From the NCBI RefSeq assembly GCF_005771565.1, contig NZ_VAWA01000003.1:62001-126000 (forward strand): a stretch of DNA of 64,000 bases, in the 5' to 3' direction. The translations under genes and the position numbers were made by a program. Below the pieces are notes generated by a model that saw nothing but the letters and a program-made list of their open reading frames with translations, was not told the DNA's origin and made no database searches. This DNA comes from Nesterenkonia sphaerica. Its GTDB lineage: Bacteria > Actinomycetota > Actinomycetes > Actinomycetales > Micrococcaceae. The stretch's first letter is position 1. Each line of letters begins with the position of its first letter. Shown here one piece after another: positions 1-64,000 of this stretch.

Positions 1-452
1 ACCTTGATGGGTACGCCGAGGAATGTGCGCATCGGCGGGTGATGCTCGGGGAAGCCCACTGATCTGGAATCCGCCGACAGGTCGTTCAGCCTCATGGGAC
101 CGGAGCTTTCGATCACGGCACCAAGAATTCCGCGACCTCGAGGCAGGTCACCGATCCGGTCGACGACGTCCTGCGGCATGCCGACGTGTATGAACCGTTC
201 GAGACGTCCTTCGGAGTCAATCACTCCGAGCGCGCCGTATCTGGCGTCCACCAGGGTTACTGCCGATTCCGCGATTCTGCGCAGGAGTTTCTCGAGGTCG
301 AGTTCTCCGGTCACCAGCTGGCTTGCGCTGAGCAAACCGCGTAGGCCGCGGGGTTCGGTGAGGAAACGGTGACGGCGAGCTTCGGCGGCACGCGACCCAT
401 CGCTTGCCGTCCCCACGTCGGAATTCACCGGACGAGGATGGCGAGCATCCAT
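1..452 (-). CDS. GAF-domain sensor histidine kinase, N-terminal part (cut by window edge)
   Basis: The gene enters from position 452 and runs off the left edge, so only its first 150 codons are visible and no stop is seen. After a basic stretch of about 35 residues comes a GAF domain with the blocks ARYGALGVID, FIHVGMP, LPRGRGILGAVI and HPPMRTFLGVPI. These resemble the GAF sensors of the actinobacterial DevS/DosS kinase family, so the missing C-terminus probably holds a HisKA_3/HATPase core; that part is inference. The ATG at 452 has a GAGGTGG Shine-Dalgarno eight bases upstream. A TACAAT -10-like hexamer lies at 518-513 on the same strand. Whether the GAF domain binds haem, as in DevS, cannot be judged here. 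Confidence 0.8.
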   Translation of the reverse strand, partial: MDARHPRPVNSDVGTASDGSRAAEARRHRFLTEPRGLRGLLSASQLVTGELDLEKLLRRIAESAVTLVDARYGALGVIDSEGRLERFIHVGMPQDVVDRIGDLPRGRGILGAVIESSGPMRLNDLSADSRSVGFPEHHPPMRTFLGVPIK

Positions 453-561
453 ACGATTTACCACCTCGCCGTCGACTACAACGCTGCCATCACCGGTAGA
501 GCCCTACGAAAAATTGTAGAGTCGGCTGAATCGTCGGGGAAGCCCCGCCTCCGGTGGGCCT

Positions 562-3500
562 CTACTCCAGCACCAGTATCAGGTCTCCTCCGTCAACTTG
601 CTGCAGGCCGTTGACCGCCAAGCGCGCCACCGTGCCGGCGGCCGGGGCGGTGATGCCGGACTCCATCTTCATCGCCTCGATGCTTGCGACGGTCTGTCCA
701 GCCTCGACCGCATCGCCCTCTGCGACTTGGACCGAGACCGCGCCGGCGAACGGGGCTGCCACATGAGCGGGGTTCTTGGGATCAGCCTTTTCCGCGGCGG
801 CCACCTTCGACTCCACCGACTCGTCCCGGACCATGACCTGGCGTGCCTGCCCGTTGAGGGTACACATCACCGTGCGCATGCCCTTCTCGTCCGGCTCCGA
901 GATGGTCTGCAGGGTCACCAGCAGGCGCACCCCCTTGCCGAGGGAGATCACATGCTCATGACCCGGGGTCATCCCGTAGAGGTAGTCGCGGGTATGCAGG
1001 ACATGAATGTCCCCGTACTTCTCCCGGGAAGCGGCAAAGTCACTGGTCGGCCCCGGGAAGAGCAGCCGGTTCAGTGCTGCGCGCCGGGTGGCCGAATCAG
1101 TCTCCAGCGCGGCGGCGTCGTCGTCCGATAACTCTTCGGCAAGGGGCTTCACCGTGCGGCCTTCAAGTGCCTTGGTACGGAACGGCTCCGGCCAGCCTCC
1201 TGGCGGGTCGCCCAGCTGACCGGCCAGGAACTGAATGACCGAATCGGGCAGGTCGTAGTCGCGGGGGCTGCGCTCGAACTCCGCCGGGTCAGCGCCCAGG
1301 CCCACCAGCTGCAGGGCCAGGTCCCCGACCACCTTCGAGCTCGGGGTCACCTTCACCAGCCTGCCGAGCATCTTGTCCGCGGCGTAGTACATGTCCTCGA
1401 TCTGCTCAAACCGCTCCCCCAGGCCCAGGGCGATCGCCTGCTGCCGCAGGTTGGACAGCTGCCCGCCGGGGATCTCATGGCGGTAGACCCGTCCGGTGGG
1501 CCCGGGCAGGCCGGACTCGAACGGCGCGTAGATACCGCGCACCGCTTCCCAGTACGGCTCCAGGGAGGCCACCGCCTCCAATCCCAGCCCGGTGTCGCGT
1601 TCGGTGTTCTCCAGCGCCGCCACCAGCGCTGAGGCCGGGGGCTGGGAGGTGGTCGAGGCCATCGACGCGGTGGCCACGTCCACCGCATCCACACCCGCCT
1701 CCGCCGCGGCGAGCAGCGTCGCCAGCTGACCTCCTGCGGTGTCATGGGTGTGCAGGTGGACCGGGAGGTCGAACTCCCGGCGCAGCGCGGTGACCAGGGT
1801 CTTCGCCGCCTGCGGCCGCAGCAGGCCCGCCATGTCCTTGATCGCCAGGATATGCGCGCCGGCGTCGACCATTCGCTGCGCCAGCTGCAGGTAGTAGTCC
1901 AGGGTGTACAGACTCTCCTGCGGGTCAGCGAGGTTGCCGGTGTAGCACAGCGCGGCCTCGGCGACGGCGGTGCCGGTGGAGCGCACTGCCTCAATGGCGG
2001 GGATGACCTGATCGACGTCGTTGAGCGCGTCGAAGATGCGGAAGATGTCCACCCCGGTGGCGGCGGCCTCCTGCACGAAGGCCTCGGTGACCTTCAGCGG
2101 GTAGGGGGTGTAGCCGACGGTGTTGCGGCCGCGCAGCAGCATCTGCAGGGGGATGTTCGGCATCTCCTCGCGCAACCAGGCCAGCCGGTCCCAGGGGTCT
2201 TCGGAGAGGAAGCGGAGGGCGACGTCGTAGGTGGCCCCGCCCCAGACCTCAGCGGAGAACAGTCCGGGAGTCACGTGCGCTACCGCCGGCGCTGCGGCCA
2301 GGAGGTCACGGGTGCGCACGCGGGTGGCCAACAGTGACTGATGCGCATCACGGAAGGTGGTGTCGGTGACCGCCAATGCCTGGGTCTCGCGCAGCTTCCG
2401 CGCGAAGGCCTCCGGCCCCTGAGCCAGCAGGAGATCTCGCCAGCCCGGCGGTTTCGGCTGCTCGGAGGGACCGTCGAAGGGTGAGCGGTCCGGTTCGTCG
2501 CGTTTGTCCCCGGGGAACTTCGGCAGTTTGTCCCTCGGGTCCAGGCCCTGCACCCGCGGCCCGTGCGGTTGGTTGACCGTGATGTCAGAGAGGTACTGCA
2601 GCGCCTTCGAGCCCCGGTCCTGGGACCGGTTGGCGGTGGCCAGCTCAGGGTGCTTGTCGATGAAGTCCGTGGCGGTGTCGCCGGCGAGGAATTCCTCGGA
2701 GCTGAGCACATTGAGCAGGAAGGGGATGTTGGTGGCGACTCCCCGGATCCGGAACTCGGCCAGAGCCCGGCGGGACCGGGAGACCGCGGTGAGGTAGTCC
2801 CGCCCTCGGCTGGTCAGCTTCACCAGCATGGAGTCGAAGTGCGGGCTGATCTCCGCACCGGCATAGGCAGTGCCGCCATCGAGCCGGATCCCGGAACCTC
2901 CGGCGGAGCGGTACGCGGTGATGGTGCCGACATCGGGCCGGAAGCCGTTGGCCGGGTCCTCGGTGGTGATCCGGCACTGCAGCGCTGAGCCGCGCACTCG
3001 CAGGTTCTCCTGCCGAATCCCGAGATCCTCCAGCGTTTCGCCAGCCGCGATGCGTATTTGGGAGGCCACGAGGTCCACATCAGTGATCTCCTCGGTGACC
3101 GTGTGCTCGACCTGGATGCGTGGGTTCATCTCAATGAACACATGCTGCCCCGCGCGTTCTCCGACGGTCTCCAGCAGGAACTCCACAGTGCCCGCGTTGC
3201 GGTAGTTCATGGCCTTTGCGAACGCCACGGCATCGCGGTGCAGGGCCTGTCGGATCTCCTCATCGAGGTTGGGAGCCGGGGCGATCTCCACCACTTTCTG
3301 GTGCCGGCGCTGCAGCGAGCAGTCCCGTTCGAACAGGTGGACGATATTGCCCTGCGCATCAGCCAACACCTGCACTTCGATGTGCCGGGGCCGGGCCACC
3401 GCCATTTCGATGAACACGGTGGGGTTGCCGAAGGCGGTGTCCGCCTCATGCATTGCAGACTTCAGTGCGTCGGTGAGGTCCTCGCGGCGCTCGACGCGGC

Positions 3501-4005
3501 GCATCCCGCGGCCGCCGCCGCCAGCGACGGCTTTGACGAAGACGGGGAAGCCGATCCGTTCAGCCTCTGCGGTGAGCTGGTCAATATCCTTGGAGGGCTC
3601 GGAGCTGTCGAGTACCGGGATGCCGGCGGACTTGGCTGCACGCAGTGCCCGCACTTTGTCTCCGGTGGACTCCAGCACATCAGCCGGCGGTCCGACGAAG
3701 GTGATTCCGGCCTGCTCTGCCGCGCGAGCCAGCTCAGGGTTCTCGGAGAGGAACCCGTAGCCGGGGTAGATGGCCTCCGCGCCAGCATGCTGAGCCACCC
3801 GGATGATCTCGTCGACGTCCAAGTAGGCGCGCACGGGGTGTCCCTCATTGCCGATGCGATACGACTCATCGGCTTTTTGCCGGTGCAGGGAATTGCGGTC
3901 CTCGTGCGGGTACACCGCGACAGTGCGAGCGCCGAGCTCCACACCAGCGCGCAGCGCGCGGATGGCGATCTCCCCGCGATTGGCGACCAGGATCTTTGAA
4001 AACAT
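562..4005 (-). CDS. pyc: Pyruvate carboxylase
   Basis: A 1147-residue biotin enzyme that carboxylates pyruvate to oxaloacetate, the anaplerotic entry to the TCA cycle in the cytosol. The biotin carboxylase domain covers about residues 1-455 (start FSKILVANRGEIAIRA, ATP-grasp loop GGGGRGMRRV). The carboxyltransferase domain begins near residue 540 (DTTFRDAHQSLLATR). The biotinyl domain ends the protein with EAMKMES, its lysine being about 34 residues from the C-terminus as usual. Length is normal for the single-chain enzyme. I chose the ATG at 4005 because GGAAGG lies eight bases upstream; a TTG at 4008 is the alternative. It is transcribed alone, probably from the -10 hexamer at 4069-4064. 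Confidence 0.97.
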   Translation of the reverse strand: MFSKILVANRGEIAIRALRAGVELGARTVAVYPHEDRNSLHRQKADESYRIGNEGHPVRAYLDVDEIIRVAQHAGAEAIYPGYGFLSENPELARAAEQAGITFVGPPADVLESTGDKVRALRAAKSAGIPVLDSSEPSKDIDQLTAEAERIGFPVFVKAVAGGGGRGMRRVERREDLTDALKSAMHEADTAFGNPTVFIEMAVARPRHIEVQVLADAQGNIVHLFERDCSLQRRHQKVVEIAPAPNLDEEIRQALHRDAVAFAKAMNYRNAGTVEFLLETVGERAGQHVFIEMNPRIQVEHTVTEEITDVDLVASQIRIAAGETLEDLGIRQENLRVRGSALQCRITTEDPANGFRPDVGTITAYRSAGGSGIRLDGGTAYAGAEISPHFDSMLVKLTSRGRDYLTAVSRSRRALAEFRIRGVATNIPFLLNVLSSEEFLAGDTATDFIDKHPELATANRSQDRGSKALQYLSDITVNQPHGPRVQGLDPRDKLPKFPGDKRDEPDRSPFDGPSEQPKPPGWRDLLLAQGPEAFARKLRETQALAVTDTTFRDAHQSLLATRVRTRDLLAAAPAVAHVTPGLFSAEVWGGATYDVALRFLSEDPWDRLAWLREEMPNIPLQMLLRGRNTVGYTPYPLKVTEAFVQEAAATGVDIFRIFDALNDVDQVIPAIEAVRSTGTAVAEAALCYTGNLADPQESLYTLDYYLQLAQRMVDAGAHILAIKDMAGLLRPQAAKTLVTALRREFDLPVHLHTHDTAGGQLATLLAAAEAGVDAVDVATASMASTTSQPPASALVAALENTERDTGLGLEAVASLEPYWEAVRGIYAPFESGLPGPTGRVYRHEIPGGQLSNLRQQAIALGLGERFEQIEDMYYAADKMLGRLVKVTPSSKVVGDLALQLVGLGADPAEFERSPRDYDLPDSVIQFLAGQLGDPPGGWPEPFRTKALEGRTVKPLAEELSDDDAAALETDSATRRAALNRLLFPGPTSDFAASREKYGDIHVLHTRDYLYGMTPGHEHVISLGKGVRLLVTLQTISEPDEKGMRTVMCTLNGQARQVMVRDESVESKVAAAEKADPKNPAHVAAPFAGAVSVQVAEGDAVEAGQTVASIEAMKMESGITAPAAGTVARLAVNGLQQVDGGDLILVLE

Positions 4006-4063
4006 CAAGCAGGCCTTCCGAGTATGCGTTCATTGCCGCCACCCCATTGTGGCAACCGCACCT

Positions 4064-4069
4064 AGACTA
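4064..4069 (-). promoter_or_regulatory. Candidate -10 element of pyc
   Basis: The minus strand reads TAGTCT here, a TAnnnT hexamer about 58 bases before the pyc ATG, which would give a leader of roughly 50 nucleotides. No convincing -35 was seen. The 102-base gap between pyc and dgt holds nothing else recognisable. Confidence 0.35.
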
Positions 4070-4107
4070 CCCTGGCATCGCGCGACGCCGGCCACAACAA
4101 GTCAGGC

Positions 4108-5430
4108 TCAGGCGAAGAGCGCGTTGGTGACCGGCTGTCCCTTGACCAAGGTGGCGTACCACTCCAGACAGGCCCCGTCAGTGAGCGAGGCGATCTGATC
4201 GATGATGGCACGGTGTCTGCCGGCGTCGTCGGCCGCTGCACGAAAGTCCGCCTGGAAGGGCGGCTCCAGGAACCGGTCTCCGGTTTCCATCAGCAGCCCG
4301 TGGAGGGCTTGAAGCACCTCGGTCTGCCTGGTGTACACAGGTAGCTGCTCCCGGGAGGCCATGATGTAATGCGCGGCGATACCTTTCATCACCCCGATCT
4401 CCTCCAGGGTGTGATCGGGGATCACCAGGTCAGCCTCATGCCGCACCAGCGGCTTGTCTCCGTGTGCGGTGCGGGTGGCTGACCAGAACTCGTGGCAGAA
4501 CCGTCCGATGAGCTCGGAGGTCATGTTCTTCAGCGCCGCGAGTGCGCGCCGAGAGCCGTCAGACTCCCGCACCCAGTGATCGTTGGCCTCCAGTCTGGAG
4601 ATGGCGGCGTCGACCTGGTCCTCCGGGGTGTCTGCGAGGTACCACTCCTGCACGGTCTGGATGACCCGGGCCCGCTGGACGCTGTCCTGGAGAAACTTCA
4701 GCTGGAAGCGGCCGTTGACGATGCCGTCTTCGACATCGTGCACCGAGTAGGCGATGTCGTCTGCGGCGTCCATCACCTGCGCCTCCATACACTTACGCGT
4801 CCCGGCGACCCCGGCGCGCATCCAGGTGAAGACGTCCAGATCATCCTCGTAGGCGCCGAACTTCGGGCTGCGGGTGCCCTCGGCGGTCAGCGGTGCCTGG
4901 TGCGCCCGCCACGGGTACTTCACTGCCGCGTCCAGGCTGGCGCGGGTGAGGTTCAGCCCGGCTGAGCGTCCGTCGGGGTGGAAGCGTTTGGTCTCCAGGC
5001 GGCACAGCACCCTTAAGGTCTGGGCATTGCCCTCGAACCCGCCGATGTCCCCGGCGAGCCTGTTGAGCACCTTCTCGCCGTGGTGGCCGAACGGGGGGTG
5101 GCCCAAGTCGTGGGAGAGGCAGGCGGCGTCGACGACATCCGGGTCGCAGCCCAGCATGCGCCCCAGTTCGCGGCCCACCTGGGCGACCTCCAGGGAGTGG
5201 GTCAGCCGGGTGCGGGAGAAGTCGTCGCTGCTGGGTGAGACCACCTGGGTCTTGGCGCCCAGCCGGCGCAGGGCTGAGGAGTGCAGCAGGCGAGCGCGGT
5301 CACGTTCAAAGCTGGAGCGGTAGACCGATTTGCCGTGCTCGGGAACCCAGCGGTCCTCATCGACCTCGGTGTACCCGGGGGCGAGCGCCGAATACTTCCC
5401 CTCGATCCGCTCTACGTTCCGCACGCTCAT
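4108..5430 (-). CDS. dgt: Deoxyguanosinetriphosphate triphosphohydrolase (dGTPase), HD superfamily
   Basis: The 440-residue protein should hydrolyse dGTP (or other dNTPs) to the nucleoside and tripolyphosphate and so help control dNTP pools. It has the family N-terminus YRSSFERDRARLLHS, the first metal ligand in TRLTHS (His78), the HD pair in CLSHDLGHPPFGHHGE (His107-Asp108) and the later AQVMDAADDIAYSVHD block with further metal ligands. Length fits the DgtB-like bacterial family. The ATG at 5430 has no Shine-Dalgarno but lies seven bases after a TAGGGT -10 hexamer, which suggests a leaderless mRNA. That hexamer begins with the TAG stop codon of dusB upstream, so dgt can be expressed both with dusB and alone. 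Confidence 0.93.
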   Translation of the reverse strand: MSVRNVERIEGKYSALAPGYTEVDEDRWVPEHGKSVYRSSFERDRARLLHSSALRRLGAKTQVVSPSSDDFSRTRLTHSLEVAQVGRELGRMLGCDPDVVDAACLSHDLGHPPFGHHGEKVLNRLAGDIGGFEGNAQTLRVLCRLETKRFHPDGRSAGLNLTRASLDAAVKYPWRAHQAPLTAEGTRSPKFGAYEDDLDVFTWMRAGVAGTRKCMEAQVMDAADDIAYSVHDVEDGIVNGRFQLKFLQDSVQRARVIQTVQEWYLADTPEDQVDAAISRLEANDHWVRESDGSRRALAALKNMTSELIGRFCHEFWSATRTAHGDKPLVRHEADLVIPDHTLEEIGVMKGIAAHYIMASREQLPVYTRQTEVLQALHGLLMETGDRFLEPPFQADFRAAADDAGRHRAIIDQIASLTDGACLEWYATLVKGQPVTNALFA

Positions 5431-5437
5431 GAGCTCA

Positions 5438-5443
5438 ACCCTA
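5438..5443 (-). promoter_or_regulatory. Leaderless promoter -10 of dgt, overlapping the dusB stop codon
   Basis: On the minus strand TAGGGT is followed by seven bases and then the dgt ATG. This spacing puts the transcription start at or next to the start codon, and no Shine-Dalgarno is present. The first three bases of the hexamer are the dusB stop codon. Confidence 0.5.
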
Positions 5444-6631
5444 TCCCCCGGAGATGTCCACCTCGGCAGCCTGGATCATCTCCTGCTGGTCCGCGTTGAG
5501 CTCCTGAGAGGCCAGCCAGTCCTGCGGGAGGTGGACTTTCTTGGGTGATCCGGCGCGGCCGCGCGGGCCTTCGGCGGCCTGGCCCGGGTAGCCCAGGCTC
5601 TGGTCGAGCTGGCCCAGCAGGTCCTGCAGCTGCTGCAGCGACTCCACGGTGACCAGCTGGGTGCGCAGCGCGGAGCCCACCGGGTAGCCCTTGAAGTACC
5701 AGGCCACATGCTTCCGGATGTCCTGCATGGCTTTGCGCTCGTCGCCGTCGAAGTAGGGGATCAGCATCTGGGCGTGGTGCAGCAGGGTCCGGCAGACCAT
5801 CTCCACGCCGGGACGGTAGCGGTCCTCGCGGCCCTCGAAGGCTGCCTGCAGGTCACCGAACAACCATGGCCGGCCCTGGCAGCCACGGCCGACGACGACG
5901 CCGTCGACCCCGGTCTGTTCCACCATCCGGACAGCATCCTCGGCGCTCCAGATGTCTCCGTTGCCGAGCACCGGCAGGTCCGGCAGGGTGTCGCGCAGAT
6001 CCTTGATCGCGTCCCAGTCCGCCTGACCGGAGTAGTGCTGGCGTGCGGTGCGGCCGTGCAGAGCCACCGCAGCCACACCGGAATCGCGGGCGACGCGGCC
6101 CGCTTCGCGGTAGGTGAGATGGTCGTCGTCGACCCCTTTGCGCATTTTGACGGTGACCGGGATGTTGGCCCGCGAGGCCTCGCGTACGGCGGTGGCGACG
6201 ATGGACTCGAACAGCCGGATCTTCCACGGCAGGGCTGAGCCGCCGCCTTTGCGGGTGACTTTGGGAACCGGGCAGCCGAAGTTGAGGTCGATGTGGTCGG
6301 CCCGGTCCTCTTCGACCAGCATGCGCACCGCATGCCCGGTGGTGACCGGGTCCACGGAGTAGAGCTGGACGGAGCGAGGCACCTCATCGGGCTCGTGCTT
6401 GATGATGCGCAGCGATTCCGGCCGGCGTTCGACCAGAGCGCGGGCGGTCACCATCTCATTGACGTAGAGTCCGCCGCCGTACTCCCGGCAGAGCCGGCGG
6501 AAGGCGGTGTTGGTGATGCCGGCCATCGGGGCCAGCACCACCGGCGTGTCCACGGTGATCGGTCCCAGTTGCAGCGCCGGCAGCAGGGCCTGGCGCGGGG
6601 AGTTGCTCAGCGTCTCTGTCACGTTCTCCAT
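5441..6631 (-). CDS. dusB: tRNA-dihydrouridine synthase (DusB type)
   Basis: This 396-residue flavoenzyme reduces a uridine in the D-loop of tRNA using FMN and NADPH. The N-terminal TIM-barrel carries the FMN-binding APMAGITNTAFRRL motif (residues 35-48) and the catalytic cysteine in NFGCPVPKV (Cys120). KMRKG, ALHGRTARQHYSG, GNGDI and GRGCQGRPW follow in the family order. The C-terminal helical tRNA-binding part is complete, including HVAWYFKG. It ends ten bases before the dgt start on the same strand, so the two genes are probably co-transcribed. An inverted repeat lies just upstream at 6655-6708. Confidence 0.94.
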   Translation of the reverse strand: MENVTETLSNSPRQALLPALQLGPITVDTPVVLAPMAGITNTAFRRLCREYGGGLYVNEMVTARALVERRPESLRIIKHEPDEVPRSVQLYSVDPVTTGHAVRMLVEEDRADHIDLNFGCPVPKVTRKGGGSALPWKIRLFESIVATAVREASRANIPVTVKMRKGVDDDHLTYREAGRVARDSGVAAVALHGRTARQHYSGQADWDAIKDLRDTLPDLPVLGNGDIWSAEDAVRMVEQTGVDGVVVGRGCQGRPWLFGDLQAAFEGREDRYRPGVEMVCRTLLHHAQMLIPYFDGDERKAMQDIRKHVAWYFKGYPVGSALRTQLVTVESLQQLQDLLGQLDQSLGYPGQAAEGPRGRAGSPKKVHLPQDWLASQELNADQQEMIQAAEVDISGG

Positions 6632-6654
6632 TGTCCGTATCTGGTCAAGCCGCC

Positions 6655-6708
6655 GCGCTGTTTCGCCTGCTCCGCAGGTTATGCCCCGCGGTGGAGGCGA
6701 AACAGTGC
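6655..6708. terminator. Inverted repeat / hairpin between the acetyltransferase gene and dusB
   Basis: GCGCTGTTTCGCCT (6655-6668) is matched by AGGCGAAACAGTGC (6695-6708), 13 of 14 positions pairing around a 26-base loop. On the minus strand it follows the acetyltransferase stop and precedes the dusB start. It could act as a terminator or a leader structure. There is no clear U-run, so the role is uncertain. Confidence 0.45.
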
Positions 6709-6794
6709 GGAGGTTTGCGCTGTGGCGAGGGTCGAGTCTGCACCGGCACGCGGGGGGCGGCGCGCCGCGGTCGCGGGACCGGTCACCCGTCAGC

Positions 6795-7745
6795 TCAGCT
6801 GGCGTCGCGAGCGTAGATCAGGGCTTCGAAGTCGATCTCGGCGTCGTCGTCAGCTGCGAGTTCATCGGTGATCCGCTTCAGCGGCACCATGGAGTCGTCG
6901 ACCTCCACGGAGACCGGGAAGCGCGCGGCCACCAGTCCCAGCAGCTGCCGGACTGCGTGCTCCGCCCGCTCCGGACCCAACTGCGGGTCCCAACCGAGCA
7001 GCACATCAGCCGGGTCCTCGGTGCGTTCGGGTGTGTAGCTGACCGCGAAGGCCAGGATGGGTTTGTGGTGCTCATCGGCGGTGGAGCGGAGCACTACCGC
7101 TCCGGTGGCTCCGGCTTCCGGGGCCAGGAGCATCTGCTGAGCCCGGCCCAGGGTCATCTCCGCGCGGTCCCATCCGTGCACGGCGTTGTAGAAGTCGGTC
7201 ACCAACTGGGTCAGCTCCACCGAGCCGGTGGCAATCTCCTCCAGGTCGATGGGCAGATTCTCCACATCCGGCACCGGCAGGCTCCCAGGCTGGACGATCA
7301 CCTCCCGGGAGTGCTGGACCTTGGTGAACCCGTTGTCCTTCAGGAAGCACTGGGCGGCCGAGCCCTTGGCGCACCGAGCTTTGAGGCTCTGCACCTCACA
7401 GTTGGGGATCTCCGCCTCGAGGATCTGCAGCAGCTGCACCGCAATGCCCCGGCGCCGATATTCGGGCGCGACCTCGGCGTAGAAGGAGAGCCGGTCCGGG
7501 TGCAGCGCCGAGCGGAAGATGGTGGCCGCGGCCAGGGGGATGCCGTTGTCTTCGGCCACAATGCAGCGCGACCAGGGCTCATTGGAAGAGGGCCGGAGCA
7601 GGCTGCGGTCGCGGTGGTGCATGGGGTTCTCGGGATCGCCCCACACTTCCAGGAGCTTGAGGTCATCTCCTTCGGCCCACGGCCGCACGGTGAGGCCCGA
7701 GTCGAGAGTCAGAGTGGGCAGGCCCGAAGGCTCGTTCGGAAACAT
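6795..7745 (-). CDS. GNAT-family N-acetyltransferase
   Basis: A 316-residue protein whose N-terminal half is a GNAT acetyl-CoA fold: FYAEVAPEYRRRGIAVQLLQ (from about residue 88) is the strand beta4 plus the acetyl-CoA pyrophosphate loop (RRRGIA). A later FLKDNGFTK segment is the usual C-terminal GNAT strand. The second half (about residues 150-316) has no domain I can name and may be a second, degenerate GNAT domain. The acetylated substrate cannot be told from sequence. The ATG at 7745 has no Shine-Dalgarno and sits eight bases after a TACGCT -10, so the mRNA is probably leaderless. It stands alone between glyS and dusB, all on the minus strand. Confidence 0.8.
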   Translation of the reverse strand: MFPNEPSGLPTLTLDSGLTVRPWAEGDDLKLLEVWGDPENPMHHRDRSLLRPSSNEPWSRCIVAEDNGIPLAAATIFRSALHPDRLSFYAEVAPEYRRRGIAVQLLQILEAEIPNCEVQSLKARCAKGSAAQCFLKDNGFTKVQHSREVIVQPGSLPVPDVENLPIDLEEIATGSVELTQLVTDFYNAVHGWDRAEMTLGRAQQMLLAPEAGATGAVVLRSTADEHHKPILAFAVSYTPERTEDPADVLLGWDPQLGPERAEHAVRQLLGLVAARFPVSVEVDDSMVPLKRITDELAADDDAEIDFEALIYARDAS

Positions 7746-7753
7746 CGCCAGCT

Positions 7754-7782
7754 AGCGTAGACCCGTTTCAGCGCCTGCGCAA
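7754..7782 (-). promoter_or_regulatory. Leaderless promoter of the GNAT gene
   Basis: On the minus strand a TTGCGC -35 (7782-7777) is followed by a 17-base spacer and a TACGCT -10 (7759-7754). Only eight bases separate the -10 from the ATG. Confidence 0.55.
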
Positions 7783-7844
7783 CGCGCTGCTGGCGCGCCC
7801 CCGAGGCGGAGACAGGTCTGGCCAGGCCGCGCCACGCCGGCTCC

Positions 7845-7918
7845 CAGTGCACACCTGACCAGTCCACACCTGGCCCGTCCACATCTGGCAGGCCACGCCT
7901 GCCAGGCCGCACCACATC
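7845..7918. repeat. Degenerate 15-bp tandem repeats after glyS
   Basis: Five imperfect units follow each other: cagtgcacacctgac, cagtccacacctggc, ccgtccacatctggc, aggccacgcctgcc and aggccgcaccacatc. They share a (g/c)ccacacctg core. They fill most of the gap between the glyS stop and the acetyltransferase promoter. The weak reading frame through them on the minus strand has no start signal and I do not call it a gene. Confidence 0.45.
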
Positions 7919-9299
7919 AGGCCATCAGCTTGTCGACCAGGAAGCGCTGGACCTGATCCAGCGCCACCCGCTCCTGCGTCATGGCGTCCCGGTCCCGGAT
8001 GGTAACCGCCTGGTCTTCGAGGGTGTCGAAGTCCACGGTGATGCAGAAGGGGGTGCCGATCTCGTCCTGGCGGCGGTACCGGCGGCCGATGGCCCCGGCG
8101 TCGTCGTAGTCGATGTTCCAGTTCCGGCGCAGGGTCTCCGCCAGCCGGTGGGCAGGCTCGGCCAGCTCAGGCTTCTTCGACAGCGGAAGCACTGCCGCCT
8201 TCACCGGCGCCAGCTTGGGGTGCAGCTTCAGCACCGTACGGACATCGGTGCCGCCCTTGGTGTTCGGGGCCTCGTCCTCGGTGTAGGCATCCACCAGGAA
8301 GGCCATCATGGACCGGGTCAGGCCAAAACTGGGTTCGATCACGTAGGGGACGTAGCGCTCCCCGCTTGCCTGGTCGAAGTAGCTGAGCTCCTTGCCGGAG
8401 TTTTTGATGTGGGTGCCCAGGTCATAGTCGGTGCGGTTGGCGATGCCCATCAGCTCGCCCCACTCCGAGCCGTGGAAGCCGAACCGGTACTCCAGGTCAA
8501 TGGTGCTGGCCGAGTAGTGGGCACGCTCGCCGTCGGGGACGTCGAACCGGCGCAGATTCTCCGGGTTCAGGCCCAGGTCGGTGAACCAGGCTTCGCAGGC
8601 CTCCACCCACTTGTCGAACCACTCGCCGGCATCCTGCGGCGCCACGAAGTACTCTATCTCCATCTGTTCGAACTCGCGGGTGCGGAAGATGAAGTTCCCG
8701 GGCGTGATCTCGTTGCGGAAGGCTTTGCCGATCTGCCCGATGCCGAACGGTGGTTTCCGGCGGGCGGAGGTGACCACATTGGCGAAGTTGACGAAGATCC
8801 CCTGGGCGGTCTCCGGGCGCAGGTAGTGCAGGCCCTCCTGGTTGTCCACCGGACCCAGATAGGTCTTCATCAGACCGGAGAACTGCTGCGGCTCGGTCCA
8901 CTTCCCGGGCTGGCCGGTCTCCGGGTCGCGGATGTCCGCCAGACCGTTCTCCGGGGGCCGGCCGTGCTTGGCCTCGTATGCCTCAATGAGGTGATCGGCC
9001 CGGTAGCGCCGGTGGGTGTGCAGCGACTCGACCAGGGGGTCGGTGAAGGTCTCCACATGCCCGGAGGCCTCCCATACCGCGGCCGGAAGAATGATCGCGG
9101 AGTCCAGGCCCACCATGTCCCCGCGTCCGCGCACGAACGTCTGCCACCATTCGGCCTTGATGTTCTCCTTCAGCTCCGTGCCCAGCGGACCGTAGTCCCA
9201 GGCGGAGCGGGAGCCGCCGTAGATCTCTCCCGACTGGAAGACAAAACCGCGGCGCTTGGCCAGATTGGTGACTTTGTCGAGCGTGGACTCTTTGGCCAT
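7917..9299 (-). CDS. glyS: Glycyl-tRNA synthetase (class II, homodimeric alpha2 type)
   Basis: The 460-residue enzyme charges tRNA-Gly with glycine. It starts [25 protein letters not shown], the usual N-terminus of the alpha2 enzyme. Class II motif 2 is seen as [14 protein letters not shown] after [12 protein letters not shown], and motif 3 as [14 protein letters not shown] in the second half. The C-terminal anticodon-binding domain begins near [18 protein letters not shown]. Length is typical. The ATG at 9299 is preceded by GAGGAG. The leader contains a small perfect stem (CCTCAG-gcat-CTGAGG, 9333-9348), but no T-box motif was found. The gene stands alone. Confidence 0.96.
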
Positions 9300-9411
9300 G
9301 GTGGGGAGGAACTCCTCTTGGTTGAACTGTGGCCTCAGGCATCTGAGGGGCGCGTGGTCAGGACGACGCAGGCCAGCTTACCGGGGATGACGGCTGCAAG
9401 GGGTCCAGGGG

Positions 9412-10404
9412 TCATTTGCCGCGGCCGCGCATCAGATCCGGCAGTGCAGCGACGACGACGGCCACCAGAGTCATCACCGTGCCCAGCACTGTGGCCACAG
9501 TCACCACTGACCCGGGGGCGGGCACCACCACGTCCAGCAGCAGGGACCCCAGCAGCTGCCCGGCGATCATGCCCATGGCGGCCACCAGCACCCCGACCTG
9601 GGTGACCAGCAGGGCGCCGACGGCGATGAACACGATCCCCAGCGGCCCGCCGATGTAGTACCACCACGCGGTGGGCAGCTGTCCGGGGACTCCGCCGGCG
9701 ACGATCAGCTTTCCGACCCAGACCAGCAGCAGCAGCGCTGATCCTGCACCGAAGTTGAAGAAGGTTGCCGGAATGGGGCTGCGGTAGGCAGCCGACTGCC
9801 GGCCGTTGAGCGCTTGCTGCCCCGCGTTGAGGAAGCCTCCGGAGAACGGCAGAATCACCAGCAGCAGCCAGATCAGCTCCCGGTCCGACCCGGCCAGCTG
9901 CGGGGAGACCGCCCAGGTCACCGCGACCACGGTCAGGATGGCGCCCACAAAGCGCAGGGGGCTGATGCGTCTGCGTCCGGTGGGCCCCAGCCCCACCCGG
10001 TCCCACACCAGACCGCCCACGGTCTGCCCGGTAACCACCGCCACGGTGAACACCGCCACGCCGATCATCCCGATGGTCAGGGTCTGCGTGAGCACGAAGT
10101 ACCCGCCGACGCAGCCGGCCAGTAAGTACCACCATTTCACCGCCCCGCTGCGGATGGCCGGGCGTACCCGGGCCATGGTGCGCCGCCCGGCCGGCGTGAG
10201 GAAAGCGATGACGTAGATCACCACGAAGCCGATGGCGAAGCTCAGCAGCGCCGCAAGGTAGGGGTCACCGGTCTCGGCCGCCAGTGCAGCGTTGACCCGG
10301 CCCTGACCTGGGATGGCCATACCGGCCAGGATCATCACCCCCAGCAGGCCCGCCAAGACCAGCGGGGAGCGTGCCGGCGGGGTGGAGGAGCGCTCAGAGG
10401 ACAT
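9412..10404 (-). CDS. DMT-superfamily transporter (DUF606/YdcZ type)
   Basis: The 330-residue integral membrane protein consists of about ten hydrophobic helices arranged as two five-helix repeats; the blocks SGAVKWWYLLAGCVGGYFVL and GQLPTAWWYYIGGPLGIVFI mark the equivalent positions in each half, a hallmark of fused YdcZ/DUF606 transporters. Substrate is unknown. I chose the ATG at 10404; a longer upstream frame lacks membrane character and overlaps the divergent S4 gene. A TACGCT -10 lies seven bases upstream, so the mRNA is probably leaderless. Forty bases separate it from the divergent S4-domain gene. Confidence 0.8.
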   Translation of the reverse strand: MSSERSSTPPARSPLVLAGLLGVMILAGMAIPGQGRVNAALAAETGDPYLAALLSFAIGFVVIYVIAFLTPAGRRTMARVRPAIRSGAVKWWYLLAGCVGGYFVLTQTLTIGMIGVAVFTVAVVTGQTVGGLVWDRVGLGPTGRRRISPLRFVGAILTVVAVTWAVSPQLAGSDRELIWLLLVILPFSGGFLNAGQQALNGRQSAAYRSPIPATFFNFGAGSALLLLVWVGKLIVAGGVPGQLPTAWWYYIGGPLGIVFIAVGALLVTQVGVLVAAMGMIAGQLLGSLLLDVVVPAPGSVVTVATVLGTVMTLVAVVVAALPDLMRGRGK

Positions 10405-10409
10405 GGCAC

Positions 10410-10417
10410 TAAGCGTA
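10410..10417 (-). promoter_or_regulatory. Leaderless -10 of the DMT transporter gene
   Basis: The minus strand reads TACGCT seven bases before the ATG at 10404, in a context (GGTCTACGCT) shared with the acetyltransferase promoter near 7754. No Shine-Dalgarno is present. Confidence 0.45.
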
Positions 10418-10444
10418 GACCGGGCTGCGTGGAAGGATGGAACT

Positions 10445-10690
10445 ATGAGCGAAACGATTGATGTGCCGATCCGCGAGGGCGCGATCCGGCTGGGCCAGCT
10501 GCTGAAGCTGGCGGGCGTGGTCGACACCGGAGTGATCGCCCGGGAGGTGATCGCCGAGGGCCTGGTGCGGGTCGACGGCGAGTTGGAGACCCGCCGTGGT
10601 GCGCAGATCCGGCCCGGCCAGCGGGTGCAGTTCTCCGGCGAGGAGTACGGCCTGCCGGAGGCTGTGCTCAATGTGACCGCTGCGGACTGA
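10445..10690 (+). CDS. Small S4-domain RNA-binding protein (YbcJ-like)
   Basis: An 81-residue protein made almost entirely of one S4 fold: IRLGQLLKLAGVV (residues about 13-25), EVIAEGLVRVDGELETRRGAQIRPGQRVQF. Stand-alone S4 proteins of this kind bind structured RNA, often rRNA or tRNA, but the target here is unknown. The ATG at 10445 has GGAAGG eight bases upstream; an upstream in-frame extension to 10313 reads antisense to the transporter and is rejected. The last 23 bases overlap the end of the convergent hydrolase gene. Confidence 0.85.
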   Translation: MSETIDVPIREGAIRLGQLLKLAGVVDTGVIAREVIAEGLVRVDGELETRRGAQIRPGQRVQFSGEEYGLPEAVLNVTAAD

Positions 10691-11348
10691 CGCGGCGGCC
10701 GAGCACCGCCATGCGCAGGAACTCTCCCACATGGGAGATCTCCTGGGGGACGACGCCGTGGCCGGCACCGGCGTAGAGCACCTTGGTCAGGTCCACTGTT
10801 GAGTTGGCCCACCGGTGGGTGTACTCCACCATGTCCTCGGGGATGATGGGGTCAGCTTGGTCCCGGCCCCAGAAGAAGGGAATGTGACGGGCACGGAGGG
10901 CCTCGTCGTCGAAGAAGCCCTCGATCCCCTCCCCACGCTGCGGGTCCACCGCAAAGCCGGAGAGGCCCACCACGGCCTGGAAGGCCTCAGGCCTGCTCCG
11001 CAGCAGGCTGGTGGCGATCGCCATACCCATGGAGAAGCCGATGAGCGTCACCGAGCTGTGCTGCCCACGGACCGAGTCGATCCATTCCCAGAGGTCGTCC
11101 ACCGCCTGGCGCGCCGCAGCCGAAGAGTACGCCAGCCGCTCCACATCCAAGTCGAACCAGGTGTAGGCGCTGAATCCCATGGAGACCTGGGCGCGGACGG
11201 AGGCGTAGGTGAACTCACTGGGAAGTCCCGGCACCATGCCGAGCAGATCTTGTTCGTTGGCCCCGTGGCCGTGCAGCAGCACCGCCAGCGGGGTGCCCTC
11301 CCGTTGAGTCTCCGGACGCGTCCATTCCACTGTGTAGTCACCAGTCAT
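10668..11348 (-). CDS. Alpha/beta-hydrolase, phospholipase/carboxylesterase family
   Basis: The 226-residue protein has the oxyanion-side LLHGHGANEQDLL motif (residues 24-36), the nucleophile elbow GFSMG (Ser106), the acid in GRDQADPIIP (Asp166) and the base in GAGHGV (His197), so the Ser-Asp-His triad is complete. This family hydrolyses carboxyl or thioesters; the substrate here is unknown. The start has AGGA seven bases upstream and lies nine bases after the moaE stop, so it is probably the last gene of the moeA-moaC-moaE unit. A role in cofactor metabolism is not implied by the family. Its end overlaps the convergent S4 gene by 23 bases. Confidence 0.85.
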   Translation of the reverse strand: MTGDYTVEWTRPETQREGTPLAVLLHGHGANEQDLLGMVPGLPSEFTYASVRAQVSMGFSAYTWFDLDVERLAYSSAAARQAVDDLWEWIDSVRGQHSSVTLIGFSMGMAIATSLLRSRPEAFQAVVGLSGFAVDPQRGEGIEGFFDDEALRARHIPFFWGRDQADPIIPEDMVEYTHRWANSTVDLTKVLYAGAGHGVVPQEISHVGEFLRMAVLGRRVSPQRSH

Positions 11349-11357
11349 AGGGACATC

Positions 11358-11795
11358 CTACGTAGCGATTCCTACCCAGTCCTTGCTGCCGTCGGTGTAG
11401 TGCTGCTCCTTCCAGATAGGCACCTGCGCCTTGATGGTCTCCACCAGGTCCGCACAGGCGGCAAACGCTTCAGCCCGGTGCGCGGAGGCGCAGGCGGCCA
11501 CCAACGCATGGTCACCGATCTGCAGCGGTCCAATCCGGTGACTGGCCCACACCCGGACCCCGGGATGCTTGTCGGTGATGAGCTGACAGACCTGCCCCAG
11601 CGTCTGCTCGGCGGTGGGGTGAGCGCTGTAGTTCAGCGCCGCCACCGACCTGCCGCCGTCGTGGTCGCGCACAATGCCGGAGAACACGACGACGCCGCCG
11701 CACTCCGGCGACCACACCTCCGCCTCGGCCCGCGCGGGACTCAGCGGCTGTGCGGAGACTTCGGCGTGCACCGTGCTCATCAGGCGCTTGCTCAT
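11358..11795 (-). CDS. moaE: Molybdopterin synthase catalytic subunit
   Basis: The 145-residue subunit works with MoaD to insert two sulfurs into cyclic pyranopterin monophosphate, making molybdopterin. Recognisable blocks are GGVVVFSGIVRDHDGGR, LNYSAHPTAEQTL, HRIGPLQIGDHALVAACAS, HRAEAFAACADLVETIKAQVP and the catalytic lysine segment IWKEQHYTDGSKDWVG. The ATG at 11795 overlaps the moaC stop by one base (TGATG); an ATG at 11810 inside moaC is an alternative. It is translationally coupled to moaC and followed by the hydrolase gene. Confidence 0.93.
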   Translation of the reverse strand: MSKRLMSTVHAEVSAQPLSPARAEAEVWSPECGGVVVFSGIVRDHDGGRSVAALNYSAHPTAEQTLGQVCQLITDKHPGVRVWASHRIGPLQIGDHALVAACASAHRAEAFAACADLVETIKAQVPIWKEQHYTDGSKDWVGIAT

Positions 11796-12289
11796 CAGGC
11801 GCGGCTCCATTCACCGGAGGCGCCACCTGATTTGCTGAGCACTTTGGTCTCGGCGATGACTGCGGAGCGGTCCACTGCTTTGATCATGTCGTAGAGGGTC
11901 AGTGCAGCCACCGACGCTGCGGTGAGGGCTTCCATCTCCACTCCGGTGGGGCCGGTGGTCTTGACTTCTGAGGTGATGCGCACGCTTCCGTGTGCGGGTG
12001 CATCGAGCTCGAGGTCCACAGTGACCTTGGCCACCGGAAGCGGATGGCACAGGGGCACCAGCTCGGGGGTCTTCTTGGCTGCCATGATGCCGGCGATCCG
12101 GGCGGTGCCCAGCGCGTCACCCTTGGCCAGGCCGTGCTGTGCCAGCAGCTGGGTCACCTCTCCGGTGGTCTGCACGGTGGAGACTGCGCGTGCGGTGCGC
12201 GCGGTGGACGGCTTGGCGGAAACGTCCACCATCTGCGCGCTGCCGTCGGGCTGCACGTGGGTCAGCTGCGGGGGCACAGACTCGGTCAT
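11795..12289 (-). CDS. moaC: Cyclic pyranopterin monophosphate synthase
   Basis: The 164-residue enzyme completes the first step of molybdenum-cofactor synthesis after MoaA, forming cyclic pyranopterin monophosphate from the 3',8-cyclo-GTP product. The family signature is complete: MVDVSAKPSTARTARA near the N-terminus, KGDALGTARIAGIMAAKKTPELVPLCHPLP in two parts, and TGVEMEALTAASVAALTLYDM with the conserved KAVDR. Start and moeA stop overlap by four bases (ATGA), and the stop overlaps the moaE start, so moeA-moaC-moaE are coupled. Confidence 0.96.
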   Translation of the reverse strand: MTESVPPQLTHVQPDGSAQMVDVSAKPSTARTARAVSTVQTTGEVTQLLAQHGLAKGDALGTARIAGIMAAKKTPELVPLCHPLPVAKVTVDLELDAPAHGSVRITSEVKTTGPTGVEMEALTAASVAALTLYDMIKAVDRSAVIAETKVLSKSGGASGEWSRA

Positions 12290-13626
12290 AGCAGAATCGC
12301 CTCTCGTCGGGTCCCCGCAGGGACGTCAGTGTCGTCTTCGCGCAGCTCAAGCAGGGCCTGCGCGCGGGCGAGGTGACCCAGCAGGTGGGAGCTGGGTCCG
12401 CCGACGGGCAGGGCGGTGGGAGTGCCGTCGTCGCCGGTGCTCAACTCTACGCGGCGGAACTGACGAGTTCCCGCTGGGGAGCTCAGCGGCTCCCCCACCG
12501 TGGTCCAGATTCGCCGCTGCGGGGGACAGCCGGGGTCCAGGCTGGCCAGCGCGGGCCGCAGCAGGGTCTCCAAACTCACCGCACAGCTGACCGGGTTCCC
12601 GGGAAGCGCCACCATCGCCGCAGGACCTGCGCTCCCGAGAAGCAGACCCCAGCCCTGCGGGCCGCCAGGCTGTTGGGCGACCGCGCCGAAGCGGACTCCC
12701 TGCGCAGACAGCGCCTGGCGTACCACCTCGAAAGCCCCGGCGCTGATACCCCCGGCGGTGATGACCAGGTGGGGGCGGTGCCGGGCCAACAGGTCCTGAA
12801 ACGCGGACTGAAATTCGTCCGGCTCGTCTGAGGCGACGGTCGCCGTGTGGACGGTGTGGCCGAACCCGTGGCACACCGCAGCCACCAGCGGTGTGTTGGC
12901 GTCATAGAGCTCCCCGGTACGCAGCGGGTCGCCGGGCTGGCGCAGCTCCTGGCCGGTGGCCACCACCAGCGTGCGCACCCGCTCGACCACCTCTACCTGG
13001 GAGATCCCACAGGCTGCCAACAACCCCAGTGCGGCAGGGGTCAGCACCTGCTGCTCGCGCAGGAGGGTCTCCCCGGCGGCGACATCCGAGCCTCGCTGGC
13101 GGATGAACCGCCCGGCGTGCACCTGCTCAGCGGCAGTCTCAGTGAAGTGCACCGACACCTCGTCGCCGCACCTGAGGGCGTTAAGCACCGCGAAGCCCTC
13201 AGTGGTCTGCTCCACCGGGATCACGGCCTCAGCCCCAGCAGGGATCGGCGCGCCAGTCATCACCGCCATGCACTGACCCGCCGGCAGTTCGCCAGCGGCA
13301 GCACCGGCGGGGGCCACTCCGCCCAGCGGGAGCGAGAAGGGCCTTGCCGCCTCCGGGACATCAGTGAGGCGCACCGCGAAGCCGTCCATCTGAGAGTTGT
13401 CGAACCCGGGCAGCGCCACGGGCGCGGTGACTGCTGCGGCGCTGACTCGTCCTGCAGCGCACCCCTGCGAGTGCGCACCCTGAGGTACCTGCGGGTGCAG
13501 CTGAAGCGTCTCTGACCTGCGGTTTGCCAGGGCTGGGCCCAGAATTTCGCGCAGCCGGGCAATATGCACCTCGAGGCTGACGCGCTCAGCGGCTGATGAG
13601 GTCGAGGACGTAGACTGGTCAGCCAT
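12286..13626 (-). CDS. moeA: Molybdopterin molybdenumtransferase
   Basis: The 446-residue protein inserts molybdate into adenylated molybdopterin. It shows the MoeA hallmarks FDNSQMDGFAV, GGVAPAG, GQCMAVMTGAPIPAGAEAVIPVE, the MoCF motif TAGGISAGAFEVVRQAL (GGIS-type variant of GGVS) and PGNPVSCAVSLETLLRP. I chose the ATG at 13626: it follows a TACCCT -10 by seven bases, so the message is probably leaderless, and an extension upstream would read through the moaA coding region. The ATG shares two bases with the divergent moaA ATG. MoeA leads the unit moeA-moaC-moaE-hydrolase. Confidence 0.94.
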   Translation of the reverse strand: MADQSTSSTSSAAERVSLEVHIARLREILGPALANRRSETLQLHPQVPQGAHSQGCAAGRVSAAAVTAPVALPGFDNSQMDGFAVRLTDVPEAARPFSLPLGGVAPAGAAAGELPAGQCMAVMTGAPIPAGAEAVIPVEQTTEGFAVLNALRCGDEVSVHFTETAAEQVHAGRFIRQRGSDVAAGETLLREQQVLTPAALGLLAACGISQVEVVERVRTLVVATGQELRQPGDPLRTGELYDANTPLVAAVCHGFGHTVHTATVASDEPDEFQSAFQDLLARHRPHLVITAGGISAGAFEVVRQALSAQGVRFGAVAQQPGGPQGWGLLLGSAGPAAMVALPGNPVSCAVSLETLLRPALASLDPGCPPQRRIWTTVGEPLSSPAGTRQFRRVELSTGDDGTPTALPVGGPSSHLLGHLARAQALLELREDDTDVPAGTRREAILL

Positions 13627-13639
13627 GAGTCCCAGGGTA
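13611..13639. promoter_or_regulatory. Face-to-face leaderless promoters of moaA and moeA
   Basis: On the plus strand TAGACT (13611-13616) lies eight bases before the moaA ATG (13625). On the minus strand TACCCT (13639-13634) lies seven bases before the moeA ATG (13626). Neither start has a Shine-Dalgarno. The two start codons overlap in a CATG, so each promoter lies inside the other gene's first codons. Confidence 0.6.
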
Positions 13640-14725
13640 GCGCTCCCGACCCCCACCGCGGCCCGTGGTGCCGCGCCCGAAGGTGGTGACCCGGCGGCAG
13701 GTCTGCTTGACCGGTTCGGCCGGCGGGCCACCGACCTCCGACTCTCCCTGATCGATAAGTGCAATCTGCGCTGCACCTACTGCATGCCGGCGCAGGGCCT
13801 GCCGTGGCTTGCCAAAGAACGGCTGCTCAGTGCCGAGGAGATCCGTCGGCTAGTGCGCATCGGGGTCGAGCAGTTGGGGATCCGTGAACTCAGGCTCACC
13901 GGTGGTGAGCCGTTGGTGCGCAAGGATCTGGAAGAGGTCATCGCCGGCATCAGGGACGATCACCCGCAGCTGCCCATCGGGCTGACCACCAATGCGATCG
14001 GGCTGGAGCGCCGGGCGGAGGGCCTGCGGCGTGCCGGGCTGACCCGGGTCAACATCTCGCTGGACTCGGTGCACCGCGAGACCTTCGCTCAGCTGACGCG
14101 GCGTGATTCGCTGGACGCGGTGCTCACCGGGGTGGCGGCTGCGGCGGAGGCGGGCCTGACTCCGCTGAAGGTCAACGCGGTGCTGGTCCGCGGGGTCAAC
14201 GACCACCAGGCTCCCGAGCTGTTGCGCTGGGCGCTGGAGGCGGGGTATGAGCTGCGTTTCATTGAGCAGATGCCGCTGGAGGCAGACCGCACCTGGGAGC
14301 GGGAGGCTACCGTAACCGCCGCGGAGACACGCCGCCTGCTGGGCGAACAGTTCCGGCTGCGGCCCTCCGCCGAGGAACGCGGCGGAGCCCCGGCAGAACG
14401 GTTCACGGTCTGGGACAAGCGCGACGCCGCCACCGCCGAGGCTCGGGGCACCGTGGGGATCATCGCCAGTGTGACCGAGCCGTTCTGCGCCGCCTGCACT
14501 CGCACCCGGATCACCGCAGAGGGCCGAGTGATGAGTTGCCTGTTCTCCCGCACAGAAGTGGACCTGATGGACCTGCTGCGTTCCGGCGCTGATGATCTGG
14601 CCGTGGCCCAGCGCTGGGCGGACGCCATGTGGGCCAAACCGGCCGCGCACGGCACCGACCGTCCGGGGTTCGACCTCCCCGGGTTCGAACGACCGGACCG
14701 TTCAATGTCCGCAATAGGAGGCTGA
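13625..14725 (+). CDS. moaA: GTP 3',8-cyclase (radical SAM)
   Basis: The 366-residue enzyme makes 3',8-cyclo-GTP, the first molybdenum-cofactor intermediate. The radical-SAM cluster motif CNLRCTYC (Cys46, Cys50, Cys53) is near the N-terminus, the second [4Fe-4S] site is formed by FCAACTRTR and the cysteine in VMSCLF, and the protein ends in the family's Gly-Gly dipeptide (SAIGG). The first 30 residues are a variable extension rich in Pro and Ala. The ATG at 13625 fits a leaderless start after TAGACT. moaD follows after one base, with an AGGAGG site inside the moaA end. Confidence 0.95.
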   Translation: MSPRVALPTPTAARGAAPEGGDPAAGLLDRFGRRATDLRLSLIDKCNLRCTYCMPAQGLPWLAKERLLSAEEIRRLVRIGVEQLGIRELRLTGGEPLVRKDLEEVIAGIRDDHPQLPIGLTTNAIGLERRAEGLRRAGLTRVNISLDSVHRETFAQLTRRDSLDAVLTGVAAAAEAGLTPLKVNAVLVRGVNDHQAPELLRWALEAGYELRFIEQMPLEADRTWEREATVTAAETRRLLGEQFRLRPSAEERGGAPAERFTVWDKRDAATAEARGTVGIIASVTEPFCAACTRTRITAEGRVMSCLFSRTEVDLMDLLRSGADDLAVAQRWADAMWAKPAAHGTDRPGFDLPGFERPDRSMSAIGG

Positions 14726-14726
14726 G

Positions 14727-15035
14727 ATGGGTGAGGTGACCGTGCGGCTCTACGCCGCAGCTGCCGAGGCTGCCGGAACCCATCAGCTAGGCCTGCAGCT
14801 GCCCCACGACCCGGCCCCGTTGCAGCAGCTGATCACACAGCTGCAGAAGACCGTCCCGGCAGCGTCTGACTCAGCGACCAGCTCCTCGACGGCAGCTTCC
14901 GGCACGAGCCCCAGCCTGCAGCGGGTCTGTGACCAGTCCAGCTTCCTGATCAACGGCACCCGGGCCGCGGTGGACACCGGCCAGGTGCGCGCCGGCGACG
15001 TCGTTGACGTGCTGCCACCCTTTGCCGGCGGGTGA
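14727..15035 (+). CDS. moaD: Molybdopterin synthase sulfur carrier subunit
   Basis: The 102-residue ubiquitin-like protein carries a thiocarboxylate on its C-terminal Gly-Gly (PPFAGG) and gives sulfur to the MoaE reaction. It begins with the beta strand VTVRLYAAAAEAAG and has the SFLINGTRA and GDVVDVLPPFAGG blocks of the family. An S/T/A-rich segment of about 20 residues (roughly residues 45-65) makes it longer than the usual 80 residues. AGGAGG seven bases upstream sets the start. It ends five bases from the convergent amidase stop. Confidence 0.9.
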   Translation: MGEVTVRLYAAAAEAAGTHQLGLQLPHDPAPLQQLITQLQKTVPAASDSATSSSTAASGTSPSLQRVCDQSSFLINGTRAAVDTGQVRAGDVVDVLPPFAGG

Positions 15036-15039
15036 GGTC

Positions 15040-16302
15040 TTAGGCCAGCTGTGCGGCGTACGCGATGAGCGCTTTGTCGCTGCCGGAGGGGCCCATCAGG
15101 CTCAGCCCGGTGGGCAGGCCGTCGTCGGTGAGGGTCGGCACGTTGACCACCGGCAGCCCGGCCAGGGAGCCCAGCATGGTCAGCAGCAGATGCCGCTGGC
15201 GCAAGCTGTCAGCACCGTCGGCGGATTCCAGAAGCGGGGCCACTGTGGCCGCTGAGGGAAGTGCGAGCACTCCGTCTCCCACCCACCCACGGATGGTTTC
15301 GCGGATGCTGGAGTGCCGGGTGCGGGCCGCCGCTTCATCCTCGTCGGTGTAGTCGCGGGCCGCGCGGAAGCGGGCGCCGACCTCGGGGGTCATCGCCTCC
15401 CAGTGCGCGCTAACCCACTGGCCGTGGTTCGCCCAAGCCTCCCGGGACAGGATGGTGGAAAAGACTCCTCTCCACTCCTGGAGCTCCTGCTGGCCGGGGC
15501 ACTGAATGGCCACGCTTCCTCCTGCGCCGGCTTCCAGCTGAGTCAGCAGGCGGCGGCAGGCTGCGGCGACGTCGTCATCGGCCAGGGAGAACAGGTCCGG
15601 TAGGACGCGCAGCTCCCCCAGGGGGCGGTCAGCCTCCCATGCCACCGGGCCCTTCGGGACGGCCGGGATGGACCCGGTGCCCATTCCACCCAGGGCCGAG
15701 GGGGCGGTCGGAGCGACCTTCTTGGGAGCTGGGATGACCGCCTGGGCCACTCGAGACAGCAGTTCTGGTGTGCGGGTGAACCAGCCGACAGTATCGAAGC
15801 TCTGCGCCAGCGGCTGCACCCCGGTGGTGGGGATCAGGCCCAGCGTGGTGCGGATCCCCCACAAGCCCTGGTAGGCCGCCGGAACGCGAACAGAGCCGCT
15901 GGTGTCAGTGCCCAGCCCAACAGTCGCCTCGCCCAGCGCTACGGCGGAGGCCGAACCGTTGGAGGACCCGCCGGAGATTCGGCCCGGGGCTGCAGGATTC
16001 GGCGGCGTCCCGTAGTGGGCGTTGGTGCCGGACATGGACCAGGCGAATTCGTCCGCCTGGGTGATGCCCGTGAGGTCCGCCCCGGCGGTGATGAGCGCCT
16101 GAACGGCCGCCGCATGGCGGGGCTGCGCCGGCTGCTGGGCCAGACGCAGCGGGTTGCCGGCCCCGATCGGCTCCCCGGCGACAGCAAACACATCTTTGAC
16201 GGCCACGGACTCCCCGCGCAGCGGCCCGCGGGGCGAGCCCGGCACCAGAGGAGTCTCTTTGGTGCGCCAGACGGAGGTGGCGATCGTGTCGGTGGGGTTC
16301 AT
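15040..16302 (-). CDS. Amidase (amidase-signature family)
   Basis: The 420-residue protein belongs to the amidase-signature family, which hydrolyses amide bonds with a Ser-cisSer-Lys triad. The lysine lies in SVAVKDVF (about residue 33), and the Gly/Ser-rich core GGSSNGSASAVALGEATVGLGTDTSGS (in two parts around residues 115-145) holds both serines. The second half is shorter and less conserved than in GatA, and no GatB or GatC gene is near, so a small-molecule amidase is likelier. AGGAG nine bases upstream favours the ATG at 16302; a GTG at 16332 is possible. It follows metX by 40 bases on the same strand. Confidence 0.82.
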   Translation of the reverse strand: MNPTDTIATSVWRTKETPLVPGSPRGPLRGESVAVKDVFAVAGEPIGAGNPLRLAQQPAQPRHAAAVQALITAGADLTGITQADEFAWSMSGTNAHYGTPPNPAAPGRISGGSSNGSASAVALGEATVGLGTDTSGSVRVPAAYQGLWGIRTTLGLIPTTGVQPLAQSFDTVGWFTRTPELLSRVAQAVIPAPKKVAPTAPSALGGMGTGSIPAVPKGPVAWEADRPLGELRVLPDLFSLADDDVAAACRRLLTQLEAGAGGSVAIQCPGQQELQEWRGVFSTILSREAWANHGQWVSAHWEAMTPEVGARFRAARDYTDEDEAAARTRHSSIRETIRGWVGDGVLALPSAATVAPLLESADGADSLRQRHLLLTMLGSLAGLPVVNVPTLTDDGLPTGLSLMGPSGSDKALIAYAAQLA

Positions 16303-16342
16303 GGGCTGAGGCTCCTGAAGGGTTTCGGTCACGGGTTTCACC

Positions 16343-17584
16343 TTATAGGCCCAGCGTGGCGCGCATGGGATCGCCCAACTGCTCGGCGGAGGTGAGGAAG
16401 CCATCGTGGCCGATGTGCGAGGTGATGGTGTGCACGACGTGCTCACCGGGGATCAGGTCCGCGATCTGTTGGGACTGCTCGGGGAAGTACAGCCGGTCAG
16501 TGTCCACTGCGGCGAGGAACGGCGTGGCGGTGACCCGGCCCAATGCGGCTTCCACTCCCCCGCGGCCGCGGCCGACGTCGTGGCTGATCAGCGCCTCGGC
16601 CAGGGTGATGTAGGCATTGGGGTCGAACCGCTGGGAAAGTTTCGCAGCCTGGTGGTCCAGATAGGACTCCACCTGGTAGCGGCCGGTGCGCGGCCGCGGC
16701 TGAGCAAGCTGGGCGCCGCCGAAGGGGTCTTCCTCGCCCTGGGCCGCACGGCCGAAGCGCAGCTGCAGCTCAGCTTCAGTCCGGTATGTCACATGCGCAA
16801 TGCGCCGGGCTATCCCCAGTCCGGTCTGCGGCGACTTCCCTGCGTAGTAGTCACCACCGTTGAAGTGGGGGTCGTTGCGGATGGCCAGCACCTGGGCCTG
16901 GCCGAAGGCGATCTGTTCGGCTGTCGAGGCGGCACCGCAGGCGAAGACCGCGAACCCTCGGACGAACTCGGGATAGCTCACCGCCCACTCCAGTGCACGC
17001 GCGCCGCCCATGGAGCCGCCGATGACCGTGTGCAGGGTGGTGACCCCCAGGGCGTCCAGCAGACGCTTCTCCAGATGGACGGCGTCACGCACCGTGACGA
17101 AAGGGAATCTGGCACCCCAGGGGACTCCTTCGGGGTCCAGCGAGCTCGCACCCGTTGAGCCGTAGCACCCGCCGACCATCGCCGGAGCGATCACGAACCA
17201 CTTCTCGGTGTCGATCGGCCGTCCCGGGCCCAGCAGGCCCTCCCACCAGCCGGCGCTCGGGTCTGCCGCAGAGGAGGCCACATGTGTGTCACCGGTGAGC
17301 GCGTGCGCGACCAGCACCGCGTTGTCACCGGCTTCGTTGAGTTCTCCCCATGTCTCGTAGGCGAGGGTGACCGCCGGGAGGTAACCTCCGGTTTCAAAGG
17401 TGAAGCTGCCGGCGTCGTGCGTTTTCAGCACCCCGTCAGGCCGCGTCCCGTAGTCATTCTCCACGCCGTCATTCTCCACGTCCCGGACGTGGGACTCCCC
17501 CGCAGGCGCCGCACTGGGCGATGTGGGTGCATACGATTCAGCGGCGGCGGAACGTCCGTTGGAACTGGTGCTGATAGTGGTCAC
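16343..17584 (-). CDS. metX: Homoserine O-acetyltransferase
   Basis: The 413-residue alpha/beta-hydrolase-fold enzyme acetylates homoserine with acetyl-CoA, supplying O-acetylhomoserine to MetY. Motifs are LVAHALTGDTHVAS (oxyanion region), the nucleophile elbow GGSMGGARALEWA, the acid in VDTDRLYFP and the base in SHIGHDGFL. The true start is probably the GTG at 17584, 13 bases after the metY stop; the longer frame overlaps metY heavily. The first 45 residues are Ser/Ala-rich and poorly conserved. It is the second gene of the riboswitch-controlled unit metY-metX-amidase. Confidence 0.92.
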   Translation of the reverse strand: MTTISTSSNGRSAAAESYAPTSPSAAPAGESHVRDVENDGVENDYGTRPDGVLKTHDAGSFTFETGGYLPAVTLAYETWGELNEAGDNAVLVAHALTGDTHVASSAADPSAGWWEGLLGPGRPIDTEKWFVIAPAMVGGCYGSTGASSLDPEGVPWGARFPFVTVRDAVHLEKRLLDALGVTTLHTVIGGSMGGARALEWAVSYPEFVRGFAVFACGAASTAEQIAFGQAQVLAIRNDPHFNGGDYYAGKSPQTGLGIARRIAHVTYRTEAELQLRFGRAAQGEEDPFGGAQLAQPRPRTGRYQVESYLDHQAAKLSQRFDPNAYITLAEALISHDVGRGRGGVEAALGRVTATPFLAAVDTDRLYFPEQSQQIADLIPGEHVVHTITSHIGHDGFLTSAEQLGDPMRATLGL

Positions 17585-17597
17585 TGTGCTCTCTGCT

Positions 17598-18917
17598 TCA
17601 TGCGGTCTTGGCCAAACCCTGCTCCAGGTCGGCGAGGATGTCGTCGATGTGCTCCAGCCCCACGGAGAGCCGCACCAGGCCGGGTTTGACGCCCGCGGCG
17701 CGTTGGTCGGCTTCGTTGAGCTGACGGTGTGTGGTGGAGGCGGGGTGGATGGCCAGGGAGCGCACGTCACCGACGTTCGCCACCAGGGAGTGCAGCTCCA
17801 ATGCGTCCACCAGCGCCCGGCCGGCCTCAGCGCCGCCGTGGACGTCAAAGGACAGCACCGCGCCGACGCCCTGGGGCAGGTACTTCTTGCCGCGTTCGTA
17901 GCACGGGCTGGAGGGCAGGCCCGAGTAGAACACTCTGCGCACCGCTGGGTGTTCCTCCAGGTACTGGGCGACCCTCTCGGCGTTGGCCACGTGGCGCTCC
18001 ACCCGCAGGCTCAGCGTCTCGAGCCCCAGATTGATCTCGAAGGCGTTGTGCGGTGAGAGCGCCGGGCCCATGTCGCGCAGCAGCTGGACCCGCGCCTTGA
18101 GGATGTAGGACATGTTCACCCCGAACAGGCCACCGGGTCCGAGGTCCCGGCCGAAGACCAGCCCGTGGTAGCTCTCATCCGGCTGGCTGAAGCCGGGAAA
18201 ACGGTCCGGGTAGGAGCCGTAGTCGAAGTTGCCGGAGTCGACGATGACCCCGGCGATCGCCGTGCCGTGGCCGCCGAGGAACTTGGTTGCCGAGTGGACC
18301 ACCACATCGGCTCCGAATTCGATCGGCCGCAGCAGGTAGGGGGTGGGCAGCGTGTTGTCGACGATCAGCGGAGCGCCGAACTCGCGGGCGATCTCTGTCA
18401 CTGCGGCGAAGTCGAGCACGTCCCCGCGGGGATTGGCCACACTTTCGGCGAAGAAGGCCACGGTGTTGTCTCTGATTTCGGCCCGCCAGGACTCCGGGTC
18501 GTCGGGATCGGCCACAAAACTGACCTCGATGCCGAACTTGGGCAGCGTGTGCTTGAACAGGTTCTGGGTGCCGCCGTAGAGCGAGGGCGAGGCGACGATG
18601 TGGCTTCCGGACTGGGCGACGTTCAGCAGCGCCAGTGTGGTAGCGGCCTGGCCGGAGCCCACCGCGAGCGCGCCGACGCCGCCTTCCAGCGAGGCGATCT
18701 TGTTCTCCACAGCTTCCACGGTGGGATTGGTCAGCCGGGAGTAGATGGGGCCGAGCTCCTCGAGCCCGAACCGTTTGGCGGCGGCCTCCGTGCTGGGGAA
18801 GACGAAACTGGTGCTCTGCTGGATGGGCAGCGCCCGGGCCCCTGACCCTGGGTCGGGTTCCACTCCTGCGTGAATCTGCCGGGTTTCGAATCTCGGTGGG
18901 CTGTTGGTGTCTGTCAC
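17598..18917 (-). CDS. metY: O-acetylhomoserine aminocarboxypropyltransferase (sulfhydrylase)
   Basis: The 439-residue PLP enzyme makes homocysteine from O-acetylhomoserine and sulfide. It belongs to the Cys/Met metabolism family: [21 protein letters not shown] near residue 60, the PLP-phosphate and stacking region [16 protein letters not shown], and the Schiff-base lysine in [15 protein letters not shown]. Length near 440 is typical for MetY rather than the 380-residue MetB. The GTG at 18917 has GGAG nine bases upstream. That site can pair with the 3' side of the hairpin at 18942-18967, so translation is probably under control of the SAM-IV riboswitch upstream. Confidence 0.93.
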
Positions 18918-18920
18918 TGA

Positions 18921-18967
18921 TGGAACTCCAAAGGTCGTCTAGACCTGCACTGGAGTCCAGTCAGGTC
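18921..18967 (-). promoter_or_regulatory. Hairpin with competing Shine-Dalgarno pairing (riboswitch expression platform)
   Basis: In the metY leader, GACCTGACTGG pairs with CCAGTGCAGGTC (18967-18942) to form a strong stem with one bulged G. The loop and 3' arm contain GGACTCCA (18958-18951), which is complementary, with one bulge, to TGGAGTTCC (18929-18921), the metY Shine-Dalgarno region. The two pairings exclude each other, as expected for a translational on/off switch. The pairing is seen in sequence; the switching is inference. Confidence 0.55.
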
Positions 18968-19085
18968 CGCGCTTGCCGGGCGGGGTGTTCCGTCCGGCCA
19001 GGTCCTCACCCGGGGCACCCCACCGCGAACTGGAGGGTTGCCGGCCACTAAACCGGGGTTTTGCAGTGGCACTCTTGACCTAGGT
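18968..19085 (-). ncRNA. SAM-IV riboswitch
   Basis: The minus strand carries the SAM-IV pattern: AGGTCAAGAGTGCCACTGC opens helix P1 and P2, TTTAGTGGCCGGCAACCCTCC contains the conserved GCCGGCAACC block, and GCGGTGGGGTGCCCCGGGTGA leads to GGACCT, which closes P1. P1 pairs 19081-19077 with 19004-19000. Downstream, GCCGG...CCGGC (about 18998-18970) fits the extra 3' helix of this class. It precedes metY and metX, the usual location for SAM-IV in Actinobacteria, and should repress methionine synthesis when S-adenosylmethionine is high. The exact 3' boundary is approximate. Confidence 0.85.
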
Positions 19086-19243
19086 CATAAGTCTGCGGAA
19101 AGTCCCTGGGCGGCGCAAGTCGCCGCACAACATTCCGTCATATGGGACGCATCGGCATTCCGCGGCCCCTCAGGCCGGCCGCCGGCCCCGGCAGGTCCTC
19201 TCCCGCCCCCCCTTAGGCCTCTCCGGCCTCTCCGCGGCACACA

Positions 19244-19304
19244 GCGTCTCTGAATGTGGGGAATGGGGGCCGATTCAGCGGCAGTTTCCCACATCCAGAG
19301 ACGC
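19244..19304. repeat. 61-bp inverted-repeat element
   Basis: Twenty-base arms, 19244-19263 (begins GCGTCTCTG) and 19285-19304 (ends CAGAGACGC), match at 18 of 20 positions around a 21-base loop that itself contains GCCG...CGGC. It lies in the 465-base gene-free stretch between metY and gluQ, 80 bases after the gluQ stop. It may be a terminator for gluQ or a short mobile repeat. The rest of the stretch (19086-19243, 19305-19382) is very G+C-rich and shows nothing else I can name. Confidence 0.5.
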
Positions 19305-19382
19305 GCTCCGGGAGAAGAGCGGCGGAGAGCGGCGGACAGGGGCGGGTCAGGAGAGGTCTGGAGGTAGGACCGGCCACGGGGG

Positions 19383-20288
19383 TCAATCCGGATCCGGCGT
19401 CCGCCACGTCCACGGGGTGCGGGGCAGCCGGTCGGGGTCGAAGTGCTGCACCGCCTGATCCAGCGGCCCGGGCGGGAGCTGGAGCGAGGCCAACAGGGTG
19501 TCGCGCACCAGCTCCTGCGTCACACCCTGGTCCCGCAACTGCGCCAGAGTCACTGCGCCATCACGCTTGGCCAAGCGCCTCCCGGCCTGGTTGACCACCA
19601 GCGGAACATGCGCGTACTCCACCGCCGCGGCAGCGGCGTCCCCGTAGAGCAGACCGCGCAGATACTGCTGCCGGGGTGCAGAGTCTGCGAGGTCATCAGC
19701 CCGGACCACCTGGTCAACTCCGGTGAGCTGGTCGTCGACGACCACCGCCAGGTTGTACGCGGCAGCACCGTCATTGCGCACCAGCACGAAATCGTCCACC
19801 GGCGCGGAGACCGCACCCAACAGCCGGTCGTCAATAGTGCTGCGCGAGCCATCAGTGCGCAGCCGCAGCGCCCCGGGCCGCTGGGTTCGACGCCGCTTCC
19901 GCTGCTGCTCGCTCAACGAGCGGCAGGTGCCCGGGTAGGCCCCCGGTGGAGCGTGCGGCGCCCGGGTGGCCTCTTGGATCTCCCGCCTGCTGCAGTAGCA
20001 CTCGTAGACGAGGCCGCGTGCGGCAAGGGTGGCGACGGCGTCGTCGTAGACAGCTTTGCGGTGCGACTGGAAGACCGGCTCGGCCTCGAAGGTGACCCCG
20101 AGGGCGTGCAAGTCGGCGCGCTGGCGCTGGGCGGATCCCTCCACAGTGCGCCCGGCGTCGAGATCCTCGTAACGCAGCAGCAGCGGCCTGCCGGAGGCCC
20201 GGGCGAACAGCCAGGCCAGCATTGCGGTGCGCAGGTTCCCCACGTGCAGGTCGCCGGACGGGCTGGGAGCGTATCGACCGGCAGGCAT
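19383..20288 (-). CDS. gluQ: Glutamyl-Q tRNA(Asp) synthetase
   Basis: The 301-residue protein is a truncated GluRS-like enzyme that attaches glutamate to queuosine-34 of tRNA-Asp. It has the HIGH-like motif in APSPSGDLHVGN (residues 7-18), a zinc-site CYCSR with a later Cys in PGTCRSL, and the KMSKS-like AKRDGA near the C-terminus. It lacks the anticodon-binding domain of full GluRS, as the family does. The ATG at 20288 follows a TAGCAT -10 by seven bases and has no Shine-Dalgarno, so the transcript is probably leaderless. The upstream SDR gene on the same strand ends 14 bases before. Confidence 0.93.
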   Translation of the reverse strand: MPAGRYAPSPSGDLHVGNLRTAMLAWLFARASGRPLLLRYEDLDAGRTVEGSAQRQRADLHALGVTFEAEPVFQSHRKAVYDDAVATLAARGLVYECYCSRREIQEATRAPHAPPGAYPGTCRSLSEQQRKRRRTQRPGALRLRTDGSRSTIDDRLLGAVSAPVDDFVLVRNDGAAAYNLAVVVDDQLTGVDQVVRADDLADSAPRQQYLRGLLYGDAAAAAVEYAHVPLVVNQAGRRLAKRDGAVTLAQLRDQGVTQELVRDTLLASLQLPPGPLDQAVQHFDPDRLPRTPWTWRTPDPD

Positions 20289-20295
20289 GAGCTAC

Positions 20296-20301
20296 ATGCT
20301 A
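20296..20301 (-). promoter_or_regulatory. Leaderless -10 of gluQ
   Basis: The minus strand reads TAGCAT, seven bases before the gluQ ATG. It sits between the stop of the SDR gene and gluQ, so gluQ can be transcribed independently. Confidence 0.45.
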
Positions 20302-20302
20302 G

Positions 20303-21100
20303 TCACTGGGGCTCCAGGCGGACCGCGCCGTCGAGCCGGATGGTCTCCCCGTTGAGCATGGGATTGGCGATGATCTGCATCACCAGCTGGGCGTAGTCCG
20401 CGGGTTGGCCGAGCCGGGGCGGGTGCAGCGTCTTGGCGCGCAGGGACTCCCGGGCCGCCTCCGGCAGACCAGCCATCATGGGAGTTTCGAACAGACCTGG
20501 GGCGATGGTGACCACCCGTACGGCATGCCGGGCGAGTTCGCGAGCGGCTGGGAGGGTGAGGGAAGCGACCGCGCCCTTGGACGCAGAGTAGGCGATCTGG
20601 CCGATCTGGCCGTCGAAAGCTGCCACGGAGGCAGTATTGACCAGCACACCCCGGTCTCCGTTGACGGGTTCATTGTGCTGCATGGCCGCTGCGGCGGCGG
20701 TCATGAGGTTCACGGTGCCGCCAGTGTTGATCGCCATCACCTTCATGAACTGTTCGGCCGGCAGGGTGCCGCGGCGTCCGAGCAATTTCCCGGGGGTGGC
20801 AACGCCGGCGCAGCTGACAGCCACGCGCAGCGGAGCCTTGGCCGTGGCCGTTGTCACCGCTTCGATGCTGGTATGCGGGTCGGTGACGTCGCCGGGGTGA
20901 AAGTGCGCGGCACCGCCGAGGGCGGCCACCGCCTCGGCACGGTCGGCGCTGCCGTCTGCATCCGGGAGGTCGACCACCACCACCTCAGCGCCCGCGCTGA
21001 TCAGCGCCCGGGCGGTAGCGTAGCCGAGGCCAGAAGCCCCACCGGTGACGACTGCGCTGGAGGCGGAGAGGTCGAGGCCCGGGGCCCAGGCGTGGCTCAT
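20303..21100 (-). CDS. SDR-family 3-hydroxyacyl-CoA dehydrogenase (HSD10-like)
   Basis: The 265-residue short-chain dehydrogenase has the NAD-binding TGGASGLG motif (residues 19-26), the catalytic Ser in [11 protein letters not shown] and the Tyr-Lys pair in AYSASKGAV. The overall pattern ([39 protein letters not shown]) fits type-2 3-hydroxyacyl-CoA dehydrogenases, which act on 2-methyl-3-hydroxybutyryl-CoA in isoleucine breakdown or on straight-chain 3-hydroxyacyl-CoA. Its start overlaps the thiolase stop by four bases, and a dehydrogenase plus thiolase pair makes sense as consecutive steps of beta-oxidation. The exact acyl substrate is inferred only from the mms genes next door. Confidence 0.85.
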
Positions 21101-22284
21101 GAGTTCACGTGCAGAATCAGGGCGTCACCCTGTCCGCCGCCGCCGCAGAGTGCGGCCGCACCCGTGCCCCCGCCACGGCGTCCCAGTTCGAGGGCCAGGT
21201 GCAGCACCAGGCGCGCCCCGGACATGCCCACCGGGTGGCCCAGGGCGATCGCGCCGCCGTTGACATTGACCTTCTCCGCATTGATGCCGAGCTGGCGCAC
21301 CGAAGCGGCCGAGACTGCGGCGAACGCCTCGTTGATCTCGATGAGATCCAAATCTTGGGCGGCCACACCGGCCTTGCTGCAGGCCGCTTCGATGGCGCGG
21401 GCCGGCTGCAGCTGCAGGCTGGAGTCGGGGCCTGCGACCATGCCGTGGGCACCGATCTCGGCAATCCACTCCAGGCCCAGCTCCTGGGCCTTCTGCTTGG
21501 ACATGATCACCATGGCGCACGCCCCGTCGGAGATCTGGGAGGCGGACCCGGCGGTGAGCGTGCCCTCCCTGCTGAAGGCCGGGCGCAGCGCGCCGAGAGC
21601 CTCCGCTGTGACGTCTGGACGGACACCCTCATCGGTGTCGACCACCCGATCCGCGCCTTTGCGCTGCGGGATGCTGACCGGAACGATCTCCTCCGCGAAG
21701 ATGCCCTGCTCAGCCGCAGCGGCGGCCCGGTGATGGGAGGCCGCGGCGATCTGGTCCTGCTCTTCACGGCTGACTTTGACCTCGTCGACGTTGCAGGACT
21801 CGGTCAGTGCGCCCATGGACTGCTGCGTGGCCTGATCGAAGAGAGCGTCGTGGCCCATGGAGTCCACGACGGTGGCGTCACCGTACTTGATGCCGGTGCG
21901 GGACTGCGGCAGCAGGTGCGGAGCCTGAGACATGGACTCCATTCCCCCGGCGATGAGCACCTCGCACTCTCCAGCACGGATCATCTGATCAGCGGTGGCC
22001 ACCGCGTTGAGACCGGAGAGGCAGACCTTATTGATGGTGATGGACGGTACGGCAGCAGGAATCCCGGCCGCCAATGCAGCGGTGCGGGCGGGGTTCTGAC
22101 CGGCACCGGCCTGGATGACCTGACCCATGATCACGTAATCGACCGCGTCGGCGCTGAGCCCGGCGCGTTCCAAGGCGCCCCGGATGGCGACGCCGCCCAA
22201 CTGGGCTGCCGATCGGGAGGACAACCCGCCCAGCAGCTTTCCCATCGGGGTGCGTGCACCGGCAATGATCACTGATTCCGCCAT
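21097..22284 (-). CDS. Thiolase (acetyl-CoA C-acetyl/acyltransferase)
   Basis: The 395-residue thiolase cleaves 3-oxoacyl-CoA with CoA (or condenses acetyl-CoA). The nucleophilic cysteine is in [11 protein letters not shown] (near residue 88), the conserved NEAFAAV and [16 protein letters not shown] blocks carry the histidine, and CGGGGQGDA holds the second cysteine. Length is typical. GAGG lies about six bases before the ATG at 22284. It is followed, with a 4-base overlap, by the SDR dehydrogenase, and is divergent from mmsA across a 102-base region with a shared palindrome. Confidence 0.93.
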
Positions 22285-22309
22285 GACACCTCACTGTGTG
22301 TAGCAATTA

Positions 22310-22339
22310 GTTGCACGTCCAACGACTCGAGCCTAGGCT
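22310..22339 (+). promoter_or_regulatory. mmsA promoter with palindromic operator
   Basis: A TTGCAC -35 (22311-22316), a 17-base spacer and a TAGGCT -10 (22334-22339) point to a start near 22346, giving mmsA a 40-base leader. The -35 lies inside the imperfect palindrome GTTGCACGTCCAAC (22310-22323, 12 of 14 symmetric). The opposite strand reads TTGGAC there, a possible -35 for the divergent thiolase. The regulator is unknown. Confidence 0.5.
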
Positions 22340-22386
22340 AGCACATGAGAGTTAGATCACTTTCAGTGCGCGAAGGAGCCCCCAAC

Positions 22387-23883
22387 ATGCCCGACCTGTC
22401 CCATTTTATCCACGGCGAGCATGTCAGAGGCACCTCCGGCCGCTTCCGGGAAGTCTTCAACCCCGTACTTGGTGAAGTCTCTGCCCATGTGCCGCTGGCC
22501 ACGAGCATTGAGGTCGGGCAGGCAGTGGACTCGGCGCAGGAGGCTTTTGCCGAATGGTCCGCTCTGAACCCGCAGCGGCGGGGACGCATCCTGCTGAAAT
22601 GGGTCGATCTGATCCAGGCTCACCGCGACGAACTCGCCGAGACCCTTTCCAACGAGCACGGCAAGACTTTCGACGACGCCAAGGGTGACATTCAGCGCGG
22701 CGTCGAGGTCGTGGAGTTCGGTGCCGGCGCCCCGCATCTGCTCAAAGGCGAGTTCTCCCAGGATGTCGCCACCGGGGTCGATGTGCACAGTCTGCGGCAG
22801 CCGCTGGGCGTCGTTGCCGGGATCACCCCCTTCAACTTCCCGGCCATGATCCCACTGTGGAAGGCCGGTGTGGCGCTGGCCGCCGGGAACACCTTTGTCC
22901 TGAAACCCTCCGAACGCGACCCCTCCGTGCCACTGCGCCTGGCGGAATTGGCGCTGGAGGCCGGGATGCCTCCGGGGACACTGAACGTCATCAACGGAGA
23001 CAAGGAGTCCGTCGACGCGCTCATCGCTGACCCCCGCGTCAAGGCCATCGGGTTCGTCGGCTCCACACCGATTGCACAGTCGCTCTACGCAGCAGCGGCC
23101 GCGCAGGGCAAGCGCGCCCAATGCTTCGGCGGCGCCAAGAACCACATGGTGATCATGCCCGATGCTGACTTGGACCAAGCCGCCGATGCCCTCATCGGGG
23201 CCGGCTTCGGCTCCGCCGGGGAACGGTGTATGGCCATCTCTGTCGCAGTACCGGTGGGCGAGGCCACGGCCGAGGCCCTGCGTGAGAAGCTCGTAGAACG
23301 CATCAGCACCCTCACTGTAGGGCCCTCGCTCGACCCAGGCAGCGACTTCGGACCTGTGGTCGGTGCCGATGCGAAGAAGCGGATCGAAGATTACATCAGC
23401 ATCGGCGTGGAGGAAGGCGCAGAGCTGGTCACTGACGGCCGCGGCGTGGAAGTCGACGGCTATCCGGACGGATTCTGGGTCGGTGCCACACTTTTCGACC
23501 GCGTCACCCCGAAGATGCGGATCTACCGCGAGGAGATCTTCGGGCCGGTGCTGAGCATTGTGAGGGCTGCTGACTACGAGGAGGCGCTGCGGCTTCCCAC
23601 GGAGCATGAATACGGCAACGGGGTCGCGATCTTCACCCGGGACGGCGACACCGCCCGGGACTTCACTGCCCGCGTTGAGGTGGGAATGGTGGGGGTCAAT
23701 GTCCCGATTCCCGTACCCATCGCCTACTACACCTTCGGCGGGTGGAAGGGATCCGGGTTCGGGGACCTCAATCAGCACGGCACAGACGGGCTGAAGTTCT
23801 ACACCAAGACTAAGACTGTGAGTACCCGCTGGCCGTCAGGGACCAAGGAAGGTGCCAGCTTCGTGATGCCGGAGGGCAGCTGA
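22387..23883 (+). CDS. mmsA: Methylmalonate-semialdehyde dehydrogenase (CoA-acylating)
   Basis: The 498-residue aldehyde dehydrogenase converts methylmalonate semialdehyde to propionyl-CoA (or malonate semialdehyde to acetyl-CoA) in valine and related catabolism. It has the family features GVVAGITPFNFPAMIPLW, GFVGSTPIAQSLY and the catalytic cysteine in AGERCMAISVAV. The Glu general base of ordinary ALDHs is replaced by FGGAKNHMV, as in MMSDH. AAGGAG eight bases before the ATG at 22387 sets the start; an ATG at 22345 would add 14 residues but coincides with the predicted transcription start. It leads the unit mmsA-mmsB-enoyl-CoA hydratase. Confidence 0.95.
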   Translation: MPDLSHFIHGEHVRGTSGRFREVFNPVLGEVSAHVPLATSIEVGQAVDSAQEAFAEWSALNPQRRGRILLKWVDLIQAHRDELAETLSNEHGKTFDDAKGDIQRGVEVVEFGAGAPHLLKGEFSQDVATGVDVHSLRQPLGVVAGITPFNFPAMIPLWKAGVALAAGNTFVLKPSERDPSVPLRLAELALEAGMPPGTLNVINGDKESVDALIADPRVKAIGFVGSTPIAQSLYAAAAAQGKRAQCFGGAKNHMVIMPDADLDQAADALIGAGFGSAGERCMAISVAVPVGEATAEALREKLVERISTLTVGPSLDPGSDFGPVVGADAKKRIEDYISIGVEEGAELVTDGRGVEVDGYPDGFWVGATLFDRVTPKMRIYREEIFGPVLSIVRAADYEEALRLPTEHEYGNGVAIFTRDGDTARDFTARVEVGMVGVNVPIPVPIAYYTFGGWKGSGFGDLNQHGTDGLKFYTKTKTVSTRWPSGTKEGASFVMPEGS

Positions 23884-23941
23884 GCGTCCCGCCCCACCGG
23901 TACGGCCCCCTTATCCACGCAGCCCACCAGGAGATCACCTC

Positions 23942-24883
23942 ATGAGCACCACAGCAGAGAATCCGCACCCGTTGCCCAGCACCGCATTCATCGGCCTAGG
24001 ACACATGGGCGGCCCCATGGCCGCCAACCTCGTTAAGGCCGGAGTCCAGGTGTGGGGCTTCGACGTGGTCCCCGAGGCGATGAACGCCGCACGCCGCAAT
24101 GGCGTCAACGTGGTCTCCGACCCGCTGGACGCGGTCGCGCAGGCGCAGGTGGTGCTCACCATGCTGCCTTCCGGTCAACATGTGCTGTCCGCCTATGAGC
24201 AGTCCCCCGGACTGCTCTCCGCTGCGCAACCGGGAACGATCTTCTTGGACTGCTCCACCATCAATATCTCCGAGGCGCAGCAGGCGGCAGCGCTGGCCCA
24301 GCAGGCGGGCTTCCGGGCCGCTGATGCCCCCGTCTCCGGCGGAGTGGTGGGCGCCGAGGCCGGCACGCTGGCCTTCATGGTCGGAGCGGACTCCGAGGTC
24401 TTTGACCAGGTGCACCCGCTGTTGGACATCATGGGCGCACGGGTGGTCCACTGCGGAGACAACGGACTGGGCCAGGCGGCGAAGATCTGCAACAACATGA
24501 TCCTGGGCATCACCCAGATTGCCGTGGCGGAAGCCTTCGTGCTGGCCGAACAGCTGGGGCTGAGCGACCAGGCGCTCTACGACGTCGTCTCCCGAGCCTC
24601 GGGTCAATGCTGGGCACTGACCACCAACTGTCCGGTCCCGGGCCCGGTCCCCACCTCGCCGGCCAACCGGGACTACACCCCAGGGTTCGCCGGTGCTCTC
24701 ATGGCCAAGGACCTGGGGCTGGCCACCAACGCACTGGATGAGCAGGGAGTCGACGCGAAACTCGGGCGCCTGGCCGCAGCGATCTATGAGGACTTTGCCG
24801 CCGGCGACGGCGCGGGAAAGGACTTCTCCGCGATCATCAACACTATCCGTGACAATTCGACACCCAAAGGAGTACAGGAATGA
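23942..24883 (+). CDS. mmsB: 3-Hydroxyisobutyrate dehydrogenase
   Basis: The 313-residue enzyme oxidises 3-hydroxyisobutyrate to methylmalonate semialdehyde, the substrate of MmsA. Its N-terminus has the dinucleotide loop [19 protein letters not shown], followed by [16 protein letters not shown] (substrate site) and the catalytic lysine in [12 protein letters not shown]. The last third shows the expected [18 protein letters not shown] block. It starts 58 bases after mmsA and ends with a 4-base overlap with the next gene, so the three form an operon. Confidence 0.95.
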
Positions 24884-25656
24884 GCGAATCCTCGACCATC
24901 GTGGTCTCCACTGAAGGCAGAGTCGGCAGAATCCAACTCAATCGGCCCAAGGCGCTGAACGCACTGAACCAGCAGCTGATGGAGGAAGTGGTTTCGGCGG
25001 CAGTCACCTTCGATTCCGATCCCGGGGTCGGCGCGATTCTGCTCCTGGGTTCGGACAAGGCCTTCGCCGCTGGTGCGGACATCAAGGAAATGGCGCAGCA
25101 GGATTATCCCGAGATGTACGCTGCCGACTGGTTCCGCCGATGGGAGGACCTGGCTCAGCTGCGCACTCCGATTGTGGCTGCGGTCAAAGGCTATGCCCTG
25201 GGCGGCGGATGCGAACTGGCAATGATGGCCGATGTGATCGTCGCTGGCGAAAGCGCCACATTCGGGCAGCCCGAAATCAACCTGGGCGTCATCCCGGGGA
25301 TGGGAGGCTCTCAGCGCCTGACTCGCTCCGTGGGCAAGGCTAAGGCCATGGACATGGTGCTCACCGGCCGGCATATCGGCGCCGACGAGGCTGAACGGAT
25401 CGGCCTGGTCTCCCGCGTGGTGCCGGATGACCAGGCCACAAGCACAGCTGAGGAGGTCGCGGAGCTGATCGCGACCAAGTCCAAGCCAGCTGCGCAGATG
25501 GCTAAGGAGGCGGTGGCAGCCTCGTTCGAGACGACGCTGCAGCAGGGGCTGCGTCTGGAGCGCCGGCTCTTTCACTCGCTGTTCGCACTGGCGGACCAGG
25601 CAGAGGGCATGAGCGCATTCGCGGAAAAGCGCGGCCCGGAATGGCGGCACCGCTGA
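24880..25656 (+). CDS. Enoyl-CoA hydratase
   Basis: The 258-residue crotonase-fold protein hydrates 2-enoyl-CoA to 3-hydroxyacyl-CoA. Oxyanion-hole residues lie in [12 protein letters not shown] and [14 protein letters not shown]; the two catalytic glutamates are present in GGGCELAMM and in [15 protein letters not shown], as in true hydratases. In this operon it could act in valine breakdown (methacrylyl-CoA hydration). A 3-hydroxyisobutyryl-CoA hydrolase was not found in the window. Start overlaps the mmsB stop by four bases. Confidence 0.9.
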
Positions 25657-25665
25657 AGCTGCTGA

Positions 25666-26172
25666 TCAGCGGGTGAAGTCCCCGGCGCGTTCGCGGAAGT
25701 TCGCGAGAATCCGGTTCAAGTCCTCGATCTCCTCGGGGGTGAAGCCCGTCTGCTCGAAAAGCTCCGCGTTAAGCACTTCGGTGGCCTGCTCAGCGGTCCG
25801 CTTGCCCTCCGGGGTGAGGACCAGGAGTATCGCCCGGCGGTCGGAGTCATGAGGCTGTCGCTCCACCAGGCCCGCAGCCTCCAGCCGGTCCACTGCGTTG
25901 GTGATGGAGGTGGGGTGCACCTGGAGCAGCCGGCTGGCTTTGTTCATGGGCATGCGTTTCTCGCGTGAGAAGCTCAGCAGCGAAATGACCTCATACCGGG
26001 CAAAGGTCAGATCGAAGGGCTTCAGGATCTCCTGAGCCCGGCCCAGCAGGATCTGCTGGGTGCGCATGATGGCCGTCACAGTTGCCGCTGGGGCCGCCGC
26101 CGAGACCCACCCGTGCCGGCGCCAATTCTTCTGGACCTCGGCGATCGGGTCTTTGGCCATCGGGGGGTGCAT
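25666..26172 (-). CDS. MarR-family transcriptional regulator
   Basis: The 168-residue regulator has a MarR winged helix: FDLTFARYEVISLLSFS, then the recognition region MNKASRLLQVHPTSITNAVDRLE, and the wing RQPHDSDRRAILLVLTPEG. The family binds short palindromes and usually releases them on binding small aromatic or acyl-CoA ligands. AAGGAG lies eight bases before the ATG at 26172. It is convergent with the hydratase gene (10 bases apart) and divergent from the acyl-CoA dehydrogenase gene, whose promoter it may control. Ligand and targets are unknown. Confidence 0.88.
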   Translation of the reverse strand: MHPPMAKDPIAEVQKNWRRHGWVSAAAPAATVTAIMRTQQILLGRAQEILKPFDLTFARYEVISLLSFSREKRMPMNKASRLLQVHPTSITNAVDRLEAAGLVERQPHDSDRRAILLVLTPEGKRTAEQATEVLNAELFEQTGFTPEEIEDLNRILANFRERAGDFTR

Positions 26173-26305
26173 CTGCAGAGCTCCTTATCGGGCGGAAGGG
26201 TGGAACCCATTCTATGGACTTCTCTGAGCACCCGGTCCACCACACGTCCACACACCTGAGCCAGCTGCAGCAGTCTGTGTCCCACGCCAGGACTGCGACA
26301 GCAGG

Positions 26306-26321
26306 TGTGATACTGGTCACC
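26306..26321. promoter_or_regulatory. CRP/GlxR-like box upstream of the acyl-CoA dehydrogenase gene
   Basis: TGTGATACTGGTCACC matches the TGTGA-n6-TCACA consensus at 9 of 10 positions. It lies just upstream of TATACT (26328) and TATAGT (26343) hexamers that could serve as -10 elements. Confidence 0.5.
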
Positions 26322-26327
26322 ATCGAA

Positions 26328-26351
26328 TATACTTGGAAGTCCTATAGTTGG
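26328..26351 (+). promoter_or_regulatory. Direct repeat at the acyl-CoA dehydrogenase promoter
   Basis: TATACTTGG (26328-26336) and TATAGTTGG (26343-26351) repeat with a 15-base period. Each contains a possible -10 hexamer. They may be binding sites for the divergent MarR regulator, but no second example is present to support this. Confidence 0.35.
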
Positions 26352-26417
26352 TAACCCCCAAAACGCGGCATCGCTCGGGACCTCACCCATGGTCCCGAGC
26401 GAGAACGGAGACCTGTG

Positions 26418-27623
26418 ATGCACCCCCTGCACGCCACGACGTCGGCACCGGAGTCCACGAACACGTCGGTGCTCGAGGAACCCCTTGAGCTCCTCGAGTT
26501 AGCGCGCCACCTCGGCCCTGAGGAACGTGAGCGCCTGCGCCAAATCGAGGCACATGCACAGGCCCACATCCGCCACCAGAGCATCGAGCCGTGGAACCAG
26601 GAGACACTGCCTCTGCACATGCTGCAGCCGCTAGGGGAACTGGGGCTCGGCGAGCTGTTCACCGGTGATTCCTCACAGCTGTTCCAGGGACTGGCCCACG
26701 CGGCACTGGCTCGGGCCGATGTCTCCTTCTCGGCGATTATCGGCATCCACAATGAGCTGATTGTGGGCACCATCGAGTCACTGGGATCAACTGAGCAGCG
26801 TCAGCGGTGGCTTCCCGGGCTCAAGCGTCTGACCACCCTGGGCGCCTTCTGCCTCACAGAACCAGAGCACGGTTCCGACATCGCGGGAGGACTGGCCACC
26901 TCCGCCACATTGGAAGGAGACCAGTGGCACATCCGGGGGTCCAAGCGCTGGATCGGCCTCGGCACCGTCGCTGAGGTGGCGGTGATCTGGGCCCGTGACA
27001 CCGCTGACGGCCAGATCAAGGGCTTCCTTGTTCCCACTGACACCCCGGGCTACCACGCACAGAAGATCACCCACAAGACGGGGCTGCGCATCATGCAGAA
27101 CGCCGAGGTCGAGCTGGACCTCAGCGTCCCAGCATCGGCGCTGATGCCCAAGGCCACCAGCTTTGCCGCCACCAGCGAAGGTCTCCGCGGCTCACGGGCC
27201 TGGGTCGGATGGCAGGCCGTGGGCGCTCAGCAGGCACTGCTCGACCTCGCCCGCAGCTATGCGCTGAACCGAGAGCAGTTCGGGCAGCCCTTAGCCGCCT
27301 TCCAGCTGGTGCAGACTGCCCTGGCCACCATGGCAGGCAATCTCGCAGTCTCCACGGCGCTGATGGGCGAGTTGACCCGGCTGCAGGAGGAAGGCCGCCT
27401 GACCATGCTGCGGGCCAGCCTGGCGAAGGCCACCTTGACCCGGTTGGCCCGCGAATCAGCAGCGACAGCCCGCGATGTGCTGGGCGGAAATGGGATACTC
27501 AGCACTCACGAAGTGGCCAAGATTGCCGGCGACATCGACGCCATCTACACCTACGAGGGAAGCTACGGCATTAATATGCTGATTGCGGGCCGGGCGCTGA
27601 CCGGTGTCTCAGCCTTTGTCTGA
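26418..27623 (+). CDS. Acyl-CoA dehydrogenase (glutaryl-CoA-dehydrogenase-like)
   Basis: The 401-residue flavoprotein oxidises an acyl-CoA to its 2-enoyl-CoA. Key blocks are FCLTEPEHGSDIAGG (FAD contact), WIGLGTVAEVAVIWARD, YALNREQFGQPLAAFQLVQ and the catalytic glutamate in YTYEGSYGINMLIAGRALTG. The Glu in TYEG followed by GRAxTG is the pattern of glutaryl-CoA and related dehydrogenases, though branched-chain acyl-CoA is also possible here. GGAG seven bases upstream favours the ATG at 26418 over the GTG at 26415. It is transcribed alone, divergent from marR, and its stop codon lies in a terminator stem. Confidence 0.9.
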   Translation: MHPLHATTSAPESTNTSVLEEPLELLELARHLGPEERERLRQIEAHAQAHIRHQSIEPWNQETLPLHMLQPLGELGLGELFTGDSSQLFQGLAHAALARADVSFSAIIGIHNELIVGTIESLGSTEQRQRWLPGLKRLTTLGAFCLTEPEHGSDIAGGLATSATLEGDQWHIRGSKRWIGLGTVAEVAVIWARDTADGQIKGFLVPTDTPGYHAQKITHKTGLRIMQNAEVELDLSVPASALMPKATSFAATSEGLRGSRAWVGWQAVGAQQALLDLARSYALNREQFGQPLAAFQLVQTALATMAGNLAVSTALMGELTRLQEEGRLTMLRASLAKATLTRLARESAATARDVLGGNGILSTHEVAKIAGDIDAIYTYEGSYGINMLIAGRALTGVSAFV

Positions 27624-27630
27624 GACACCG
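27602..27630 (+). terminator. Hairpin over the acyl-CoA dehydrogenase stop codon
   Basis: CGGTGTCTCA (27602-27611) and TGAGACACCG (27621-27630) form a perfect 10-bp stem with a nine-base loop. The TGA stop is the first codon of the right arm. It separates this gene from the paaI promoter. No U-run follows. Confidence 0.6.
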
Positions 27631-27632
27631 CA

Positions 27633-27648
27633 TGTGCTTGACATCACA
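27633..27648. promoter_or_regulatory. CRP/GlxR-like box upstream of paaI
   Basis: TGTGCTTGACATCACA matches TGTGA-n6-TCACA at 9 of 10 positions. It ends 17 bases before the -35 of the paaI promoter, a position suited to an activator. Confidence 0.5.
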
Positions 27649-27665
27649 GAGTGACACTGCTTAGG

Positions 27666-27695
27666 TTGACTTACTGACCGATTGGTCTGTAATTA
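27666..27695 (+). promoter_or_regulatory. paaI-paaK-paaR promoter with PaaR-type operator (site A)
   Basis: A TTGACT -35 (27666-27671) and a TAATTA -10 (27690-27695) are separated by 18 bases. That spacer is filled by the palindrome ACTGACCGATTGGTCTGT (27673-27690). It closely matches three other sites in the window and the operator type described for actinobacterial PaaR. Repressor binding here would block RNA polymerase. Confidence 0.75.
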
Positions 27696-27719
27696 TCAGC
27701 AGTGACAGCAGGAGCACGT

Positions 27720-28196
27720 ATGACCCACGCCCATCAGGCCTCCCCCGCGACGCTCGACGGCGCCACCGGCTCCCCTGAGACACCCCGGCACACCATGCTG
27801 GCCGCCGACCGTTGCACGCAGTGGCTCGGCGCAGAGGTGCTCATTGCTGACCCCGGACACGCCAAGATTCAGATGACGGTTCGCCCGGAAATGACTAACG
27901 GATTCGACATTGTCCACGGCGGCATGATCTTCACCCTGGCCGATACCTGCTTCGCCATGGCGTGCAACCATCCTGAGGGTGACGAGGGGACCGTGACGGT
28001 CGCTTCCGGGGCCGACATCACCTTTCTGAAATCCGCGCGAGTCGGAGACGTGCTCACCGCGGAGGCCCACCCCGTCGCCCAAGCAGGCCGCAGCGGAGTC
28101 TACGACGTCGTCGTCACCCGTGCCGGTGAGACCGTTGCGGTCTTCCGCGGCCGTTCCCGCACCATTCCATTCCCGCAAGAAGGTGGATCACGATGA
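27720..28196 (+). CDS. paaI: Hydroxyphenylacetyl-CoA thioesterase
   Basis: The 158-residue hot-dog-fold thioesterase is thought to rescue CoA from dead-end hydroxyphenylacetyl-CoA or similar products of the phenylacetate pathway. The signature NGFDIVHGGMIFTLADTCFA with the conserved HGG and a catalytic Asp is complete, followed by GADITFLKSARVGDVLTAEA. AGGAG six bases upstream favours the ATG at 27720; a GTG at 27702 lies ten bases after the -10 and is less likely. The stop overlaps the paaK start by four bases. Confidence 0.92.
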   Translation: MTHAHQASPATLDGATGSPETPRHTMLAADRCTQWLGAEVLIADPGHAKIQMTVRPEMTNGFDIVHGGMIFTLADTCFAMACNHPEGDEGTVTVASGADITFLKSARVGDVLTAEAHPVAQAGRSGVYDVVVTRAGETVAVFRGRSRTIPFPQEGGSR

Positions 28197-29584
28197 GCAT
28201 CACCAGCGCCCCTGAGGGCGGCACCGTCCCCGCAGGCTCCGCTGCGGCCAATGCCGTGGCCGCAGCGATCACCGCGACCCAGCTGGAGCCCACCGCCGCC
28301 GGAGAGCCGGATGCCGAGGAGATGCTGAGCCGGGAAGAGATCGAGCGGATTCAGCTCACCCGCCTCCAGGCCACTGTCTCGCACGCCTACGAGAACATCA
28401 GCGCATACCGTGAACTCTACGACGCCCACGGAGTCACCCCTGCTGACCTGCAGACCCTGGAGGATCTGGCCAAGTTCCCGCTGACGGACAAAGAGTTCCT
28501 GCGCAACGCCTACCCCTTCAAGTCCTTTGCAGTGCCGATGGATCAGGTGCGGCGCATCCACGCCTCCTCCGGCACCACCGGCAAACCCACGGTGGTGGGC
28601 TATACCGAGGGTGACATCAGCCGCTGGGCCTCCCTGCTGGCCCGCTGCCTGCGCTTCTCCGGAGTCCGGCCCGGCGACATTGTGCACAACGCCTACGGCT
28701 ACGGTCTCTTCACCGGCGGCCTCGGTGCGCATTACGGCATTGAGAAGCTCGGCGGCACGGTCATCCCCATGTCCGGAGGCCAGACCGAGCGCCAGATTCA
28801 GCTGATCCAGGACTTCCGGCCCCGCGTCATCCTCTGCACGCCCACCTACTTGCTGGCTTTGGCCGATGCCTTCCGCAGCCAGGGCCTCGACCCGAGGGAG
28901 ACTTCCCTGGAGGTCGGCGTCCTCGGGGCGGAGCCGTGGACCGAGGAGATGCGCCGCGAAATCGAATCCGCCTGGAATATCACCGCGTGTGACATCTACG
29001 GACTCTCCGAAGTGATGGGGCCCGGTGTGGCCGGCGAGTCAGCGGCGAGCAAGGACGGCTCGACCATCTGGGAGGACCACTTCCGACCCGAGATCATTGA
29101 CCCCCTCTCCGAGGACGTGCTGCCCACCGGTGAGCACGGCGAGTTGGTCTTTACGACCTTGACCAAAGAGGCTCTGCCGGTGATTCGCTACCGCACCCAC
29201 GACCTCACCCGGCTCACCCCGGGCACCGACCGCCCCGGTCACCGCCGCATGGGACGCATCACCGGCCGCAGCGACGACATGATCATCCTGCGCGGAGTCA
29301 ACCTCTTCCCCACCCAGATCGAGGAGATCGCACTGGGGATCCGGGGTCTCTCCCCGCACTTCCAGCTCGAGCTCACCCGCCCGGGCACCATGGACCAGAT
29401 GACCGTGCACATCGAACGTCGCCCGGAGATGGACCGCGAGGAGGCTGAAGCCGCAGGTGCGGAGCTGGGCCGCCAGATCAAAGTCAAAGTGGGATCCAGT
29501 TGCCAGGTCAGGGTGGCCGAGCCCGAGACGCTCGCTCGGTCCTCCGGGAAGCTGCGCCGGATCTACGACCGGCGCCCCCGGTGA
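28193..29584 (+). CDS. paaK: Phenylacetate-CoA ligase
   Basis: The 463-residue AMP-forming ligase activates phenylacetate to phenylacetyl-CoA, the entry step of the paa pathway. After an Ala/Thr-rich extension of about 40 residues comes the family core LTRLQATVSHAYENISAYRELYD. The ATP loop is HASSGTTGKPTVVGYT, and NAYGYGLFTGGLGAHYG, GAEPWTEEMRREIE, IYGLSEVMGPGVAGE and the C-terminal RSDDMIILRGVNLFPTQIEE follow. All are typical of PaaK. It is the second gene of paaI-paaK-paaR. Confidence 0.96.
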   Translation: MSITSAPEGGTVPAGSAAANAVAAAITATQLEPTAAGEPDAEEMLSREEIERIQLTRLQATVSHAYENISAYRELYDAHGVTPADLQTLEDLAKFPLTDKEFLRNAYPFKSFAVPMDQVRRIHASSGTTGKPTVVGYTEGDISRWASLLARCLRFSGVRPGDIVHNAYGYGLFTGGLGAHYGIEKLGGTVIPMSGGQTERQIQLIQDFRPRVILCTPTYLLALADAFRSQGLDPRETSLEVGVLGAEPWTEEMRREIESAWNITACDIYGLSEVMGPGVAGESAASKDGSTIWEDHFRPEIIDPLSEDVLPTGEHGELVFTTLTKEALPVIRYRTHDLTRLTPGTDRPGHRRMGRITGRSDDMIILRGVNLFPTQIEEIALGIRGLSPHFQLELTRPGTMDQMTVHIERRPEMDREEAEAAGAELGRQIKVKVGSSCQVRVAEPETLARSSGKLRRIYDRRPR

Positions 29585-29650
29585 GCGGTCTCCACGGGAT
29601 ACTCTGACAGCCGAACGATCAGCGACCACTCAGGGGAGCCCGCAGGAGCC

Positions 29651-30289
29651 ATGCCACCGCAGCGACGCCGCCAGGCCAGTGCCCACCGCCCACGCACCTC
29701 GCCCAAGCGCGGCCGCCCCGGATACGACCGGGAGACTCTGGTGCGGGTGTGTGTGGAGGTCTTCAATCTCCGCGGGTATGAGGCCACCTCCATGGGTGTC
29801 CTGGCCCAAGAGCTGGGTATCTCCAAGTCAGCCATCTACCACCACGTCAATTCCAAGGAAGAGATCCTCGATGCCGCACTGACCCACTCGCTCAGTGAGC
29901 TGGAGCGGGTGGTGGCCGAGGCCGAGGCGCTGGGCACCCCCGCAGTGGTGGAGCTGGAGACGATCATCAGGGAATCGGTCAATGTCCTCACTCGGTCGCT
30001 GCCATATGTCACGCTGCTGCTCAGGCTCCGCGGCAACTCCGAGCTGGAGACCGCAGCCTTGGCCCGACGCCGTGAGATCACCCGGCGCATCGCCGCGCTG
30101 ATCGCCCAGGCCCAGGCTGACGGCGATCTGCGCTCGGATATTGATGCCCGCACCGCCTCCCGACTGGCCATGGGTATGGTCAACTCCATCGTGGACTGGT
30201 ACCGCCCCGAACGAGCGGACTCCTCCGCCCCGGTCGCGGACGCGGTGATCGACCTTCTGCTGAGCGGTCTGCGCCGCGCCGCGAACTGA
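29651..30289 (+). CDS. paaR: TetR-family repressor of the phenylacetate regulon
   Basis: The 212-residue regulator has a basic N-terminal tail ([20 protein letters not shown]) and a TetR helix-turn-helix ([20 protein letters not shown] then [19 protein letters not shown]). The C-terminal ligand domain is all-helical. Its place behind paaK and the four palindromes at paa promoters make it the likely actinobacterial PaaR, which is released from DNA by phenylacetyl-CoA. That assignment is inference from context. GCAGGAG precedes the ATG. It is probably co-transcribed with paaI and paaK and so autoregulated through site A. Confidence 0.85.
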
Positions 30290-30308
30290 AGCCCCGCTCT
30301 CTCCTCCG

Positions 30309-30324
30309 GGTGTTGTGGGTCACA
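30309..30324. promoter_or_regulatory. CRP/GlxR-like box upstream of paaA
   Basis: GGTGTTGTGGGTCACA matches TGTGA-n6-TCACA at 8 of 10 positions. It overlaps the -35 region of the paaA promoter. Confidence 0.35.
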
Positions 30325-30336
30325 CCCCTTCTGGTA

Positions 30337-30358
30337 TATACTGAACGAACGGTCAGTA
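30337..30358 (+). promoter_or_regulatory. paaA promoter -10 with PaaR-type operator (site B)
   Basis: A TATACT -10 (30337-30342) overlaps the left half of TACTGAACGAACGGTCAGTA (30339-30358; 16 of 20 symmetric). A weak TTGTGG -35 lies 18 bases upstream (30313-30318). AGGAGG and the paaA ATG follow directly, so repressor binding would cover the transcription start. Confidence 0.75.
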
Positions 30359-30375
30359 ATTCAGGAGGTTCCGCA

Positions 30376-31410
30376 ATGTCCAATGAGAAGCCAGATCTGC
30401 GCGCCGTCGACACCACGCATGGGTCCATCACAGAACAGGCGCAGGCCGCCGCCGACGACGCCCGGGTGGGTTGGGAGCATTTCCAGCAGCTCATGGAGGA
30501 GGATAAGCGCGTCGAGCCGCGAGACTGGATGCCGGAGCAGTACCGCAAGACACTGGTGCGCCAGGTCTCCCAGCACGCGCACTCTGAGATCATCGGCATG
30601 CAGCCCGAAGGCAATTGGATCTCACGGGCTCCTTCGCTGAAGCGCAAGTCTGTGCTGATGGCCAAGGTCCAGGACGAGGCTGGCCACGGCCTCTATCTCT
30701 ATTCGGCCGCTGAGACATTGGGCACCTCCCGGGATGAGATGTATCAGCAGCTCTACACCGGTAAAGCCAAGTACTCCTCCATCTTCAACTACCCGGCTCG
30801 CACCTGGGCCGACGTGGGCGCCATCGGCTGGCTGGTGGACGGGGCCGCGATCACCAACCAGGTCCCGCTGTGCCGTGCCTCCTACGGTCCCTACGGGCGT
30901 GCGATGGTCCGGGTCTGCAAGGAAGAGTCCTTCCACCAGAGGCAGGGCTGGGAGATTCTCTACACCCTCTCCCACGGAACCCCCGCCCAAAAGCAGATGG
31001 CACAGGACGCCGTCGACCGCACCTACGGCCCTGCCCTGCAGATGTTCGGCCCGCCCGACGCAGACTCACCGAACTCACAGCAGTCCATGGCCTGGAACAT
31101 CAAGCGCTTCTCCAACGATGAGCTGCGTCAGCGCTTTGTGGACATGATCGTCCCGCAGGCCGAGGCGCTGGGGCTGACCCTGCCCGATCCAGAGCTGAAA
31201 TGGAACGAGGAACGCGGCCACTACGACTACTCCGACCTGGACTGGGACGAGTTTTTCAGCGTGGTCAAGGGCAACGGTCCGTTGAACCACCAGCGACTGG
31301 CTCACTACCGGGCCGCGCGCGACAACGGCGCTTGGGTCCGTGAAGCCGCCGCAGCCTATGCAGCCAAACAGGCTGATTCCTCCCGCGACAGCGCACTGCT
31401 CAGCGCCTGA
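30376..31410 (+). CDS. paaA: Ring-1,2-phenylacetyl-CoA epoxidase subunit PaaA (catalytic)
   Basis: The 344-residue diiron subunit epoxidises the ring of phenylacetyl-CoA. Iron-ligand motifs are visible: [15 protein letters not shown] (EAGH) and [14 protein letters not shown] (ExxH), plus [19 protein letters not shown]. Length and overall pattern are typical. AGGAGG seven bases upstream sets the ATG at 30376. It heads paaA-B-C-D-E-G, directly controlled by site B. Confidence 0.97.
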
Positions 31411-31448
31411 CGCTTCTGACGTCCCCCTCGCCAAGAAAGGCCCGAACA

Positions 31449-31805
31449 ATGGCAAAGACTGATCCCACTGCCGCTGCCGACCACATCCCCGACGGTGGGG
31501 TGGTCATTGAGGATCCGGCCGACCACAGCGTCTGGCCTCTCTGGGAGGTGTTCGTCCGGTCCGCCCGCGGACTGTCCCACGTCCACGCCGGCTCGTTGCA
31601 CGCCCCCGATGCGGCGATGGCACTGCGCAACGCCCGTGACCTCTACACCCGCCGCAATGAGGGCACCTCCATCTGGGTCATTCCGGCAGCTGAGATCGTC
31701 GCCTCGGACCCGGACTCCAAGGGCGGCTACTTCGAATCCGCCAAGGGCAAGGCCTACCGCCATGCCACTTACTACACCCAGTCCGAGGGAGTGCCGCACC
31801 TGTGA
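31449..31805 (+). CDS. paaB: Phenylacetyl-CoA epoxidase subunit PaaB
   Basis: The 118-residue small subunit of the epoxidase complex has no catalytic metal site; it helps hold the assembly together. The family core WPLWEVFVRSARGLSHVHAG, DAAMALRNARDLYTRRNEG and SIWVIPAAEI is present. An N-terminal extension of about 25 residues is longer than usual. It follows paaA by 38 bases and its stop overlaps the paaC GTG. Confidence 0.95.
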   Translation: MAKTDPTAAADHIPDGGVVIEDPADHSVWPLWEVFVRSARGLSHVHAGSLHAPDAAMALRNARDLYTRRNEGTSIWVIPAAEIVASDPDSKGGYFESAKGKAYRHATYYTQSEGVPHL

Positions 31806-32647
31806 ACAGCGCAGCAGACTTCACCTCACAGGACTCCGCCACCCGCATCTCGGTGGGGGAAGCCATCACCCCCGAGAGCCTCGGCGCCAGCAGCGACCCC
31901 GCTCCTGAAGAGACGGCGCGCTATGCGCTGCTGCTGGGCGATGACTGCCTGATCCTGGCCCAGCGGCTGGGGCACTGGATCTCCCGTGCCCCCGAGCTGG
32001 AGGAGGATATCGCCCTGGGGAACATCGCCCTGGACCTGCTCGGACATGCCCGCTTCCTGCTGACCTACGCTGGCTCCGCATGGGGCAAGAGCGAGGATGA
32101 CCTTGCCTACTTCCGCTCCGAGGAGGAGTTCCGCTCCTGCCGTCTGGTGGAGCAGGACAACGGCGACTTCGCGCAGACCATCGCCCGTCAGCTGCTTTTC
32201 AGCTTCTACACCTACGAGCTCTATCAGCGCCTCGTCGACTCCGCCGACACCACGCTGGCAGCCGTTGCCGACAAGGCGCTGAAGGAGGTGGACTACCACC
32301 AGGACCACGCCGCACAGTGGCTATTCCGCCTCGGCGGAGGCACTGAGGAGTCCGCCCGGCGGATGCAAGCCGGACTGGAGGCCGTCTGGCCATACCTCGA
32401 GGAGCTCTTCGCCGACGTGGAGCCAACTGCCGCACTGGCGCAGCAGGGCATCGCGGTACTGCCCTCCTCGCTGCGGGAGCCGGTGCTGCACCGACTGCGG
32501 ACCACTATCGAAGAGGCCGGACTGCGTGTGCCTGAGGCCAAAGGCGCACTGGGAGCGGACCGAAGCGGTCGCTTCTCCGAACACCGCGGCTTCATTCTGG
32601 CTGAGATGCAGGTGCTGGCCCGTCAACACCCTGGCGCGACGTGGTGA
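31802..32647 (+). CDS. paaC: Phenylacetyl-CoA epoxidase subunit PaaC (structural)
   Basis: The 281-residue ferritin-like subunit pairs with PaaA in the epoxidase core. It shows LGDDCLILAQRLGHWISRAPELEEDIALGN in two parts, LDLLGHARFLLTYAG, EQDNGDFAQTIARQLLFSFY and KEVDYHQDHAAQWLFRLGGGTEES, all typical of PaaC. The GTG at 31802 overlaps the paaB stop by four bases. The first 25 residues are a variable extension. Confidence 0.95.
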   Translation: MNSAADFTSQDSATRISVGEAITPESLGASSDPAPEETARYALLLGDDCLILAQRLGHWISRAPELEEDIALGNIALDLLGHARFLLTYAGSAWGKSEDDLAYFRSEEEFRSCRLVEQDNGDFAQTIARQLLFSFYTYELYQRLVDSADTTLAAVADKALKEVDYHQDHAAQWLFRLGGGTEESARRMQAGLEAVWPYLEELFADVEPTAALAQQGIAVLPSSLREPVLHRLRTTIEEAGLRVPEAKGALGADRSGRFSEHRGFILAEMQVLARQHPGATW

Positions 32648-32661
32648 GCGGAGCGACCCTC

Positions 32662-33198
32662 ATGAGCGCAGTGACAGAGCACCCGCTGACCCCCGACGGC
32701 GTGCGCCCAGAGAACCCGGCCGACGCTGCGGTGTGGGATGCTGCCGCCCAGGTGGCAGACCCGGAGATTCCTGTGCTCAGCATCGCTGATCTCGGCATTC
32801 TGCGGGCCGCGGCCGCCACCCCCGACGGCGCCGTCGTCATCATCACTCCCACCTACTCCGGCTGCCCGGCCATGGAGACCATCACCACCGATGTTGGCGC
32901 AGCGGTGCGCGCCGCCGGTTACGCCGAGGTCCGGGTGGAGACCGTTCTCACCCCCGCCTGGACCACCGACTGGATGACGGAGGATGGCAAGCGGAAGCTG
33001 CGCGAATACGGCATCACTCCTCCCAGCGGCACAGCCCCGGTCCGCGGCGGCCCGGTGCGCGTGGGACTGAGCGTGAAGTGCCCGCGGTGCGACTCGCTGC
33101 AGACCCAGGAGCTGGCCCGCTTCGGCTCCACCGCGTGCAAGGCCCTGTACCAGTGCCGCAGCTGTTTGGAACCCTTCGACTACTTCAAGGTGCTGTAA
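32662..33198 (+). CDS. paaD: Phenylacetate degradation protein PaaD (MIP18-like)
   Basis: The 178-residue protein has a DUF59/MIP18 domain (VADPEIPVLSIADLGILR, TPTYSGCPAMETI) and a C-terminal four-cysteine cluster (KCPRCDS, then CKALYQCRSCLEPF). PaaD is thought to help mature the iron or iron-sulfur centres of the epoxidase. I chose the ATG at 32662 with GGAG nine bases upstream. GTG codons at 32641 and 32644, the latter overlapping the paaC stop, are alternatives. The stop overlaps the paaE start (TAATG). Confidence 0.93.
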   Translation: MSAVTEHPLTPDGVRPENPADAAVWDAAAQVADPEIPVLSIADLGILRAAAATPDGAVVIITPTYSGCPAMETITTDVGAAVRAAGYAEVRVETVLTPAWTTDWMTEDGKRKLREYGITPPSGTAPVRGGPVRVGLSVKCPRCDSLQTQELARFGSTACKALYQCRSCLEPFDYFKVL

Positions 33199-34376
33199 TG
33201 ACTCTCGAAACCCCCACCACTGACGCCGGCCCCGCTGCCCGGCGCCGTGCCACCTTCGCCCCGCTGCGGGTGCAAGAGGTGCGCAAACTCACCGCCGATT
33301 CCGTGGAGGTCACGTTCGAGGTGCCGGAGCACCTGACGGATGACTTTGACTACGCCCCGGGGCAGTACGTGGCGCTGCGCACTGAGATCGACGGCCATGA
33401 GGTGCGGCGTTCCTACTCCATCTGCACCGAGCCGGTCCCCGGTGAGATCCGGGTAGCGGTCAAGCGGGATATCGGCGGGGTCTTCTCCACCTGGGCCAAC
33501 GAGCACCTGGCTGCCGGGGACACCCTTGAAGTGATGAACCCTTCCGGAGCCTTCATCTCCAAGACGGCGCTGACGTCTATGAATCACCCCGACGAGTTGG
33601 CCGAGGAGGCAGTCTCCCGGCACACCAGCCCTCGGCTGGTCGCGTTCGCAGCGGGCTCCGGGATCACCCCGATCATGGCCATTGCGCGGTCTGTGCTGCG
33701 AGCCTCGGACCAGACCACATTCGAGCTGGTCTACGCCAACCGTTCCGCTGCTGATGTGATGTTCGCCGAGGAGCTGGGAGACCTCAAGGACCGGTATCCC
33801 TCCCGGTTCGCCGTCCATCACGTGCTCTCCCGGGAGCAGCGGCTGAATCCCCTGCTGACCGGCCGGATCGACGCCGAGAAGCTCACCGCGCTGCTGGACC
33901 ACGTACTGCTGCCCGAGCAGACTGATGAGTGGTTCCTCTGCGGACCCTTCGAACTGGTCCAGCTGGTCCGGGATGAGCTCGCCGCCCGCGAGGTGCCCGC
34001 TGACAATGTGAGATTCGAACTGTTCTCCACCGGCCGCCCGGACCGTCCTACCGGTCAGCAGGGCCGACGGGTCCAAGAGGCCGACGGTGGGCCCACCCGC
34101 CGTATTGAGTTCACCCTCGACGGGCTCACCGGCCAGGTCGACTCCCCGGCCGGCTCCGGTGAGACTGTGCTCAATGCCGCGCTGCGGCAGCGCTCCGATG
34201 TCCCCTTTGCATGTGCCGGCGGAGTCTGCGGGACCTGCCGGGCCAAAGTCGTCTCCGGAGATTTTGAAATGCAGGAGAATTACGCCCTGGAGTCCGACGA
34301 GATCGAACGCGGCTACGTACTGACCTGTCAGACTCGACCCACCTCAGACCGCCTCGTCGTCGACTACGACGCCTGA
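33198..34376 (+). CDS. paaE: Phenylacetyl-CoA epoxidase reductase subunit PaaE
   Basis: The 392-residue reductase passes electrons from NADPH through FAD and a [2Fe-2S] centre to PaaA. The flavin site is RRSYSICTEP, the nucleotide site is AAGSGITPIMAIA, and the C-terminal plant-type ferredoxin has CAGGVCGTC with a fourth cysteine in VLTCQT. The ATG at 33198 overlaps the paaD stop by one base. Longer frames upstream read inside paaD and are rejected. Confidence 0.96.
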   Translation: MTLETPTTDAGPAARRRATFAPLRVQEVRKLTADSVEVTFEVPEHLTDDFDYAPGQYVALRTEIDGHEVRRSYSICTEPVPGEIRVAVKRDIGGVFSTWANEHLAAGDTLEVMNPSGAFISKTALTSMNHPDELAEEAVSRHTSPRLVAFAAGSGITPIMAIARSVLRASDQTTFELVYANRSAADVMFAEELGDLKDRYPSRFAVHHVLSREQRLNPLLTGRIDAEKLTALLDHVLLPEQTDEWFLCGPFELVQLVRDELAAREVPADNVRFELFSTGRPDRPTGQQGRRVQEADGGPTRRIEFTLDGLTGQVDSPAGSGETVLNAALRQRSDVPFACAGGVCGTCRAKVVSGDFEMQENYALESDEIERGYVLTCQTRPTSDRLVVDYDA

Positions 34377-34413
34377 CCCAGCCAGCCGACGCCACCGCGT
34401 GAGGGAGCAGACG

Positions 34414-35184
34414 ATGATTGACCTGACCATCCGAGACGACTGTGCCGAGGTGGTGCTCAACGCGCCGCAGAAGCTGAATTCGCTCAACGAGCAGGCACTC
34501 GAGGAACTCGACGCCGCCTACCGCGAAGCAGAGGAGGCCGGGGTCCGAGCCCTGCTGCTGCGTGGTGAGGGCCGCGGTTTCTGCGCCGGGCGGGACATCT
34601 CCGCTGTGGATCCACAAAGCGACGACGTGCTGGGATACCTGGGCGGGAAGGTCACGCCGCTGCTGCAGCGCATGGCGAGCTTCCCCGCGCCCACCTTCGC
34701 CGCCGTCCACGGGGCCTGCCTGGGCGTGGGACTGGGACTGGCCATCGCCACCGACGTGGTCTACGTCGCCGAAGACGCCAAGATCGGCTCCCCCTTCGCA
34801 GCACTGGGCGCCACCCTTGACTCCGGCGGGCACGCCCTGTTCGTGGAGCGGCTCGGCGCGCACCGGACCCTGGACCTGATTTACACCGCAGAGCTGATGT
34901 CAGGGCAGGAAGCTGTGACGTCCGGGCTCTTCTCCCGTGCAGTACCCGCCGAGTCGCTGGTTCCCTTCGCCAAGGACAAGACGCAGACTGCCGCCCGGGG
35001 AGCCACCCTGGCTTTCCGCGAGTCCAAGAAGCTGGTGGCCCAGATCCGCGATGAGCGCATCGGCCTGTGGGAATCGCTGACCGCGGAGAACCACGCGCAG
35101 GCGGCACTGTGCGCCTCGGCAGACTACATCGAAGGGTTTGCCGCATTCCAACAGAAGCGGACCCCGGCCTTCAGCGGACAGTAG
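34414..35184 (+). CDS. paaG: Ring-epoxyphenylacetyl-CoA isomerase
   Basis: The 256-residue crotonase-fold enzyme isomerises the ring epoxide to oxepin-CoA. It has the oxyanion loops GRGFCAGRDIS and HGACLGVGLGLAIAT but lacks the two glutamates of hydratases. Instead it has an aspartate in GATLDSGG, the PaaG pattern. GGAG seven bases upstream sets the ATG at 34414. It follows paaE by 37 bases and is the last gene before a strong terminator. Confidence 0.9.
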   Translation: MIDLTIRDDCAEVVLNAPQKLNSLNEQALEELDAAYREAEEAGVRALLLRGEGRGFCAGRDISAVDPQSDDVLGYLGGKVTPLLQRMASFPAPTFAAVHGACLGVGLGLAIATDVVYVAEDAKIGSPFAALGATLDSGGHALFVERLGAHRTLDLIYTAELMSGQEAVTSGLFSRAVPAESLVPFAKDKTQTAARGATLAFRESKKLVAQIRDERIGLWESLTAENHAQAALCASADYIEGFAAFQQKRTPAFSGQ

Positions 35185-35203
35185 GACGGACAAGTCCACG
35201 TAG

Positions 35204-35245
35204 TGAAATCCTGCGCCGCAATCCGCACTGCGGCGCAGGATTTCA
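35204..35245 (+). terminator. Strong terminator after paaG
   Basis: A perfect 17-bp stem: TGAAATCCTGCGCCGCA (35204-35220) with TGCGGCGCAGGATTTCA (35229-35245), eight-base loop. It ends the paaA operon. The remaining gap to the malic enzyme gene (35246-35434) shows no gene; it contains an isolated PaaR-like half-site (ACTGACC near 35279), which I do not count. Confidence 0.8.
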
Positions 35246-35434
35246 ATTACTCTGTCAGAGACGGTCTAAAGAAAGTACTGACCACTGCGACGGCGTGGAG
35301 AACCGACGATCTCGGCACCCACGGCAGCGCACGGCCGGGGCACTCGGCCCACCCAATGATGTGTGGGGGCTCCCGCGGGATCCGCGATGCGCCGTGTCGA
35401 CCCGAACAGTTACTTTCAAGGAGAGCACTTTCTC

Positions 35435-36616
35435 ATGCCGGAAAACCGCGCGACCGAACCGATCACCGACCAGGAAATCTTTGCCGCTCACGAGGGCGGC
35501 AAGCTCAGCGTGGAAACCACGCGGCCCCTGGATTCCAAGCGGGCCTTGTCCATCGCATACACCCCCGGAGTGGCGCAGGTCTCCCGAGCCATCCACAATG
35601 ACCCCAGCATGCACGCCTCCCACACCTGGGCCTCACGGCTGGTGGTGGTCCTCTCCGACGGGTCTGCGGTGCTGGGCCTGGGTGATATCGGACCAGCAGC
35701 CTCCCTTCCCGTGATGGAGGGCAAGTCTGCACTCTTCCGCGAATTCGGAGGGCTGAACTCCATCCCGCTGGTGGTCAACACCACCGATGTGGACGAGATC
35801 GTCGAAACCATGGTGCGGCTGCGGCCCAGCTTCGGGGCGGTGAACCTTGAGGACGTCATCGCGCCCCGCTGCTTTGAGCTGGAGGAGAAGCTCATTGAGG
35901 CCCTCGACTGCCCCGTGATGCATGATGATCAGCACGGTACCGCCGTGGTGGTGCTGGCAGCGCTGACCAACGCGGTGCGGCTGACCGGCCGCACCTTCGC
36001 TGACACGCGCGTGGTGATCGCAGGTGCCGGAGCGGCCGGCATCGCGGTGACCGAGATCCTGCTCGAAGCAGGCGTCTCCCACATCACCCTCACCGACTCC
36101 CAGGGCACTATCCACAGCGACCGCTCGGACCTCAACTCCACCAAGGCCCGCGTCGCAGAGAAGACGAATCTGGCCAAGACCGCCGGCGGAATCACGGAGG
36201 CACTTCAGGGCGCGGATGTTTTCATCGGCGTCTCCTCATCCTCGGTGCCCGAGGAGGCGGTGGCCGGAATGGCGGAGAACGCCATCATCTTTGCGCTGTC
36301 CAACCCGGATCCGGAAATCGCTCCTGATGTGGCCGCCCGCCACGCCGCCGTGGTGGCGACCGGGCGTTCTGATTTCCCCAACCAGATCAACAATGTCCTG
36401 GCCTTCCCCGGCATCTTCCGGGGCGCACTCGACGCTGGGGCGCGAAAGATCACCCCGGCGATGAAGGTCGCTGCCGCCACCGCCATCGCCGATGCTGTTG
36501 GTGATGACCTGCGTGCCGACTACATCGTGCCCTCACCCTTGGACGACCGGGTCGCGGCAGGGGTAGCTCAAGCGGTAATGTCCGCCGCCTACCAGGACGC
36601 CGCCGTGACCGCCTAG
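35435..36616 (+). CDS. NAD(P)-dependent malic enzyme
   Basis: The 393-residue enzyme decarboxylates malate to pyruvate, supplying NAD(P)H and pyruvate when growing on TCA-cycle intermediates such as those from the paa pathway. The N-terminus has AYTPGVAQVSRAI, catalytic LEDVIAPRCFELEEKL and MHDDQHGTAVVVLAAL, and the NAD site VIAGAGAAGIAVTEIL. It is the short bacterial form without a phosphotransacetylase domain. AAGGAG lies 11 bases before the ATG at 35435. It is transcribed alone between two strong terminators. Cofactor preference is not clear from sequence. Confidence 0.93.
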   Translation: MPENRATEPITDQEIFAAHEGGKLSVETTRPLDSKRALSIAYTPGVAQVSRAIHNDPSMHASHTWASRLVVVLSDGSAVLGLGDIGPAASLPVMEGKSALFREFGGLNSIPLVVNTTDVDEIVETMVRLRPSFGAVNLEDVIAPRCFELEEKLIEALDCPVMHDDQHGTAVVVLAALTNAVRLTGRTFADTRVVIAGAGAAGIAVTEILLEAGVSHITLTDSQGTIHSDRSDLNSTKARVAEKTNLAKTAGGITEALQGADVFIGVSSSSVPEEAVAGMAENAIIFALSNPDPEIAPDVAARHAAVVATGRSDFPNQINNVLAFPGIFRGALDAGARKITPAMKVAAATAIADAVGDDLRADYIVPSPLDDRVAAGVAQAVMSAAYQDAAVTA

Positions 36617-36629
36617 TCGTTCGCACCGC

Positions 36630-36675
36630 CGCGGTGCTGAGAGTCAACCCCCAAGGGCGGGCTCTCAGCACCGCG
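36630..36675. terminator. Bidirectional terminator between malic enzyme gene and paaZ
   Basis: CGCGGTGCTGAGAG (36630-36643) and CTCTCAGCACCGCG (36662-36675) form a perfect 14-bp stem with an 18-base loop, between the converging stops. Confidence 0.8.
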
Positions 36676-36686
36676 CACAGCCGGTG

Positions 36687-38801
36687 TCACTGCGCCCAGT
36701 CGGGGGTCTCCTTCGCCACCCGGGTGAGCACATCGTAGGTCGCCACGATCTCATCATGCTGGTTGTGCAGCACAGTGTCCCAGCGGACCTCGCCGTAGTC
36801 GTCGGTCTCCCGCGGAGTGATCTGCTTCGCAGTCAGCGTCACCCGAATGGAGTCCTCGTAGGTCACCGGGGTGACAAAGCTCAGGTTCTCGAGCCCGGTG
36901 TTCGCCAGCACCGGACCCGGGGCCGGCTCCACAAACAGCCCGGCGGCCCAAGAGACAAGCAGGTAGCCGTGTGCCACCCTCCGCGGGAAGAACGGGTTCG
37001 CAGTCGCCGCCTCCTCGTTGGTGTGAGCGTAGAAGGTGTCCCCGGTGGACTTTGCGAAAGCTTCGATATCTTCCAAGCGCACCTTCCGCAGACCGGAGGC
37101 AAACTGGTCTCCGATACGCAGCTCGGACAGGGACTTGCGGAACGGGTGCCTCGCGCTTCCCTCCGCCACGGTCTCCGGCGTTGCGGTGCGCGCCGCGGCT
37201 CCCCGGTGCCAGACGCCGGTGATGCCGGTCAGCAGGTCCGGGGTGCCCTGTATGGCGGTGCGCTGCATATGATGCTTTACTCCACGCATACCGCCCAGCT
37301 CCTCTCCCCCGCCTGCGCGCCCAGGCCCGCCGTGGATCAGGTGCGGCAGCGGCGAGCCGTGCCCGGTGGAGGTCTTGGCGTCGTCGCGGTCCAGCAGGTG
37401 CACCCGTCCGTGATGTGCGCCGATGCCTCGGACGAACTCCGCAGCGATGAGCGGATCGTGGGTGCACACCGTGGCCACCAGTGACCCGCCGCCCAGGGCG
37501 GCCAGCTCCACGGCGTCGTCGATGTCGGTGTAGCCCAGCACGGAGGTGACCGGCCCGAAGGCTTCCACCTGGTGGACCTCAGGGGTCCGGGCATCGCTGA
37601 ATTTCAGCGTGGTCACCGGGTAGAAGGCACCCGTCTCGGCGTTCGCGCTTCCGGTGGGCGCCTCCGGTCCGCCGAAGCACACCTCTGCTCCGGCGTCCAC
37701 GAGCCGCTGAACGGCACGGGAGACCTCAGCCTGCTGGTCCTTTGAGGCCAGTGCGCCCACGGTGGTCTGCGCATCCCGCGGGTCACCGAGCACTGCGCGG
37801 GCCTCGACCCGCTCCCGCAGCGCCTGCACCACAGCATCGACGTGCTCGCTCGGAACGATCGTGCGGCGAATGGCGGTGCACTTCTGGCCGGCTTTCACCG
37901 TCATCTCCTGGACCACGGCCTTGATGAACGCCTCAAACTCCGGGGTGCCGGGCCCAGCGTCGGGAGCGAGGATCGCGGAGTTCAGTGAGTCGGTCTCGGC
38001 GGTGAAGCGCACGCCCTCGTTCTGCACATTGGGGTGGGCCCGGAGGAGCTGGGCGGTGCCTGCCGAACCGGTGAAGGCGACATGGTCGCGGTAATCCAAG
38101 TGATCCAGCATATCCCGGGCCGAACCTGAGATCAGCTGCAGCGAGCCCTCCGGAAGCAGCCCGGACTCCAGCATCAGGCGCACACACGCTTCGGTGACGT
38201 AGGCCGTCTGGCTGGCCGGCTTCACGATGGTGGGGACCCCGGCGATGAAGCTGGGGGCGAGCTTCTCCAGCATGCCCCAGACGGGGAAGTTGAACGCGTT
38301 GATCTGCACTGCGGCACCAGGCAGCCGCGTGTAGATGTGCTCGCCGATGAAGCTGCCGTCCCGGGAGAGCTGCTCGACTGCGCCGTCGATGATCACATTG
38401 GAATTGGGCAGCTCTTTGCGGGCCTTCGACGAGTAGGCGAACAGCGTCCCGATGCCACCGTCGACGTCGACCAAGTGGTCTTTGCGTGTGGCTCCGGTCT
38501 TGTCGGAGAGCTCATAGAGCAGTTCCTTGTGCTCGCCCAGGTGGAGGGCCAGCTGCTTCAGCCGCAGCGCCCGTTGGTGGAAGGTCAGCTCCCCCAGCCC
38601 ACGCTGTCCCACGCTGCGGGCGTGCTCGACCGCCCGTGAGGTCTCCAGGCCGCTGGTGGAAATCCGGCAGACCAGCTCACCGGTAGCGGCGTCGTGAATG
38701 TCAGCGGCTTTCTCCGGGTGCTGCGGCGTCCACCACTCCCCGGCGATAAAGCTGGGGAGAATGTCCTCAGGGGCACGGGCAGGGGTGGTTTCGACAGTCA
38801 T
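36687..38801 (-). CDS. paaZ: Bifunctional oxepin-CoA hydrolase / 3-oxo-5,6-dehydrosuberyl-CoA semialdehyde dehydrogenase
   Basis: The 704-residue fusion opens the oxepin ring and oxidises the aldehyde. Residues about 1-530 are an aldehyde dehydrogenase ([30 protein letters not shown], catalytic cysteine in [15 protein letters not shown]). From about residue 565 comes a MaoC-like hydratase with the [19 protein letters not shown] and [10 protein letters not shown] motifs. I chose the ATG at 38801 because GAGG lies six to seven bases upstream; an ATG at 38840 is possible and sits only 15 bases from the PaaR operator. It is transcribed away from the oxoacid dehydrogenase operon. Confidence 0.95.
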
Positions 38802-38855
38802 CAGCGTCCTCAACTCCACAGTCGGATTGCGGGCTTTCATTGGTCGTCCAAAATG

Positions 38856-38877
38856 TTACCGACCAATCGGTCAGTAT
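38856..38877. promoter_or_regulatory. PaaR-type operator (site C) between paaZ and the oxoacid dehydrogenase operon
   Basis: The core ACCGACCAATCGGTCAGT (38858-38875) is nearly identical to the reverse complement of site A over 22 bases (20 identities). It lies in the 150-base divergent region and can serve both paaZ and the E1alpha-led operon that ends with paaJ-paaF-paaH. Confidence 0.75.
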
Positions 38878-38891
38878 TTACGATACACTAG

Positions 38892-38907
38892 CGTGACAGG
38901 TATCACA
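38892..38907. promoter_or_regulatory. CRP/GlxR-like box next to site C
   Basis: CGTGACAGGTATCACA matches TGTGA-n6-TCACA at 9 of 10 positions. It is followed by the perfect palindrome CACATGGCATGTG (38906-38918), whose binding protein is unknown. Confidence 0.5.
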
Positions 38908-38951
38908 CATGGCATGTGCCAATTCCCCCCGTCCATCCAGAGAGGGTGATC

Positions 38952-40163
38952 ATGGACGAACCCGTAACAACTGCGGAGCCCGGACACGCGAAGGCCGAGC
39001 AGGCTTCCAGAATTTTTGAGGCCAGCCGCAGCTTCGGCATCACACCCGAGCAGTACATGCTGCCGGCCCAGCAGCAGATCCAGATGCTGGACCCCGAGGG
39101 CACGCTCATTCCCAGCGACCAGCAGGGCACCGGGCCCGGTCACGAGTACCCCATCCCCGAGCCGGAGGTGCTGCTGAAGGCTTACACCGCTCTGGTGGCA
39201 GGGCGCCGGATCAATGACCAGAACTACGCGCTGGTCCGGCAGGGCAGGCTGGCGGTCTACCCGTCCTCGCACGGCCAGGAGGCCTGCCAGGTGGGTGCGG
39301 CGCTGTGCCTGGACGCCGGCGACTGGCTGTTCCCGACCTACCGCGACACCGTCTCCGTGATCTCCCGCGGGGTGGACCCGCTGGAAGTGATGGTCTCGTT
39401 CCGCGGTGACTGGCACTGCGGGTACAACCCCAAGGAGCACCGCGTGGGCTCCATGTCCACTCCGCTGACCACCCAGCTGCTTCACGCGGTGGGGGTCGCC
39501 CATGCCGCCAAGCTGCGCGGCGAGGACACCGTCGTCCTGGCCATGTGCGGTGACGGTGCCACCAGTGAGGGCGACTTCCACGAGGCGCTGAACTTCGCCG
39601 CCGTATTCGAGGTCCCGGTGGTGTTCTTCGTCCAGAACAACGGCTACGCCATCTCAGTGCCGCTCTCCAGCCAGTCGGCTGCGCCCTCGCTGGCGCACAA
39701 AGCCATCGGCTACGGCATGGCGGGTGAACGGGTGGACGGCAATGACATGGTGGCGGTGCTGGCCACGCTGCGCCGCGCCGTTCACCTGGCGCGCGAGAAC
39801 TCCATGCCGCTGCTGCTGGAGGCCGTCACGTACCGGATGCAGGCCCACACCAACGCCGACGACGAGACCCGCTACCGAGACCGCGAGGAAGTGGAGCAGT
39901 GGAAGCGGAAAGATCCCCTGCTGCGGATGCAGCGATACCTGACCTCGGAGGGAATTCTCGACGACGCCGTCGCCGCCGAGATCACCGAGGCAGCTGAGCA
40001 GGTGGCCAGCTCGCTGCGCCAGGCGATGACGGCCGAGCCGGCCGAGAATCCGCTGGAGATCTTCGACCACGTCTACGCCGAGCCCACTGCGCAGCTGGTG
40101 GCCCAGCGGGCCCAGCTCAGCGACGAGCTGCAGCGCACCGGACCCACCCAGGGGGAGAAGTGA
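38952..40163 (+). CDS. 2-Oxoacid dehydrogenase E1 alpha subunit (branched-chain/pyruvate type)
   Basis: The 403-residue thiamine-diphosphate subunit decarboxylates a 2-oxoacid. The ThDP motif GDGATSEGDFHEALNFAAV ends with VQNN, and the phosphorylation-loop region RMQAHTNADDETRYRD is present. The heterotetrameric E1 with a separate beta gene is the form used by branched-chain 2-oxoacid dehydrogenase. The ATG at 38952 follows AGAGG. It heads an operon of seven tightly spaced genes (E1alpha, E1beta, E2, paaJ, paaF, paaH). Branched-chain oxoacids fit the mms genes nearby; phenylpyruvate is another possibility. Confidence 0.88.
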   Translation: MDEPVTTAEPGHAKAEQASRIFEASRSFGITPEQYMLPAQQQIQMLDPEGTLIPSDQQGTGPGHEYPIPEPEVLLKAYTALVAGRRINDQNYALVRQGRLAVYPSSHGQEACQVGAALCLDAGDWLFPTYRDTVSVISRGVDPLEVMVSFRGDWHCGYNPKEHRVGSMSTPLTTQLLHAVGVAHAAKLRGEDTVVLAMCGDGATSEGDFHEALNFAAVFEVPVVFFVQNNGYAISVPLSSQSAAPSLAHKAIGYGMAGERVDGNDMVAVLATLRRAVHLARENSMPLLLEAVTYRMQAHTNADDETRYRDREEVEQWKRKDPLLRMQRYLTSEGILDDAVAAEITEAAEQVASSLRQAMTAEPAENPLEIFDHVYAEPTAQLVAQRAQLSDELQRTGPTQGEK

Positions 40164-41200
40164 TGAGCACCACGACTGCGACCAAGACCACCACCACCTT
40201 CGCCTCCGCGCTGAACACCGCCATGTCTGACGCCATGGAGGCCGACAACTCGGTGGTCGTCTTCGGCGAGGACGTCGGCACCCTGGGCGGTGTCTTCCGG
40301 ATCACTGACGGGCTGACCAAACGCTTCGGGACCAGCCGCTGCTTCGACACTCCCCTGGCCGAGTCCGGCATCGCCGGGACCGCCGTGGGGATGGCGATCA
40401 ACGGTATGCGTCCGATCATCGAGATGCAGTTCGACGCCTTCGCCTATCCCGCGCTGGAGCAGATCTTCAGCCATGTGGCCAAGATGGCGAACCGCACCCG
40501 CGGCCGGGTCCGGCTCCCTATGGTCATCCGTATTCCCTACGGCGGCGGCGTCGGCGGTGTGGAACACCACTGTGACTCCTCTGAGGCCTATTACGCGCAC
40601 ACCGCTGGGCTGAAGGTCTTCACCCCGGCCACGGTCGCCGACGCCTACCTGATGCTTCGGGAGGCAATCGACACTGAGGACCCAGTGGTCTTCTTCGAGC
40701 CGAAGAAGCTCTACTGGTCCAAAGCTGCCGAGGACCTCTCCACCCTGCGCGAGATCTACGAGTCCCGCGCCGAGGATTCCCGGAAGATCGGAGCCCAGGG
40801 TCAGGCGGCGGTGGTGCGGGAAGGTCAGGATGTCTCGATCATTTCCTACGGCCCGTCTGTGGAAACCGCGCTGAAGGCCGCCGAAGCTGCTGCGGAGGAC
40901 GGGATCAGCGCGGAAGTGTTGGATATGCGCAGCATTGTGCCCTTTGACGAGGACGCCCTGGTGCGCACCGTGGAGAAGACCGGCCGGGCCGTAGTGGTCG
41001 CTGAGGCTCAGGGGTTCGTTTCGGTGGCCAGCGAGATCACCGCTCGCATCCAGGAGCGGTGCTTCCACTCCCTGGCCTCACCGGTGCTGCGGGTGACTGG
41101 CTTCGACATCCCCTACCCCTCCCCCAAGCTCGAGGAACACCACCTTCCGGATGTGGACCGGATCCTGGACGCCCTCGACGAACTGCAGTGGGAGGACTGA
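40163..41200 (+). CDS. 2-Oxoacid dehydrogenase E1 beta subunit
   Basis: The 345-residue subunit completes the E1 heterotetramer. Features are VVVFGEDVGTLGGVFRITDGL, TPLAESGIAGTAVGMAINGMRPI, FEPKKLYW and the transketolase C-terminal domain with VEKTGRAVVVAEAQGF. The ATG at 40163 overlaps the E1alpha stop (TGATG) and follows GGGGGAG. It is followed after two bases by the E2 gene. Confidence 0.93.
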   Translation: MSTTTATKTTTTFASALNTAMSDAMEADNSVVVFGEDVGTLGGVFRITDGLTKRFGTSRCFDTPLAESGIAGTAVGMAINGMRPIIEMQFDAFAYPALEQIFSHVAKMANRTRGRVRLPMVIRIPYGGGVGGVEHHCDSSEAYYAHTAGLKVFTPATVADAYLMLREAIDTEDPVVFFEPKKLYWSKAAEDLSTLREIYESRAEDSRKIGAQGQAAVVREGQDVSIISYGPSVETALKAAEAAAEDGISAEVLDMRSIVPFDEDALVRTVEKTGRAVVVAEAQGFVSVASEITARIQERCFHSLASPVLRVTGFDIPYPSPKLEEHHLPDVDRILDALDELQWED

Positions 41201-41202
41201 CC

Positions 41203-42582
41203 ATGACGACGTTCAATCTGCCCGATCTGGGTGAAGGGCTCACCGAGGCGACGCTGCTGAGCTGGCTGGTCGCCGAAGGCGACGAGGTCGCCGTGGACCA
41301 GGCCATCGCTGAGGTCGAGACCGCCAAGTCCGCGATCGAAGTCCCCTCCCCCTACGCCGGGACGGTCCATACGCTGCACGGCGCAGTGGGCGAGACCCTC
41401 GAAGTGGGTAAGCCGCTGATCACCGTGACCACCAGCGAGGACCAGGCCAACGGGACCTCTGCACCGGCAGGTTCCGGCGCGCTGTCCTACCGCGAGGAGG
41501 AGCGCGCCGGAACCGCGGTCCCGGCCGAGGCCGAAGCGGAGGAGGGCTCCGGAAACGTACTCATCGGCTATGGCACCTCTGCCAGCAAGAATGGTCGTAG
41601 GCGGCGTCGCAAGCGGCCCGCCGGAGGCACTGGTGCCGCCGCCGCTCCCGCCGCAGCAGAGACCACCGCAGCAGAGACCAGGGCACCCCGGGTCTCCTCC
41701 CCCCTGGTGCGGAAGATGGCGCGCCAAAGCGGGGTGGACCTGCGCTCGGTGACCGGTTCCGGTCCGGAGGGAATGATCATGCGTCGTGACGTCCAGGCCG
41801 CGGCCGGCCAACAGACCGTGAGCCGGTCGGCCTCCGCAGCTGCGGTTTCGCCGACGTCAGCGCAGGACGCGCCCACCGGACTGCAGATCCGCGAACGAGT
41901 CCCCATGACCGGAATGCGCCGGGCGATCGCCAATAAGATGTCCCAGTCCCGGACCGAGATCCCCGAAGCGACGGTGTGGCAGGACGTGGATGTCACCCAG
42001 CTGAGCAGCATGCGCCAGCAGCTGAAGGACGCCGGGCATACGGCACCGTCCATCCTCGCCTTCCTCAGCCGGTTCGTGGTCGCAGGACTGCAGAAGTACC
42101 CGGAGCTGAATTCACGCATCGTGGACTCCGGCAGCGGTGAAGAGATTGTCCACTTTGAGGGGGTCAACCTGGGCTTTGCCGCGCAGACTGACGCCGGACT
42201 GGTGGTGCCGGTGATCCGGCACGCGGAGCAGCACTCCGCGCAGAATCTGCACCAGGAGATCCGCCGTCTGGCGGAAGCTGCCCGGGCCGGCGCCCTCGGC
42301 GGCAAAGAGCTCTCGGGCGGGACGTTCACGGTCAACAACTACGGGGTCTTCGGCTCCGACGGCGCTACCCCCATCATCAATCACCCGGAGGCGGGCATTC
42401 TGGGGATCGGACGCACCCTGGACCGGCCGTGGGTGGTGGACGGAGAGATCGTTGTGCGGAAGATCACCACACTGACACTGGCCTTCGATCATCGGGTCTG
42501 TGACGGTGGTGCTGCAGGCGGCTTCCTCGGGTACGTGGCGAGCTGCCTGGAGAACCCCGCCGTGGCCCTGGCCGACTTCTGA
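41203..42582 (+). CDS. 2-Oxoacid dehydrogenase E2 (dihydrolipoamide acyltransferase)
   Basis: The 459-residue core enzyme has one lipoyl domain (lipoyl lysine in VETAKSAIEV, residue about 43), an Ala/Arg-rich linker, a peripheral-subunit-binding domain (SSPLVRKMARQSGVDLRSV) and an acyltransferase domain with the catalytic HRVCDGG near the C-terminus. GGAGG seven bases upstream sets the ATG at 41203; an upstream frame inside E1beta is rejected. No E3 (lipoamide dehydrogenase) gene lies in the window, so it must be shared from elsewhere. Confidence 0.93.
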   Translation: MTTFNLPDLGEGLTEATLLSWLVAEGDEVAVDQAIAEVETAKSAIEVPSPYAGTVHTLHGAVGETLEVGKPLITVTTSEDQANGTSAPAGSGALSYREEERAGTAVPAEAEAEEGSGNVLIGYGTSASKNGRRRRRKRPAGGTGAAAAPAAAETTAAETRAPRVSSPLVRKMARQSGVDLRSVTGSGPEGMIMRRDVQAAAGQQTVSRSASAAAVSPTSAQDAPTGLQIRERVPMTGMRRAIANKMSQSRTEIPEATVWQDVDVTQLSSMRQQLKDAGHTAPSILAFLSRFVVAGLQKYPELNSRIVDSGSGEEIVHFEGVNLGFAAQTDAGLVVPVIRHAEQHSAQNLHQEIRRLAEAARAGALGGKELSGGTFTVNNYGVFGSDGATPIINHPEAGILGIGRTLDRPWVVDGEIVVRKITTLTLAFDHRVCDGGAAGGFLGYVASCLENPAVALADF

Positions 42583-42595
42583 AGGAGAACACACT

Positions 42596-43795
42596 GTGAC
42601 TGATGCTTTTCTCGTATCCGGAACGCGCACCCCGGTGGGACGCTATGGCGGGGCACTGTCCACCGTCCGACCGGACGATCTGGCCGCGCTGGTCATCCGG
42701 CAGGTAGTACAGGAGGCCGGAATCCCCTCCGCCGAGGTGGATGAAGTGATTCTGGGCAACTCCAACGGCGCCGGCGAGGAGAACCGCAACGTCGCCCGGA
42801 TGGCGTGGCTGCTGGCTGGTTTTGAAGACACCGTCCCCGGAATCACGGTCAACCGGCTGTGCGCCTCCGGGCTCTCGGCTGTGGCCCAGGCACAGCAGAT
42901 GATCGCCGCCGGGGCTGCCGACCTGGTGGTCGCCGGCGGCGTCGAGTCCATGTCGCGCGCACCCTGGGTGATGGCCAAGCCGGAGAAGGCCTTCGGGCGT
43001 CCCGGTGAGGTGGTGGACTCCTCGATCGGATGGCGGTTCGTCAACCCTAAGCACCTTGAGCACCCGCAGCGCACCTTCTCCATGCCGGAGACGGCCGAGG
43101 AGGTCGCCCGGGTGGACAACATCACCCGGGAGGACGCCGACGAGTTCGCCCTGCAGTCCCACCGGCGCGCAGTAGCAGCCACCGAGGCGGGTCGCCTGAC
43201 CCGCGAGATCACCCCAGTGGAGATTCCTGGCCGCCGGGGCAACAGCACCACGGTGACCCAGGACGAAGGGCCCCGGCCGGACACCACCCTGGAGGTCCTC
43301 GCCGGGCTGCGTCCGGTCGTCGCCGGCGGCAGTGTGGTCACAGCGGGGAACTCCTCCTCGCTGAACGACGGCGCCTCCGCGGTGCTGGTGGCCAGTGCGG
43401 CCGCAGTTGAGAAGTACGGCCTGCAGCCGCGGGCGCGCGTCGTCGGCGCGGCAAACGCTGGCGTGGCGCCGGAGATCATGGGTATCGGCCCGGTACCCGC
43501 CACACAGAAAGTCCTGGCCCGCAGCGGATGGAGTATCGAGGACCTGGACGCAGTGGAGCTGAATGAGGCATTCGCCAGCCAGTCCCTGGCGTGCATCCGC
43601 CGGCTGGGCCTGGACCAGGAGATCGTCAACGCCGATGGTGGAGCCATCGCGCTGGGGCACCCCCTCGGTTCCTCGGGCTCACGCCTGGTGCTGACCCTGC
43701 TGCGCCGGCTGGAGGACAATGATCTGCGCCGCGGCCTGGCCACGATGTGCGTCGGGGTCGGTCAGGGCTCAGCGATGCTCCTCGAGAGGGTGTGA
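42596..43795 (+). CDS. paaJ: 3-Oxoadipyl-CoA/3-oxo-5,6-dehydrosuberyl-CoA thiolase
   Basis: The 399-residue thiolase cleaves 3-oxoacyl-CoA near the end of the paa pathway, giving acetyl-CoA and then succinyl-CoA. It has the nucleophile in [40 protein letters not shown] and the second cysteine in MCVGVGQGSA. The long GWRFVNPKHLEHP loop is typical of the PaaJ/PcaF group. The GTG at 42596 has AAGGAG eight bases upstream. It is the fourth gene of the operon, between E2 and paaF. Confidence 0.9.
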   Translation: MTDAFLVSGTRTPVGRYGGALSTVRPDDLAALVIRQVVQEAGIPSAEVDEVILGNSNGAGEENRNVARMAWLLAGFEDTVPGITVNRLCASGLSAVAQAQQMIAAGAADLVVAGGVESMSRAPWVMAKPEKAFGRPGEVVDSSIGWRFVNPKHLEHPQRTFSMPETAEEVARVDNITREDADEFALQSHRRAVAATEAGRLTREITPVEIPGRRGNSTTVTQDEGPRPDTTLEVLAGLRPVVAGGSVVTAGNSSSLNDGASAVLVASAAAVEKYGLQPRARVVGAANAGVAPEIMGIGPVPATQKVLARSGWSIEDLDAVELNEAFASQSLACIRRLGLDQEIVNADGGAIALGHPLGSSGSRLVLTLLRRLEDNDLRRGLATMCVGVGQGSAMLLERV

Positions 43796-43801
43796 CGCTC
43801 C

Positions 43802-44593
43802 ATGGAGTGGCACCCTGCCGATTTCACCACGTTGCGCATCACCGAGTCGGCCGACCGGGTCCACGCCCGGCTTGACCGGCCTGAGGTGCGCAACGCCATC
43901 GACGCCGCCATGGTCGCTGAGCTGCATGCGCTCTGCGACCACCTGGAGAGCGAACCGAAGATTCTGATCCTCTCCGGGGCGGAAGCCGACGGCAAGGGGA
44001 TCTTCGCCTCCGGGGCGGATATCGGCCAGTTACGCGAACGCCGGCGGGCCGACGCGCTGCGCGGGATCAACTCCGGTGTCTTCGACCGCTTGGCGAAGCT
44101 CCCGATGCCCGTGATCGCCGCCCTGGACGGGTACGCCCTGGGTGGCGGGGCGGAGCTGGCCTGGGCTGCTGACTTCCGGGTGGCCACCACGCGTGTGAAG
44201 GTGGGTCAGCCGGAGACCAAGCTGGGCATTATTCCCGCCGCCGGCGCCCTGTGGCGGCTGAAGGAGCTCACCGGTGAGTCCCTGGCCAAGGAGATACTGC
44301 TTGCCGGCCGGGTCCTCAGCGCCGATGAAGCGCTGCAGTTCGGCCTGGTGACCTCCGTGCACGAACCTGCCGAGCTGCTCCCCGCCGCTGAGGCGCTGGC
44401 TGACCGTATCGCTGAGCAGGATGCGCTCGCTGTTCATGTGGCGAAGCGCGTGTTCGCCATGCCGCGGGAGGCCCACCCTCATGTGGACGACCTCGCCCAG
44501 GCCATCCTGTTCGAGTCCCAGGCGAAGTTCGACCGCATGCAGGCATTTCTGGACCGCAAGAAGACACCCCGCCCCAAGGAGGCAGCACAGTGA
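43802..44593 (+). CDS. paaF: 2,3-Dehydroadipyl-CoA hydratase
   Basis: The 263-residue crotonase-fold enzyme hydrates dehydroadipyl-CoA. Oxyanion loops are FASGADIGQL and LDGYALGGGAELAWAAD, and both hydratase glutamates are present (GGGAELAW and GQPETKLGIIPAAG). It overlaps the following dehydrogenase by four bases and follows paaJ by six, which supports the PaaF role; another enoyl-CoA hydratase (24880) serves the mms operon. Confidence 0.88.
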   Translation: MEWHPADFTTLRITESADRVHARLDRPEVRNAIDAAMVAELHALCDHLESEPKILILSGAEADGKGIFASGADIGQLRERRRADALRGINSGVFDRLAKLPMPVIAALDGYALGGGAELAWAADFRVATTRVKVGQPETKLGIIPAAGALWRLKELTGESLAKEILLAGRVLSADEALQFGLVTSVHEPAELLPAAEALADRIAEQDALAVHVAKRVFAMPREAHPHVDDLAQAILFESQAKFDRMQAFLDRKKTPRPKEAAQ

Positions 44594-45447
44594 CCGAGGC
44601 AGTTCCCCAAGAGGTTGGCGTCCTGGGCGGCGGTCGCATGGGCTCGGGTATTGCCCATGCCTTCATCGTGGCGGGCGCACAGCGGGTCACGGTGGTGGAG
44701 GTCAACGACGACGCCGCCGCTGCCGCGCATGAGCGCATCCTCGCCGACCTGCGCTCCAGCCTGGATCGCGGAAAAATCAGCGGGGACCTTGCTCAGTGGG
44801 CGTCAGTGCTGCAAGTCTCGACCGACTTTGCGGTCTTCGCTGACTGCTCGCTGGTGGTCGAAGCGGTTCCGGAGAAGTGGGAGCTGAAGGTGTCCTCCCT
44901 GCAGCAGGTGGAAGCTCACCTGGCAGAGACCGCGTGGCTGGCCACCAACACGTCCTCGATGTCGGTGACGGAGCTGGGCAACACGCTGCGGCGGCCCGAG
45001 AGGTTCTGCGGACTGCACTTCTTCAACCCGGTGCCTGCCTCGAAGCTGGTGGAGGTGGTCCGTGGTGAGCGCACGCACAGCGACCTTCCCGCACTGGCGC
45101 GCACATGGGTGGAAGCTCTGGGGAAGACCCCCGTGGTGGTCAACGACGCCCCTGGCTTCGCCTCCTCCCGGCTCGGGGTGGCGATCGGCCTCGAAGCGAT
45201 TCGCATGGTGGAAGAAGGGGTGGCCTCCGCCGAGGACATCGACAACGCGATGGTGCTGGGTTACAAGTACCCCATCGGACCGCTCGCGCTGACCGACATT
45301 GTTGGCCTTGATGTGCGGCTGGGGATCGCGGAGTACCTGCACTCCACCCTGGGCGAGCGGTTCGCCCCTCCGCAGCTGATGCGCGATATGGTCGCCCGCG
45401 GCGAACTGGGGCGCAAGACCGGCAAGGGGTTCTACTCCTACGAGTAG
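44590..45447 (+). CDS. paaH: 3-Hydroxyadipyl-CoA dehydrogenase
   Basis: The 285-residue enzyme oxidises 3-hydroxyadipyl-CoA to 3-oxoadipyl-CoA. The NAD fold starts VGVLGGGRMGSGIAHAFIVAG; VVEAVPEKWELKVSSLQQVE, NTSSMSVTEL, GLHFFNPVPASKLVEVV and NDAPGFASSRLGVAIGLEAIR follow. The C-terminus ends LGRKTGKGFYSYE as in the family. The single-domain length (about 285) matches Hbd/PaaH of Gram-positive bacteria. It ends the operon, before a terminator. Confidence 0.92.
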   Translation: MTEAVPQEVGVLGGGRMGSGIAHAFIVAGAQRVTVVEVNDDAAAAAHERILADLRSSLDRGKISGDLAQWASVLQVSTDFAVFADCSLVVEAVPEKWELKVSSLQQVEAHLAETAWLATNTSSMSVTELGNTLRRPERFCGLHFFNPVPASKLVEVVRGERTHSDLPALARTWVEALGKTPVVVNDAPGFASSRLGVAIGLEAIRMVEEGVASAEDIDNAMVLGYKYPIGPLALTDIVGLDVRLGIAEYLHSTLGERFAPPQLMRDMVARGELGRKTGKGFYSYE

Positions 45448-45452
45448 GCCCT

Positions 45453-45470
45453 CCGCCGCTTGCGCGGCGG
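45453..45470 (+). terminator. Terminator after paaH
   Basis: CCGCCGC-TTGC-GCGGCGG is a perfect seven-bp G+C stem with a four-base loop, five bases after the paaH stop. Confidence 0.65.
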
Positions 45471-45510
45471 CCCTGCCACCTCTGAGGCTGCACCGGCCCT
45501 GCTCCAGCGT

Positions 45511-45576
45511 GTGACCCCGCCTTATCGGATCTACCCCTGGCTATAGCGCAGGGTCATCCTGGTAAGGCGGGGTCAC
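45511..45576. terminator. Long structured hairpin between converging paaH and hpa operon
   Basis: GTGACCCCGCCTTA (45511-45524) and TAAGGCGGGGTCAC (45563-45576) are perfect 14-base arms. The 38-base interior pairs further as GGAT/ATCC and ACCC/GGGT. It lies 17 bases after the stop of the minus-strand hydroxylase gene and probably ends the hpa operon. Its length and layered pairing are unusual for a simple terminator. Confidence 0.6.
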
Positions 45577-45592
45577 ATGCGGCTCGGCAGGT

Positions 45593-47488
45593 TCAGCCGG
45601 CGGATTCGGTGAAGATCCCGGCGAAAAACTCTGCCAGAGCGGCGGTGTCCGTCAGCGGCAGCACATGTGCCACGTACTGATCCGGCCGCACCACCACCAC
45701 GGCTCCGGAGCGGCTGATGCTGCGCTGCTCGAAGATATTGTGCTCCGGGTCCACGGCGAAAACATTGTTGAAGTCCCGCAGGCGGAAGGGCCCGACCTCG
45801 GGCAGGAACAGCGCCGGGGCGTCCAGCACTTCGAACTCCGTGTGCCGCTGCTGATACACCGCTTTGATGTCGAACAGCGAATTGGTGTCCGCCCCCGTGG
45901 GGGTGTGCCTGCGCACCGGCGACTCAGGCGATTCCGCCATCCATGCCGCCCACTCGGTCAGTGCCGACGCCTGCCCGGCTGCAGGCTGATCCGCGAAAGC
46001 GTAGATGCGCCAGCGGCCGTCTGCTTCAGCCAAGTGCCCCAGGTGCAGCGGGTTGGTGTCGCAGACGCGCACCACCTTCTCAGACTTGAAACGTTTGCCG
46101 ACTGTGAAGCCTGCGGCCAATTCCTGGTGGTCGGCCTTGCCGGTGATCATGGAGGGCTGGTATTCGGTCATGAAGCCGGCGGGGAACTCAAAGGTCTTGT
46201 CGTAGAACTCTTCAAGCTCTGCGGGGTCGTCGAACTCCTCGGGCCGCTTGGCCATCATGGTTGACCATTCCCGGTCAAAGTCGATGAGGTTCTGGGCCAC
46301 CACCTGGCGCTCTTCGGAATAGGTCGCCAGCAGCGATTCAGGGCTGCGGCCGGTGACCACCTGCCCGAGCTTCCAGCCGATGTTGAAGCCGTCCTGCATG
46401 GAGACATTCATCCCTTGACCGGCCTTCGCACTGTGGGTGTGGCAGGCGTCTCCGGCGATGAAGACCCGAGGGGTGCGTTCGCCGGTGAGCTCGGCCGGGA
46501 CGTCGTCGAACTTGTCAGTGAGGCGATGGCCGACCTCGTAGACACTGTTCCAAGCCACATGCCGGACGTCGACGGTGTAGGGGTGGAGGATGGCATTGGC
46601 CTTCTGCACAATCTCGTCCAGGGTGGTCTTGCGGATCTCACGTGCCCGCTCGGGGCTCACCTCACCGAGATCAACGTACATCCGGAAGAGGTGCCCGCCC
46701 TCGCGGGGAATGAGCAGGATCGAGCCGCCGGACTGCGACTGGATGGCGCATTTGAGCCGGATGTCGGGGAAGTCGGTCCGGGCCAGTACGTCCATGACCC
46801 CCCAGGCGTGATTGGCCTGTTTGCCCTCCAGGCTGCGGCCAATGGCGGTGCGCACGCCGCTTCGGGCACCATCGGCTCCGAGCACGTACTTGGCCCGGAT
46901 GGTGCGTTCCTCGCCCTCCCGCTCTGCGGAGGTGTGGCGCACCCGCACCTCAACCGGGTACTCCCCCTCGCCGGTGACCTGGAGGTCGAGGAACTCAATG
47001 CCGTAGTCGGGGCGCATTCGGCTCGGTGAGTTGGCCATGAATTCCGCAAAATAGTCCAAGATTCGGGCCTGGTTCACGATCAGGTGGGGGAACTCTGAGA
47101 CTCCCTGCGGGTCATCGACCTTCTGGGCGGACCGCGCAATATGGGCGGGGTTGGCGGGGTCGGGCTTCCAGAATGCCATTTCCGTCAGGTGGAAGGCCTC
47201 GGTGATGAGCCGCTCGGCGAAGCCGAAGGCCTGGAAGGTCTCCACACTGCGGGCCTGGATGCCGTCGGCCTGGCCGACTTCCAGCCGCGCGGGCCGACGC
47301 TCGATGATCCGGGTGTGCACCTCGGGGTACTGGGAGAGCTGGGCGGCGGCGATCATTCCGGCAGGTCCGCTGCCGACGATCAGCACGTCCATCTGGTCCG
47401 GCAGCTCAGCCGGACGGTCCTTCCCGATGCCGGCCACCGGCTGGATTCTTGGGTCGGTGGAGACATAACCGTGGTGGTGGAACTGCAT
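45593..47488 (-). CDS. FAD-dependent aromatic hydroxylase (MobA/phenol 2-monooxygenase type)
   Basis: The 631-residue flavin monooxygenase begins MQFHHHGYVSTDP, like 3-hydroxybenzoate 4-monooxygenase (MobA) proteins. It has the FAD motif VLIVGSGPAGMIAAAQ (residues 35-50), the ADGARSGVRTAIG motif and FIAGDACHTHSAKAGQGMN. About the last 170 residues form the thioredoxin-like domain of the phenol hydroxylase group. It is the last gene of the homoprotocatechuate operon, ten bases after hpaI. By analogy with MobA, 3-hydroxyphenylacetate to 3,4-dihydroxyphenylacetate is my best guess; 4-hydroxyphenylacetate is also possible. NAD(P)H use is assumed from the family. Confidence 0.82.
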   Translation of the reverse strand: MQFHHHGYVSTDPRIQPVAGIGKDRPAELPDQMDVLIVGSGPAGMIAAAQLSQYPEVHTRIIERRPARLEVGQADGIQARSVETFQAFGFAERLITEAFHLTEMAFWKPDPANPAHIARSAQKVDDPQGVSEFPHLIVNQARILDYFAEFMANSPSRMRPDYGIEFLDLQVTGEGEYPVEVRVRHTSAEREGEERTIRAKYVLGADGARSGVRTAIGRSLEGKQANHAWGVMDVLARTDFPDIRLKCAIQSQSGGSILLIPREGGHLFRMYVDLGEVSPERAREIRKTTLDEIVQKANAILHPYTVDVRHVAWNSVYEVGHRLTDKFDDVPAELTGERTPRVFIAGDACHTHSAKAGQGMNVSMQDGFNIGWKLGQVVTGRSPESLLATYSEERQVVAQNLIDFDREWSTMMAKRPEEFDDPAELEEFYDKTFEFPAGFMTEYQPSMITGKADHQELAAGFTVGKRFKSEKVVRVCDTNPLHLGHLAEADGRWRIYAFADQPAAGQASALTEWAAWMAESPESPVRRHTPTGADTNSLFDIKAVYQQRHTEFEVLDAPALFLPEVGPFRLRDFNNVFAVDPEHNIFEQRSISRSGAVVVVRPDQYVAHVLPLTDTAALAEFFAGIFTESAG

Positions 47489-47497
47489 GTGATCTCC

Positions 47498-48310
47498 TCA
47501 GGTGCCGGACGGCAGTTCGGCCGCCGGCGTGGTGGGCTGGTCAATGAAGTCTGCGGCGAGTTTCTCGGAGCCGCGGGCCATCAGGACGACGTCGGCCCCG
47601 ACAAGAATCCAGCGGGCGCCAGCGGCGGCGTAGTCGTGGGCGGCGCTGGGGTCGAAGGCGTTGACTCCAGCGGGTTTCCCGGCGGCGTCGATCTGCGCGA
47701 AGGCGCTCTTGACCGCAGAGACCACATCCGGGTGCGTCTGCTGGCCGAGCAGACCCATGGAGGCCGCTAAGTCACTGGGGCCGAGCAGGACGCCGTCGAT
47801 GCCCTCCACTGCTGCGATCTCGGCGGTATTGGCCAGGCCTTCTTGGGTTTCGATCTGGACAAATACGCACACGTGCTCTGCCGCCTCCTGCACGTAGTTT
47901 GGCACCCGGTTCCACCGCCCGGAGCGCGCCAGCGCACTACCGACCCCTCTGATTCCGCGTGGAGGGTACTGGACCATCGCTGCGATCTGCGCCGCCTGCT
48001 CAGCGGTGGAGACCATCGGCACCAAGAGGTTCTGCACCCCGAGGTCCAGGACCTGCTTGATGATGACCGGATCGCCCGCAGGCACCCGCACCATGACGGA
48101 AGTGGGGTACCCGGAAGCGGCGTGCAGCTGGGCGAGCACCGAGTCCAGGCCGTTGGGTGCATGCTCCATATCGATGAGCAGCATGTCCAAGCCGGAGCCA
48201 GCCATGATCTCAGCCGCGACCGCAGATCCGGAGCTGACCCATCCGCCGTAGAGGGGGCGTTGGGCCTGGGAGAGCTCGTACGCGAAGGTGGGGTTCAGCT
48301 GAAGCGGCAT
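47498..48310 (-). CDS. hpaI: 4-Hydroxy-2-oxoheptane-1,7-dioate aldolase
   Basis: The 270-residue class II aldolase splits 4-hydroxy-2-oxoheptanedioate into pyruvate and succinate semialdehyde. Family blocks are YGGWVSSGSAVAAEIMAGSG, LLIDMEHAPN, RVPAGDPVIIKQVLDLG, VQIETQEGLANTAEIAAVEG and the metal aspartate in LGPSDLAASMGLLGQ. The ATG at 48310 lies inside the end of hpaH (16-base overlap). A GTG at 48340 is a possible earlier start. Confidence 0.92.
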   Translation of the reverse strand: MPLQLNPTFAYELSQAQRPLYGGWVSSGSAVAAEIMAGSGLDMLLIDMEHAPNGLDSVLAQLHAASGYPTSVMVRVPAGDPVIIKQVLDLGVQNLLVPMVSTAEQAAQIAAMVQYPPRGIRGVGSALARSGRWNRVPNYVQEAAEHVCVFVQIETQEGLANTAEIAAVEGIDGVLLGPSDLAASMGLLGQQTHPDVVSAVKSAFAQIDAAGKPAGVNAFDPSAAHDYAAAGARWILVGADVVLMARGSEKLAADFIDQPTTPAAELPSGT

Positions 48311-49080
48311 GTCACCGTTCCCATCGTGCCGTAATCGCACAGGACAGTGTCACCGGATTCCACCCACATGGGCCGGGTGAAGGAGCCGGCGAGAATGATC
48401 TCCCCGGCGGCCAGCGAGTCGCCATGAGCGGCGAGCTTATTGGCCAGCCACACCACACCGTTGGCTGGATGGTTCAGCACCGCCGCGGCCACCCCGGACT
48501 CCTCAATGGTCTCGTTGCGGTACAGCAACGCCGAGACCCAGCGCAGGTCAATGTCCTGGGGCCTGACCGGGTTTCCGCCGTAGACCATGGCTCCCATGGC
48601 CGCATTGTCACTGATGGTGTCCACAATGGTCCGGTTCTGCATCTCAATCCGAGAGGAGAGAATCTCCAGCGCGGGGATGACGTAGTCCGTGGCGTCGATG
48701 ACGTCGAAGACCGTCACCTCAGGGCCGGCGAGCGCTTTGCCGAGCACGAAGGCCAGCTCCACTTCAATGCGAACATTGGAGAACCGGCTGTGGTCAATCA
48801 CCGAACCGTTCTCGTAGACCATGTCAGCGAAGATCGCGCCGTAATCGGGTTCTGTGATGCCGGTGGCGGCCTGCATGACTTTGGAGGTCAGCCCGATCTT
48901 GCGTCCCACCGGCCTTCGTCCGGCCTCGACTCCGCGGCGGCGCCATTCATTCTGTACCGCGTAGGAGTCCTCGATGGTCATCTCCGGGTGGCGGGCGGTC
49001 AGCAGGGGGACCGTGGTCCGGCTCCGTTCGGCCCGGGCGAGTTCGTCGGCGATAGATGTGATGGTCTCTTTGCTCAGCAT
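48295..49080 (-). CDS. hpaH: 2-Oxohept-4-ene-1,7-dioate hydratase
   Basis: The 261-residue enzyme of the FAH-related hydratase group (HpaH/MhpD) adds water to 2-oxohept-4-enedioate. Blocks include TIEDSYAVQNEWRRRG, GRKIGLTSKVMQAATGI, EPDYGAIFADM, RIEVELAFVLGKAL (metal-binding glutamates) and VLNHPANGVVWLANKLA. GAGGAGCC seven bases upstream sets the ATG at 49080, ten bases after hpaD. It precedes hpaI with overlap. Confidence 0.92.
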   Translation of the reverse strand: MLSKETITSIADELARAERSRTTVPLLTARHPEMTIEDSYAVQNEWRRRGVEAGRRPVGRKIGLTSKVMQAATGITEPDYGAIFADMVYENGSVIDHSRFSNVRIEVELAFVLGKALAGPEVTVFDVIDATDYVIPALEILSSRIEMQNRTIVDTISDNAAMGAMVYGGNPVRPQDIDLRWVSALLYRNETIEESGVAAAVLNHPANGVVWLANKLAAHGDSLAAGEIILAGSFTRPMWVESGDTVLCDYGTMGTVTCRFS

Positions 49081-49090
49081 ATTGGCTCCT

Positions 49091-50197
49091 CTACAGCTGG
49101 TGGCCGAGCTTGTACTCGCCCTGTTTCCACTCCGGGAGAGATTCCTCGTCGTCCTTGCGGGTGTAGGAGAACCCGTCGGCGCCGATGGTGACGTCCATCT
49201 CGGAGTCATCGGTGCGTTCGGTGGTCGCCACAGGGTTGCCGTCGAGGTCCAGCACGGTGGAGGCTTCGGTGTACCAGGAGGGCACCACTGGATTGCCCCA
49301 CCAGTCGCGGCGCTGGTTGTCGTGCACATCCCAGGTCACCACCGGGTTGTCCGGGTCGCCGGTGTAGTAGTCCTGGGTGTAGATCTCAATACGGTGCCCG
49401 TCCGGGTCCCGCAGGTAGAGGTAGAACGCGTTGGAGACTCCGTGGCGCCCGGGGCCCCGCTCAATCCGGTCCGAGAGCCGCAGCGCGCCGAGCTTGTCGC
49501 AGATGGCCAGAATGTTGTGCTTTTCGTGGGTCGCGAAGGCGACGTGGTGCATGCGCGGGCCTGCCCCACCGGTCATGGCGGTATCATGCACCGTCGGTTT
49601 GCGGCGCATCCAGGCGGCATAGGTGGTGCCGGCCTGGTCCTGAATGTCTTCGGTGACGCGGAAGCCCAGATCCTCCATGTACCCCACAGCTTTCGGCACA
49701 TCAGGGGTGACCTGGTTGAAGTGGTCCAGGCGCACCAGCGCACCGGGGGTATAGAGGTCGTAGCGCCACGCCAACCGGTCCACGTGGTCCACGTCGTAGA
49801 AGAACTCGTAGGGGAAGCCCAGGGGGTCTTGGACGCGCACGGAATCCCCGATGCCTCTGACGAACCCGTCCTTCTTCCGCCGCACCGGGCAGCCCAGTTC
49901 GGCGTAGAACGCTTCGGCTTTGTCGAGCTCCTCGGGGCTGCGCACGCGGTAGGAGAACGCGGCCACGGCGGCCGCCTCGCCCTGCCGCAGGACCAGGTTG
50001 TGGTGGATGAACTCCTCCATGGAGCGCAGGTAAATGGCGTCGTCGTCCTCATAGGTGACCACCAGGTTCAATACGTCCACGTAGAAGTCGCGGGAACGCT
50101 TCAGATCGGTGACCACCAGCTCCATGTAGGCGCAGCGGAGAATATCGGGCGCCGGAGCCTTCGGGGTGGGAATGGCGGCAGCGGTGGGGTCAGTCAT
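49091..50197 (-). CDS. hpaD: 3,4-Dihydroxyphenylacetate (homoprotocatechuate) 2,3-dioxygenase
   Basis: The 368-residue extradiol dioxygenase opens the ring of homoprotocatechuate. It is of the vicinal-oxygen-chelate type like the Brevibacterium iron enzyme HPCD and the Arthrobacter manganese enzyme MndD. With a +4 offset to HPCD, the metal ligands are His159, His218 and Glu271, the acid-base histidine is His204 (PTVHDTA), and Trp196 and Tyr261 are in place. AAGGA eight bases upstream favours the ATG at 50197. Iron and manganese forms cannot be told apart by sequence. Confidence 0.95.
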   Translation of the reverse strand: MTDPTAAAIPTPKAPAPDILRCAYMELVVTDLKRSRDFYVDVLNLVVTYEDDDAIYLRSMEEFIHHNLVLRQGEAAAVAAFSYRVRSPEELDKAEAFYAELGCPVRRKKDGFVRGIGDSVRVQDPLGFPYEFFYDVDHVDRLAWRYDLYTPGALVRLDHFNQVTPDVPKAVGYMEDLGFRVTEDIQDQAGTTYAAWMRRKPTVHDTAMTGGAGPRMHHVAFATHEKHNILAICDKLGALRLSDRIERGPGRHGVSNAFYLYLRDPDGHRIEIYTQDYYTGDPDNPVVTWDVHDNQRRDWWGNPVVPSWYTEASTVLDLDGNPVATTERTDDSEMDVTIGADGFSYTRKDDEESLPEWKQGEYKLGHQL

Positions 50198-50231
50198 GTC
50201 GGGCATCCTTGCTCAGTCATGGCGGGGGGTC

Positions 50232-51737
50232 TCAGTCAGCTTTTCCGAAAACGGGGTTGTGCACCTCGCCGAGGTTGATGTGCACTGCCTGCTGGTCGGT
50301 GTAGAAGTCTATGGAGCGGTAACCACCCTCATGACCCAGACCCGAGGCCTTCACCCCGCCGAAGGGGGTGCGCAGGTCGCGGACATTATTGGAGTTCAGC
50401 CACACCATTCCGGCCTCGACGGCCTGGGCGAAGTTGTGGGAGCGTTTCAGATCGTTGGTCCAGACATAAGCAGCCAGACCGTACTTGGTGTTGTTCGCCA
50501 ACTCCAGAGCTTCAGCTTCGGTGTCGAAGGCAGTGATGGCGACCACCGGACCGAAGATCTCCTCCTGGAAAATACTGGCCTCGGGGGCGACGTCGGCAAA
50601 CACTGTAGGGGCAATGAAATTACCCGTCTCGTAGCCCTCCGGCCGGCGCCCGCCAGCCACAAGGCGACCTTCAGACTTGCCCTTTTCGACGTAACTCATC
50701 ACCTTGTCGAAGTGCTCGGGGTGGACCAGGGCCCCGACCTCCGTCTCGGGTTCGTGGGGCAGCCCGACTTTGACGCGCTCGGCCTGGGCGGCATAACGTT
50801 CGACGAATTCGTCGTAGACGCTGCGTTCGACCAGAATGCGCGAACCAGCTGTGCAGCGTTCCCCGTTGAGTGAGAAGACGCCGAAAATTGTGGCGTTGAC
50901 GGCGGCCTCGAGGTCCGCGTCTGCGAAGACGATGGCAGGTGACTTGCCGCCGAGCTCCATGGACAGGCCCTTCAAATGCGGTGCCGAGTTGGCGAAGATC
51001 AGCTGCCCGGTGCTGGACTCTCCGGTGAAGGAGATCAGCGGGACCTCCGGGTGCTTCACCAGGGCATCGCCGGCTTCCTCACCGATACCGTTGACCAGGT
51101 TGAACACGCCCCGGGGAAGCCCAGCCTCTTCGAAGATACCGGCCCACAGCCCAGCAGAGAGGGGGGTGAACTCAGCAGGCTTGAGCACCACAGAGTTTCC
51201 GGTGGCCAGCGCTGGTCCCAGTTTCCAGCTCTCCAGCATGAAGGGGGTGTTCCAGGGGGTGATCAGGCCGGCGACTCCGATCGGCTTGCGATTAACGTAG
51301 TTGATCTGCCGTCCCGGCACTTTGTACGTGTCGTCGGCCTGGGCGACGATCAGGTCGGCGAAGAATCGGAAGTTCTCGGCTGCACGGCGCGCCTGGCCCA
51401 GCGCCTGGGTGATCGGCAGGCCGGTGTCGAAGGACTCCAGCTCGGCCAGCCGGTCGCCGCGGCTCTCCACCAGGTCGGCGATGCGGTGCAGCACCTTGGA
51501 CCGCTGCCGGGGCAGGGACTGGGACCAGGTGCCCTCCCGGAAGGTGCGCTGCGCCACCGCCACCGCCCGGTCGATGTCGGCCGTCTTCCCAGCCGATGCC
51601 TGGATGTAGGTCTCATTGGTCACAGGGTTGAGCACATCGAAGGTCGCACCGTCTGCTGAGTCGACAAACTCGCCGTCGATGTAGTGCCGGATGCGCTCGG
51701 GCAGCTGCGCCGGTGTGTGGGTTTCGTACTGGGCCAT
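50232..51737 (-). CDS. hpaE: 5-Carboxymethyl-2-hydroxymuconate semialdehyde dehydrogenase
   Basis: The 501-residue aldehyde dehydrogenase oxidises the ring-cleavage product of HpaD. It carries PWNTPFMLESWKLGPALATG, SFTGESSTGQLIF, the general base in SMELGGKSPAIVF and the nucleophile in NGERCTAGSRILVE. Length and the RQINYVNRKPIGVAGLI segment fit HpaE. It lies between the GntR gene (32 bases) and hpaD (34 bases) in the operon. Confidence 0.94.
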   Translation of the reverse strand: MAQYETHTPAQLPERIRHYIDGEFVDSADGATFDVLNPVTNETYIQASAGKTADIDRAVAVAQRTFREGTWSQSLPRQRSKVLHRIADLVESRGDRLAELESFDTGLPITQALGQARRAAENFRFFADLIVAQADDTYKVPGRQINYVNRKPIGVAGLITPWNTPFMLESWKLGPALATGNSVVLKPAEFTPLSAGLWAGIFEEAGLPRGVFNLVNGIGEEAGDALVKHPEVPLISFTGESSTGQLIFANSAPHLKGLSMELGGKSPAIVFADADLEAAVNATIFGVFSLNGERCTAGSRILVERSVYDEFVERYAAQAERVKVGLPHEPETEVGALVHPEHFDKVMSYVEKGKSEGRLVAGGRRPEGYETGNFIAPTVFADVAPEASIFQEEIFGPVVAITAFDTEAEALELANNTKYGLAAYVWTNDLKRSHNFAQAVEAGMVWLNSNNVRDLRTPFGGVKASGLGHEGGYRSIDFYTDQQAVHINLGEVHNPVFGKAD

Positions 51738-51769
51738 GGTGGTGCTCCTTGTGGCGAGGGGTCAGGGGG

Positions 51770-52438
51770 TCAGTGGCCTTGTTCCCGAAAGGCCTCGACG
51801 GTGCGCCACTTGTGGTGACGGACGGTCATCTCTATCTGGGTGGGGTCGGCGTTCTGCCGCAGCAGCTGCAGGATCTCGTCGTGCTCCTCCACTGAGCGCG
51901 GGGCCCGCTCGGGCACAAAGCTGAAGGTGGAGCTGCGCAGCCCGGCCATGGTGCTCCATCCGCGATCCACCAACGTCCCGATGTAGGCGTTCGGGCAGCG
52001 GGCGTAGAGGATGCGGTGAAATTTTTCATTCAGTCTGGTGAAGACAGCGGGATCGAAATTCTGCAGCGCGCTGCGCATCTGGTCGTTGACTGCTTCGGCG
52101 GTGGCGATGTCCTCTGCGGTGAGATGAGGCAGCGACAGCACCGTGGCGGCTCCCTCCAAGACACCGAGGGCCTGCATGGCCTCGACGTATTCGTTCTCCT
52201 GGACCATGGCCACCCGAGCGCCGACATTGCGTTCGAATTCCACCAGCCCCTCGGCCTCGAGCCGACGGATCGCTTCACGGACCGGCACAGTGCTCACCGC
52301 CAGCTCTGCAGCGATGCTGCTCAGCACCAGACGGTAACCCGGGTTGAAGTCGCGGGCCAGGATACGTTCACGTATCCACTCATAGGTCCGCTGCGATTTG
52401 CTCGCCGACTCTGGGAGCTCTCCCGTCACTGCGCTCAA
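51770..52438 (-). CDS. GntR-family (FCD) regulator of the hpa operon
   Basis: The 222-residue regulator has an N-terminal winged helix (LVLSSIAAELAVSTVPVREAIRRLEAEGLVEF in two parts) and an FCD helical ligand domain with the metal-type residues in FTRLNEKFHRILYARCPN and a later HDEILQLL. Its start overlaps the stop of the FAH-RraA gene by four bases, so it is translated from the operon mRNA and probably regulates that operon through the operator at 53944-53955. The effector is unknown, presumably an aromatic acid or a pathway intermediate. Confidence 0.88.
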   Translation of the reverse strand: MSAVTGELPESASKSQRTYEWIRERILARDFNPGYRLVLSSIAAELAVSTVPVREAIRRLEAEGLVEFERNVGARVAMVQENEYVEAMQALGVLEGAATVLSLPHLTAEDIATAEAVNDQMRSALQNFDPAVFTRLNEKFHRILYARCPNAYIGTLVDRGWSTMAGLRSSTFSFVPERAPRSVEEHDEILQLLRQNADPTQIEMTVRHHKWRTVEAFREQGH

Positions 52439-53910
52439 CCTTGTGCTCTCTCCGCTTCATAGCGTGCACGCCACTGCGCGTTCATGGGGAAGACCTCTTG
52501 GATCGGGTGCCCGGCCTTGACCTGCTCGGCCACCCATGCGTCCTCGGTTTCTTTGGCCAGAGCAGCATCGGCCACCTCCTCGGCCAGCGCCGGCGGCAGC
52601 ACGATGACGCCGTCGTCGTCGGCGACGATGATGTCCCCGGGCTGGATGGTGGCTCCTCCGCAGGCGATGGTGAGGTCAGTGTCCCAGGGGACGTGTTTGC
52701 GTCCGAGAACGGCAGGGTGCGCACCGCGGGAGTAGACAGGCAGGTCGATCGCAGCAACGGTGGCGTAGTCCCGCACGCCTCCGTCGGTGACGACTCCGGC
52801 GGCGCCGCGGGCTGCTGCTCGTAGTGCCAAGATATCGCCGAGTGTGCCGGAGCCGGATTCCCCACGTGCTTCGATGACGATGACCTCATCGCTGCTGACC
52901 TGGTCGAACGCCTGCTTCTGAGCGTTGAACCCACCGCCGTGCGAGGAGAAGAGGTCCTCGCGGTTGGGCACAAAGCGCAGTGTCTTGGCGGTGCCGACCA
53001 TCTTGCTGCCCGGCCGGGTGGGGCTGACCCCGTCGATGGTGACATTGTTCAGTCCGCGCTTGCGCATCTCCTGGGAGAGTCCGGCCACCGGAGCCTCGCG
53101 CAGCTTTGCCTTCAGCTGCGCCGTCAGCACTGGTTCGGCGGCAGCGGGCAAGCCGGCGGCGTGCCGTGATCCCCAGGCCTCTTCACGCTGCAGATCATTG
53201 ACCTTCGGAACGGCGCCGACCTCCGCCGCAAAGGTGTCGGTCCCTTCGATCACTGTGGAGACCAGCCGTCCGCTGCTGAGCCCCGCCGCCGGCGCGTCCA
53301 CTTCCACCTCGAGGGTGTCACCGGGCTGGGCCACGGAGGCGCCGGCGGGCGTGCCGGTGAGGATGACGTCTCCGGGTTCCAGGGTCAGGTGCTGGGACAG
53401 GTCAGCGATCAGCTGAGCAAACGGGAAGATGAGGTTCCCGGTCGTGTCCTCCTGGACCAGTTGGCCGTTCTTCCACGTGCGCAGCCGCAGCGCTGAGGGG
53501 TCCACCTGCTCCGCAGTGATGAGGTCTGGCCCCAGGGGCGTGTATCCATCACGTCCCTTATTGCGGAGATTCGAGCCCTTGTCCGCCCAGCGGAGATCAT
53601 AGAGCCCCCAATCGTTGCTCGCGGTGATGGCCGAGACATGATGCCAGGCCTGTTCGACTGACACCCGCCGGGCCGCAGTGCCGATGATCAGAGCGATCTC
53701 CCCTTCGAAGGCGAGCAGCTCAGTCCCTGGGGGTCGCTCCACAGTACGGCCGGAAGCCGCCACCGAGCTTGTTGGCTTGAGGAAGTAGGACGGCGCTTCA
53801 GGGCGCCGACCGCGCTCAGCTGCACGCGACTCGTAGCTGATGTGAACGGCGATGATCTTACTCGGCGGCTGTGCCAGCGGCGAGTCTTGCACCTGTGCTT
53901 CAGAAAACAT
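52435..53910 (-). CDS. Fusion of FAH-family isomerase/decarboxylase and RraA-like domain
   Basis: The 491-residue protein joins two folds. Residues about 1-235 are a fumarylacetoacetate-hydrolase-type domain with metal ligands in AFEGEIALIIG (Glu69, Glu71) and ASNDWG (Asp100) plus the family end LEPGDVILTGTPAG. Residues about 260-480 are RraA-like: PVAGLSQEMRKRGLNN, GTLGDILAL (Gly358-Asp359), GVVTDGGVRDY (Arg380-Asp381) and QPGDIIVADDDGVIVLP, the residues of RraA-family aldolases/decarboxylases. In E. coli HpaG both halves are FAH-type. It probably performs the decarboxylation and/or isomerisation steps after HpaE. It is the first gene of the operon; the ATG at 53910 follows AAGGG closely. 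Confidence 0.85.
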   Translation of the reverse strand: MFSEAQVQDSPLAQPPSKIIAVHISYESRAAERGRRPEAPSYFLKPTSSVAASGRTVERPPGTELLAFEGEIALIIGTAARRVSVEQAWHHVSAITASNDWGLYDLRWADKGSNLRNKGRDGYTPLGPDLITAEQVDPSALRLRTWKNGQLVQEDTTGNLIFPFAQLIADLSQHLTLEPGDVILTGTPAGASVAQPGDTLEVEVDAPAAGLSSGRLVSTVIEGTDTFAAEVGAVPKVNDLQREEAWGSRHAAGLPAAAEPVLTAQLKAKLREAPVAGLSQEMRKRGLNNVTIDGVSPTRPGSKMVGTAKTLRFVPNREDLFSSHGGGFNAQKQAFDQVSSDEVIVIEARGESGSGTLGDILALRAAARGAAGVVTDGGVRDYATVAAIDLPVYSRGAHPAVLGRKHVPWDTDLTIACGGATIQPGDIIVADDDGVIVLPPALAEEVADAALAKETEDAWVAEQVKAGHPIQEVFPMNAQWRARYEAERAQG

Positions 53911-53943
53911 GGGGCCCTTGCCTGTGAGGAGTACTACATTTTG

Positions 53944-53972
53944 ATCATATACGATGTCAGATATGACGCCAA
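53944..53972 (-). promoter_or_regulatory. hpa operon promoter with GntR-type operator
   Basis: On the minus strand a TTGGCG -35 (53972-53967), a 17-base spacer and a TATGAT -10 (53949-53944) precede the FAH-RraA gene. The -10 is part of the palindrome ATCGTATATGAT (53955-53944, 10 of 12 symmetric), a typical FCD-GntR operator form. Just upstream is a second inverted repeat, CCGATA-n6-TATCGG (53983-54000). Confidence 0.6.
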
Positions 53973-54026
53973 GGGGAGATCTCCGATAAGTCCATATCGG
54001 CCAGCACCGCCCGCGGTCGCATAAGA

Positions 54027-54069
54027 GAGGCCGGTGGCCGCACCACCACGTGATGCGCCCACCGGCCTC
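54027..54069 (-). terminator. Terminator after the ABC transporter genes
   Basis: GAGGCCGGTGG (54027-54037) and CCACCGGCCTC (54059-54069) form a perfect 11-bp stem with a 21-base loop, 34 bases past the stop of the ATPase gene and upstream of the hpa promoter. Confidence 0.65.
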
Positions 54070-54102
54070 GGCACATGCAGAGCATGTGCTCACCACATGC
54101 CT

Positions 54103-54894
54103 CTACTGCAGCAGTGTCTTATCGTCCAGCGCAGCACCTTTGATCTTGGCGAACTCGGCCAGCAGATCTGCCGGTGTCAGCTGTGACTTCTCTGCTTCGG
54201 AGACGTCCAGAATGATCCGACCCTCATGCATCATGATCAAGCGGTTGCCGACCTCCAACGCCTGGGCCATATTGTGAGTGACCATCAGCGTGGTCAGTCC
54301 CTGCTCCTCAACTACCTTCTTGGTCAGTCGAGTCACCAGATCCGCCCGCTGCGGGTCCAGCGCTGCGGTGTGCTCGTCGAGCAGCAGCACCTTCGGCTGC
54401 GAGAAGGTCGCCATCAGCAGGCTCAGCGCCTGCCGCTGACCCCCGGAGAGCAGCCCGACCTTGGTCTTAAGCCGATTCTCCAGACCCAGCTCCAGGACCT
54501 TCAGCGCCTCGGCGAACCGCTCCCGCTTCGCCCGAGTCACTCCGAATCCGAGTCCGCGGGGCCGGCCCCGCTTGTCAGCCAAGGAGAGGTTTTCCTCGAT
54601 GGTGAGGTTAGGGCTGGTCCCCGCCATGGGGTCCTGGAACACTCGGCCCACTTGGGCGGCGCGCTGGTGCTCCTTGAGCTTGGAGACATCACGGCCGTCC
54701 AAGGAGACAACTCCCTCATCCTGGCTGATGCGCCCGGCGACTGTGTTGAGCACCGTCGACTTCCCCGCACCGTTGGACCCGATGACGGTCACGAAGTCCC
54801 CGGGAGCGAGCGAGAGGTTCACGTTCACCAGGGCCTTGCGTTCGTTTACGGTCCCAGGAAAGAAGGTCTTGGACACGTCAGTGACATCAAGCAT
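54103..54894 (-). CDS. ABC transporter ATP-binding protein (TrpZ-like)
   Basis: The 263-residue ATPase drives import with the permease upstream. Walker A is GSNGAGKST, the Q-loop is in VFQDPMAGTSPNLTIEENL, the signature is LSGGQRQALSLLMA, Walker B is VLLLDEHTAALDP and the H-loop is VTHNMAQALEVG. Only one ATPase is present, so it should act as a homodimer. It is the last gene of the MFS-SBP-permease-ATPase series, three bases after the permease. Confidence 0.92.
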   Translation of the reverse strand: MLDVTDVSKTFFPGTVNERKALVNVNLSLAPGDFVTVIGSNGAGKSTVLNTVAGRISQDEGVVSLDGRDVSKLKEHQRAAQVGRVFQDPMAGTSPNLTIEENLSLADKRGRPRGLGFGVTRAKRERFAEALKVLELGLENRLKTKVGLLSGGQRQALSLLMATFSQPKVLLLDEHTAALDPQRADLVTRLTKKVVEEQGLTTLMVTHNMAQALEVGNRLIMMHEGRIILDVSEAEKSQLTPADLLAEFAKIKGAALDDKTLLQ

Positions 54895-54897
54895 GGT

Positions 54898-55842
54898 TCA
54901 GCTCACCTTCTTTCCATCGATCTTCGCATCACCGGTCAGCGTCGCGGCAGCCGCGGCCTGCAGAGCCGAGCGTCCCTTCCTTCGCCGGGCTGCGAGCTTC
55001 CGGAACCCTTTCCACTGCGGCAACAGCAGGGCGGCGATCACCAGCAGCGCAGACATCAGCTTCATGTCATTGGGGTTCAGTCCCGCATTCAGTGCGAACT
55101 GGATCGCCAACCGGTAGATCACTGCACCCAGGACCACGGCCATGGTGGCTTGGACCACGATGCGGGTGCCGAAGATCGCCTGACCGACGATCACCGAGGC
55201 TAGGCCCACCAGGATCAACCCGATGCCCATTCCGATATCAGCGAAGCCCTGGTGCTGGGCGACCACTGCGCCGGCGAGACCCACGAGGCCGTTGGAGAGC
55301 ATCAGCCCGATGATCTTCATCCGGTCGGTGGAGACGGCGAAGGAGCGGATCATCTGCTCATTGTCCCCGGTGGCCTGCAGCGCCAGTCCGGCATCAGTGT
55401 GCAGGAACCAGTCGATGATGAACTTGAACACCAGCGCCACAGCGACGAGCACCATTACCGAGGTCCAGCCGCTGCCTGCAATCTGCCGCAGCAGAGAAAT
55501 GGTGGTGTCTTCCCCCAGCAGGGGGATATTGGCTCCGCCCATAATCCGCAGGTTGATGGAGTAAAGACCGATCATCGTCAGGATTCCGGCCAAGAGGCCA
55601 TTGATGTTGCCTTTGGTATGGAGCAGTCCGGTGATCAGCCCGGCCAGTGTGCCCACCACGAAGGCGGCGCCGCTGGCCAGAAACGGATTGACTCCGTTGA
55701 TGATAAGGATGGCCGCGGTCGCAGCCCCCGAGGTGAAAGAACCGTCAACAGTCAGATCCGGGAAATTGAGGATCCGGAATGTCAGGTAGACCCCGAGGGC
55801 CACGATCGCGTAGATCAGGCCTAATTCAAGCGCAGTGATCAT
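54898..55842 (-). CDS. ABC transporter permease (branched-chain/TrpY type)
   Basis: The 314-residue membrane protein has eight or more hydrophobic helices and the BPD_transp_2 pattern (NFPDLTVDGSFTSGAATAAILI near the N-terminus, NGLLAGILTMIGLYSINLRIMG, ALQATGDNEQMIRSFAVSTDRMKIIGLMLSNG in two parts). This pattern is usual for permeases paired with ABC_sub_bind lipoproteins. Its start overlaps the binding-protein stop by four bases. Confidence 0.9.
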   Translation of the reverse strand: MITALELGLIYAIVALGVYLTFRILNFPDLTVDGSFTSGAATAAILIINGVNPFLASGAAFVVGTLAGLITGLLHTKGNINGLLAGILTMIGLYSINLRIMGGANIPLLGEDTTISLLRQIAGSGWTSVMVLVAVALVFKFIIDWFLHTDAGLALQATGDNEQMIRSFAVSTDRMKIIGLMLSNGLVGLAGAVVAQHQGFADIGMGIGLILVGLASVIVGQAIFGTRIVVQATMAVVLGAVIYRLAIQFALNAGLNPNDMKLMSALLVIAALLLPQWKGFRKLAARRRKGRSALQAAAAATLTGDAKIDGKKVS

Positions 55843-56906
55843 TCGTCTTCTTCGTCGTCCTCACCGGCGTCAGCGGGATCCTCTGCCTCGACGTCCTCAC
55901 CGACGACCACGTCGGCGCGGTCGACAATGTCGTCTGAGAGCTCAACGCTCATCGCCTCGGCAGCATCCGGGTTGACGGTCAGCTCCAGCTCTGACTGGGT
56001 CTCCACAGCCATGGTCGCTGGGTCCTCGCCATCGACGAGAATGCGGATGGCCATTTCGCCAGCCTGGTAGCCCAGCTGCTCATAGTCGATGCCGTAGGTC
56101 GCCACAGCCCCGCGGATCACGGAGTCCGCCTCAGCCGCGATGATCGGCACATCATTGTCCTGACCGTACTGGATGACAGCTTCCAGCGCTGAGACCACAG
56201 CGTTGTCGGTGGGCACGTAGATCGCGTCCACGTCGAGGGACTCCACGCCCTGCTGGACCTCCGAGGAGGCCGAGATGGTTGCTTCCTGTACCTCCAGGCC
56301 CAGCTCCTCGGCAGCCTCCTGGAGCATCTCTACCTGTACTTGGGAGTTGGTCTCACCGGAGGAGTAGACCACACCGACGGTCTCAGCATCGGGCAGGATC
56401 TCCTGCAGGAGCTCCAGCTGCTCGGAGACCGGGTTCATATCCGAGGCGCCGGTGATGTTGCCGCCTGGCTCCTCCCAGGAATCCACCAGTCCGGCCTCTT
56501 CGGGGTCGGTGACCGAGGAGAAGACGATCGGAATATCGGTGATCTGCTGAGCGGCAGCCTGGGAGGTGGGGGTCGCGATGGAGTGGACCAGGTCCAGGTC
56601 TCCGTTGGCGAAGGTGCCAGCGATGTTCGAGGCGGTCGCCTGCTCACCCTGGGCATTCTGCTCGTCCCACTCGACCTCGATTCCGGCGTCGTCGAAGGCG
56701 CTCTTGAACCCTTCCCGCGCTGCGTCCAGGGCAGGGTGCGACACGATCTGAGTGATGCCGATGGAGTAGCTCTCGGCGGCCTCTCCCCCGTCGCCGTTGC
56801 CCTCAGCGTCGCCGTTGCCATTGTCATTGCCATTGCAGGCGGTCAGCAGTAACGCTGTAGCTGCCGCAGTGGCAGCAATGCGCACCGCAGGTGTTCTGTT
56901 CATCAT
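55839..56906 (-). CDS. ABC transporter substrate-binding lipoprotein (TrpX/XynX family)
   Basis: The 355-residue lipoprotein has a signal peptide with lipobox LLTAC (cysteine near residue 24) and a Gly/Asn/Asp-rich linker. The binding domain is of the ABC_sub_bind type: IGITQIVSHPALDAAREGFKSAF, PIVFSSVTDPEEAGLVDSWE, GVVYSSGETNSQVQVEML and AIYVPTDNAVVSALEAV. Family members bind tryptophan or other aromatic or small ligands, so an aromatic substrate is plausible next to the hpa operon. The last 20 residues are almost all Asp and Glu. GGAG six bases before the ATG at 56906. Confidence 0.88.
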   Translation of the reverse strand: MMNRTPAVRIAATAAATALLLTACNGNDNGNGDAEGNGDGGEAAESYSIGITQIVSHPALDAAREGFKSAFDDAGIEVEWDEQNAQGEQATASNIAGTFANGDLDLVHSIATPTSQAAAQQITDIPIVFSSVTDPEEAGLVDSWEEPGGNITGASDMNPVSEQLELLQEILPDAETVGVVYSSGETNSQVQVEMLQEAAEELGLEVQEATISASSEVQQGVESLDVDAIYVPTDNAVVSALEAVIQYGQDNDVPIIAAEADSVIRGAVATYGIDYEQLGYQAGEMAIRILVDGEDPATMAVETQSELELTVNPDAAEAMSVELSDDIVDRADVVVGEDVEAEDPADAGEDDEEDE

Positions 56907-56950
56907 GGTTTTCTCCTCGAGAATGCTTGGTGGTGCCTAGAGTGATGGGT

Positions 56951-58324
56951 TCAGTGGACTTGCAGAATACGTGGTTTGACCTGCAGCTCTTCACGCTCAG
57001 AGTCGTCCTGAAGATTGATGCCTTGCAGGTTCTTGGGGACGATGGACACAGCGATGAAGGAGACCACCGCCAGGCCGCCGATGTAGACGCCGATCAGCCA
57101 GGATTGGCCAGTGGAGTCCAGGATTGCTTGAGCGATCGTAGCAGCGAAAGCGCCGCCGATGATCGAACCCAGCGCATAGCCGATCGACACGCCTGAGAAC
57201 CGGATGGAGACCGGGAACATTTCGGCGTAAAGAGCCGACTGCGGGCCGTAGGACGGGCCCAGACCCACCGTGAGGATGAAGATCGCCAGGGCAAACAGGG
57301 GCAGCGAGGCGGTGTCCAGCAGGAACCACATCGGCACGGCCCAGACGATGATGATGGCATAGCCGATCTGGAAAGTGCGGACCCGCCCGATGCGGTCGGA
57401 GATCCAGCCGCCGAGCATGGTGAAGAGGAACCATCCCACACCGCCGATCAGGGAGGCGATCAGCGTCTCAGTGCGCGTCATGCCCAGGGTTGAAGCGCCG
57501 TAGGCGGCGAAGAAGGCGATCACCAGGTAACCGGCGGCGTTGTTGGCTGCGAAGATCAGTGCGGCGAGGAAGGTGTACTTCTTGTGCGTGGTGACCAGTT
57601 CCTTCAGCGGCGCGGAGGATGCCTTCTTGCGCTCCTTCATTTCGGTGAAGACCGGTGACTCCTCCACCTTCCACCGGATGAAGAAGGCGACGAGGATCAG
57701 TACGAAGGAGAACAGGAACGGCACGCGCCAGCCCCACTCCAGGAACTGTTCCTCAGTGAGCATGGCGTTGAGTCCGAACATGAATCCGGTGGCCAGCAGC
57801 ATACCCAGGGGGACACCGATCTGCGGGAACATGCCGAACAGGCCCCGCTTATGCCGGGGGGCGTGCTCGACGGCCAATAAGGCAGCTCCGCCCCATTCAC
57901 CACCGGCGGAGAGCCCCTGCAGGATGCGCAGCACGATCAGCAGGATCGGCGCGGCCATCCCCCAGGCGGCGTAGGTGGGCAGCAGACCGATCAGGACTGT
58001 GGCCCCGCCCATACCGGTCAGGGTGATGAACAGCACAAGTTTGCGGCCAAACTGGTCTCCCAGCCAGCCGGCGAGCACGGCGCCCAGTGGCCGGAACAGG
58101 AAGGAGATGCCGACCGAGGCCCAGGCCACCAGCTGTGCCAGGGTCTGGGATTCTGCACCGAGCGGCTCGAAGTAGAGAACGGCCAGAACGAATCCTGCCG
58201 CCTGCGCGTAGATAAAGAAGTCGTACCACTCGATAGTGGTACCGACCAGCGTTCCGGCGAGGACTCTCTTCTCCTCGCGGGTTACGCTGTGCCCCTCTTT
58301 GCTGAGGTAGGCCTGCTGCGTCAT
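56951..58324 (-). CDS. MFS transporter, metabolite:H+ symporter (MHS) family
   Basis: The 457-residue protein has about 12 membrane helices and MHS family marks: GTTIEWYDFFIYAQAA (helix 1), RPLGAVLAGWLGDQFGRK (loop 2-3 with the D-x-x-GR motif), RILQGLSAGGEWGGAALL and WRVPFLFSF. The family takes up organic acids, aromatic acids and osmolytes with protons. Start TGGAGGCACA lies just before the ATG at 58324. The divergent region holds a PaaR-type operator, so phenylacetate or a related acid is a likely substrate; this is inference. The ABC transporter genes follow 44 bases downstream. Confidence 0.88.
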   Translation of the reverse strand: MTQQAYLSKEGHSVTREEKRVLAGTLVGTTIEWYDFFIYAQAAGFVLAVLYFEPLGAESQTLAQLVAWASVGISFLFRPLGAVLAGWLGDQFGRKLVLFITLTGMGGATVLIGLLPTYAAWGMAAPILLIVLRILQGLSAGGEWGGAALLAVEHAPRHKRGLFGMFPQIGVPLGMLLATGFMFGLNAMLTEEQFLEWGWRVPFLFSFVLILVAFFIRWKVEESPVFTEMKERKKASSAPLKELVTTHKKYTFLAALIFAANNAAGYLVIAFFAAYGASTLGMTRTETLIASLIGGVGWFLFTMLGGWISDRIGRVRTFQIGYAIIIVWAVPMWFLLDTASLPLFALAIFILTVGLGPSYGPQSALYAEMFPVSIRFSGVSIGYALGSIIGGAFAATIAQAILDSTGQSWLIGVYIGGLAVVSFIAVSIVPKNLQGINLQDDSEREELQVKPRILQVH

Positions 58325-58385
58325 TGTGCCTCCAGTGGCGCGTATTTGTGCGGTAGCGAGTGACGATATCGCTCGCCGATTTTCG

Positions 58386-58401
58386 TGTGATTCAAGTCAC
58401 C
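58386..58401. promoter_or_regulatory. CRP/GlxR-like box between the MFS and thioesterase genes
   Basis: TGTGATTCAAGTCACC matches TGTGA-n6-TCACA at 9 of 10 positions, like the box at 26306. A weaker box, GGTGTGGTGCGTCACA, lies at 58466-58481. Confidence 0.5.
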
Positions 58402-58421
58402 TGGCGAAAACTGTAACAGAT

Positions 58422-58443
58422 TTACCGACCATTCGGTAGGTAA
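58422..58443. promoter_or_regulatory. PaaR-type operator (site D)
   Basis: The core ACCGACCATTCGGTAGGT (58424-58441) is a clear match to sites A-C. It lies in the 192-base divergent region between the MFS transporter gene and the thioesterase gene. Confidence 0.7.
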
Positions 58444-58516
58444 ATGATTGGAGGGCTGATATTTTGGTGTGGTGCGTCACACTCTCTCCCCAGTCAAGAG
58501 CCCTCCGACCAACTCA

Positions 58517-59299
58517 ATGCCCCCGGCGTACTTCCACGCCCTGGGTGACGGCCGGTACCTCGCCAGTCGAGCGACCGCGGGGGCGTGGAACCCCGAGCAG
58601 CAGCACATCGCGCCGGTCATGGGCCTGATGGCGCACGCCTTGGAACGCCACCACGGCTCGGACCAGCCCCTGCAAGTGGCGCGGCTGAGCTTCGACATCT
58701 TCGGCACCGTCCCGGTCGGCGAGGTGGGGATCGTGGTGGACCTGCCCCGCCCCGGGAGGACTATCGAACTCAGCGAGGTCACGCTGACTCACGCTGGCCG
58801 CACCATCGCGGTGATGCGTGCGTGGTCCCTGATGGACGCTGACACCGAGGATCTGGCGCTGACCCCTGCTGAGAATTTCCCCGCACCCGAGGCGTGTGAG
58901 CCCTGGGATGCGGCCGGGATCTGGCAGGGAGACTTCATCGCTTCCTTGGAAGCACGGCGCCGCTGCCCTGCCCCGGGCCGAGCACAGGCATGGCTGCGGA
59001 CCCCGGTCGCGCTCGTCGACGGCGAAAGGACCAGCGATTTTGCCCGCTACGTAGGGCTGATCGACGTCGCCAACGGCCTCACGCTTGCCCTCGATCCAGC
59101 AGCGGCTGCCTACCCCAACGTGGACTCGACGGTCTCGTTCTTCCGCCAGCCCGTCGGTGAGTGGGTCGGACTGGATGTCACCGCATACATCGGCCCCCGC
59201 AGCGTGGGACTGACCCACACGCTGCTGTACGACCGCGCAGGCTGCGTGGGGGCGCTCACGCAGACGCTGACAATCCGCCGCACCCCTTCGACGGCCTGA
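58517..59299 (+). CDS. Acyl-CoA thioesterase (TesB-like double hot dog)
   Basis: The 260-residue protein matches the thioesterase-like superfamily with two hot-dog domains: GAWNPEQQHIAPVMGLMAHALER and RLSFDIFGTVPVGEVGIVV in the first half, DVANGLTLALDP and STVSFFRQPVGEWVGLDV in the second. Such enzymes hydrolyse acyl-CoA esters; the acyl group is unknown. The start is uncertain: the ATG at 58517 gives the family's usual N-terminus but lacks a clear Shine-Dalgarno, and GTG codons at 58469 and 58472 are possible. The PaaR operator upstream suggests a role in aromatic-acid growth. Confidence 0.8.
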   Translation: MPPAYFHALGDGRYLASRATAGAWNPEQQHIAPVMGLMAHALERHHGSDQPLQVARLSFDIFGTVPVGEVGIVVDLPRPGRTIELSEVTLTHAGRTIAVMRAWSLMDADTEDLALTPAENFPAPEACEPWDAAGIWQGDFIASLEARRRCPAPGRAQAWLRTPVALVDGERTSDFARYVGLIDVANGLTLALDPAAAAYPNVDSTVSFFRQPVGEWVGLDVTAYIGPRSVGLTHTLLYDRAGCVGALTQTLTIRRTPSTA

Positions 59300-59328
59300 G
59301 CGACGCAGCATAGGAGGCAGCGGATTCC

Positions 59329-60762
59329 ATGCAGACTCCACCAATCGCTGAGCCGGAGCCGCCGGTGCTTCATGCACTGCGTGCAGAACTGGGCAGCAGT
59401 GTCTCGACTGACCCGAATTGGACCTCCACCCGGGCGCACGACCGCTCCCACCACAGCTCGGCCCCGCCCCTGGCGGTGGTCCAGGCAGCCAGCACGGCAG
59501 AGGTCTCCTCAGCACTGCGGATCTGTCATGAGCATCAGACCCCGGTGGTGCCGCGGGGAGCCGGCACTGGGCTGGAGGGCGGAGCGAATACGACGGCCGA
59601 CAGCATCTGCCTTGACCTTTCGGCCATGCGGCGGATCCGCACCATCGCGGCCGATGACCTCTACGCCACCGTCGAGGCCGGGGTGATGAAGTCTGGCCTC
59701 AACGCGGCCCTGCAGGAGTACGGCCTGCAGTTCGCAGCTGGCCCCGGAGTTGATGCCAGTGTCGGCGGCATGGTGGCCACCTCGGCCAGCGGCACCACCG
59801 CAGTCCACTACGGCACGGTGAAAGAGAATGTGCTTGCGCTGACGGTGGTTCTGGCCGACGGCTCGGTGATCACCACCGGAGCCACCACCAAGAAGACTTC
59901 GTCCGGGTACGACCTCACGCACCTGTTCGTAGGTTCTGAAGGGACCTTGGGCGTGATCACGGAGGCCACTGTCAGCCTCCACCCCCTCCCCGCAGCGACC
60001 AAGGTGGGCGTCTGGTCCTGCACCTCGCTGCACCACGCCGTGGAGCTGGTGGTCGCCGCCCTTCGATCCTCCCTTCGCCTGAGCCGGGTGGAACTGTTGG
60101 ACCGTCTCACGGTGGACGCCCTGGCCCGATATTCCGGTTTTGCCGCGCCGGTCACTGAAACGCTCATGATCGAATTCGTGGGAGCTGGTGCGGAGGTGGA
60201 GAGCCAGTACGCGCGCTTCGCTGACCTTGCAGCGCGGCACGACGCCGCCGAGTTCGCCTCCACCAGTGACCCGGAGGAAGCTCAGCAACTGTGGCAGGCA
60301 CGTCATGACGCGCTTCCGGCCGCACTTGCACTCGTCCCCGGTGCCGCTCCGCTGCCGACGGATGTCTGCGTCCCCATCTCCCAGCTGCCGGCGTGCATCC
60401 TCGCCACCCAGCAGGACATCGAGGCGACCGGACTGACTGCGCCTATCGTTGGCCACGTCGGCGACGGCAATTTCCACGTGGCAATCCTGCTCCCGCCGGC
60501 AGATGAGCAGGCCCGCCAGCGCGCCCACGAGCTCAACGCGCGGCTGGTGGACCGCGCCCTGGCCGCCGGCGGGACCTGCACCGGTGAGCATGGGGTCGGG
60601 CTCGGCAAAGTCGAGGCGATGGCCAAGGAGCACGCGGCCGGGGTCGCGACGATGCGCACCATCAAAGCTGCACTGGACCCCCGAGGGGTCCTCAATCCAG
60701 GAAAGGTGCTCGCCGCTAGCCGTACACCGGGTCCAGCCGCTGCGCCATCGCATCCGAACTGA
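59329..60762 (+). CDS. FAD-linked oxidase (GlcD/D-lactate dehydrogenase type)
   Basis: The 477-residue flavoprotein should oxidise a 2-hydroxy acid such as glycolate or D-lactate. The FAD-binding PCMH domain is visible as TPVVPRGAGTGLEGGANT and GPGVDASVGGMVATSASGT. LFVGSEGTLGVITEATVSLHPLP and the C-terminal HVGDGNFHVAILLP and GTCTGEHGVGLGKVEAM blocks follow. All family motifs are present. AGGAGG lies 11 bases before the ATG at 59329. Its last 47 bases overlap the convergent FAD/NAD(P)-binding gene. It follows the thioesterase by 29 bases. Confidence 0.9.
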   Translation: MQTPPIAEPEPPVLHALRAELGSSVSTDPNWTSTRAHDRSHHSSAPPLAVVQAASTAEVSSALRICHEHQTPVVPRGAGTGLEGGANTTADSICLDLSAMRRIRTIAADDLYATVEAGVMKSGLNAALQEYGLQFAAGPGVDASVGGMVATSASGTTAVHYGTVKENVLALTVVLADGSVITTGATTKKTSSGYDLTHLFVGSEGTLGVITEATVSLHPLPAATKVGVWSCTSLHHAVELVVAALRSSLRLSRVELLDRLTVDALARYSGFAAPVTETLMIEFVGAGAEVESQYARFADLAARHDAAEFASTSDPEEAQQLWQARHDALPAALALVPGAAPLPTDVCVPISQLPACILATQQDIEATGLTAPIVGHVGDGNFHVAILLPPADEQARQRAHELNARLVDRALAAGGTCTGEHGVGLGKVEAMAKEHAAGVATMRTIKAALDPRGVLNPGKVLAASRTPGPAAAPSHPN

Positions 60763-62572
60763 GCCCTCGGAGCACCTCTGCGGCTGCAGCATCCGCATCT
60801 GCCAACGCGCGAGCGGAGCCGGTGGTGTCTCCGCCTGATTCTGCGGCGATGGCAGTCCCCCACTGGACCGACGCCAGCTGCAGGCCCAGCACATAGATCC
60901 GCCCGGCGGTGCCGTCGGCGTGCAAGAGCCGGTGCGGTGCGCCGGTGACCTGGAATCCTTTGTGCACATGGGCCTGGCCGGCCGACTCAATGACCGCCGG
61001 CGCCGCGAGACCCTCGGCCAGCAGCCCCCGGACCAGCGGAGAGCGCGCCTGGGTGATGCGGTTCGGGGGCATCATCGCCTCGATCATGTGGGATGCCTGG
61101 TAGCGAGCACTCTGGACTGCCGGCGAGTCCGCGATGAAGGTTCCGCGGGTGCTGTCCACGCCATAGACCGGCTCTGGCCCGAGGAACTCCACAACGCCAG
61201 CCCGGGCAAGGGCGGCAAGCTCCTCGATTCGCTGCAGCGGCGGCCCCGAGGCCAGGCCCTCCACCATGGGTTCGAACCACCCTTCCACGTCCCGCAGGAC
61301 CGACTCGGAGCGGATCCGGTTATCCGCGACGAGTTTCTTCACCTCGAGCCGTGCGGCGTGCAGGGCGTTGATCGCCATCTTCTCCGGCGATCCGGCCGCA
61401 GCGGCTGAGGCCGAGGCATCATCTTCAAGCCACTGCCGCAGGGTCTGCTGATACTCCTCGGAAGAGGACCAGCTTCGGTGTTGAAAGGGCATGGCGTAGC
61501 TGGTGATGTCGAAATCTCCGGCTCCGCCAAAACTGGCGTAGGTGGAGCAGACGTCGCGTTCAATCAGCGGCCACAGCTGAGTGGCGAAATCCAGTTCCGC
61601 GCGCGTGGTCAGGAGGGAATCCAGGGCGCGCGGAGTCAGGTGCTTCAGCTCAATTTCCGCGGGGACAAATCCCGGGGCCACCGTTTTCGCCCGATAGGGC
61701 GTTCCGCGCCGCGACCCGGCGATCAGATGAGGCTCTTCGCCGCACGGGTCGTAGGTGTAGCGCTTCCCCGGTGCGGGGTCCGGATTCAATCGGAACTGGC
61801 CGCCGCGTCCGGCGGTGACCTGGATCATCAGGTCGAAAAAGTTAAGCCCCAGACCGCGCACCAAGACGTTCTGGCCCGCGCCGAAAACGCCGTAGTCCAC
61901 ATCCGTGGGGATGGCGGGGCCCTGATAGTGCAGGTCGTGCTGCCGGGCCTGCGCGGCAAGATGCGCTGGACCAGAGGCCAATTCGGCTTCCAGGTGACCT
62001 AAGGCAAGGACCACAGCGTCGGCGTCGTGGTGCTTCCCTGCGGCGCTGAGCAGGTACCGATCCTCCTGTGGGCTCAGCGCAGTGACTTCTGCCCTGATGT
62101 GTTCCACAGCCACCCCCCTGCCGCGCAGGTGCGCCGAGACCTCTTTATTGAGCCAGGCCAGGTAGGTGCCGTACTGGCTGCGAGTGGGGTAGGAGTCGGC
62201 GTCGTCGTCAAACCCACCGGGAGCGCAGAACTCCAGGAAGCTGATGGAGCATGACGACGCCGGTAGGCACAACCGGGTGCTCCCTGAGGGCGCCGCCGTC
62301 GGGAAGGACGCGGGAGTGTTCATCAAGTAGAGCGGGGACTGTGCCGGGTCCCAGACGCGGCCCGGCCCGTGCGGCGCCGGATCGAAGACCTTCACCTTGA
62401 GCCCGCGACGCTGGCCGGGGCTGCAGCGTTCGACGTGGGCCAAGAGTCGTTCAAGAAACGAGGTGCCCCGAGGGCCGGCCCCGACCACAGCGATCACATA
62501 CTCGTGCTGATTGCTCACCAGCTCCACATTACCGCGTGCCGGGACAGCTGCTACTTTGCTCTGTGCGGCCAT
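60716..62572 (-). CDS. FAD/NAD(P)-binding protein (FAD-NAD(P)-binding domain family)
   Basis: The 618-residue protein starts its dinucleotide fold with VIAVVGAGPRGTSFLERLLAHV and continues with the family blocks VFDPAPHGPGRVWDP, YLMNTPA, DADAVVLALGHLE, DVDYGVFGAGQNVLVRGLGLNFFDLM and RRGTPYRAK. Proteins of this kind are often annotated as adenylate-cyclase-like or HI0933-like; the substrate is unknown. I chose the ATG at 62572 with AAGGG eight bases upstream; ATG 62599 and GTG 62614 are alternatives. Its end overlaps the convergent oxidase gene by 47 bases. Confidence 0.78.
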   Translation of the reverse strand: MAAQSKVAAVPARGNVELVSNQHEYVIAVVGAGPRGTSFLERLLAHVERCSPGQRRGLKVKVFDPAPHGPGRVWDPAQSPLYLMNTPASFPTAAPSGSTRLCLPASSCSISFLEFCAPGGFDDDADSYPTRSQYGTYLAWLNKEVSAHLRGRGVAVEHIRAEVTALSPQEDRYLLSAAGKHHDADAVVLALGHLEAELASGPAHLAAQARQHDLHYQGPAIPTDVDYGVFGAGQNVLVRGLGLNFFDLMIQVTAGRGGQFRLNPDPAPGKRYTYDPCGEEPHLIAGSRRGTPYRAKTVAPGFVPAEIELKHLTPRALDSLLTTRAELDFATQLWPLIERDVCSTYASFGGAGDFDITSYAMPFQHRSWSSSEEYQQTLRQWLEDDASASAAAAGSPEKMAINALHAARLEVKKLVADNRIRSESVLRDVEGWFEPMVEGLASGPPLQRIEELAALARAGVVEFLGPEPVYGVDSTRGTFIADSPAVQSARYQASHMIEAMMPPNRITQARSPLVRGLLAEGLAAPAVIESAGQAHVHKGFQVTGAPHRLLHADGTAGRIYVLGLQLASVQWGTAIAAESGGDTTGSARALADADAAAAEVLRGLSSDAMAQRLDPVYG

Positions 62573-62625
62573 GGCCGCTACCCTTGGTACTCGCGTCATG
62601 AGCGAATTTCGCACCTGACGCGCCA

Positions 62626-62717
62626 GGAGGCGTGCCGGAGCGGCCGAACGGACTTCACTGCTAATGAAGGATCCCCTTAACCGGGGATCGGGGGTTCAAA
62701 TCCCCCCGCCTCCGCCA
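62626..62717 (+). tRNA. tRNA-Ser (anticodon GCU), CCA encoded
   Basis: The acceptor arm GGAGGCG (62626-62632) pairs with CGCCTCC (62707-62713), followed by discriminator G and an encoded CCA. The anticodon stem CTTCA/TGAAG encloses the loop CTGCTAA with anticodon GCT (62660-62662), reading AGC and AGU. A long variable arm (GATCCCC...GGGGATC) and the T-loop GGTTCAAATCC are typical of tRNA-Ser. A run of seven Ts right after CCA (62719-62725) probably terminates it. Confidence 0.95.
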
Positions 62718-62799
62718 ATTTTTTTGCAAACGTGTGCTCGATCAGGAACCCAGAACTGCACCTCAGCCAGGGGCGTCGCGTCGCCTCTGAGGGAACCGG

Positions 62800-62812
62800 T
62801 AAGGTCTAGTCC
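62800..62812 (+). promoter_or_regulatory. Leaderless -10 of dnaX
   Basis: TAAGGT (62800-62805) lies seven bases before the dnaX GTG (62813), and no Shine-Dalgarno is present. The -35 is not clear. Confidence 0.45.
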
Positions 62813-64000
62813 GTGAGCACTGCCCTGTATCGCCGCTACCGCCCCGACACCTTCACCGACGTCATTGGGCAGGAGCATGTGACCGCTCCGTTGGTCACCG
62901 CACTGGGCAAAGATGCAGTCTCCCACGCTTACCTGTTCTCCGGTCCGCGCGGCTGCGGCAAAACCACCTCGGCACGCATTCTGGCCCGCTGCCTGAACTG
63001 CTCCGAGGGCCCGACCGGTCAGCCCTGCGGAAGCTGCGAATCCTGCCGGGACCTGGCCTCCGGCGGCCCGGGTTCCCTTGACGTCATTGAGATCGACGCT
63101 GCCTCGCACGGCGGAGTGGACGACGCCCGCGATCTGCGCGAACGAGCCACTTTCGCCCCGGTGCGCGACCGCTACAAGATCTTCATCATCGACGAAGCCC
63201 ATATGGTCACCGCCGCAGGGTTCAACGCTCTGCTGAAGATCGTCGAAGAGCCGCCGGAACACATCAAGTTCATCTTCGCCACCACGGAGCCGGACAAAGT
63301 CATTGGCACCATCCGTTCGCGCACCCACCACTATCCCTTCCGGCTCGTCCCCCCTGAACCGCTCTTGGAATACCTCGAGCGGCTCTGCACGGCGGAGGGC
63401 GTCGAGGTGGCACCCGGCGTGCTGCAGCTGGTGCTGCGTGCCGGCGGCGGCTCGGTGCGCGACACCCTCAGCGTGCTCGACCAGCTCATCGCCGGCGCCG
63501 AATCGCGCAGCCTGGACTACGACCGTGCGGTCGCGCTGCTGGGCTTCACCCACGCTGCGCTGCTGGACCAGGTGGTCGACGCCGTCTCCGCGCTGGACGG
63601 CTCCCAGGCCTTTCTCGTGGTGGATCAGGTGGTGCAGTCCGGACAGGACCCACGCCGCTTCGTGGAGGACCTGCTGGAGCGGCTGCGGGATCTGATCATC
63701 GTCAAGTCTGTACCGGATACCCCGCAGGCCATTCTGCGCGGCGTCCCCGAAGACCAGATCCGCATTATGCAGAACCAAGTCGGCAGCATCGGCGCCGCCG
63801 AGCTCACCCGCGCCGCCGACATCACTGCGAGTGCGCTCACCGAGATGGTGGGGGCGACGAGCCCCCGGCTCCACCTTGAACTGCTGATGGCACGCCTGCT
63901 GCTGCCGCACGCAGAGTCCGGACAGGCCAGCATCGCCGCGCGGTTGGAGCGTCTGGAACGCCGCATGGACTTCACGTCCGGCGCTGGCACCACACCGCCG
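62813..64000 (+). CDS. dnaX: DNA polymerase III subunits gamma/tau, N-terminal part (cut by window edge)
   Basis: The 396 visible codons encode the AAA+ clamp-loader ATPase. YRRYRPDTFTDVIGQEHV starts the protein, Walker A is FSGPRGCGKTTSA, the zinc site is CLNCSEG, CGSC and ESC, Walker B is FIIDEAHMV, the sensor 1 region is FIFATTEPDKV and sensor 2 is GGGSVRDTLSVLDQ. The frame is open to the window end and no stop is seen. The GTG at 62813 fits a leaderless start. It lies 95 bases downstream of the tRNA-Ser gene. Confidence 0.96.
   Translation, partial: MSTALYRRYRPDTFTDVIGQEHVTAPLVTALGKDAVSHAYLFSGPRGCGKTTSARILARCLNCSEGPTGQPCGSCESCRDLASGGPGSLDVIEIDAASHGGVDDARDLRERATFAPVRDRYKIFIIDEAHMVTAAGFNALLKIVEEPPEHIKFIFATTEPDKVIGTIRSRTHHYPFRLVPPEPLLEYLERLCTAEGVEVAPGVLQLVLRAGGGSVRDTLSVLDQLIAGAESRSLDYDRAVALLGFTHAALLDQVVDAVSALDGSQAFLVVDQVVQSGQDPRRFVEDLLERLRDLIIVKSVPDTPQAILRGVPEDQIRIMQNQVGSIGAAELTRAADITASALTEMVGATSPRLHLELLMARLLLPHAESGQASIAARLERLERRMDFTSGAGTTPP

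Follow-up and report, generated by a model that had tools for sequence, protein, structure and literature searches.

Genes and Features of the Locus

The window, a stretch of 64,000 nucleotides of Nesterenkonia sphaerica DNA, contains a homoprotocatechuate (HPC) operon whose genes all lie on the minus strand in the order fusion-GntR-HpaE-HpaD-HpaH-HpaI-monooxygenase. The first of these genes (52435-53910), delimited by its open reading frame and by Pfam and NCBIfam profiles, encodes 491 amino acids in which an FAH domain is joined to an RraA domain, and runs from an ATG at 53910 to a stop ending at 52435 with zero internal stops. Pfam places FAA_hydrolase at residues 19-209 (53284-53856, minus strand; E 4.4e-50), which include the putative metal ligands E69, E71 and D100, and RraA-like PF03737 at residues 277-437 (52600-53082, minus strand; E 6.8e-35, 121 bits against a cut-off of 24.5), where alignment with 3noj picks out D359-X20-R380-D381. 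The single open frame rules out, in the window, that FAH and RraA are separate genes or that a hidden stop divides the halves; the claim of the original prediction that both reside in one undivided polypeptide therefore holds, and its position for the gene was right, the gene itself being on the minus strand. A longer alternative frame with a GTG start reaches 54096. This start was rejected, and 53910 is the likely one, because a conserved palindrome and a promoter-like site (53944-53972) sit within the longer frame.

The gene of a GntR/FCD regulator, assigned by Pfam (51770-52438), shares 4 bp with the end of the fusion gene. It is followed, after gaps of 32, 25 and 10 bp respectively, by the genes for HpaE, the CHMS dehydrogenase (50232-51737; TIGR02299, 644.2 bits against a cut-off of 638.35), HpaD, homoprotocatechuate 2,3-dioxygenase (49091-50206; TIGR02295, 434.1 against 321.4), and HpaH, a hydratase (48295-49080; TIGR02312, 363.6 against 351.5). 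The gene of an HpaI-type aldolase (47498-48310; PF03328) overlaps that of HpaH and scores 301.9 bits with TIGR02311, under the cut-off of 368.8; its start, ATG 48310, was assigned by eye, and a longer frame begins at 48340. Another 9 bp past HpaI lies a flavin monooxygenase gene (45593-47488) matching the NCBIfam profile PRK08294 (phenol 2-monooxygenase-like). HpaD and HpaE are adjacent on the same strand, the arrangement by which we recognized a homoprotocatechuate operon, and with HpaE, HpaD and HpaH over their NCBIfam cut-offs the predicted membership of the gene in such an operon is borne out. By sequence the best solved structure for HpaD is the homoprotocatechuate 2,3-dioxygenase 1q0c (642 bits), which we take to be the enzyme of Brevibacterium fuscum, and because of this closeness homoprotocatechuate is the likely ring-cleavage substrate. 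The monooxygenase is a probable hydroxyphenylacetate hydroxylase, and may have this role because HpaB-like and flavin-reductase-like genes adjoin the fusion in three related loci, L019, L024 and L026 (the HpaB of L026 is over its cut-off, at 584 vs 480 bits). Upstream of the fusion, at 54103-56906, the window also holds an ABC_sub_bind-type ABC transporter (ATPase, permease and binding protein), which is found in L007 as well and partly in L006.

The palindrome ATCRTATAYGAT (53944-53955) covers the -10 of the promoter-like site, 34-45 bases upstream of the fusion ATG, and has no second exact copy in the 2.79-Mb genome. Allowing for up to one mismatch, it occurs around the fusion start in 19 of 21 related loci (L022 and L024 were left out of this count), exactly in 11 of them, against a background of nine among the 426,266 positions elsewhere in these loci; the pattern was drawn from the same 21 loci, so that the 19 of 21 is descriptive and the genome-wide uniqueness is the independent check. 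Of the nine other sites, four are found some 50 bp ahead of the monooxygenase gene and two ahead of HpaH; an MFS gene and a regulator are preceded by one each. At L007 the palindrome lies 15 bases inside the assumed gene, so the start assumed there is too far upstream. We infer that the palindrome is a probable operator of the co-encoded GntR/FCD regulator, which would probably control transcription of the operon by binding over the -10 region.

Conservation of the Two Halves

The residues named by the original prediction, E69, E71, D100, G358, D359, R380 and D381, are all present and do not vary in any of the 41 fusions aligned, whose pairwise identities go down to 51%. This alignment comprised the 43 loci examined less three, plus the window; the three were L022 (frameshifts, several genes) and L024 and L047, both cut by contig ends. 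Residue 384, presumably the E/D position of another RraA motif, is variable among the aligned fusions. Because the active-site residues never vary in the 41 fusions, both halves are, as far as sequence can tell, likely to be enzymes. A further alignment consisted of the window and 16 of the 21 other named loci, L022 and L024 being left out. A model of the fusion predicted from 17 sequences is of medium confidence (pLDDT 78, pTM 0.57), and its Foldseek matches are Thermus HpcE, HPCE 1i7o, RraAS2 and HMG/CHA aldolase. The fusion also gives a full-length match to NF009399/PRK12764 (829 bits, cut-off 444; positions 11-494 of 501), and deposited records name it either “fumarylacetoacetate hydrolase family protein” or “putative Dimethylmenaquinone methyltransferase”.

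Against the HpaG profiles the fusion stays under every cut-off (HpaG-C 141 bits/276, HpaG-N 104/229, full HpaG 128/811), and it thus falls outside the two-FAH HpaG class as the profiles define it while carrying the metal triad of the decarboxylase half. Compared with the halves of 1gtt, the FAH half scores 125 bits with the C-half, whose triad aligns with E69/E71/D100, and 64 bits with the N-half, where both Glu ligands are absent. The fusions group with E. coli HpaG in an FAH tree (support 93/87), in which branches are long and the stand-alone FAH of genome G208 is closest to them (100/98); since the EcHpaG_N branch has a length of 4.55, descent of the FAH half from an N- or a C-half is unsure. 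Outside the operon, contigs C34 and C1 of the window's genome each carry a further FAH gene; these score 183 and 166 bits with HpaG-C, above the fusion (146 in this comparison) but, like it, below the cut-off of 276.

The RraA half passes NF006093 (228.7 bits against a cut-off of 208), the profile of subfamily PRK08245, which carries no named function. Its Asp, Arg and Asp align with the active-site positions of 3noj, and the resulting D-X20-R-D, which we take to be the motif form of the class II pyruvate aldolase of RraA fold, places it with that aldolase by its residues. The profile of LigK/HMG-CHA aldolase itself, TIGR02798, is not reached by the fusion (95 bits vs 304.5).

Co-occurrence with HpaD

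Relatives of the fusion, 57-79% identical over the best segment, were found at 23 named loci. In 22 of these the fusion is followed by HpaE and HpaD on its own strand, the 23rd (L024) ending at a contig end, so that a search for the same domain order next to HpaD/HpaE in other actinobacteria, put forward as a check with the original prediction, came out in its favor. GntR comes directly after the fusion in 21 of the 23 loci and behind HpaD in L027; HpaH and HpaI are both present in 17 (L024 is cut, and L028 shows neither these nor a DapA-like gene), and a relative of the monooxygenase in 16. Four loci (L019, L021, L026 and L027) keep the fusion and have a DapA-like gene of the DHDPS family before HpaE with no match to HpaH or HpaI. 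This gene, which in L019 scores 346 bits with TIGR02313 “HpaI-NOT-DapA” (cut-off 397), is probably an aldolase and perhaps a hydratase-aldolase; a DapA-like gene was also seen in L103, of G208.

In a sample of 296 genomes of the class, the fusion and HpaD exceed their cut-offs in the same 20 genomes. A sample of 347 genomes from the same order as the window's genome, which overlaps the class sample and consists of related genomes whose counts are not independent events, contained 104 genomes matching the fusion profile and 102 with HpaD over cut-off, 95 having both. All 102 HpaD genomes have the RraA half, in 95 as the fusion, in one as split frames and in six as a separate gene beside HpaD; the fusion occurs without HpaD solely in G442 and G502, and HpaD is found in 37 of the 104 genera. 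The split case, G563 (L113, 10684-12155), has the halves in different frames with the switch within the linker, and may be a natural split or a sequencing error. Outside the group HpaD does occur without the fusion: among 14 control genomes, three (Thermus composti, Deinobacterium chartae and Sulfolobus acidocaldarius) have HpaD over cut-off and none has the fusion. Five genomes have a sub-cut-off HpaD-like match, and the loci read in two of them, G142 and G256, led nowhere.

The HpaG N-half profile is over cut-off in none of the 20 fusion genomes, and HpaF (PF02962) matches in one, G208, on a different contig from its two fusions. As a positive control PF02962 gives 171 bits with E. coli BL21 HpaF; it matches none of the 14 control genomes. 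The window's genome has a match neither to PF02962 nor to PF01361, the 4-OT tautomerase, which was considered as a general HpaF substitute and rejected, as it is present in 11 of the 20 fusion genomes and the window's genome is without it. Because the HpaG-N and HpaF profiles are mostly absent from fusion genomes, up to three steps are left there without other assigned enzymes. The original suggestion that the fusion stands in for HpaG agrees with both this absence and the near-perfect co-occurrence with HpaD in the sampled genomes.

Stand-alone RraA Genes

A stand-alone RraA gene whose product is 62-67% identical to the RraA half of the window was found at seven loci, one in each of six genomes of genus g129 (L107-L112) and the seventh a second locus of G448. 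By profile coordinates the gene lies 23-119 bp from an HpaD-like gene in the six g129 genomes; HpaI stands beside it in all six and HpaH in five (all but L109). Within the 17.5-18 kb read around it, no FAH or HpaE match was found in any of the six, and HpaE is over cut-off in none of these genomes. Farther along the same contig, each genome does have an FAH gene (15-30 kb away) and an aldehyde dehydrogenase gene (18-32 kb away); the one aldehyde dehydrogenase scored is SSADH-like. At the second locus of G448, an FAH gene lies within the same 17-kb stretch as RraA. In L114, too, the stand-alone RraA gene is accompanied by HpaI and HpaH.

The RraA tree puts the stand-alone rows inside a 15-row fork with the fusions (100/99), while their own grouping is weak (22/72), and from their place in this fork the stand-alone genes probably descend from the fusion by loss of the FAH half. 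Because no FAH or HpaE match stands beside it in the six genomes, RraA may work without an adjacent FAH. If ring cleavage in g129 gives the di-acid directly, RraA need only isomerize. Possibly these loci belong to a further meta-cleavage pathway with methoxylated aromatics as substrate; L107 has an O-demethylase-like gene nearby, which at 376 bits is below the cut-off of 800. A second HpaD-like gene, 80% identical to that of L107, was seen with LysR and GntR regulators in L101 of G117 (dioxygenase at 11181), and the stretch read there has no RraA match. More distant stand-alone RraA relatives (40-43% identical) lie on alphaproteobacterial plasmids, with no hpa-annotated neighbor in the three regions read.

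Discussion

The scheme that we infer for the pathway begins with 5-carboxymethyl-2-hydroxymuconate (CHM), which HpaD and HpaE would supply to the fusion and which the fusion would convert via OPET and HHDD to 2-oxohept-3-enedioate (OHED); HpaH and HpaI, or the DapA-like aldolase in some relatives, would then turn OHED into pyruvate and succinic semialdehyde. In view of the coupling to HpaD and of the counts for HpaG-N (0/20) and HpaF (1/20), the fusion very probably runs this CHM-to-OHED leg as the actinobacterial counterpart of HpaG. As to which half does what, the allocation that we prefer, at about even odds, makes the FAH half the decarboxylase and the RraA half a keto-enol isomerase. The FAH half would use a divalent metal bound by E69/E71/D100 to decarboxylate OPET, a role we favor because it keeps the ligands of the published decarboxylase half, two of which the isomerase half lacks. 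The RraA half would bind its metal at D381, next to R380 and D359, and carry out the keto-enol isomerization of a 2-oxo acid, HHDD to OHED, and perhaps also the HpaF step from CHM to OPET, and would thereby replace the HpaG N-half and perhaps HpaF. This role is favored because the enolate protonation of HMG/CHA aldolase fits keto-enol isomerization of 2-hydroxydienoates: the Pseudomonas putida enzyme makes and protonates pyruvate enolate, and its R123K substitution lowers proton exchange ~19-fold (PMC5065237). In our alignment R123 takes the position of R380 of the fusion. To the explanation as a whole, an HpaG counterpart with an FAH decarboxylase and an RraA isomerase, we give a probability of roughly 60%. 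Counting against it are the two FAH genes outside the operon with higher HpaG-C scores, the stand-alone FAH of G208 as closest relative in a tree with long branches, the activity of HHDDI described below, the g129 loci with RraA and no FAH in the stretch read, the lack of any HpaF match among the 14 control genomes, the hpaF located elsewhere on the Corynebacterium aurimucosum chromosome (PMC2830990), and the medium confidence of the structural model.

The published roles of the HpaG halves come from work in which the metal-binding C-half (OPETD) is taken as the OPET decarboxylase and the N-half (HHDDI) as the HHDD isomerase, both being needed together and CHMI (HpaF) serving as an accelerator (PMC12718150). 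That paper itself calls the working of the two domains ambiguous. In Acinetobacter baumannii the activity of the complex is 60-fold above OPETD and only 12-fold above HHDDI, so that by itself HHDDI was the stronger decarboxylase of the two, which leaves the role published for the metal half less than firm. The observation lends some weight to the allocation made in the original prediction, with OPET decarboxylation in the RraA half and isomerization in the FAH half, as do the oxaloacetate decarboxylation by HMG/CHA aldolase, a member of the RraA family (PMC5065237), the description of FAHD1 as oxaloacetate tautomerase as well as decarboxylase (PMC12176266), by which an FAH protein can isomerize, and the six genomes with RraA beside HpaD-like and HpaI genes (HpaH in five) and no FAH in the stretch read. 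We nevertheless regard this allocation as rather unlikely, and as less likely than our preferred one, for the FAH half is closer to the metal-binding HpaG C-half (141 vs 104 bits by profile, 125 vs 64 by structure sequence) and keeps the full triad of the published decarboxylase half, of which the published isomerase half retains only one residue; moreover, the g129 HpaD-like enzyme is only 38-40% identical to HpaD of the window (five scored).

Alternatively, the FAH half alone might both decarboxylate and isomerize, as FAHD1 combines tautomerase and decarboxylase in one FAH protein (PMC12176266), and the RraA half would then serve a side reaction, such as oxaloacetate/pyruvate handling, or act as a second aldolase, as HMG/CHA aldolase, of RraA fold, is a pyruvate aldolase (PMC5065237). 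This appears improbable to us, as the RraA half is nearly perfectly coupled to HpaD in the sampled genomes and is retained next to HpaD-like, HpaH and HpaI genes at loci that have lost the FAH half, most operons already contain aldolases, and OPETD of A. baumannii is ~60-fold less active alone than with its partner (PMC12718150). Finally, it is very hard to credit that the RraA half regulates an RNase E-type activity in the manner of Streptomyces RraAS2, which a review reports to inhibit RNase ES (PMC10126417) and which (as 5x15) is the closest solved structure to the RraA half by sequence (120 bits) and a Foldseek match, given that all 41 aligned fusions conserve the residues that line up with the class II aldolase active site and that the gene travels with a catabolic operon. 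Neither RNase E regulator RraA profile is reached (NF006875, 55.6/136 bits; TIGR02998, 28.1/241).

Returning to the preferred reading, an FAH decarboxylase with an RraA isomerase, a bolder form can be sketched in which a single polypeptide covers three successive steps, from CHM through OPET and HHDD to OHED, a domain of RraA fold works on a ring-cleavage product as a metal-dependent tautomerase or decarboxylase and replaces both the HpaG N-half and HpaF, and stand-alone descendants serve a second meta-cleavage pathway; taken together this is tentative, and we would sooner doubt than assert it. A literature search of titles and abstract openings found no description of the fusion, its RraA half or the operon, and among the same titles and abstract openings no report of an RraA-fold tautomerase or decarboxylase acting on a ring-cleavage product. 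Arthrobacter Rue61a grows on 4-hydroxyphenylacetate and homoprotocatechuate, and the main text of the paper describing it contains no mention of RraA (PMC3534580); as far as the cited passages go, the actinobacterial steps after HpaE rest on annotation alone in the literature. If our reading is true, a widespread family gains a function and the RraA fold a new reaction, and which HpaG half does what becomes testable, because the halves of the fusion are unrelated folds.

The architecture is already catalogued: NCBIfam NF009399/PRK12764.1, “fumarylacetoacetate hydrolase family protein”, has the two domains of the fusion under a name that carries no reaction, and what is new is a functional reading of a known architecture, the present analysis tying the family to HPC catabolism. 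As a fusion the protein is ordinary, and the interest lies in its second half. This half shares the RraA fold with HMG/CHA aldolase (LigK type, 3noj) and RraAS2 (5x15), and has the Asp, Arg and Asp of 3noj in alignment, but remains far below the LigK cut-off. The hpaGLEDHI cluster of Corynebacterium aurimucosum has the gene order of the window, with hpaG given as an OPET decarboxylase and hpaF elsewhere on the chromosome (PMC2830990). With OPETD/HHDDI of A. baumannii TH the likeness is that two partners act jointly on CHM/OPET, but there both are of FAH fold and come from separate genes with a separate CHMI, whereas the fusion has unrelated halves in one chain (PMC12718150). E. coli HpaG/HpcE (1gtt, 1i7o) resembles the fusion in having an FAH domain with the C-half metal triad, in its presumed operon role and, in BL21, in being encoded by the first gene ahead of hpaE and hpaD; it consists of two FAH halves, however, whereas the fusion is without the second and has an RraA domain in its place (128 vs 811 bits). 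Where E. coli has a doubled enzyme, some actinobacteria with homoprotocatechuate genes combine two unrelated enzyme halves in one protein.
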